From: Oxalobacteraceae bacterium OM1 | GTDB taxonomy: Bacteria; Pseudomonadota; Gammaproteobacteria; Burkholderiales; Burkholderiaceae_D | Reading direction: 5' to 3' | Length of the DNA: 38,040 nt | Assembly: GCA_004570315.1 (NCBI GenBank) | Contig: SPQI01000335.1 | Span: 1 to 38,040 of the forward strand | Shown here: positions 1 to 38,040 of the stretch, one piece after another | Layout: the number at the start of each line of letters is the position of its first letter | How positions within the stretch are numbered: position 1 is the first letter of the stretch | The notes under the pieces: generated by a model | The model's input: the letters and a program-made list of their open reading frames with translations, nothing else | Databases searched by the model: none | What the model was told of the DNA's origin: nothing | Program-made: the position numbers and the translations under genes

Positions 1-1838
<1,838 letters not shown>

Positions 1839-2021
1839 CTTGCTCACCTTTCTTCGCGCTTCGCGAGATTAGCGGGTTATCGAAACCTTCCGCGACACGG
1901 CCTGACCGGTTAGCGGATTGCACATCAAGTTGTGGGGGAAGGGCTTGGAATCTGGCTGGCGCGCGGGGCGGCGCCTGGGAAAATTCGGAGCCGATAGAAT
2001 AGCACATTGTTTTCACGCAAA

Positions 2022-2055
2022 GAAAAAGGGCGAGCCTTGCGGCCCGCCCTTTTTC
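2022..2055 (-). terminator. Rho-independent terminator of the sdh-gltA cluster
   Basis: A hairpin with stem AAAAAGGGCG / CGCCCTTTTT and a GC-rich inner part lies 31 bases past the gltA stop codon. Read on the minus strand, the 3' arm ends in a run of T. It separates gltA from sucA. Confidence 0.85.
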
Positions 2056-2085
2056 ACGTTGCGATGTGCGGTAAAACGACAGCGT

Positions 2086-3390
2086 TTAGCGCTTGGCCGG
2101 CACGTCGCGGCGCGGCGAACCGACATACAGCTGACGCGGACGGCCGATCTTCTGCTCCGGATCGGAAATCATCTCGTTCCACTGGGCGATCCAGCCGATG
2201 GTGCGGGCCATGGCGAAGATACCGGTAAACAGCGAGACCGGGATGCCCAGGGCGCGCTGCACGATGCCCGAGTAGAAGTCGACGTTCGGGTAAAGCTTGC
2301 GCTGCACGAAGTAATCGTCTTCCAAGGCGATCTTCTCCAGTGCCATCGCCAGCTTGAACAGCGGGTCGTCGTGCAGGCCCAGTTCATTCAGCACTTCGTG
2401 GCAGGTTTCGCGCATCAGCTTGGCGCGCGGGTCGTAGTTCTTGTACACGCGGTGGCCGAAGCCCATCAGCTTGACGTTGGAGTTCTTGTCCTTGACCTTG
2501 GCGATGAATTCGCCGATGCGCTCGACGCCACCCTGGCGCTGGATGTCTTCCAGCATGTTCAGTGCAGCTTCGTTCGCGCCGCCGTGTGCCGGCCCCCACA
2601 GGCAGGCGATGCCAGCGGCGATACAGGCGAACGGATTGGCACCAGACGAACCGGCCAGGCGCACCGTCGAGGTGGAGGCGTTCTGCTCGTGGTCGGCGTG
2701 CAGGATCAGGATGCGGTCCAGTGCACGCACCAGCACGTCGTTGACCTTGTACTCGGCGCACGGCGTCGAGAACATCATGCGCATGAAGTTGGCGCTGTAG
2801 GACAGCTCATTGCTCGGATAGACGAAAGGCTGGCCGATCGAATACTTGTACGCCATCGCAACCAGGGTCGGCAGCTTGGCGATCAGGCGAATCGCCGATA
2901 CTTCACGATGATGCGGATCGTTGATATCGAGCGAGTCGTGATAGAACGAGGACAGCGCGCCGACGGTGCCGACCAGCACGGCCATCGGGTGCGCGTCGCG
3001 ACGGAAACCGCGGAAGAAGAACTGCATCTGCTCGTGGACCATGGTGTGGTTGGTCACGGTATTGACGAACTTCGTCTTCTGCTCGGCCGACGGCAGCTCG
3101 CCGTTCCATAGCAGGTAGCAGGTTTCGAGGAAGTCGCAGTTCACCGCCAGCTGCTCGATCGGATAGCCGCGGTACAGCAGCTCACCCTTGTCGCCGTCGA
3201 TGTAGGTAATCGAGGAATTGCACGCCGCCGTCGACATGAAACCCGGATCGTAGGTGAACTTGCCCGTCGTGCCGTACAGCTTGCGGATGTCGATGACGTC
3301 CGGGCCGATGGTGCCTTGGTAAATCGGGAGTTCCAGCGGCTGCGAGCCGTCGGAGAACGACAAGGTTGCTTTTGTCTCAGAGCTTTTCAT
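2086..3390 (-). CDS. gltA: Type II citrate synthase
   Basis: Condenses oxaloacetate and acetyl-CoA to citrate, the entry step of the TCA cycle. The product is 434 residues, the normal length for the hexameric, NADH-sensitive proteobacterial type. Recognisable segments include the N-terminal domain ([19 protein letters not shown]), the [11 protein letters not shown] motif, [14 protein letters not shown] (oxaloacetate-binding His), [15 protein letters not shown] (catalytic His) and [15 protein letters not shown]. An in-frame extension of 32 codons exists, but the ATG at 3390 is preceded by AAGGA at a good distance and matches the family N-terminus ([10 protein letters not shown]). It is the last gene of the sdhCDAB-sdhE-gltA cluster, with 58 bases between sdhE and its start, and is followed by a strong hairpin terminator. 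Confidence 0.98.
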
Positions 3391-3448
3391 GGCGCATCCT
3401 TCATTCAGGGTGATGCTATTGTTAAAGAAATCACAAAACGGGTCGGCT

Positions 3449-3718
3449 TCAGGCTGCGCGCAGGCGCTCCAGAAGCGCATGGACATGCGGCAAGTTCACT
3501 TCACCGCTCAGCTCCTTGCGTGCCAGGAGCAGGTCCAGCAATTCGTTGTCCGGCAATTCCATCAGCCGGGAAAACGCATCCACTTCCTCATCCGTGAGCG
3601 TGGCCTCATGGGCGTCCAGGAAGCGCGTGATGATCAAGTCGTTCTCGAGCAGCCCCCGTCGTGCGCGCCAGCGCAAGCGGGCACGCTTGACCGGATCGGA
3701 CTGGTGTTCGACAGACAT
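3449..3718 (-). CDS. sdhE: Succinate dehydrogenase assembly factor 2 (SdhE)
   Basis: Small cytoplasmic protein that promotes covalent attachment of FAD to SdhA. The 89-residue product is all helical in character and carries the family motif RGLLE (residues 21-25, the conserved RGxxE) followed by NDLIITRFL, and the later [14 protein letters not shown] segment. The start is uncertain: an ATG at 3718 is taken here, while an in-frame GTG at 3733 would add five residues but has no visible ribosome binding site. It lies between sdhB and gltA in the same direction, the common arrangement in Burkholderiales, which fits co-expression with its substrate SdhA. Confidence 0.93.
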
Positions 3719-3793
3719 CAATTTTTCTTTCACGAAACGCGCCGAACAGTACCGGCGTGCCGGGGGCCGAGGCGACAGCCTCGGCCGATTGGA

Positions 3794-4504
3794 TTACACC
3801 GTGCGGCGGACCATCAATTCCTTGATCTTGCCGATGGCGCGCGTCGGATTCAGGCCTTTCGGGCACACATCGACGCAGTTCATGATGGTGTGGCAGCGGA
3901 ACAGGCGGTATGGGTCTTCGAGGTTGTCGAGACGCTCGTTGGTCGCCTGGTCGCGGCTATCGGCGATGAAACGGTAGGCTTGCAACAGACCGGCCGGGCC
4001 AACGAACTTGTCCGGGTTCCACCAGAACGACGGGCAGGACGTGGAGCAGCACGCGCACAGAATACACTCATAGAGCCCGTCCAGCTCTTCGCGTTCCGCC
4101 GGAGATTGCAAGCGCTCTTTCTCGGGCGGAATAGTGTCGTTGATCAGGTAAGGCTTGATCGAATTGTATTGCTTGAAGAACTGGGTCATGTCGACGATCA
4201 GGTCGCGGATGACCGGCAGGCCGGGCAGCGGACGCAAAACGATCGGCTCGGTCAGTTCATTCAGGTTGGTAATGCAGGCCAGGCCGTTCTTGCCGTTGAT
4301 GTTCATGGCGTCGGAACCGCACACGCCTTCGCGGCACGAGCGGCGCAGCGCCAGGGAATCGTCGACGTCGGCCTTGATGCGCTGGAGCGCATCGAGCAGC
4401 ATCTTGTCGGTGTCTTGCAGGGTCACCGTCAGATCCTGCATGTACGGCTTGGCGTCCTTGTCCGGATCGTAACGGTAGATGGAAAATTTCAGGGTACGAG
4501 GCAT
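3794..4504 (-). CDS. sdhB: Succinate dehydrogenase iron-sulfur subunit
   Basis: Electron-transfer subunit of complex II, carrying electrons from the SdhA flavin to ubiquinone. The 236-residue product has the N-terminal plant-type ferredoxin domain with the [2Fe-2S] ligands in [12 protein letters not shown] and the downstream LACI segment. The C-terminal bacterial ferredoxin domain has [12 protein letters not shown] and [17 protein letters not shown], supplying the [4Fe-4S] and [3Fe-4S] clusters. The ATG at 4504 is preceded by TAAGGTAAG. It begins only nine bases after the sdhA stop codon, so the two are almost certainly on one transcript. Confidence 0.98.
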
Positions 4505-4513
4505 GGTCTTACC

Positions 4514-6292
4514 TTAGAAAGTACGTGCTTTGGGCTTGAAGGTCTCGACGGTCAGCGGCTTGGTGTTCACCGGCTTGTAGTCCAGGCGGTTGCCCTCGGA
4601 ATAGAACAGCGTGTGCTTCATCCAGTTTTCATCGTCGCGCTTCTCGTAGTCGCGATGCGCGTGCGCGCCGCGGGACTCCTTGCGGGCAGCTGCGGAGACG
4701 ATGGTCGCCTTGGCGGTCTCGATCAGGTTGTCCAGTTCGAGCGCTTCAACGCGGGCAGTGTTGAAGACCTTCGATTTGTCCTTGAACGCGACGTGCTTGC
4801 GGCGCTCGTCCAGCTCCATGATCTTGCGCACACCGGTCTGCAGCAGCTCGTCGGTGCGGAACACGCCGCAGTACTGCTGCATCGTGGCGCGGATGGCGTT
4901 GGCGACGTCCTGCACGCGCTCCGAGCCAGTGCTCGACTCGAGATGCGCGAGTCGCGACAGCGCGAGATCGGCCGCGTCGGCGGGCAGCGGCTTGTGGCTC
5001 TTCTGCTTGAGGTTCTGCGCAACGATGTGGTTGCCGGCGGCACGGCCGAACACCACGAGGTCCAGCAGCGAGTTGGTGCCGAGGCGGTTAGCGCCGTGCA
5101 CCGAGACGCAGGAGCATTCGCCGATGGCGTACATGCCGTTGACGACATCGTTCGGATTGCCGTTCTTCGGCGCGACGACCTGGCCATGGATGTTGGTCGG
5201 GATGCCGCCCATCTGGTAGTGGATGGTCGGCACGACCGGGATCGGTTCCTTGGTAGCGTCCACGTTGGCGAACTTGTGGCCGATTTCCAGAATAGACGGC
5301 AGGCGCTTACGGATGGTGTCGGCGCCGATGTGACGCAGATCCAGCAGCACGTGGTCCTTATTGGGCCCGCAGCCACGGCCTTCCTTGATCTCCTGGTCCA
5401 TCGAGCGGGACACGAAGTCGCGCGGCGCCAGGTCCTTCAGCGTCGGCGCGTAGCGCTCCATGAAGCGTTCGCCGTTGGAGTTGATCAGGATGCCGCCCTC
5501 GCCGCGCACGCCTTCGGTGATCAGCACGCCGGCGCCGGACACGCCGGTCGGGTGGAACTGCCAGAACTCCATGTCTTCGAGCGGCAGGCCGACGCGTGCA
5601 GCCATGCCGAGGCCGTCGCCGGTGTTGATGAAGGCGTTGGTCGAGGCCGCGAAGATGCGCCCTGCTCCGCCGGTGGCGAACAGCGTGGTCTTCGCTTCGA
5701 GGATCATCACGTCGCCGGTTTCCATCTCGAGGGCGACGACGCCGAGGATGTCGCCGTCCTGGTCACGCACCAGGTCGATCGCCATCCACTCGACGAAGAA
5801 GTGGGTCTTGGCGCGCACGTTGCGCTGGTAGAGCGTGTGCAGCAGCGCATGACCGGTACGGTCGGCGGCGGCGCAGGCACGCTGCACCGGCTTCTCGCCG
5901 AAGTTCGCGGTGTGGCCGCCGAAGGGACGCTGGTAGATGGTGCCGTCGGGGTTGCGGTCGAACGGCATGCCGAAGTGCTCGAGCTCGTAGACGACTTTCG
6001 GAGCCTCGCGGCACATGAATTCGATGGCGTCCTGGTCACCCAGGTAGTCCGAGCCCTTGACGGTGTCGAACATGTGCCAGTACCAGTTGTCCTCGGACAT
6101 GTTGCCCAGCGAAGCGCCGATGCCGCCTTGTGCGGCGACGGTGTGCGAGCGGGTCGGGAACACCTTGGAGAGAACCGCAACGTTCAGGCCGGCTTCAGCC
6201 AGTTGAAGCGAAGCGCGCATGCCGGAGCCGCCGGCGCCGACGATCACCGCGTCAAAGCGGCGGGTAGGAATGGATTGCTTGATTGCTGCCAC
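4514..6292 (-). CDS. sdhA: Succinate dehydrogenase flavoprotein subunit
   Basis: Catalytic subunit of complex II, oxidising succinate to fumarate at the cytoplasmic face of the inner membrane. The product is 592 residues. It has the FAD-binding loop GAGGSG at residues 19-24, the covalent-FAD motif SHTVAAQGG with His50, and the active-site segments FHPTG and [10 protein letters not shown]. The C-terminus ([11 protein letters not shown] and the final Tyr/Lys-rich tail) is typical. The start codon is GTG, not ATG; an AAGGTG ribosome binding site lies inside the end of sdhD, and only three bases separate the sdhD stop from this start, suggesting translational coupling. Confidence 0.98.
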
Positions 6293-6295
6293 GAT

Positions 6296-6664
6296 TTACA
6301 CCTTCCAGATAACCTGCACCGCATAACCGGCGCAACCGATCAGCCACAGGATCGTGGCCACCTGCAGCACGAGACGTGCGCCGACGGAGTGGGTGACGTA
6401 ATCCATCAGGATGTTACGCACACCGACCCAGGCGTGATACAGCAGGGAGACGAAGGTTACGAAGGTGGCAACCTTGAACCACTGATGGGCGAACAGACCG
6501 GCCCAACCTTCGTAACTGAAGTTTTTTCCACCGAGGAACGCAACTAGGAGGATCACCGTGTAGATCGCCATGACGATCGCGGTGACCCGCTGTGCCAACC
6601 AATCCCTGAGGCCGTAATGCGCTCCGACGACCAGGCGCTTCGGTCCGATATTGTTGTTTTCCAT
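6296..6664 (-). CDS. sdhD: Succinate dehydrogenase membrane anchor subunit
   Basis: Membrane anchor of complex II, helping to form the haem b and ubiquinone sites. The 122-residue protein shows three hydrophobic helices, roughly residues 28-45, 58-82 and 98-119. The conserved segment LLYHAWVGVRNILMDYV in the second helix contains the likely haem/quinone-site histidine. The ATG directly follows the sdhC TAA stop codon with no spacer, so translation is probably coupled. Confidence 0.95.
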   Translation of the reverse strand: MENNNIGPKRLVVGAHYGLRDWLAQRVTAIVMAIYTVILLVAFLGGKNFSYEGWAGLFAHQWFKVATFVTFVSLLYHAWVGVRNILMDYVTHSVGARLVLQVATILWLIGCAGYAVQVIWKV

Positions 6665-7075
6665 TTAAAACGCTCCGAACAATTTCAATGCAATCAGTGC
6701 GGTCGGCACCAGGCTCAGCACGAAGGAGGCAATCGACGTCGTGCGGCCGCTGTCCTTGTCGAGGCAGACGTGGAAGTCCATGAAGAGGTGGCGAATGCCG
6801 GCGAAGAAGTGGTGCAGATAGCCCCAGGACAGGAGCAGGATGATGATCTTAACGGGAGCACTGGAGACGAAGCCTTTCATGTGCTCGAAGGAGATCTCGG
6901 AGGTGAGGCTGAGGTCGAGCAGGTAGAGGACGAAAGGCAGAAAAGCGAAGAGTAGTGCGCCGCTGATACGGTGCAGGATCGAGAGGTAGGCGGCTAGCGG
7001 CAGCCGGTAATGCGCGACGTCAACAAACCGCATGACGCCGAATTTTTGCCGATTCTTTTTCACGGCTTCAGACAT
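6665..7075 (-). CDS. sdhC: Succinate dehydrogenase cytochrome b556 subunit
   Basis: Cytochrome b subunit anchoring complex II and contributing to quinone reduction. The 136-residue product has the family motif LHRISGALLF (His35, Arg36, Ser38, Gly39) at the start of the first helix. A second helix has the HHFFAGIRHLFMD segment, where His88 sits seven residues before His95, the spacing of the haem-site histidines of the E. coli protein. Three hydrophobic helices are visible. The ATG is preceded by GGGAG. It is the first gene of the sdh cluster; its promoter should lie in the 148-base gap after the GntR regulator gene. Confidence 0.96.
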   Translation of the reverse strand: MSEAVKKNRQKFGVMRFVDVAHYRLPLAAYLSILHRISGALLFAFLPFVLYLLDLSLTSEISFEHMKGFVSSAPVKIIILLLSWGYLHHFFAGIRHLFMDFHVCLDKDSGRTTSIASFVLSLVPTALIALKLFGAF

Positions 7076-7119
7076 GTGAGAACTCCCGTTGCGTATTAAT
7101 CCCGTAATTTTCGCTTATT

Positions 7120-7136
7120 TTTGTGCGGCACACAAA
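7120..7136. promoter_or_regulatory. Inverted repeat upstream of sdhC (candidate operator)
   Basis: TTTGTG and CACAAA form perfect six-base arms around a five-base centre, about 45-60 bases upstream of the sdhC start codon. The position fits an operator or activator site for the sdh cluster. The binding factor is unknown; the GntR product encoded just upstream is one candidate. Confidence 0.4.
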
Positions 7137-7223
7137 GCGAAGGCGAACCCTAGATTGACGGACCCGACGCGGGGCCGTGTCAATGAGGGGAACTACTGAA
7201 GGCTGCGGCATGGATGTTCGGCG

Positions 7224-8036
7224 TCAGCTGAGTTCGTTCTGGTAGTGATGGTGATGCGTCAGGTAGAGGCCGCGACGGACTTCCACCGGCTTGTCGCCAT
7301 AGGTGTACGAGACGCGCTCAACATTCAACATGGGTGTGCCGGCCGCGATATTCAACAGGCGAGCCGTATCTTCATCAGCCAAAACAGCACGAATTTTTTC
7401 GGTCGCGCGAATCATGCGCGTGCCGAATTCCGTCTCGAACAGGCCATACATCGGCCCCTTGTACTCGGTGAGCCGTTCCGCCGTCAGCCCCTTGAAGAGC
7501 GAGCCCGGCAACCAGAGCTCTTCGACGATGATCGGCTCTCCGTCGAAGGCCTGCACGCGCTTGATGAAGATGACGGAGTCGCCAGATTTCACATCGAGCA
7601 GCCGCGCCACTTCCGCCGGCGCTCGTAGGCGCTTGACCTCGAGGATGCGGTTGTCGGCATGGTGCGGTTCGCCCGTATCGGGCATGAGGCGCAGGAAGCG
7701 GTACTGCGCGCGCGCCTCGTGATGGGTGGCGACGAAGGTGCCCTTCCCTTGCCGGCGCACGACGAGGTTTTCGGCGGCCAGTTCGTCAATCGCCTTGCGC
7801 ACCGTGCCCTGGCTGACCTTGAAGCGGCCGGCCAATTCGATCTCGCTCGGAATCAGCTCGCCCGGCTTCCACTCGCCCGACTGCAGGCTCTGCGTGATGA
7901 GCGCTTTGATCTGCTGGTAGAGCGGACTGAAAGTGGGCGAAGTGCCGGAAGCGGAATTCCCCGCCGCAGTGCCGGGCGGCGCGCCAGGATTGGTCAGGTT
8001 GGGCGGGGTTGAACTCATAGCACGCGATTTCACCAT
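7224..8036 (-). CDS. GntR-family transcriptional regulator with UTRA ligand domain (HutC subfamily)
   Basis: Dimeric DNA-binding repressor whose effector domain senses a small metabolite. After a low-complexity N-terminus of about 38 residues, a winged helix-turn-helix runs from LYQQIKALITQSL through LIPSEIELAGRFKVSQGTVR to RRQGKGTFVA. A UTRA domain follows to the end (DSVIFIKRVQAFDGEPI, ERLTEYKGPMYGLFE, NVERVSYTYG). The start is uncertain: ATG at 8036 or at 8018, neither with a strong ribosome binding site. The gene sits between the sdh cluster (same strand, downstream) and mdh (divergent), so it probably controls TCA genes on one or both sides; this is inferred from position only. The ligand cannot be named from the sequence. 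Confidence 0.93.
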   Translation of the reverse strand: MVKSRAMSSTPPNLTNPGAPPGTAAGNSASGTSPTFSPLYQQIKALITQSLQSGEWKPGELIPSEIELAGRFKVSQGTVRKAIDELAAENLVVRRQGKGTFVATHHEARAQYRFLRLMPDTGEPHHADNRILEVKRLRAPAEVARLLDVKSGDSVIFIKRVQAFDGEPIIVEELWLPGSLFKGLTAERLTEYKGPMYGLFETEFGTRMIRATEKIRAVLADEDTARLLNIAAGTPMLNVERVSYTYGDKPVEVRRGLYLTHHHHYQNELS

Positions 8037-8080
8037 AAAAGGACGTTTGCCGTCCAGAAAAAATCTGACAACTGATATGT

Positions 8081-8133
8081 CTTATATAAGATATAAGATA
8101 CTTATTGACAGAGGTGAGTCGCGCGCCTACACT
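8081..8133 (+). promoter_or_regulatory. Probable mdh promoter with adjacent palindrome and direct repeats
   Basis: TTGACA at 8105-8110 and TACACT at 8128-8133 have the ideal 17-base spacing for a sigma-70 promoter reading toward mdh, giving a leader of about 170 bases. Directly upstream lies the palindrome TCTTATATAAGA (8080-8091) overlapping a tandem TATAAGA pair (8085-8098). AT-rich short repeats of this kind are typical operators for GntR proteins, and the gntR gene is divergent from here. The remainder of the gap up to mdh shows nothing else clear. Confidence 0.55.
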
Positions 8134-8313
8134 CGCGAGCAATATTGACATGCTTCAAGCGAACGCGCGCCGTGCGGACCGGGCGGCGCCCGACGAAGCA
8201 GAGGCCCGTTGCGGCATCAAGCCTTGGCAGGGTTTCAACGGTATTATTACAGGCTTCGGAAAATTTTTTCGCTACGTTCCGCCCCGAATTCATCCCCACT
8301 TTGGAGACTCACC

Positions 8314-9303
8314 ATGGCTAAAGCCCCCATGCGCGTTGCCGTCACCGGCGCCGCCGGCCAGATCGGCTATTCCCTCCTGTTCCGCATCGCCAACGGCGAC
8401 ATGCTGGGCAAGGACCAGCCGGTCATCCTGCAACTGCTTGAGATCCCGGACGAGAAGGCCCAGAAGGCACTCAAGGGCGTGATGATGGAGCTCGACGACT
8501 GCGCATTCCCGCTGCTGGCCGGCATGACCGCGCACAGCGATCCGATGACCGCGTTCAAGGACATCGACGTCGCCCTGCTGGTAGGCGCCCGTCCGCGCGG
8601 CCCGGGCATGGAGCGCAAGGACCTGCTCGAGGCGAACGCCCAGATCTTCACGGTGCAGGGCAAGGCGCTGGACGCCGTCGCCTCGCGCAACGTCAAGGTC
8701 CTGGTAGTCGGCAACCCGGCCAACACCAACGCCTACATCGCGATGAAATCGGCGCCGAATCTGCCGGCCAAGAACTTCACCGCCATGCTGCGCCTGGACC
8801 ACAACCGCGCCCTGTCCCAACTGGCTGCCAAGGTCGGCAAGCCGATCACTGCCATCGAGAAGCTCTGCGTCTGGGGCAACCACTCGCCGACGATGTACGC
8901 CGACTTCACCCACGCCACCATCGACGGCCAGCCGGCGAAGGCGCTGGTGAGCGATGAAGCCTGGACCAAGGACGTCTACCTGCCGACGGTCGGCAAGCGC
9001 GGCGCTGCCATCATCGAAGCACGCGGCCTGTCGTCCGCAGCTTCCGCAGCGAACGCGGCCATCGACCACGTACGCGACTGGGTACTCGGCACCAACGGCA
9101 AGTGGACCACGATGGGCATTCCGTCCGACGGTTCCTACGGCATCCCCGAAGGCACCGTGTTCGGCTTCCCGGTCACGACCGAGAACGGCGAATACAAGAT
9201 CGTGCAAGGCCTGCAGATCGACGCCTTCTCGCAGGAACGCATCAACCTGACGCTGAAAGAGCTGCAGGAAGAGCGTGACGGCGTGAAGCATCTGGTCGGC
9301 TGA
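8314..9303 (+). CDS. mdh: Malate dehydrogenase
   Basis: NAD-dependent oxidation of malate to oxaloacetate in the cytoplasm. The 329-residue product is the normal length for the LDH-like MDH of Burkholderiales. It has the Rossmann glycine motif GAAGQIG at residues 12-18, the mobile-loop segment [14 protein letters not shown] with substrate-binding arginines, [14 protein letters not shown], and the catalytic histidine in [14 protein letters not shown]. An upstream in-frame extension to 8209 is rejected: the ATG at 8314 has GGAG seven bases upstream and the product then begins [15 protein letters not shown], as in the family. It is transcribed away from the GntR gene. Confidence 0.98.
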
Positions 9304-9381
9304 TAGCCGAGACGGCGGATGGAACGCAAGCAGCGCGCGCCATCCGCCCTCGCCCCCTCCGTACTTTTCCCCCATCCTTCC

Positions 9382-10347
9382 ATGCACCCCTCTGAGGTCT
9401 TGTTCCAGGGCGCTCACGCACCGGTTTCCATTCCGGTCTGCGATCACTACGCCGGCTCCGAAAAGCTGATGCGCAAGTCGGTCGCCCTGCAGCAAGAGCT
9501 TGGCCCCATCTTCGACATCACCCTCGACTGCGAGGACGGCGCCAGCGCCGGCAACGAAGAAGCGCATGCGCGCCTTATCGCCTCTCTGATCGATAGTCCG
9601 GACAACCGCTTCGATCGCATCGGCGCCCGCGTGCACGACGTCAGCCATGCGAGCTTCGAGCGCGATGTCGAAATCATTTGCACCGCCGCGCGGCGGCTCG
9701 CCTACCTCGTCATTCCCAAACCCGAAGGCCTTGCGGACGTGCAGCGCGCCATCGAAGTCGTGCAGCGCCATGCCGCCGCGAACGGCCGCTCCGACCTGCC
9801 TGTGCACGTGCTGATCGAAAGCCACAGCGCCTTGCCCGACGTCTTCGCCATCGCCGCGCTGCCGCAGGTCGAATGCCTGTCCTTCGGCATCATGGATTTC
9901 GTGTCTGCGCATTACGGCGCGATCCCCGGAGCCGCGATGCGCTCGCCTGGCCAGTTCGAACATCCGCTCGTCGTCCGCGCGAAACTTGAAATCGCTGCTG
10001 CCTGCCATGCCTACGGCAAGACGCCGTCGCACAACGTAACAACCGAGATCCGGGACCCTGCAGTCGTGGCGGGCGACGCGGCACGAGCGCATGCGGAATT
10101 GGGCTATACGCGCATGTGGAGCATTCATCCGGATCAGATCCATCCCATCGTCCAGGCGCTGTCGCCGGCAGCGACGGAGATCGACGAAGCAGCGGCGATC
10201 ATTGCCAAGGCACAGGCTGGCGCATGGGGACCAATTCAACACAACGGCCGCTTGCATGACCGTGCCAGTTACCGCTATTACTGGACGGTGCTGCAGCGCG
10301 CCCGACGCAGCGGCCAACCGATACCGGACACAGTGGCGGGCTTATGA
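9382..10347 (+). CDS. HpcH/HpaI aldolase / CitE-like lyase family protein
   Basis: TIM-barrel lyase related to the citrate lyase beta subunit and to malyl-CoA or citramalyl-CoA lyases; the substrate cannot be assigned here. The 321-residue product has the metal/acid motif ITLDCEDGASAG (residues 47-57), the RIGARVHD strand with the CoA-ester-binding arginine, VLIESHSALPDV, and LSFGIMDFVSAHYGAIP. The C-terminal MWSIHPDQIHPI segment is typical. The start ATG at 9382 is chosen to match family N-termini (MHPSEVLFQG), although no clear ribosome binding site is seen; an in-frame ATG at 9319 would add 21 residues. It lies between mdh and acnA in the same direction, a conserved arrangement in this order that suggests a TCA-linked role. 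Confidence 0.9.
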   Translation: MHPSEVLFQGAHAPVSIPVCDHYAGSEKLMRKSVALQQELGPIFDITLDCEDGASAGNEEAHARLIASLIDSPDNRFDRIGARVHDVSHASFERDVEIICTAARRLAYLVIPKPEGLADVQRAIEVVQRHAAANGRSDLPVHVLIESHSALPDVFAIAALPQVECLSFGIMDFVSAHYGAIPGAAMRSPGQFEHPLVVRAKLEIAAACHAYGKTPSHNVTTEIRDPAVVAGDAARAHAELGYTRMWSIHPDQIHPIVQALSPAATEIDEAAAIIAKAQAGAWGPIQHNGRLHDRASYRYYWTVLQRARRSGQPIPDTVAGL

Positions 10348-10412
10348 AGATTTACGTGCAAAAAACCCGTCCGGACAGCCCGCCCGGGTATGCACGCCAG
10401 GAGACATGTTTG

Positions 10413-10889
10413 ATGAAGACTTTGACCGCCCTCTTCGTATTTGCATTCGGCCTCGTCGCCGGTGCGCCGGCCGCCATGGCCCAAGACAGCCAGCCGGCCA
10501 AGAAGCACACCGCCAAGAAGTCGACGGCGAAGAAAGCGGCCCCCGCGGATTCCCATGACGCCGCCGGCGAAGGTGACGACAAGGCGCCGGAAGTATCCAA
10601 TTACAGCCCGGTCGACTACGACTGCGAGCTCGGGAACAAGCTGACGATCTATCGCAGCCCCGCGGAAAACGATCACATTGCCTTGCGCTGGAAAAAGCAG
10701 CTGCTGCGCCTGGATCGCGTCAGCACGACGACCGGCGCGAACCGCTTCGAGAATCGCAAGATCGGACTGGTCTGGATCGACATTCCCGCCAAGGGCATGT
10801 TGCTCGATTCGAAGAAAGGCCATCAGCTCGCTAACGAGTGCCGCAGCCCTGAGCAGCTCAAGGCAACGGCGGAAGCGGCGAAAGGTTGA
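10413..10889 (+). CDS. Secreted protein with MliC-like (lysozyme-inhibitor type) domain
   Basis: A 158-residue exported protein. Residues 1-23 form a clear signal peptide ending AMA before QDSQ. A Lys/Ala-rich linker follows (KKHTAKKSTAKKAA). The remainder has the outline of an MliC/PliC lysozyme-inhibitor domain: a Tyr-x-Cys near its start (YDCELGNKLTIY), a central NRFENRKIGLVWIDIPAKGMLL stretch, and a closing Cys that could pair with the first. Assignment is by pattern only. AGGAG lies nine bases before the ATG; an in-frame start at 10344, overlapping the lyase gene, would hide the signal peptide. It sits between the lyase and acnA genes. Confidence 0.7.
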   Translation: MKTLTALFVFAFGLVAGAPAAMAQDSQPAKKHTAKKSTAKKAAPADSHDAAGEGDDKAPEVSNYSPVDYDCELGNKLTIYRSPAENDHIALRWKKQLLRLDRVSTTTGANRFENRKIGLVWIDIPAKGMLLDSKKGHQLANECRSPEQLKATAEAAKG

Positions 10890-10974
10890 GGCGGATAGCA
10901 TTCCGGCGCACTGCGCCACGCAAGTCAGGGCAGGATTTTTTTACAGTTACGTTCGCATCTAATAAGGAGAGGCT

Positions 10975-13686
<2,712 letters not shown>

Positions 13687-13762
13687 TGGCAAAGCGCCGG
13701 GCGGCAACGCCCGGCGCCGCAAGGCTGCCGTAAGCATCGCGGTCTACGCTAGTTGTCAATGG

Positions 13763-13786
13763 ACGCCGGTTCGCCGGCGTTTTTTT
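13763..13786 (+). terminator. Rho-independent terminator after acnA
   Basis: ACGCCGG, loop TTCG, CCGGCGT followed by a run of seven T. A UUCG tetraloop on a seven-pair GC stem with a T tract is a textbook intrinsic terminator. Confidence 0.92.
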
Positions 13787-13830
13787 CGAGCGAATGTTCG
13801 AGCAGTTACAAGCAACTATCGGAGACGACA

Positions 13831-14013
13831 ATGTGGAAATTGATGGCGGCCTTTGCGGTCTTTGCCTTGACGGCACTCTTGATGCTCATGAAAAACGGTG
13901 ACAACCTCCAGATCCAGGGAGAAGGTGCGGCGCACGAGCCAGCCACGTCCGCTCCTGCGACACCCGCGAACGGCGGCACGCCCATGAATGCAGAAGCATC
14001 CACCGCGAAGTAA
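13831..14013 (+). CDS. Small single-pass membrane protein, unknown function
   Basis: A 60-residue product starting MWKLMAAFAVFALTALLML, which is one hydrophobic segment at residues 2-20. It is followed by KNGDNLQIQ and a low-complexity Ala/Pro/Thr tail. CGGAG lies seven bases before the ATG. It is bracketed by terminators on both sides, so it is its own short transcription unit. I do not recognise the family. The hydrophobic N-terminus could be a membrane anchor or an uncleaved signal. Confidence 0.6.
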   Translation: MWKLMAAFAVFALTALLMLMKNGDNLQIQGEGAAHEPATSAPATPANGGTPMNAEASTAK

Positions 14014-14038
14014 GCCGCTTGCCGGCAAGGTGTTGATG

Positions 14039-14066
14039 AGCCGCATGGTCGCCATGCGGCTTTTTT
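14039..14066 (+). terminator. Rho-independent terminator after the small membrane protein gene
   Basis: AGCCGCATGG, loop TCG, CCATGCGGCT with six T residues at the 3' end, 25 bases after the stop codon. Confidence 0.9.
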
Positions 14067-14222
14067 ATTTCTGCGGGCTGCATATACTGGACTGAAGTTT
14101 CGGCATCCCGCCAGCGGCGGCAAACATGCGCTGGCGCAATTCCGCTGCGCCGGGAAGCCATCGCCCTGCATTGAATCCACTACAATAGTTGCTTCTTTCC
14201 TCACTCCGATTTCCGGATCGTC

Positions 14223-15470
14223 ATGCGCCGCTTTTCCAAGAGTTCGTCCAATCGTTTGTCCACCGACAGCCAGCGCCTGGTGGCGCTCGCCAAGGGCAGC
14301 ATGGAGGCTGCCAGCCGTCTGGAGGAGCGCAGCTGGGAGCGCGATCTCGACGCGCTGCTGCAGAAGCTGCTGCGCACCGGCCACCAGGAAACCGTCGACG
14401 GCGCGCTCGAACACCTGTTCAAGAGCGACATCGCCGCCTACGATGCCTTGATGGAGTCCGTAGAGGCCAACAGCGAATCGACGCAGATCGAGCACGAGGG
14501 CGCGCGTTACGACGTGCTGCTGATCGCCGCACCCATCCTCGCCTGGACCCGCTTCTCGATTGCTTCCGGCGCGGTCGCCGAGGAGGCGCGCAATACGCTG
14601 GCAATGCACCTGCGCGCGCATCTCCTGACCGAGCAAGCACACCTGGCGATGGCACCGACGCTGTTCTCCATCGATCAGCTGCCGCGCACCCATGTGGAAA
14701 CCTTTTCGCTGACGCAGCGCATGGCGCAGGCGGCGATCAAGGGCGCGCCGGTAAAGCTTCCCGCGAATACCGAGGAAACGGCGCCCTTCCTGGCGGATAC
14801 GCGTTATCTGCTGGCTGCCGTGGCCGTGCGCGAGGGTCAACCGCTGTTTCGCTGGCAGGTGTCGCAGAACAGCAATGAGCGCGTCCAGGCATTGGAGCAA
14901 TGGCAGCAGCAGGCTGGCCCCAACATTCTTGCCCTGCTGCCGGGCTGCGGCATCGAACTGCTCATGCCGGAGGCGTATTACGTCGCCTGCCGGGAGGCAG
15001 ACAAACAGATTCGTCCGGCGTCGATCCGCGCAGCCGTGCATTACCTCACCAACACGCTCGGCATCGAACCGGGCGGCCTGCGTGCCATCATCGGCAGCTT
15101 CAGCGAGGACCCGGTCGCCGGCCGCGTGGACGAGTACCGGATCGGCTTCACGCTGCGCCAGAGCCCTGAAGTGATCTATGGCGTGGTCTGGCCGCTCTAC
15201 GGCCAGGAAGACGAGGATGAATCCGCGCCGGTGACCTTCGAATCGCTGACCATGCCGGAGACCGTGGACGACGAGTTGCGCACGCCGCTCGAAGAAATCG
15301 TCACGCTGCTGCGCGCGTGCGGCATCACGCACGTGAAGCGGCACAACGAGCGCTTCCCGATGGAATTTTGCGACGACTGCGGCGCCCCGCTCTACCCCGA
15401 CGCCGAAGCCGAACTGGTGCATGCGGAGATGCCGGAGGATGCGCCGGCCACGACGGGACACTTCCACTGA
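14223..15470 (+). CDS. DUF2863 family protein
   Basis: A 415-residue cytoplasmic protein of a family that is widespread in Burkholderiales and has no established function. The N-terminus is Ser/Arg-rich (MRRFSKSSSNRLSTDSQRLV). The middle contains DVLLIAAPILAWTRFSI and the LPGCGIELLMPEAYYVACREADKQ stretch, which I recall as characteristic of the family. The C-terminus has CDDCGAPLYPD, a possible zinc-binding CxxC pair. No signal peptide or membrane segment is seen. A TACAAT hexamer at 14181-14186 may be its -10 element, but no good -35 is apparent. It converges on the carboxypeptidase gene across a shared terminator. Confidence 0.85.
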   Translation: MRRFSKSSSNRLSTDSQRLVALAKGSMEAASRLEERSWERDLDALLQKLLRTGHQETVDGALEHLFKSDIAAYDALMESVEANSESTQIEHEGARYDVLLIAAPILAWTRFSIASGAVAEEARNTLAMHLRAHLLTEQAHLAMAPTLFSIDQLPRTHVETFSLTQRMAQAAIKGAPVKLPANTEETAPFLADTRYLLAAVAVREGQPLFRWQVSQNSNERVQALEQWQQQAGPNILALLPGCGIELLMPEAYYVACREADKQIRPASIRAAVHYLTNTLGIEPGGLRAIIGSFSEDPVAGRVDEYRIGFTLRQSPEVIYGVVWPLYGQEDEDESAPVTFESLTMPETVDDELRTPLEEIVTLLRACGITHVKRHNERFPMEFCDDCGAPLYPDAEAELVHAEMPEDAPATTGHFH

Positions 15471-15503
15471 TCCACTGCTCGGCGCCACGTGCGCCGAAAA
15501 GAA

Positions 15504-15537
15504 AAAACGGGCCGCGGCATTGCCGGCGGCCCGTTTT
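15504..15537. terminator. Bidirectional terminator between convergent genes
   Basis: AAAACGGGCCGC and GCGGCCCGTTTT form a twelve-pair stem with A and T tracts at the two ends. It can therefore end transcription both from the DUF2863 gene (plus) and from the M14 carboxypeptidase gene (minus). Confidence 0.9.
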
Positions 15538-15547
15538 GCTTGGGCGA

Positions 15548-16681
15548 TCAGGCCGCCTTGGTCACGGCCTGAAGGATGGGTTGAAGCATTGCGGCGCCAA
15601 GGCGGGCGCTGCGGACACCGTTCCATCCGAACTGGGAATCGGGCATGTCGGCGTTGTCTTTGAACGGCATTTCCAGCGTCAGCGACAGGCACTTGAACGT
15701 GTGGCCGATGTACTTGGAAGCGAGCTTCAGCATTTCCTCGTTGTAGCGACTGGCCTCGTATCCGTAGCGCGACTGGAAGTCCGGGCTGGCGGCCTTGAAG
15801 GCGTCGATGAAGGCCTGCTGCTCGGCGGCCTGCGCTTCGGTGAAGCCGTCGAGCATTTCGCAACCCGCGACGAAGTTGTAAGGCAGGGCTTCGTCGCCGT
15901 GGATGTCCAGGAACAGGTCGCAGCCGACCTGATGGATCTTGTTGCGCACCACGAAGACCTCGGGACTGCGTTCCAGCGACGGCTCCATCCACTCGCGGTT
16001 GAGGTTGGCGCCGGCCGCGTTGGTGCGCAGGTTTCCGCGCACGGAACCGTCCGGGTTCATATTCGGGACGATGTAGAAGACGGCATGCTGCAGCAGCTTG
16101 CGGGAAACCGGATTGGCGGCATCGAGCAAGGTGTCCACCAGGCCTTCGACCAGCCATTCGGCCATGGTTTCGCCCGGATGCTGGCGAGCGATGATCCAGA
16201 CCTTTTTCCTGCCGGCGGCCGGCTCGCCGATGACGGCCAGGCTCATGTCGCGGCCGTCGAGCGTGCTGCCGAGGTCTTGCAGGCGGCCCAGCGGCGAGCG
16301 CTCGACGCGGCCGAGCAGGCGCAGGTGGCGCTCCCAGGAGAACGGTTCGAAATAGGCGTAGTAGATGCTGTCGCGCTCGGGCGTATGGTCGATGGTCAGG
16401 ACCTTGCCGTCATAGCGGGTGGGCACGCGGAACCAAGTCTCCAGGTCGTAGCTGGCGACGGCGCGATACTCCGGCCAGCCCTGCGGATAGGCGGCCTGGG
16501 CGGCGTTCAGGAAGCGCAGCGTGCAGGCTTGCCCGCGGGCGCCTTGCAGGCGGAAATGAAACCACTGGAGGAAGTCGGAATTGGAATCCTTGCGGATGTT
16601 CAGCTCGATCTGGTCCGGCTGATCGGCGCGCACGACTTCGATGGAGCCGGCGTCGAATTGATGGCTGATCTTGATGGGCAT
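15548..16681 (-). CDS. M14 family zinc carboxypeptidase (cytosolic carboxypeptidase-like)
   Basis: Zinc metallopeptidase expected to remove C-terminal residues or act as a related amidase; the natural substrate is unknown. The 377-residue product has an N-terminal beta-rich M14_N-type domain (residues 1-120). The catalytic domain follows: zinc ligands His168 and Glu171 in RQHPGETMAEW, substrate Arg219 in GNLRTN, NLNREW at 227-231, the third zinc ligand His261 in LDIHGDE, and the catalytic Glu337 in LTLEMPF. There is no signal peptide, so it should be cytoplasmic. The start at 16681 is chosen because the product then begins with the conserved MPIKISHQFDAG; an open frame of 42 codons upstream has no family character. 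No good ribosome binding site is seen. Confidence 0.9.
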   Translation of the reverse strand: MPIKISHQFDAGSIEVVRADQPDQIELNIRKDSNSDFLQWFHFRLQGARGQACTLRFLNAAQAAYPQGWPEYRAVASYDLETWFRVPTRYDGKVLTIDHTPERDSIYYAYFEPFSWERHLRLLGRVERSPLGRLQDLGSTLDGRDMSLAVIGEPAAGRKKVWIIARQHPGETMAEWLVEGLVDTLLDAANPVSRKLLQHAVFYIVPNMNPDGSVRGNLRTNAAGANLNREWMEPSLERSPEVFVVRNKIHQVGCDLFLDIHGDEALPYNFVAGCEMLDGFTEAQAAEQQAFIDAFKAASPDFQSRYGYEASRYNEEMLKLASKYIGHTFKCLSLTLEMPFKDNADMPDSQFGWNGVRSARLGAAMLQPILQAVTKAA

Positions 16682-16815
16682 CGGTGGGAGGGCGTCCGGG
16701 ATCACCGGCGCGCCCGCGAAAAAATTGGCGTGACCGCTATTCTGGGGGTTTTCCCGGATTGCCGCAAAGGACGGGCACTGTGCACTGCGGCATGTGGCGC
16801 CATGCAATGCCAGTC

Positions 16816-16824
16816 TGCTATAAT
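16816..16824 (+). promoter_or_regulatory. Extended -10 promoter of the tRNA-Pro gene
   Basis: TGCTATAAT, an extended -10 element with a consensus TATAAT, lies 11 bases upstream of the mature tRNA 5' end. No -35 consensus is visible, which is usual for extended -10 promoters. Confidence 0.7.
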
Positions 16825-16835
16825 CGCAGCTTCGT

Positions 16836-16912
16836 CGGGGCGTAGCGCAGCCTGGTAGCGCACCTGCATGGGGTGCAGGGGGTCGGATGTTCGAATCATC
16901 TCGCCCCGACCA
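16836..16912 (+). tRNA. tRNA-Pro(GGG), CCA encoded
   Basis: A complete 77-base cloverleaf. The acceptor pairs CGGGGCG with CGCCCCG, discriminator A, and CCA is encoded. The D arm is GCGC/GCGC. The anticodon stem CCTGC/GCAGG holds the loop ATGGGGT with anticodon GGG. The T arm has TTCGAAT in its loop. It is the last core feature before the accessory DNA, a position typical of tRNA genes used as integration sites. Confidence 0.97.
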
Positions 16913-16918
16913 CGAACA

Positions 16919-16952
16919 GAAGCCCGCGTAATCAATCGGTTACGCGGGCTTC
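16919..16952 (+). terminator. Hairpin terminator after tRNA-Pro
   Basis: GAAGCCCGCGTAA and TTACGCGGGCTTC form a perfect thirteen-pair stem with an eight-base loop, six bases after the tRNA. There is no T tract, so it may instead protect or define the 3' end. Its survival next to the tRNA means any island junction lies inside the tRNA 3' end or beyond this hairpin. Confidence 0.6.
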
Positions 16953-17104
16953 GCCATTTGGAGTACGCACCACCGCCCGCGGCGACCTCATCGCCATCTA
17001 CACTCCTGTCTACACTTTGGATCCACTCCGCGGCACGCGTGCGTCAGCGATCCTCGCCGTCGGGGCGCGATGTCACCGTATCTGTGATCATGAATGTCCC
17101 GGTC

Positions 17105-18019
17105 TTAACTGAATTCGTCCGGCTCGCTGAATCCGGCAATCTGGCGCCAGTCGCCATTTGGCTGGCGCGCATATACCTGACCATGGCCTACGCCGATGCC
17201 GCTACCCACCCGTGCATAACATGCTGCGCAGAAATTGCCCCACATAAAACTATCCCGGAGGCGGCCGTCGATCGCGATGCCGCGGTCGGCTAGCGCACAG
17301 CCGCACTCCCCGCAGTCGTCCATGCCATCGGCAAATTGCGCTTCATACCGATCCACCTCAAACAGGGCAATTTCATTCAGCAATGCGATTTCGGCCTCGC
17401 CGGTGGCAATCACATCCCAAGCGGCCGGCATGCCGTCATCATCGTTAGGTGCGGCGCCGTCAGCATCCCCGACTGTGAGACTCTCTTCCCCGGTGTCGTT
17501 ATCACGTTCGTCCAGCAAAACATTGTCCGGGTCGTGTACCTCAACACTGTAGCCGGGCTGCTGGAAATCGATGCGGGCAACAGCCTCGTGGTAGTCCACC
17601 AAGTCCGGCACCATGCTTAACTGCGACGTGTAATCGAGATAGGCCGCGTGGTTGCGTCCCGGGGCCGCCGACCAGTGGAAGATGGTGAACGAATCGCCAC
17701 CAGCCGGCGGCGCATCGTAATAGCCGCCGCTGCCCACCTCGATTGCGCCTTCATTCAAGGCAATTTCCCAGTAGAAGTACGTCTCGATGTCGCCATGTCG
17801 CCGCGTTGGCCCGGTAACCGTTATGGAGACTGTCTGCACGGCCGATGGGCGTGGCAGGCGCTCAAATGCATGCAAAGCCTTGGCAATCGAAACAAGCTGT
17901 GCTGGCTGCGCTCGACCGGAACGCACGAGTTGCTGCAGCAGGATGCGGGTGGACTCGACGATCTGCCGGTCGAAGTCGTCGAGCTGATAGCTGCCTGTAC
18001 CTGTCGATGGATGCCTCAT
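17105..18019 (-). CDS. Hypothetical protein with C-terminal zinc-ribbon-like Cys motif
   Basis: A 304-residue protein whose family I do not recognise. The N-terminal third is helical (DDFDRQIVESTRILLQQLV). The middle looks like beta structure with many aromatic residues (YFYWEIALNEG, DSFTIFHWSAAPGRNHAAYL). An acidic stretch follows (DERDNDTGEESL). Near the end, CGECGC and NFCAACYARVG give two CxxC pairs that could bind zinc. There is no signal peptide or membrane segment. The start ATG at 18019 has GAGGA seven bases upstream; the open frame continues 90 codons further upstream but without protein-like character. Its start overlaps the stop of a small ORF, suggesting coupling. Confidence 0.6.
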   Translation of the reverse strand: MRHPSTGTGSYQLDDFDRQIVESTRILLQQLVRSGRAQPAQLVSIAKALHAFERLPRPSAVQTVSITVTGPTRRHGDIETYFYWEIALNEGAIEVGSGGYYDAPPAGGDSFTIFHWSAAPGRNHAAYLDYTSQLSMVPDLVDYHEAVARIDFQQPGYSVEVHDPDNVLLDERDNDTGEESLTVGDADGAAPNDDDGMPAAWDVIATGEAEIALLNEIALFEVDRYEAQFADGMDDCGECGCALADRGIAIDGRLRDSFMWGNFCAACYARVGSGIGVGHGQVYARQPNGDWRQIAGFSEPDEFS

Positions 18020-18156
18020 TTCGCTTTCCTCACCTTGATGTACTCGGCCGGAACGATACCAATACGGTACGTACCAGCCAAGACAATACGAGAGCAACCG
18101 GACCTCACGGCCGCCGGTGCAAATTCCGGCCTGTCGAAGCCACGAACGTAATACAC
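18016..18156 (-). CDS. Small ORF coupled to the zinc-ribbon protein gene
   Basis: A short frame that reads YYVRGFDRPEFAPAA and then RIVLAGTYRIGIVPAEYIK before a basic end and a TGA that overlaps the next gene's ATG as ATGA. The smooth hydrophobic/polar pattern and the overlap argue that it is, or was, coding. The minimal start is a GTG at 18156 giving 46 residues, with no visible ribosome binding site. The same frame stays open about 17 codons further upstream (ISESAIRSNV) but has no ATG before a TAA. It could be the 3' remnant of a longer gene broken by a frameshift. Between here and 18416 I see no other gene. Confidence 0.35.
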   Translation of the reverse strand: MYYVRGFDRPEFAPAAVRSGCSRIVLAGTYRIGIVPAEYIKVRKAK

Positions 18157-18416
18157 GTTGCTGCGAATTGCGGACTCGGAGATTGTCGTCCCCGGATCTG
18201 GGCATTACCCACAGCATGGTGCTCAACATCCGGTGAGAGGTGCGTTCAAGCGCGATCCCACAACCGCATTTAACACCAATGATCAACATGTGCGCCGCGC
18301 TTCGGCGTCAACTGTTTATATCGGTCTTTCGCTTCGGTCCAACGTCTTAATTTTGACGCCGCCATCTATCAGTCAGGAAGCCCGACCGAGATCAGCTCAT
18401 GGAACGCCATTGCAGC

Positions 18417-19259
18417 TCAGCCGGAACTGCGCCCGAACTTGCCACTAATCTTCCAGGTTGTCGCAACATGGTCTTCGAAGCTGCCGCCCAGTTCGAGGCC
18501 TGCCTTTTCCGAGGCGAGCCGCAGGCCGGCATTGATGCCGAAGTCGTCTTCGTAGTTAATGGCGAGTGAAAATTCAGCCAGGCCAAACTCCATCCGTCCC
18601 TTGGCGTACGCTTGCCACGTTGGCTCGTGGTGGTACCAGACAAGCGATTCGGGAAGACGCGGCTCATCGTGTCCGCGCAGCTTTGCCTCAAAGAGCAGCA
18701 TGGTGCCGCGTGCAGCGCTCGCCTCGACTGTCGCCGTTGCCGCAGCCGACAATGGAACGGAAAGCTTGGCGGCGAAGTCGCGGGACCAGCCTTCGACATG
18801 CTCTACCCTGATCTCGTTTGCGCCAAGGTGCATCAAGAGCTCGATCGCTTCGGCAAATTTGTGCTCGAATGCCATCCGATGGAACGACGCGACCGTGTAA
18901 TACACGTCCGGCTTGGCCGGATGCCTGACATACAGGACGCCTTCACGCGGATGTCCGGGCGGCAATGTAAGTGCGGCCGCTTCGGACCGACTGATCTGGT
19001 TGACATTCAATCCGCCGCGACGGCCGCGGTTGTAGGCCTTTACCGCCTCCTTAACCGCAGTGGCAAGCAGATCAAACGACGGCATGCCAAGAAGCTGCAT
19101 GACGTTGTCTGCGACGTCTGCTGCACTCGTCTTTCGGCCGTCCGTTGCGGCGTCGACCTCAGCCTGGCGTGAAGCCGCAACCACGTCGTCGGGAAGAATA
19201 ACGATCAGTTGCTTATCCGGGCCAATACGCGACGTTTTTTCCTGTGCTTGGGCAGTCAT
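18417..19259 (-). CDS. Hypothetical protein of unknown family, beta-rich C-terminus
   Basis: A 280-residue soluble protein with no family I can name. Residues 1-90 include helical segments (SAADVADNVMQLLGM, FDLLATAVKEAVKAYNRGRR). A central part runs through GHPREGVLYVRHP, DVYYTVASFHRMAFEHKF and AEAIELLMHLGANEIRVEHV. After a Ser/Ala-rich stretch comes a repeated-strand region with many aromatic residues (WYHHEPTWQAYAKGR, FSLAINYEDDFGINAGLRL, LELGGSFEDHVATTWKI). This alternation suggests an amphipathic beta sheet in which each strand may pair or oligomerise. There is no signal peptide. It lies upstream of the zinc-ribbon gene on the same strand but 400 bases apart, so they may be separate units. 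Confidence 0.65.
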   Translation of the reverse strand: MTAQAQEKTSRIGPDKQLIVILPDDVVAASRQAEVDAATDGRKTSAADVADNVMQLLGMPSFDLLATAVKEAVKAYNRGRRGGLNVNQISRSEAAALTLPPGHPREGVLYVRHPAKPDVYYTVASFHRMAFEHKFAEAIELLMHLGANEIRVEHVEGWSRDFAAKLSVPLSAAATATVEASAARGTMLLFEAKLRGHDEPRLPESLVWYHHEPTWQAYAKGRMEFGLAEFSLAINYEDDFGINAGLRLASEKAGLELGGSFEDHVATTWKISGKFGRSSG

Positions 19260-19606
19260 CCTCTCTCCACCGTTCTATTTCACTCCGCGCCCGGCCTCAC
19301 ACCTCATGGGAGGTTGATGTCCACCTTACCGTCGTGCGAAGTTACCCTGTCATAACGTCTTGAATTAGACCGGCACCGAATGACGAACGCTGTCCGGCTC
19401 TGTAATGACTCGCATGCTTAGCCGGTGCCGGAGCCACTCAATAACGTCCGCCATGGTAGCGCCCCCCCTGTTGCCTCCCATCCCATAAACAAAGGAAGTC
19501 ACAAGGTAGCCGGCATGTGCGGCATCGCAAAGTCAGCGGCCGTTCGCTGACATATCGTCAGTGTGCATACTCAGCCGGCCACAAAATCAATTCTAAGGAT
19601 GCCCCC
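19260..19606. other. Intergenic region between divergent genes
   Basis: About 350 bases between the start of the unknown minus-strand gene and the start of the Cys-rich peptide gene. It must hold promoters for both directions, but I could not identify convincing -35/-10 pairs. No repeat or RNA structure stands out. Confidence 0.5.
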
Positions 19607-19912
19607 ATGCGCGTTCTTTTTCTTCCTCTACTGGCATCCCTCATGATGCCTGCGGCCGTACTCGCTTGCTCCTTCGATACCGATTGTGAACCCGGCAGCA
19701 AATGTCTCAAATCAAACGGACAGATTTACGGAATCTGTGCCGGCGGCCTCTTCCCAGGTAACCGCAACGACCAACAACCGGTGTACGCCCCCTTAGACAT
19801 CAACCGCACATATGGCAATACCTGTTCGTTCGACACTGACTGCGGGCCAGGCTCCACCTGCGCGAAGTCGAATGGTGCCATTGACGGTGTCTGCATTGGC
19901 CGTAGGCGCTGA
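19607..19912 (+). CDS. Secreted Cys-rich protein with two internal repeats
   Basis: A 101-residue exported protein. Residues 1-20 are a signal peptide ending VLA before Cys21. The mature part consists of two near-identical 24-residue units, Cys21-Cys44 and Cys73-Cys96, joined by a Pro/Asn-rich linker. Each unit has the pattern C-SFDTD-C-xPGSx-C-xKSNGxIxG-x-C, i.e. four cysteines that likely form two disulfides. Cys21 right after the cleavage site might instead be lipidated, but Leu at -2 is unusual for a lipobox. AAGGA lies upstream of the ATG; an in-frame extension to 19517 lacks support. I do not know its function. It sits just before the HExxH lipoprotein gene on the same strand. Confidence 0.75.
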   Translation: MRVLFLPLLASLMMPAAVLACSFDTDCEPGSKCLKSNGQIYGICAGGLFPGNRNDQQPVYAPLDINRTYGNTCSFDTDCGPGSTCAKSNGAIDGVCIGRRR

Positions 19913-19993
19913 TTAACACGCAGCGGGTCGCCACCTCATCTTCACACCGCAAGCCGCTGAGAAAGCCTCTCGTTAGCGAGGGCAGGAGAATGC

Positions 19994-21301
<1,308 letters not shown>

Positions 21302-21527
21302 AGCAGCCCGGAGACAGCGTCTCAGGTTGCTCGGTAGCATGCGCCAGTGCGGGCTACCGCAGCCCACACATTGCTTAAATCCTCGCAAGGATCGGCGTCC
21401 TCATACTGTTACCTTAATCGAAGCTCTGGTACGCACCGCGGCGATCCGCCGTCGGCAATTGCGTCTCTAATTAACGCGGATCGCGCAGCATCGACTTTTA
21501 CGCAGGAACAGACGAAAGGACATCGGT

Positions 21528-21929
21528 ATGCCGGTATATGGAGAAGTTGCACTACGCGCCTGGTCACTCGCTTCTGCCGGAGGCACATCCCCACCCGCAG
21601 CATGGAAGCAGGCACTCGAAGAACGGTTTACCGAGCCAAAACAGCTTCAGAATGCGATCAGACACACCTGTCCGAAAGGCGCCTTCCTTGGACTCTGCCA
21701 GCATGGTTTGGTAAAAGGGGTAAAGAAAGGGTGGTACACGAACTCGACGTCTAGCAGCTCTTTCGCGCTGATGACCGTCGCGTTACTCCGCGAGGCCCCG
21801 TCATTAGCGCACGACAAGCCTGCGCTTAAAGCGCGAGTGTTCGGCGGTCGCACACCAAACGGCGAAGTCGACGTCGTGCTAGCGCTGTGGGAGAACGGAA
21901 TTGTTCAGGCGGCAGTCGTAGACGAATAA
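21528..21929 (+). CDS. DUF6979 family protein
   Basis: A 133-residue soluble protein. It has the features I associate with DUF6979: an N-terminal YGEVALRAWSLASAG with PPAAWKQALEERF, then CPKGAFLGLCQHGLVKGVKKG, and a final DVVLALWENGIV. The function of the family is not established. GAAAGGA lies upstream of the ATG. Its 3' end overlaps by 25 bases the 3' end of the convergent minus-strand gene. The 226-base gap between the lipoprotein gene and this start contains nothing I can identify. Confidence 0.75.
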   Translation: MPVYGEVALRAWSLASAGGTSPPAAWKQALEERFTEPKQLQNAIRHTCPKGAFLGLCQHGLVKGVKKGWYTNSTSSSSFALMTVALLREAPSLAHDKPALKARVFGGRTPNGEVDVVLALWENGIVQAAVVDE

Positions 21930-22645
21930 GTGGCTGACGACGAGGTGCACAACAGCCGGTCTATGGTAGCCACTAGTGCGTTCTTACCGAAGTCATGGAT
22001 GTACCGCGCAAACTCCATTTCATGGTGCTCATGCTGGTAGCCCAACGGCTTTTTGGCCTGCTTAGGCGGCAACAAGTACCGAATGCTTTCAGGTAGTGCC
22101 GGCATCGCAATGGGCAGATACGTATAGTCCCTCGCCAGCGGCTGTCCCTCAAGCCACTTCCCTATCCGCCTCGTCAATTCAGCTTCCTTGTCATGGCGCT
22201 CAGGTGCAAAACAATGAATGAAGATGAGCGGCGTTTTCCGAGGGGCGGCACATGCCTGAGGGACAAAAATCAAATTTGAAAATGGCTTGTCTTTAAAAAC
22301 CTCCAGCTCGATGACGATTTCAGCGTTCGCGTGCTCGATATGTATATCAGCAATGGAAGTCGCCTTCTTGGCCTGCTTGTCGCCAAGGCTAAGGTCATTA
22401 AGCGAATTGAAATCCTTGATGACCAAGAGCTCAAGGTCATTTAACAATCGGCCGACAGTGATTTTCTGGTTGTTCGCATCTAGAAAGTATTCATCATTCT
22501 TCTTTCCCATATGAAGTGCTCTAAAGGGAAGCGGCTGGTCGATATACCGGTACTCACGTTGAACGCGGCAGCTTCGGCGGACGCCCAGATCGGACAACTG
22601 TCGGTACCATTGTTGCAGGATGGTGCTTGTTAGGTCATGGGACAT
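21905..22645 (-). CDS. Hypothetical protein, possible PD-(D/E)xK-like nuclease
   Basis: A 246-residue soluble protein I do not recognise. The start ATG at 22645 is preceded by GAGGAAG at good spacing; the frame is open 32 codons further upstream without support. The centre reads TSIADIHIEHANAEIVIELEVFKDKP in register, with Asp100, Glu113 and Glu115. An acidic residue, a strand, then E-L-E on a second strand is the outline of a restriction-endonuclease-like core, but the usual Lys is absent, so this is only a suggestion. Strands NLIFVPQ and LIFIHCFAPE follow, then an EAELTRRIGKWL helix. It lies next to the ASCH-like gene on the same strand. Confidence 0.55.
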   Translation of the reverse strand: MSHDLTSTILQQWYRQLSDLGVRRSCRVQREYRYIDQPLPFRALHMGKKNDEYFLDANNQKITVGRLLNDLELLVIKDFNSLNDLSLGDKQAKKATSIADIHIEHANAEIVIELEVFKDKPFSNLIFVPQACAAPRKTPLIFIHCFAPERHDKEAELTRRIGKWLEGQPLARDYTYLPIAMPALPESIRYLLPPKQAKKPLGYQHEHHEMEFARYIHDFGKNALVATIDRLLCTSSSATYSSTTAA

Positions 22646-22812
22646 GTTCGCTTCCTCTTCAAATCTAACGTCGCTGTACGTCAGGTAGTACCTACGCGGC
22701 TGCACGTTGAATAATGACGTAGGAGCATGAAGAGCGGTCAAGCATTCCAGCTGATGGACTTGGCCGAACGGGCCGCACTTTGCAAAAACGTGCTCCGGCC
22801 GCCAATACCAGT

Positions 22813-23967
22813 TTAACCAGCCGAGCCCGCGTGCACCGGCTCAGTACGACCATCCTCTTCCGCTCCGCCAGCCTCTTCCGCGCCCACCCAGCCGAGTCGT
22901 TCCATGGCGCGCGCCACCTCAAAGTAAAGCAGCCACTGTTCGCTTCCCTGTGGGTCGGCCTCGTCAATACGGCCAGCCAGCGCCCCAATTCCTTTATCGG
23001 GCGCAAATCCCATCAATGCCTTGGCAACCAAATTCCCGAGCGCCGCGTAGTCCATCTTTGCCTGTTTGGCGCTGGTATAGCCGGCGTCGGCGGCCAGTTC
23101 AACAAACGACGCGCACATGCCGGGCCGCTCATAGTGAGCAATCAGCAGTTCGAATTGCGCATCGGTGATGTCATCGGCAACGGCATTCAGCGCCTCGCTA
23201 TAGGCTCGTACATACGCCAGCCGGCTCGCAAGCCGCTCCAGTATGCCAGCGGGGTCTCCCAACGCAAATGCGGGTGTAGCCGCAACTGCGTATTGCATGC
23301 CACCAGGCGCTTTGCCAAGCAGATGCATCTCCATTACTGATTCGAGCTCATGGAAGCCAGTGAACGTGATCTCTAACGTACCGTCGTCGTCCAGTTGCAG
23401 TCCATCGGCTATGGCGACCCATCGTGTCGCTGTTGGGCAAGCGCGATCAGCCAGCAGCAGCAGGAACAACAGGTCATCGTCGAACGCCTGGGAGACCGCG
23501 TCTATGCTCGCCTGGGCAGCAGACGGGAGTGTTAAAGCTCCCCAGCCTTCATCAGCCAACGCAGCATCAATGGCAGATCGTTCCACGCAGGCATAGATAC
23601 AAACGTCGGCAACTCCACGTTCGGCAGCCATCGTTAGTGGCTGAATAGCCGCTTCGGTCGGCTTTTCCAGTCGCCGGTCCCAGTTTTTCACCTCCAAGAC
23701 TGCCCCTAGATGAAACTCCAATGTCTGCGTAGCCTCGTCCCGAACCACCTGATCGACGCGCACCGTGGCCTCTGGGATCGGGTGAGACATGCCATTGATT
23801 AAGCGGAGGTTGAACGGTGGCTGGCCAACTTTTTCCATGCGGCTTAGCCAGTATGGTGTCAAGCTGCGGTATTCAATATGTTTCCGGCGGGGTACTGCGA
23901 GAATGGCCGCGAAATATGGCCGCTCGATCGTCATAACAAGCGTGGGCGTCGCATAAGTCGCTGCCAT
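22813..23967 (-). CDS. Protein with N-terminal ASCH/PUA-like domain, otherwise unknown
   Basis: A 384-residue soluble protein. Residues about 10-95 have an ASCH-like outline: TIERPYFAAILAVPRRKHIEYR, then TPYWLSRM, an INGMSHPIPEATVRVDQVV strand pair and FHLGAVLEVKNWDR; ASCH domains are predicted to bind RNA or modified nucleic acid. A middle region is unassigned. Residues about 270-340 (ITDAQFELLIAHYERPG, SFVELAADAGYTSAKQAKMDYAALGNLVA) look like the small helical domain that accompanies HNH or restriction-like domains in other proteins. No nuclease motif is visible here. The tail is Gly/Glu/Ala-rich and probably disordered. It lies among defence-type genes; its role is unknown. Confidence 0.6.
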   Translation of the reverse strand: MAATYATPTLVMTIERPYFAAILAVPRRKHIEYRSLTPYWLSRMEKVGQPPFNLRLINGMSHPIPEATVRVDQVVRDEATQTLEFHLGAVLEVKNWDRRLEKPTEAAIQPLTMAAERGVADVCIYACVERSAIDAALADEGWGALTLPSAAQASIDAVSQAFDDDLLFLLLLADRACPTATRWVAIADGLQLDDDGTLEITFTGFHELESVMEMHLLGKAPGGMQYAVAATPAFALGDPAGILERLASRLAYVRAYSEALNAVADDITDAQFELLIAHYERPGMCASFVELAADAGYTSAKQAKMDYAALGNLVAKALMGFAPDKGIGALAGRIDEADPQGSEQWLLYFEVARAMERLGWVGAEEAGGAEEDGRTEPVHAGSAG

Positions 23968-24165
23968 ATCGAGAGCTCCAGTCAGAACGCGGGAATGGGC
24001 GCCGATGGACCGCCGCGACCTGTCGATGAAAAGCTGAGCCTCTCATGACGGCGTTAGTGCATTATTGTCGGCGCTCAAGCCGAATAAGGAATTGGCTCGG
24101 ACGGCAATGAAGTAAACTTTAGATGCGTATTCTTCATCCCCGTAGATCAAGCCTGACACTGCTTA

Positions 24166-25077
24166 CTAGGGCGCAGTCAGACTAGAAAATGCGCACACCT
24201 TAGGGATAGCACCGAAAAGGGAGCACAGCGACTCCCGCATTTCGCTCCAGCGCGGCGTAGCGGCCGCCGATGGAATTGGCGCCGGCCAGGGATCGTTCCC
24301 AGATGCGGAATCGTGGCCGTTAATGGCCATAGCCGCCTTGGTATAAGCATCGTGCCAATTTTGCTTCATTGAGGCTAACGCCTGGTCGCGTGTTGGAACC
24401 TGAATTCTGCAGACCCGGGTTTCATCTACAGGTGGGTGGCTAAACGCCGTAGTCAGCTCATTCAAGTCCCGCAAGGTAGCGCAGGCATCGTAGACTTCCC
24501 AGCTAGCTAGACCGACTGCGACCGTCGCGCCAACCCATGGGATCAACTCACCGGGCAATGCCGATACACTCCGTGTTGCGCGGGCTGCCGCCTTGATCGC
24601 TTGACGTTGAGAGAACTGTTGGACTGCTGTTGCACGCGCGACCCCCACCCGCTGCAGTGCCACGCGCTCGGCTTCCAGTAAGCGAAAGGATTTTTTGAGG
24701 GCAGCATGTTCGGCTTCCAGTACGTGCTGCGTCGTCCGAAGTCGGCTATTGGCGGCCGCGATATCTCGTGTGGCCGTTTCCACGACCTGCTGCCGCTTGG
24801 CGGTGGGACTGGCGCTTAGCAGACGAGAAACGGCCACGTCCGAAAACGTCGAAGCAAGCACCGTGCATAGCGCTTGGTATCCGACCGTGTGTGCAGCATC
24901 GCTAGTTAATGTTAAGACATTTGACAGGATTAACCCGGCGATAATTGCGCTTAGCATCCACCCTTTGATTGACCGCCTCCAGCCTGCATGCTGCACGGTC
25001 GATTCGTCGCTTAACTTAGAAGCAGCGTCTTCACGTTTGAAAAGGTGTCTTTGTAAGCTCGACGGCATGGTTTTCAA
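24166..25077 (-). CDS. Hypothetical membrane protein with central coiled coil
   Basis: A 303-residue protein. A basic N-terminus precedes a hydrophobic helix at about residues 40-58 (WMLSAIIAGLILSNVLTL). Residues about 95-150 have heptad-like Leu/Ala spacing rich in Glu, Arg and Gln (LRTTQHVLEAEHAALKKSF), a likely coiled coil. A second hydrophobic stretch is LIPWVGATVAVGLASWEVYD at about 178-197, followed by ACATLRDLNELTTAF. The C-terminus is polar with four cysteines overall. I cannot name the family. No partner gene is coupled to it; it stands alone downstream of hsdR on the same strand. The gap 23968-24165 to its left shows nothing. Confidence 0.55.
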   Translation of the reverse strand: MKTMPSSLQRHLFKREDAASKLSDESTVQHAGWRRSIKGWMLSAIIAGLILSNVLTLTSDAAHTVGYQALCTVLASTFSDVAVSRLLSASPTAKRQQVVETATRDIAAANSRLRTTQHVLEAEHAALKKSFRLLEAERVALQRVGVARATAVQQFSQRQAIKAAARATRSVSALPGELIPWVGATVAVGLASWEVYDACATLRDLNELTTAFSHPPVDETRVCRIQVPTRDQALASMKQNWHDAYTKAAMAINGHDSASGNDPWPAPIPSAAATPRWSEMRESLCSLFGAIPKVCAFSSLTAP

Positions 25078-25240
25078 TTATCAATACAGATTGCGCCTGG
25101 CTGCCGAAGTCGGCTTCATATCTCAAATTTCTGGTTTAGACGTACCGATTTGCTCGTTCAGTCACCGGTGCAGAGCAGCATTAATGGATCACTCGCTTTT
25201 ATGTTGCATTGCTTATCAGACAACCAAAGTGATTCTTTAA

Positions 25241-25393
25241 CTATTGTGCAGTCTCCGGATCGGCCAGTTTCATGCCAGTTTCGACGTATTGGTTGAAGAC
25301 ATCATCAGCTTGGCTACGCACAAAGCTTCTTCAAGTTGCTCAAATGCGAGCGGATTCGGCGCAAGTCCTACGCCAGTTGGGGAAACTGGGACG
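25241..25393 (-). pseudogene. Probable gene remnant downstream of hsdR
   Basis: Between hsdR and the membrane protein gene, one frame reads PNPLAFEQLEEA and an adjacent frame, shifted by one base near 25325, continues FVRSQADDVFNQYVETGM and ends shortly after at a TAG. Joined, they look like one helical C-terminus, so this is likely a frameshifted fragment of a lost gene. I do not recognise it. The rest of the gap (25078-25240) shows no gene. Confidence 0.3.
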
Positions 25394-25395
25394 TT

Positions 25396-28300
25396 TTAAA
25401 TCTGCCCACCCACACCTTTAAACTTCTCAACAAAGGTAGCTATCTTATGGAACACACTCTGTTTCTTTGTCAGGTACTGCGGGTTTAATGGACTCATTTT
25501 TGGCAAGATGGCATTGAGTTCCGTCCCATTGTCGCTGGCGAATTCTCGTCTCAATGAGGTGCTGATATAGCGTTTAGCCGCTTCTGTATTCAGATTCTCG
25601 GCACTGATTAACTCTTGTGCTTCCCGCTGTTGCTCTGCTTGAGCGAAAGTGAAGAAGGCATCTATCACGCTGGCCTTATCGCCAATCGGGTCCAGGTCGG
25701 TTTGGTTAATAAAATCGACGAGCAGGCTTTCTTTGGCGCGATTGCCAAGGCTGGCACGAATCACCCGGCGTACATCTTCGACCAGTGTGGCTTTGTCCTT
25801 GACCTTTTTATTGTTCTCAAAGATCAATTCCAGAATGTAGTCCAAGTTGATTTCTTGTGACTTCAGCAGATCCACCTCAAAGACCACGTCATCCCAATCG
25901 ATTACGGACTTTTCTTTCTCGGCGGAAGACTTTTCCCGACGTAGCCAATCGCGAACGTCATTGTAGGTCGAACGGTAGTCTTGAATCTTTCGTTCGGCTG
26001 GTATCTTGATTGCTTGTAGCGCCGCCAGATCATCATCGCTCAAATAGTGCTTGGCTTTAAATGCCTCAACCGCCGCCGGGTCGCTTACGTCTACGTTTTG
26101 CAAGGCTTTCAGGCTGGCAAATTGGTCGTAATTTTGCAGCACATTTTCAACACGCAAATACTCGCCGAACAGTTTTGCAAAGGCCTTCTTATCCGACTCT
26201 TTTTCAAGGGCAGAAGGATCGGGAAAGCGTTGCTCGAGCTCCCTCACGACTTCCACAAAGCCACGCCGCGCCTCACCAGTCACCACATCGGTGAAGCCTT
26301 CCATGTATTCCTTGTAGCTCTTCTCCAACACCACGTTCTTGGTGTTTTTGTCGCCAAACAAGGTGATGGCGTCAATGGTTGCCTGCTCCAGATCACGGAA
26401 GGTGACGATATTGCCGAAGGTTTTTGTGGCATCAAAAATGCGATTAGTCCGCGAATAGGCCTGCATCAATCCGTGGTAACGCAGGTTTTTATCCACAAAC
26501 AAGGTGTTCAGAGTGGGGGCATCAAAGCCGGTAAGGAACATGCCCACCACAATTAGCAGATCGATTTCCTTGGTTTTGACTTGCTTCGCCAAGTCGCGGT
26601 AATAGTTTTGAAAGCCGTTGCTATCCACGCTGAACTTGGCCTTGAACAGCGCGTTATAGTCAGCGATGGCCGCGCTCAAAAATTCCTTGGCGCTGCTGTT
26701 CATGGCCGAAACATCAAAGCTTTCATCGTGAATGTCACCTACGGAATCCTGCTCTTCGTTGGCGGCAAATGAGAAGATGGTGGCAACTGTCAGTGGCTTG
26801 TCGCTGCCTTTCTGCAATTCCCTGAACGACTCGTAATACAGCTTGGCGGCGTCCACGCTGCTCACGGCAAACATGGCATTAAAGCCCTTTGCGCCCGCTT
26901 GCAGGCGATGGGTTTTTTGCCGGAAGTTATTGAGGATGTACTGGGTAATCTCTCGAATGCGATCGGGGTGCAGCAAGGCTTGCTTGTTTTCTGCCGCGCT
27001 GAGTTTTTTCTCGTCCTGCTCAGCTTCAATGGCTTTGAACTGCGGGCGCACATCGTTGTAGTCCACCTTGAACCTCAGCACCTTTTCGTCACGAATCGCA
27101 TCAGTGATTACATAAGAATGCAGCTCACGGCCGAACACACTGGCAGTGGTTTCAGCGCCAAGGGCGTTCTGGGGAAAAATCGGTGTGCCGGTGAAGCCAA
27201 ACTGATAAAACTTTTTAAATTTCTTCTTGAGATTTTTCTGTGCTTCGCCAAATTGGCTACGGTGGCATTCATCAAAGATGAAGACGACCTGCTTGTTGTA
27301 GATTGGCAGGTCGCTCTCGCCTTTCATTAGGTTGTTGAGCTTCTGAATGGTGGTGACGACGATCTTGTTGTCGTCTTTCTCCAGATTGCGCTTAAGGCCT
27401 GCAGTGCTGTCAGAGCCATTTACGCTATCGGGCGAAAATCGCTGGTATTCCTTCATGGTCTGGTAATCAAGATCTTTACGATCCACCACGAAAAACACCT
27501 TATCGATGAAATCCAGCTCGGTAGCCAAACGCGCCGCCTTGAAACTGGTCAGGGTCTTGCCAGAGCCGGTGGTGTGCCAGATGAAGCCGCCGCTTTCCGT
27601 GTTGCTCCAGTTCTTAGCCTGATGGCTGCTCTTGATCTTCCACAAAATGCGCTCTGTGGCGGCAATCTGATAAGGGCGCATCACTAGCAGCGTGTTACTG
27701 ACATCAAACACCGAGTAATGCAGCAGCACATTGAGCAGCGTGTGCTTCTGGAAGAAGGTGGCCGTGAAGTCTTTCAGATCTTTGATCAGACTGTTGTCCG
27801 CCTTCGCCCAGTTCATGGTGAAGTCGAAGCTGTTCTTGTTGCGCTGTGTGGTGTTGGCGAAGTAACGGCTGTCGGTGCCGTTGGAGATCACGAACAGCTG
27901 CAAATACTTAAACAGGGAATGCTCACTGTTGAAGCTTTCCTTGCTGTAGCGATGCACCTGATTGAAGGCTTCACGAATCGCGACGCCGCGTTTCTTCAGC
28001 TCCACCTGCGCCAGCGGCAAACCATTCACCAGAATCGTCACGTCATAGCGGTTGGCGTGACTGCCAGTCTGTTCAAACTGCTTGATCACCTGCATCTTGT
28101 TGCGGGCGATGTTTTTCTTGTCCAGCAGGTAGATATTCTGGATGCGCCCGTCGTCAAAGACGAAGTCGTGGATATAGTCGTCGTGAATCTTGCGGGTTTT
28201 CTCAACAATGCCATCGCTGGGCTTGTCCAGCCAGGTTTCCACGAAGCGCAACCATTCGCCGTCAGCAAACTGCACATTATTGAGCGCTTGTAGCTGGACG

Positions 28301-28494
28301 CGCACATTTGCGAGTAAGGCTTCGGGCGCATTCAGACCGGGGAGGTACTCATAACCCTGATTCTGCAAATCCCGAATGAACTCTCGCTCCAAATCTGCTT
28401 CGCTCTGGTAGCTTTCTACGACCTTCCACTCTTGGATGTATTTATCGAGAACGATGTAGTTCTTCGATTCGGCGATGGGGCTGTATTCGATCAT
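25396..28494 (-). CDS. hsdR: Type I restriction endonuclease subunit R (type IC)
   Basis: Motor and nuclease subunit that translocates DNA with ATP and cleaves it far from the recognition site. The product is 1032 residues. The nuclease core has Asp151 ([10 protein letters not shown]) and Glu165-x-Lys167 (AQVELKKRG). Helicase motifs follow: Walker A HTTGSGKT with Lys313, and the DECH box with Asp408/Glu409. These residue numbers coincide with those I recall for EcoR124I, the type IC prototype, so the protein is nearly collinear with it. The start at 28494 is fixed by an ATGA overlap with the prrC stop; an in-frame extension to 28686 lies inside prrC and is not real. The C-terminal domain that binds the methylase is present. 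It is the last gene of the hsdM-hsdS-prrC-hsdR operon. Confidence 0.95.
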
Positions 28495-29708
28495 GTAGTT
28501 TTTTCCTGCCAAAATCGATGATGCTCGACAACGTGCTTGACCAGTTTTTTCAGAACCTGCTTCTCTTCTGGTTTCAGTGGTGACACTTCTTCGGCAGCAT
28601 GCTTCGAATGGCTGGAGAAGTTCACAATTCGCTTTGCGTACGGGTTGGGCAAGCCGTCGTCTGTGTCCGGCAGAAGATGTTCCCACCTTTTGTACCCGAG
28701 AAATGTTGCCGTCTTTTCGAGAATATTCCGAAGCAGGTTGAAGTGATATTTTTCGATCTGCCCACTTTTTATGGCTTCCTCAAGCTGCGATATCAGGTGC
28801 AGGTGATATGCAAAAGGAGAATCGTTTGGCTGCTCTGATATATGAAGGGTGCCGTCACCATTTTTCTCCAATCGTGACTTGCTGAACCATTTTGACTTCC
28901 AGCTGTAGCGCTCGGTTTTTTCATCGCTACCAAACTCGTTGCAAAGCACATTAAAGAAGAGTGGGTTATGCGTAGTGATAATGAACTTGACACTAGACTC
29001 GTTTGATTTGACCAACTGCGCCAAGTCTACGGCCAGCTGTATCAGGTGGTTGTCATCCAGAGAGCTAACCGGATCGTCAATGAACACATATTCCAGTTGG
29101 TTGAATTGGTCGGTTTCTCGATCACCAGGCTCGGCAACATTGAGAACACCGATCACTTGTTCAAGCAGCGCGTAGAAAATACTCCAGATAAAGTTGCTTT
29201 CTTCACCCTTGGAGATTTTTAGGCTTCCCGAATGCGTCGTATCGCCACGCTCCATCGTGAAGGTAACTTCCGAGAACGCTTTGATAGTGATCTGTTTGTC
29301 GCCTTCGCCATTCTCTGTACGCTCGGCGTTGAAGTGTGGCGTCAGCTTGTCGTTGGTATAACGCTGAAACGTCGTGATGACGTTCATGTCCTGGCCCTGA
29401 TCCTTCAGCACCCAATCCGTGAAGGTATTAGACTGAATCTTCAGCTTAGGCTCAGCATCATCTTTCAGGTCGTTATCCCAATAAAACAAGTCTTCAGTAA
29501 AGGCGTTGTAATACAGGATTTTGTTGCGCGATAACTCAAGTTGATCAGCTTCTTCATCGTCTTCGTTACCATTCGCCCTAGGAGCGATCAGCTGCTTGAA
29601 TTCGCGCGAAAGCTGTGTTTTACCGGTGCCGTTAAAGGCATAGATCAGCTGTATCTTTTTGTTGGCATCTTTTAGCTGCTGGGCGATTTCCTTTAGTGTA
29701 TTGCTCAT
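28491..29708 (-). CDS. prrC: PrrC-type anticodon nuclease
   Basis: Predicted guard toxin that stays silent in complex with the type I enzyme and cleaves a tRNA anticodon when a phage disables restriction. The 405-residue product (E. coli PrrC is about 396) has an ABC-like NTPase domain: Walker A FNGTGKTQ at 25-32, signature-like ISKGEES near 165, Walker [15 protein letters not shown] at 206-219, and the H-loop TTHN at 244-248. The C-terminal nuclease region has Arg327 and Glu331 four apart in [10 protein letters not shown], and His367/His370 in [11 protein letters not shown], matching the Arg320-Glu324-His356 triad of E. coli PrrC. The opening TLKEIAQQL and [12 protein letters not shown] is PrrC-like. 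It starts one base after hsdS and overlaps hsdR by ATGA. In E. coli the target is tRNA-Lys; here the target is inferred. Confidence 0.88.
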
Positions 29709-29709
29709 G

Positions 29710-30923
29710 TCAGGCCGCTACCTCTTCAGACTTTGTGAAGCTAAACAGAAGATTGCGGTAATACTCGTATTGCTTTTGGCGTAACTCGATTTCGCTGGAC
29801 AAGCCCTCGCTGAGAGAGTTTGCGAGAGCGTTGAACTTGTCCAGAATGGCGACAATTCGCTCTTTCTCTTCGGGAGAAGGATTCGGAATGCTGATGCTTT
29901 CTAAATTCTTTTTGTTTAGCTTCGGCTGAGCCGCTCCTGAGATGTAAGGCGTCAAGTCAATGCTATTTAAATAGTATTCAACGTACTTACGCTCAGCGTA
30001 TGTCTCGAATTTAAGAACATGCGCATGATTGTTCACCCAGCTTTTTCCGCTAATACTGAAAGCAATTGCGGTATTTCGCGCCAACAAATTAGCACCGTCT
30101 TCGGAGACAAGCAGGAAGTCACCGTCAAAGATATAGTCTTTAACGTAGTCAACAATACCCGAAGCACCATAGTAAGGAATATCACCTGGATCTCTAAAAC
30201 TACTCGCAATAGGCTTCCTCATCGAATCAAGATTTAATGCTAGTTCCCCCAACGTCTTCCACTCCACCTCCTCTTCCTCGAAACTCAACAACTGGTCGCG
30301 ATAGTAGCTGTATTGTTTTTTTCGGGCGGTAAGCTCGGCGGTAAGCTCGGCGGTGAGCTCGGCAGTACGCTCGGTAAAGGCGTCAAGAATGCGGGCAATT
30401 TCGGCTTGGATTTCAAGCGATTTTTTCGGGTTGTCTGGAAAGGGAATAGGTATTTTTGCTTTACCGAGGCCATTCGAATTTATCGACGATATTTTTCCAG
30501 AGGAGACATCTTTCTTGATTTGCTCCTTAAAAGGAGCAGCTCTCAAGAAATGAGAAACATATTTTGGGTCTAGTTTGCTTCTATATGAAAAGCAAGCATC
30601 GTGAATTACGATGTCGCCCTCGCCCAGCCAAGCCGTGCCATTACCAATGTCCTCAATAGTTTCACCCGCTGCGACAATAATCACGTCTCCATGACTTGCG
30701 GCCCGCAATTTTGAAGCCAGCGCTGGATCAAGGAACGATTTCGATTCTTTTGCCCAAATCCCATAATGGGTATATATCTCCCCATAATGGATGCATGGAA
30801 CGCCCTCTAGGGCTATATCTGTTTTTACAAACCTCTTTCCTCTAACGAATTCACCGATCTCGCCCAGCGCCCTCCACTCTACTGCAACGCCGCCCAGCAG
30901 CTTTTCCAGCAGGCTTATATTTT

Positions 30924-30927
<4 letters not shown>
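29710..30927 (-). CDS. hsdS: Type I restriction-modification specificity subunit S (type IC)
   Basis: DNA-recognition subunit shared by the methylase and the endonuclease. The 405-residue product has two target-recognition domains, at about 1-165 (starting [18 protein letters not shown]) and about 220-350 (starting [10 protein letters not shown]). Each is followed by a conserved helical spacer ([13 protein letters not shown] and [15 protein letters not shown]). The central spacer carries three TAEL repeats at residues 188-199, the element that in EcoR124-type enzymes sets the distance between the two half-sites. The paired [15 protein letters not shown] and [15 protein letters not shown] show the internal duplication. 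The start overlaps the hsdM stop by ATGA. The recognition sequence cannot be read from the sequence alone. Confidence 0.94.
30331..30366 (-). repeat. Three 12-base tandem repeats in hsdS (TAEL repeats)
   Basis: On the plus strand the unit AAGCTCGGCGGT occurs twice perfectly, then GAGCTCGGCAGT, with a degenerate fourth unit beyond. Each unit encodes Thr-Ala-Glu-Leu on the minus strand. In the EcoR124I/EcoR124II pair, two versus three such units change the recognition-site spacer by one base. Confidence 0.93.
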
Positions 30928-32483
<1,556 letters not shown>

Positions 32484-33117
32484 TGGATCAATCCTGTTTC
32501 ATTACGTTGTGTTAAGCGCAGGCAACTTTATACTTTTCGGGAGCTATTGAACAGTTCGCACGACCTACGGCGGCGATGCGTAATCTTCAGGTGACGGGAT
32601 GTCAATTGAGATGTGAGAGAGGGCAAAATCGGCATGGCTGGAAAACGCGATTCGTCTCCTAGACGTCCGCTGCTCACTGCATTTGGCATTCTCTCGGCTA
32701 GTGCAGGATCTCCGGTATCGGCACGTTTTCGCCGATTGACATACGGCGGACCGGCAGATAAAGGAGTTGCGTTAAAGAAAAGAAATAGTGCGCTTGGTTT
32801 TGGTCGAAAAAATTTTTTGCCGGTACTGTCTATGGAAAAAAGTGGGTCCCATCGCCCGCCGTCTCCGCCCTCTCCCTGGTCCGCCTTCCTTCGGAGCGCC
32901 AAGCCCAACTTGGCCGACTGTAACCAGCCGGCGTCGCAAGAATAACCGCTTACGAGTTCAGCCTCCCCTACGTTGCCGACGCCTTCGTCATGCGCCGTAA
33001 CACCTAAGTGTTCCCGCAACTCTTGCTACTTTGGCCCAAAATACGATTCGCTCTGCGTAGTGAATGACATTTTGGAAATGCCTAACCTGATTAGCGCAGC
33101 GGTGTCGGGCTAGATCG
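32484..33117. other. Long intergenic region between the restriction operon and the replication module
   Basis: About 630 bases with no gene I can support. Open frames on both strands (for example 32613-32945 plus and 32528-33019 minus) lack ribosome binding sites and recognisable protein character. The right-hand part should contain the terminator of the replication module and the left-hand part the hsdM promoter. No strong hairpin with a T tract was found. Confidence 0.5.
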
Positions 33118-33675
33118 TCAGCAGCTTCGGAAGGTCGGGCGTATCTGTGCCGACTCTGCCGCCAATGTGAAGAGCGCCATCCCCTGCAGGTTCTGTGCAT
33201 GTGCCAAGATGGCTGGCCACAAATCGCGTAGAAGTCTTGCGGTAGCGGAGATATCGGAGTGGGACCATGCTGAACCAATGGATGTGAGATCGCTTGCTGA
33301 GATTTCTCCATCAGCAATGGCATATTCCAACTGTTCGGCCATTTCAATCACACTGAATTCATCTTCATTCATCAATTCGCCGATGAAGCCTGCCAATCCA
33401 ACTAAGACTTGCCATCGCTTAATTAAGGTCTTAGCTTTCGGATTCGTGACTTGAAGGGTCCCGGGAGGGCAATACATTGCGCATTGACCGTGCCAGTGCC
33501 TTTCTTCGGCCGAACCACTTTCACTCTTCCAGACCCTTGCGTCGCATACGCCGCCTAAAAGACGGATAACCGCAGCGTGAGACGCCTCGTGAACGCATGC
33601 CCTCGTCAGGCCGTCCATATGGTCAGTTTCCACCATATTGCGCTTAGGTCGTGTGGTACATTTCCGATCACTCAT
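33118..33675 (-). CDS. Stand-alone M41 (FtsH)-like metallopeptidase domain protein
   Basis: A 185-residue protein. CVHEASHAAV gives a zinc-peptidase HExxH (His29, Glu30, His33) in an FtsH-like HEAxHA context. Later LVGLAGFIGELMN resembles the gly-rich helix of M41, and SASDL (Asp129) is placed like the third metal ligand in the FtsH ASNDL segment. There is no AAA domain and no membrane helix, so it is not FtsH itself but an isolated peptidase-like domain of a kind seen in mobile elements. The start ATG at 33675 overlaps the stop of the upstream zinc-ribbon gene by eight bases; a longer in-frame extension to 33888 lies within that gene and is not supported. It is the last gene of the replication module. 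Confidence 0.65.
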   Translation of the reverse strand: MSDRKCTTRPKRNMVETDHMDGLTRACVHEASHAAVIRLLGGVCDARVWKSESGSAEERHWHGQCAMYCPPGTLQVTNPKAKTLIKRWQVLVGLAGFIGELMNEDEFSVIEMAEQLEYAIADGEISASDLTSIGSAWSHSDISATARLLRDLWPAILAHAQNLQGMALFTLAAESAQIRPTFRSC

Positions 33676-34201
33676 TTCGAACTCCCGATCGCTTAGTTTT
33701 TCCCGATGTTCCGCCGGCGGCTTCCTCATAGGCGGCCGATAGACGTAGGATCTGCCGGTAATACGTCTTTCGCCACTTTCCGGGTTTCCTTGCTGGTACG
33801 TCACCGCCAAAGTGGCCGCCCAATCCGTCAAGAATTCGTTGTGCCTGCAGCAGTGCACGGCCACGGGCATGATGACGTTGACATTCATAGATCAGTCCAG
33901 CGCAGCGACGACAGCGCAAGGCGCTTCCTTCGACGAACAAAGCGCGACAATTCCTCCCACACGCGCGACACTTCAGGTAGGGCAGAAACCGGCCCTTTCG
34001 AAATTCCCGATGATGAATTTCAGCTGTCAGCATCTGCTCGCCGATGATTACGGCGAGCGTGCCTCCGTCCAAAAGCACCACGGCACGGCGTGTGACACCA
34101 TCGCCCCAATCGAGCGTCAACACCCCCGCGTTCAGCTGTCGGGCCGCTTTTTGTAGTGCGAGGATGTTGACACCGACCGCGCCCTCGACGGTACCCTTCA
34201 T
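33668..34201 (-). CDS. Hypothetical protein with zinc ribbon
   Basis: A 177-residue protein. The N-terminal half is beta-like (LNAGVLTLDWGDGVTRRAVV, GTLAVIIGEQML). The centre has CRACGRNC and CRRCAGLIYECQRHH, a zinc ribbon with ligands Cys78, Cys81, Cys96 and Cys99. A basic helical C-terminus follows (ARGRALLQAQRIL). The pattern of a ribbon followed by LIYECQ and an Arg/Gln-rich helix is one I have seen in proteins of phage-like islands, with unknown function, possibly DNA binding. It starts eight bases after the preceding gene and overlaps the next, so it belongs to the module operon. Confidence 0.65.
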   Translation of the reverse strand: MKGTVEGAVGVNILALQKAARQLNAGVLTLDWGDGVTRRAVVLLDGGTLAVIIGEQMLTAEIHHREFRKGRFLPYLKCRACGRNCRALFVEGSALRCRRCAGLIYECQRHHARGRALLQAQRILDGLGGHFGGDVPARKPGKWRKTYYRQILRLSAAYEEAAGGTSGKTKRSGVRNE

Positions 34202-34209
34202 CGGCCTGT

Positions 34210-34596
34210 CTAAATCTCAAGTAAATCGTGACGGAGCACCTCCCAGCCATCGATTAGCGCCTCGTATTCACGCCAGTGTTCAAGACGCTGTTGCGGGCTT
34301 TGCGCAGCACGCTCTGGCACCACCGGGGCGTCGGCGCCATCAACATGAAAGACGACATGGCCTCCTTCCGCACCGAGTTTTGCTACCATCCGATTGATCG
34401 TGCGCTGCAGGCGTACAGGCTCCATGCGCGACGCGCTGCGATAGCGTTCCGAAATCATCCGAACCGCCTCCTCGCGGGACAGTGGGCGCACCACGGGCGG
34501 CATATCCATCAGCATGAAGTACAACGCATCAATGCGGCGGCGGCGGTATGCCAAGAGGCGTTCGGCTTGCGTTGCGGTATAGCGTCGAGAGACCAT
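34210..34596 (-). CDS. Hypothetical protein of the replication module
   Basis: A 128-residue, Arg-rich, mainly helical protein starting MVSRRYTATQAERLLAYRRRR. It contains LSREEAVRMISERYRSASRM and QRTINRMVAKLGAEGG, helices with a DNA- or RNA-binding look, but I cannot name a family. The ATG at 34596 is preceded by AAAGGA, which decides it over a longer frame beginning at 34650. It lies in the minus-strand series between the 88-residue gene and the zinc-ribbon gene. Confidence 0.55.
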   Translation of the reverse strand: MVSRRYTATQAERLLAYRRRRIDALYFMLMDMPPVVRPLSREEAVRMISERYRSASRMEPVRLQRTINRMVAKLGAEGGHVVFHVDGADAPVVPERAAQSPQQRLEHWREYEALIDGWEVLRHDLLEI

Positions 34597-34609
34597 TATT
34601 TTTCCTTTA

Positions 34610-34876
34610 TTAAAGTGAGCCAACCCATCCGGTATGCTGGCGCACGCCACAGCGCGTCAGCAGCGCGTGGCGTACGTCTCCTGTAAGGAGAGCATCCCGT
34701 GCATTCAAAAAGACCTTAAAAAACAACGGCTTGGAGATGCTCACTTGCTGTGTGCTTCGCGCAATCGAGCATTCACTTAAGTCATTGATTTCTAAACCTA
34801 ATTCTTTTTGCTCGCGATCGAACAAACGCGTCGAGCATGCCGAGCATCGAGCATTGGCGGCATCTACCACCATCAT
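34610..34876 (-). CDS. Small hypothetical protein with CxxC motif
   Basis: An 88-residue product beginning MMVVDAANARCSACSTRLFD, with one CxxC pair near the N-terminus, then ELGLEINDLSECSI and a hydrophobic LFFKVFLNARDALL stretch. No family is recognised. Its ATG overlaps the stop of the helicase gene as ATGA, which supports coupled translation and a real gene. Confidence 0.5.
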   Translation of the reverse strand: MMVVDAANARCSACSTRLFDREQKELGLEINDLSECSIARSTQQVSISKPLFFKVFLNARDALLTGDVRHALLTRCGVRQHTGWVGSL

Positions 34877-36462
34877 TCGCGACCTCCTGTCTGGCGTGCC
34901 TTTGTGCGTTTAGCCGTTTTCTTGTCGACCGCTCGCTTTCCTTGCACGGTGCTCTCTTCGGTACCGATAGCTTTGGCGTCCGACGTCTCCGCCGGAGTGG
35001 CATCCGCCGGAATGTATTGGCTGCCAGGACCGATGCGGATGAGCTTGACCTTGCCGGCATTCATAAGCGCCTTTGCGTGCTCGGCAAACCACTTCGCCGA
35101 CAGGTCATTGAACTGCAGCGGCATGTCGTGACGGCGCTTATGCAGTCCGTTGACCGAAGTCGAGCTGGCGGCATACGGTTTGCCTTCGCCATACGCCTTT
35201 GCGATTTCGTCGAGGAGTTCCTGTTCCAGCAGCGCATTGTCGTCCCGCTGCAGGCGCAAAAACTCATGCGTGCAGTCTTCCAGCAGACCGGCCTCGTTAC
35301 GGATGTAGATCGTTTCGTCACGGCGTGCATCGCCGTTCGCCTTCACGATCCGGCCGACTACTACGCTGTTTTCCGCATAGTCGCGGCCCAGCTTCTCGCA
35401 CACTTCTCTGCCGTGCGGGTGCGGGTACAGTCCATACGCGGCACGTGCACTACCCACGATGGCGCTCGACCCACGGATTGCATCCATGGCGTTGGAGCCT
35501 GCCATGGGACCACCCTTGTCGGTCGCCTTGTCCTTGTTGAAGTGATGCAGCACCATCACGGTGGCCCCCGTCCGCGCTGCCAGGTCTGTGAATTCGTTCA
35601 TCATCGACTGGGCGATTTCAGCAGCGTTGAGGTCGCCGGTGCTCACCGCCTGCAAGGTGTCGACCACGATGAGGACAACCTCGTCCAGGCCCAGGATCTC
35701 TTCCTTCAATGCCAGCCACGCTGCAGTAGCCTGCATGCCCTTACGCGGGTCGCCCTCGATGACGCACAGGTGTCCTTGATCCGGGAGGCTCGCGACATGC
35801 AAACGCTCGGGCATCGGGCGGCCGCCCGCCAATGCGTGGAGGCGGCGATGCATCTCCTCGAGGTCGTCCTCGGCGCTGATGATGACCGTGCAGCCACGGC
35901 TTTCCACCCGGCCGCCGAAGCAAACGCGAACGTCGTCGAACGCAGTGGGTCCGGGCGGCAGTGTGAGTTGCAGTGCTAGATACAGCGCCAGCATTGACTT
36001 GCCGACACCGGGTGGCGAGGCAACCACGACTACCTTCCCGCGCGGGAACACCCGGTGAACCAGCCAGCCCACCTGCTTCGGCGTGCCAGCAAATAGCCGA
36101 TCGGCCGTATTGGCCTTCAAATTGAACGCCCGGCGCTCGGCGCGGCTCGACTGCGGGACGTCCGACGGCACCGGCGACGCCTGATTGGCCGCACTGCGCG
36201 CGATCTTGCGTACTTCATTGACGTCCAGCGCCGTCTCGCACAGTCGCAAATTAAGACTGTGCAGGGCAACACCGATTTCCTCTTCCTGCATGCCGGCTCG
36301 CCGCAGAACACAAGCGCGCTTGAACAGTTCAGCGTTGCGGCGGCCAACGGGAATGCGCTCGTCGGCAGCGTCGTTTGCTGCCAGCGTACCTGCGGACGTG
36401 CTATGCCCGCCGCGCTGGCAGAAAGCGATCAACGCCTGCGGCGCTATGGCGAAGTTATGCAT
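34873..36462 (-). CDS. RepA-like replicative helicase/ATPase with PriCT-type N-terminus
   Basis: A 529-residue replication protein. Residues about 40-95 look like a PriCT primase-associated domain (GRRNAELFKRACVLRRAGMQ, ALDVNEVRKIARSAAN). A RecA/RepA-type hexameric helicase domain follows: Walker A SPPGVGKSMLALYLALQL, then TVIISAEDD, Walker B VVLIVVDTLQAV, and the LHHFNKD segment. The C-terminal region has a winged-helix-like part (LQFNDLSAKWFAEHAKALM) and a basic Lys/Thr-rich tail. The start at 36462 is favoured by GGGAGG at ideal spacing; another ATG at 36480 is possible. Either start overlaps the end of the primase gene. It should unwind element DNA during excision and replication. Confidence 0.82.
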   Translation of the reverse strand: MHNFAIAPQALIAFCQRGGHSTSAGTLAANDAADERIPVGRRNAELFKRACVLRRAGMQEEEIGVALHSLNLRLCETALDVNEVRKIARSAANQASPVPSDVPQSSRAERRAFNLKANTADRLFAGTPKQVGWLVHRVFPRGKVVVVASPPGVGKSMLALYLALQLTLPPGPTAFDDVRVCFGGRVESRGCTVIISAEDDLEEMHRRLHALAGGRPMPERLHVASLPDQGHLCVIEGDPRKGMQATAAWLALKEEILGLDEVVLIVVDTLQAVSTGDLNAAEIAQSMMNEFTDLAARTGATVMVLHHFNKDKATDKGGPMAGSNAMDAIRGSSAIVGSARAAYGLYPHPHGREVCEKLGRDYAENSVVVGRIVKANGDARRDETIYIRNEAGLLEDCTHEFLRLQRDDNALLEQELLDEIAKAYGEGKPYAASSTSVNGLHKRRHDMPLQFNDLSAKWFAEHAKALMNAGKVKLIRIGPGSQYIPADATPAETSDAKAIGTEESTVQGKRAVDKKTAKRTKARQTGGRE

Positions 36463-37123
36463 CACCACCTCCCACGACATCCCAGTCGAGCATCAGATAC
36501 TTTTTGCCGTTCAAGGTGGAGGGTTCCACCACGATGTAGCCACCACCGGAGCGAATATCGAGGCCAGGAGCGATTCCGACGCGGTTCCCGACGCGCGTCC
36601 CTTCTGGCAGGAGGAAGATACGGTGCTCGCCGCCAGACGGGGTGCGCTGCGTCTGGGTGGGCGGCAGCGGCCCATGCTCATCCTCGAAAGCCGCCAGCGT
36701 GGCATAGCCGTCGACGCCGTTCTTGCAGTCGATGTCAACCACCATCATGTCGTCGGCAATGGCAAGGCCCAGATTGGCATCTGGGTTTCGGCGGAGTAGC
36801 GCGATGGTGTACTCCAGCGGCATTTCCTTCCAGCCGGGCGCCAGCGGTTCCTTGCTGTTGGGTTTCAGCGGGATTGGGTGAAGGCGATGGCGTGCGTACG
36901 CCTGGGCATAGGTGACGGTCGCGGGGTCATTGGCAATAGCGGCGGCGTAATTCCGGCCGCCGTTGGCGACGGCGTAGTTTTCGGCAAACGTAATTACTCC
37001 GCTATCGTCATTTTCTGCCAGGATTGCGGTGGCGCGGCAGGTAACGTGAGCGCAGCCGAACCCGAGAACCATGGACGCCGTCTCGCGGCGATCGGCGTCA
37101 AGTGGAACAGTAGCGGTCTTCAC
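36455..37123 (-). CDS. Primase-polymerase (PrimPol) domain protein
   Basis: A 222-residue protein related to the N-terminal bifunctional primase/polymerase domain of plasmid and satellite replication proteins. After about 70 unassigned residues comes AQAYARHRLHPIPLKPNSK and PGWKEM. The catalytic DxD is Asp130/Asp132 in MMVVDIDCKNG, and the conserved His is His167 in TPSGGEHRIFLLP. GLDIRSGGGYIVVEPS completes the fold. The start codon is GTG, overlapping the alpA stop as GTGA. In many satellites this domain is fused to the helicase; here it is a separate gene that overlaps the helicase gene. Confidence 0.82.
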   Translation of the reverse strand: MKTATVPLDADRRETASMVLGFGCAHVTCRATAILAENDDSGVITFAENYAVANGGRNYAAAIANDPATVTYAQAYARHRLHPIPLKPNSKEPLAPGWKEMPLEYTIALLRRNPDANLGLAIADDMMVVDIDCKNGVDGYATLAAFEDEHGPLPPTQTQRTPSGGEHRIFLLPEGTRVGNRVGIAPGLDIRSGGGYIVVEPSTLNGKKYLMLDWDVVGGGDA

Positions 37124-37380
37124 ATGTCCTCCTTGCTGCTCGGCGCCGGCGCTGTCGGCTTGCGTTGCATCCAGGACTGATGCTTGCCAAGCGCGGTATC
37201 GGCGGCGGCGATGCGTTCATCGATCCACTTCTCGATTTCAGCATCGACCCAGCCACGCGCGGTGCCGCCCAGCGAGATCGGGCGCGGGAATGTGCCGGCC
37301 TGGATGGCCTTGTAGATGAAGGTTTTCTTGAGGCCGACGCGGGCCTCGACTTCGTGCAACTTCAGGATGCGTTTCGACAT
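37120..37380 (-). CDS. alpA: AlpA-family transcriptional regulator / excisionase-like protein
   Basis: An 86-residue MerR-like helix-turn-helix protein. ILKLHEVEARVGLKKTFIYK holds the helix-turn-helix, followed by the wing GTFPRPISLGGTARGWVDAEIEKWI, which is the family signature. In phage P4 and related islands AlpA-type proteins switch on integrase expression and favour excision. AAAGGAG precedes the ATG. It is the first gene of the replication module and is coupled to the primase gene. A dyad lies directly upstream. Confidence 0.93.
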   Translation of the reverse strand: MSKRILKLHEVEARVGLKKTFIYKAIQAGTFPRPISLGGTARGWVDAEIEKWIDERIAAADTALGKHQSWMQRKPTAPAPSSKEDM

Positions 37381-37403
37381 ACCGTTCTCCTTTCGACTGC
37401 CGG

Positions 37404-37466
37404 TTGGCAGGTACGAATCACGGTAATGCCGGCCGACCTATTCGACTCCGTGCGAATCCCTGCCAA
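37404..37466. promoter_or_regulatory. Dyad between integrase and alpA genes (candidate operator or recombination site)
   Basis: TTGGCAGG (37404-37411) then CACGG (37419-37423), mirrored by CCGTG (37448-37452) then CCTGCCAA (37459-37466). The two half-sites thus have the same bipartite form in opposite orientation. The position, just upstream of alpA and after the integrase 3' end, fits AlpA autoregulation or accessory protein binding. The rest of the 37381-37599 gap holds nothing else clear. Confidence 0.5.
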
Positions 37467-37599
37467 TCCGCAGACTGTTCATGGGAGAAATGAAACGTTG
37501 CAGGAATGCCGCAGTCTTTATCCCTGCTGCAAATGATTTGCGGCCGCGGCAAGGCACGGTCGCGTGCGACTTCGCGTCCAGGTTCAGGGTAACGGGTGA

Positions 37600-38040
37600 T
37601 TACGCCGCCCGCAGTTGCGGCGGTGCGGCCACGTTGGCCGCCGCCGTCAGCGCGGCGAGACGGTCGCCAAGCAGCGTCCAGGCAGCGCGCTGTTCGTCCA
37701 CCAATTGCTGATGCTGGTAGGTGCGCACCAGCTTGTTCGGCTCGACGTGGTTCAGGCAGCGTTCGATAACGTACGGCGCAACGCCCAGATTGCCCATTAG
37801 TGTGGCACCGGTGCGGCGCAGGTCATGCGGCGTCCACGCGCCGCCTGGGAGCATTAGCGTCGCGGTTTTCTTGCTGCGGTTGCGCAGGGGCGCCGTACGC
37901 TGACGGTCGTGGACCTGTTTGGCGATGGCCTTGGTGTCGATCGGGCCGTCGCCGGCACGGTTCGGCAGCATCCAGGCAGGGTGGCTACGCAGGGCCGCGA
38001 GGCGTCGAAACTGGACCTGCGCGAACGGCGACAGGTGGAT
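37600..38040 (-). CDS. int: P4-type tyrosine site-specific integrase (partial, C-terminal part)
   Basis: Catalyses recombination between element and chromosome. Only the last 146 residues are inside the window; the frame is open to the right edge (HLSPFAQVQFRRLAAL at the edge). The catalytic core shows HDLRRTGATLM (the HxxR box), LNHVEPNK with the second histidine, and RTYQHQ with the nucleophilic tyrosine, the arrangement of P4-family integrases. The first catalytic arginine lies outside the window or near its edge. The gene reads leftward toward alpA, so its 5' end and probably the nearest attachment site lie to the right. Confidence 0.92.
   Translation of the reverse strand: MHLSPFAQVQFRRLAALRSHPAWMLPNRAGDGPIDTKAIAKQVHDRQRTAPLRNRSKKTATLMLPGGAWTPHDLRRTGATLMGNLGVAPYVIERCLNHVEPNKLVRTYQHQQLVDEQRAAWTLLGDRLAALTAAANVAAPPQLRAA

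Follow-up and report, generated by a model that had tools for sequence, protein, structure and literature searches.

A three-unit TAEL array, very probably a helical ruler, in the specificity subunit of a predicted Type IC operon with a prrC homologue

The hsd operon and its surroundings

The window, which is the whole stretch of 38,040 nucleotides from Oxalobacteraceae bacterium OM1 that was analysed, contains a compact leftward operon in the order hsdM–hsdS–prrC–hsdR, with four-base overlaps at the hsdM/hsdS and prrC/hsdR borders:

30924..32483, minus strand: hsdM, Type I methyltransferase subunit, 519 amino acids (NCBIfam hsdM, 1.9e-197)
29710..30927, minus strand: hsdS, Type I specificity subunit, 405 amino acids (Methylase_S, two stretches)
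28491..29708, minus strand: prrC homologue, anticodon-nuclease family, 405 amino acids (PADLOC PrrC, 1.9e-147; Arg327/Glu331/His367)
25396..28494, minus strand: hsdR, Type I restriction subunit (likely ATG at 28494; HsdR family, 5.5e-209)

The HsdR contains an EcoR124_C domain (6.6e-71), and the HsdS aligns with that of EcoR124I at 1.5e-54 and holds the peptide TAEL three times, a Type IC feature as given in a passage of PMC10030836. HsdM, HsdS and HsdR are thus encoded together and resemble their EcoR124 counterparts, and the predicted products identify the operon as a Type IC restriction–modification system. A search for a second copy of hsdS in the organism's own genome, represented by one assembly, returned a single match, the gene itself.

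The prrC homologue lies between hsdS and hsdR. In its product, Arg327-x3-Glu331 and His367 correspond to the triad of catalytic residues in PrrC and RloC as given in part of PMC2610378. All three are also present in a 60% identical protein that is encoded on an E. coli plasmid and carries the annotation anticodon nuclease. A putative PrrC-family protein with the Arg-x3-Glu...His triad is encoded inside the hsd operon, and the gene arrangement, judged from sequence, is of the EcoprrI kind as outlined in passages of the review PMC3874165. The likeness to EcoprrI and its PrrC, a Type IC system whose operon contains prrC and whose HsdS has three TAEL units, is drawn from that review's description, and silencing of the window PrrC by the complex is putative. 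A Fic-family gene occupies positions 7298–8299 of locus L120 (Shewanella baltica plasmid pSBAL11702), between hsdS and hsdR. With prrC in the window and in locus L114, and a Fic-family gene in L120, the slot between hsdS and hsdR may carry differing cargo genes.

Beyond the restriction–modification operon, a Prim-Pol and an AAA_25/PriCT_1 protein are encoded at 34873–37123 on the minus strand, and a tRNA-Pro(ggg) gene lies at 16836–16912 on the plus strand. A search of 14 further genomes from the genus with the DNA of 34873–37123 gave no match; this absence, together with the tRNA-Pro(ggg) and the Prim-Pol and AAA_25/PriCT_1 genes, suggests a mobile island. The block at 2086–13686 is chromosomal in character, with TCA-cycle genes for citrate synthase, a succinate dehydrogenase/fumarate reductase flavoprotein and aconitase, alongside a GntR/UTRA regulator and members of the lactate/malate dehydrogenase and HpcH/HpaI families. 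Positions 19994–20326 (plus strand) hold the start of an open frame, in which a Cys-Gly-Gly run of lipoprotein type precedes a long, Pro-rich tandem repeat with periods 6, 12 and 18; it had no Pfam match.

The repeat array and its predicted helix

The following features surround the array in hsdS, and the model of the protein gives a second helix as its counterpart:

30331..30366, minus strand: three tandem 12-base units, TAEL three times, HsdS residues 188–199 (sequence, Tandem Repeats Finder)
30325..30330, minus strand: half unit ACCGCC (Thr-Ala), end of the array (sequence)
30316..30322, minus strand: seven-A run on the coding strand (Arg-Lys-Lys codons), just past the array (homopolymer scan)
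30289..30429, minus strand: predicted central linker helix, HsdS residues 167–213 (AlphaFold2 model)
29740..29874, minus strand: predicted C-terminal helix, HsdS residues 352–396, counterpart of the central helix (AlphaFold2 model)

Read 5′ to 3′ on the minus strand, unit 1 (30366–30355) is ACTGCCGAGCTC, and units 2 (30354–30343) and 3 (30342–30331) are both ACCGCCGAGCTT; unit 1 differs from this identical pair at two bases. The preliminary description had spoken of two perfect units and one near-perfect unit of 12 bases, placed in the central spacer between recognition domains. The sequence bears this out and adds the half unit, and the position of the peptide in the 405-residue HsdS agrees with that placement. 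Tandem Repeats Finder reports 30325–30374 with period 12, 4.2 copies and a score of 79. Base shuffles of the 4 kb round the array yielded three equally alike tandem 12-mers in 0 of 200 trials. When the peptide was held fixed and the gene's own synonymous codons were reshuffled, the observed likeness was reached in just 55 of 5000 trials (about 1%), so the DNA units are somewhat more alike than the repeated peptide alone would make them. The seven-A run is the sole match in 25396–32483 to a scan for A/T runs of at least 7 and G/C runs of at least 6; frameshifting at this run is a conjecture.

The stretch from LDxFT to RKKQY has 16 residues in the window HsdS versus 12 in 7bst, one unit more, where 7bst is the structure of EcoR124I, although the entry itself labels the molecule EcoR124II. 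On the scale used for the survey below, counted from after LDxF to RxxQY, EcoR124I has 13 residues and the window 17. With four residues more than EcoR124I, the window HsdS has the linker length of the EcoR124II-type three-unit spacing class, and its predicted setting is that of EcoR124II, EcoDXXI and EcoprrI. In the AlphaFold2 model of HsdS (mean pLDDT 85.5, pTM 0.68), the array falls within one predicted helix, the central linker helix. The top structural matches of the model are known S subunits, including 7bst (E 1.5e-17); the TM-score to this EcoR124I HsdS is just 0.57, too low for reading domain distances off the model.

Linker length and unit number among relatives

Linker lengths were surveyed in 80 genome contigs picked by HsdM similarity and not by the repeat (the best 80 of 578 confirmed matches), with further sets of 77 IMG/VR loci picked by HsdM similarity, 77 IMG/VR loci picked by HsdS, 30 loci from relatives (a match in 25 of 196 related genomes) and 10 plasmid loci. 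The tabulation covers 126 contigs with a full HsdS, the window included, with one count per contig. Dropped beforehand were the window copy of L001; L026–L028 and L030, which are repeat loci of the same genomes; L085, whose hsdS is truncated at the 5′ end; L088, whose left anchor is altered (linker 13 by eye); and L198–L274, the second IMG/VR scan, in which many contigs are shared. Contigs without a full HsdS numbered 17 of the 80 from genomes and 27 of the 77 from IMG/VR, many of them through the contig end.

Across the 126 contigs, whose genome set is the best 80 of 578, the central linker has 13 residues in 76, 17 in 45, 9 in 3 and 5 in 2, and the C-terminal LDxF-to-RxxQY stretch has 17 residues in every one (126/126). 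The script accepted any length from 4 to about 40, so the four-residue steps were not imposed by it; the counts come from relatives that share ancestry and are hence non-independent. Partial central linkers in the contigs that lack a full HsdS are of 9, 13 or 17 residues, except in L188; this divergent contig (HsdM 52%) has its S frames split, and its two linkers of 14 break the four-residue step. Half-frames among the 30 related-genome loci have linkers of 9 (L007) and 13 (L011/L030).

In L007, L011/L030, L054, L095, L104, L171 and L188 the HsdS frames stop shortly past the central repeat; some of these shortened frames may be split or half-size S genes, and others may reflect frameshifts or contig effects. 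In L036, L056, L122, L179, L191 and others, LEAE-type units replace TAEL in Type IC HsdS with the same four-residue step. A literature search of incomplete coverage found no tabulation of linker length across the family with a fixed partner helix, and the survey is the sole part of this work that may be new.

Unit number changes in nature, as judged from two observations: contigs with the same recognition domains differ in linker length, and one plasmid pair differs by 12 bases. When the 126 contigs (genome set, best 80 of 578) were grouped with a threshold of 97% identity for each of the two recognition domains, 11 groups of at least two contigs resulted, 4 of which hold both 13 and 17 and 7 a single length. 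The HsdS proteins of the Klebsiella pneumoniae plasmids NZ_CP044046 (three units) and NZ_CP030268 (two units) are identical bar one unit; their hsdS genes align at 99.0%, with spans of 1218 and 1206 bases and a 12-base gap as the only difference. From hsdM to hsdR there are 9 more mismatches, and the surrounding 31 kb has 263 mismatches at 99.1% identity. Among six fully covered plasmid records at 98.4% or above, the spans indicate two units in one and three in five, and for a second hsdS, from E. coli, nine full-cover records have two two-unit and seven three-unit spans; the sequence was read for 4 of these 15 records (two Klebsiella, two E. coli), and the unit numbers of the others are inferred from spans. 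The preliminary description had named a number invariant across related loci as evidence against its proposal; close relatives in fact differ by whole units. Either slippage or unequal recombination is possible as the source of the whole-unit changes seen in these relatives.

Three further searches added no contrast of this kind. With the hsdS region of L151, E. coli genomes gave 105 records at 80% cover, and the 40 listed consist of 2–6 joined pieces with no usable span. With the L134 region there were three records, all with spans equal to that of the two-unit query. With hsdM plus the flank upstream of it, the plasmid matches listed reach at most hsdM and the start of hsdS.

The units within one gene are homogenised: codons at matching places within one array agree in 1350 of 1504 comparisons (90%; 121 arrays), whereas the codon use of the gene itself would give 26%, and permuting units with the same peptide and place between loci gives 63% (s.d. 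0.9, maximum 67% in 500 permutations). Such homogenisation within a gene is as expected if units are lost and regained. In the window array the longest perfect period-12 match covers 18 positions, a 30-base tract, versus a median of 25 among 123 arrays and 30 among 47 three-unit arrays. A match as short or shorter occurs, the window included, in 44 of the 123 and 6 of the 47. The window array is thus among the less uniform three-unit arrays and partly decayed.

Within the genus, 15 genomes were examined (the organism's own included), and besides its own only one, G005, has an HsdS match. Its first recognition domain is like that of the window in 152 of 175 residues, and in a second comparison at 88% over 150 residues, where the next-closest full-length first domain among 127 other distinct HsdS stands at 49%. 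The second recognition domain of G005 differs from the window's (33%). The linker has the same length as in the window, with the units altered to TAQL-SAEL-TAEL, and a prrC match is present. Because G005 shares only the first domain, one recognition domain has been exchanged within the genus and the linker length kept. Of the 127 other distinct HsdS, 16 carry the window's second domain at 73–91% identity, in a comparison confined to pairs with a domain length difference of at most 40 residues; 9 of the 16 have linker 13 and 7 have linker 17, so this domain occurs with both lengths. The shorter perfect match in the window array and the equal length in G005 do not indicate a recent change at the window locus.

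Predicted spacing and competing readings of the array

In the passages of the review PMC3874165 drawn on here, EcoR124I has two TAEL units and EcoR124II, EcoDXXI and EcoprrI have three, one unit amounts to slightly over one helical turn, and the extra unit of EcoR124II sets the domains 0.34 nm further apart and rotated by 36 degrees. The target passes from GAA-N6-RTCG in EcoR124I to GAA-N7-RTCG in EcoR124II, and hybrids with a changed repeat number behaved as predicted (PMC3874165). The preliminary description had attributed a six-base gap to the two units of EcoR124I and a seven-base gap to the three of EcoR124II, in agreement with these passages. A passage of a 2025 review (PMC12707154) also mentions that certain members of Type IC carry four additional residues.

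By analogy with these enzymes, and from the alignment and the model, the array very probably serves this Type IC HsdS as a helical ruler that sets the half-site spacing. Each TAEL unit would lengthen the linker between the recognition domains by about one helical turn, and the added turn would shift and rotate one of the domains against its partner by about one base pair. According to passages of PMC3874165, how far apart the methylated bases lie is set by the helix, and the review's table gives a Me-interval of 7 for EcoR124I and of 8 for EcoDXXI, EcoprrI and NgoAV, so that three units predict methylated adenines at Me-interval 8, as in the published EcoDXXI and EcoprrI. With half-sites of the EcoR124 kind, the motif would have seven unspecified bases. 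NgoAV has interval 8 yet eight unspecified bases (N8) in the same source, which makes the seven-base gap that had been predicted for the three window units conditional on what the recognition domains read. Homology supports the ruler behind that prediction, but the safe prediction is interval 8, with N7 only for EcoR124-type half-sites. Gain or loss of a whole unit would keep the reading frame and alter the spacing, and in relatives such changes do occur, as an evolutionary route to new specificity.

The window HsdS shares with EcoR124II a central conserved region that holds three TAEL units (the count for EcoR124II being that of passages in PMC3874165); unlike EcoR124II, it has different recognition domains, a unit 1 that is two bases off and prrC within its operon. 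NgoAV, a Type IC system of Neisseria gonorrhoeae described in parts of PMC6789123, likewise has a four-residue central HsdS repeat whose number changes the spacing, one LEAT unit giving GAC-N6-TGC and two giving GAC-N7-TGC. It differs from the window in that its strains hold 0 to 3 LEAT units, with motifs altered accordingly, and in a poly-G tract that truncates the NgoAV protein. Type I S genes of Helicobacter pylori also have central 12-bp repeats, but of another sequence and in two to six copies, the number varying among alleles, versus three TAEL in the window (PMC3077401, in part).

We regard it as unlikely that the array is a stable coiled-coil linker whose unit number is inherited and either irrelevant to present specificity or unchanging on the relevant time scale. 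The length is indeed the same in the window and in G005 although the second recognition domain was exchanged, and the window units are partly decayed, but unit number directly sets spacing in the published enzymes (PMC3874165, in part), relatives alter the number with the rest of the gene unchanged, and units are homogenised inside arrays.

A live phase-variable switch, in which unit number shifts often enough for two specificities to coexist in a population, is quite improbable here. The tandem repeat is in frame and includes a perfect tract of 30 bases, near-identical genes in relatives differ by one unit, and the LEAT count of NgoAV varies from 0 to 3 among strains, the motif changing with it (PMC6789123, in part). 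However, the window array has just 2.5 perfect copies, a match this short or shorter is seen in 6 of 47 three-unit arrays (the window's included), G005 keeps the window's linker length despite decayed units, one assembled genome with one copy shows no mixture and could show none, and 7 of the 11 same-domain groups have a single length. A frequent reversible switch of unit number in this bacterium is possible but unsupported. The preliminary proposal that whole-unit slippage could change specificity fits the relatives, which differ by whole units; at this locus, where the array is partly decayed and the same-genus relative has equal length, a switch is only a possibility.

That three units are demanded by a linked PrrC nuclease seated on a complex of this geometry is scarcely credible, and PrrC linkage as their cause is largely refuted: the window, G005 and the E. 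coli plasmid locus L114 all combine prrC with three units, as does EcoprrI in passages of PMC3874165, but among 127 contigs with a full HsdS (40 with prrC, 82 without, 5 uncallable) the 40 with a prrC match comprise 18 with linker 17, 21 with the two-unit linker of 13 and 1 with linker 9, and 27 of the 82 without prrC have linker 17 (Fisher p = 0.23), and the 122 callable contigs give no hint that unit number is tied to prrC.

The ruler reading leaves the window as an ordinary further example of a TAEL mechanism already well described in the literature. The survey is a useful by-product, with a partner stretch that is constant in 126 natural contigs (genome set, best 80 of 578), and it supports a pattern of one locked and one free helix. 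A wider picture, to which we give little credence as a whole, would have the C-terminal helix of Type IC systems locked and the other moving in one-turn clicks, with the window array as a live dial and PrrC acting on cells with a failed complex; the live dial at the window locus and the role of PrrC in it are speculation. The natural two- and three-unit plasmid pairs of Klebsiella and E. coli lend themselves to tests of spacing and of what it costs. If the picture of a locked helix and a free dial were true, spacing would be a continually renewed, digital part of specificity, and rare unit changes would give rise to new specificities in single cells.
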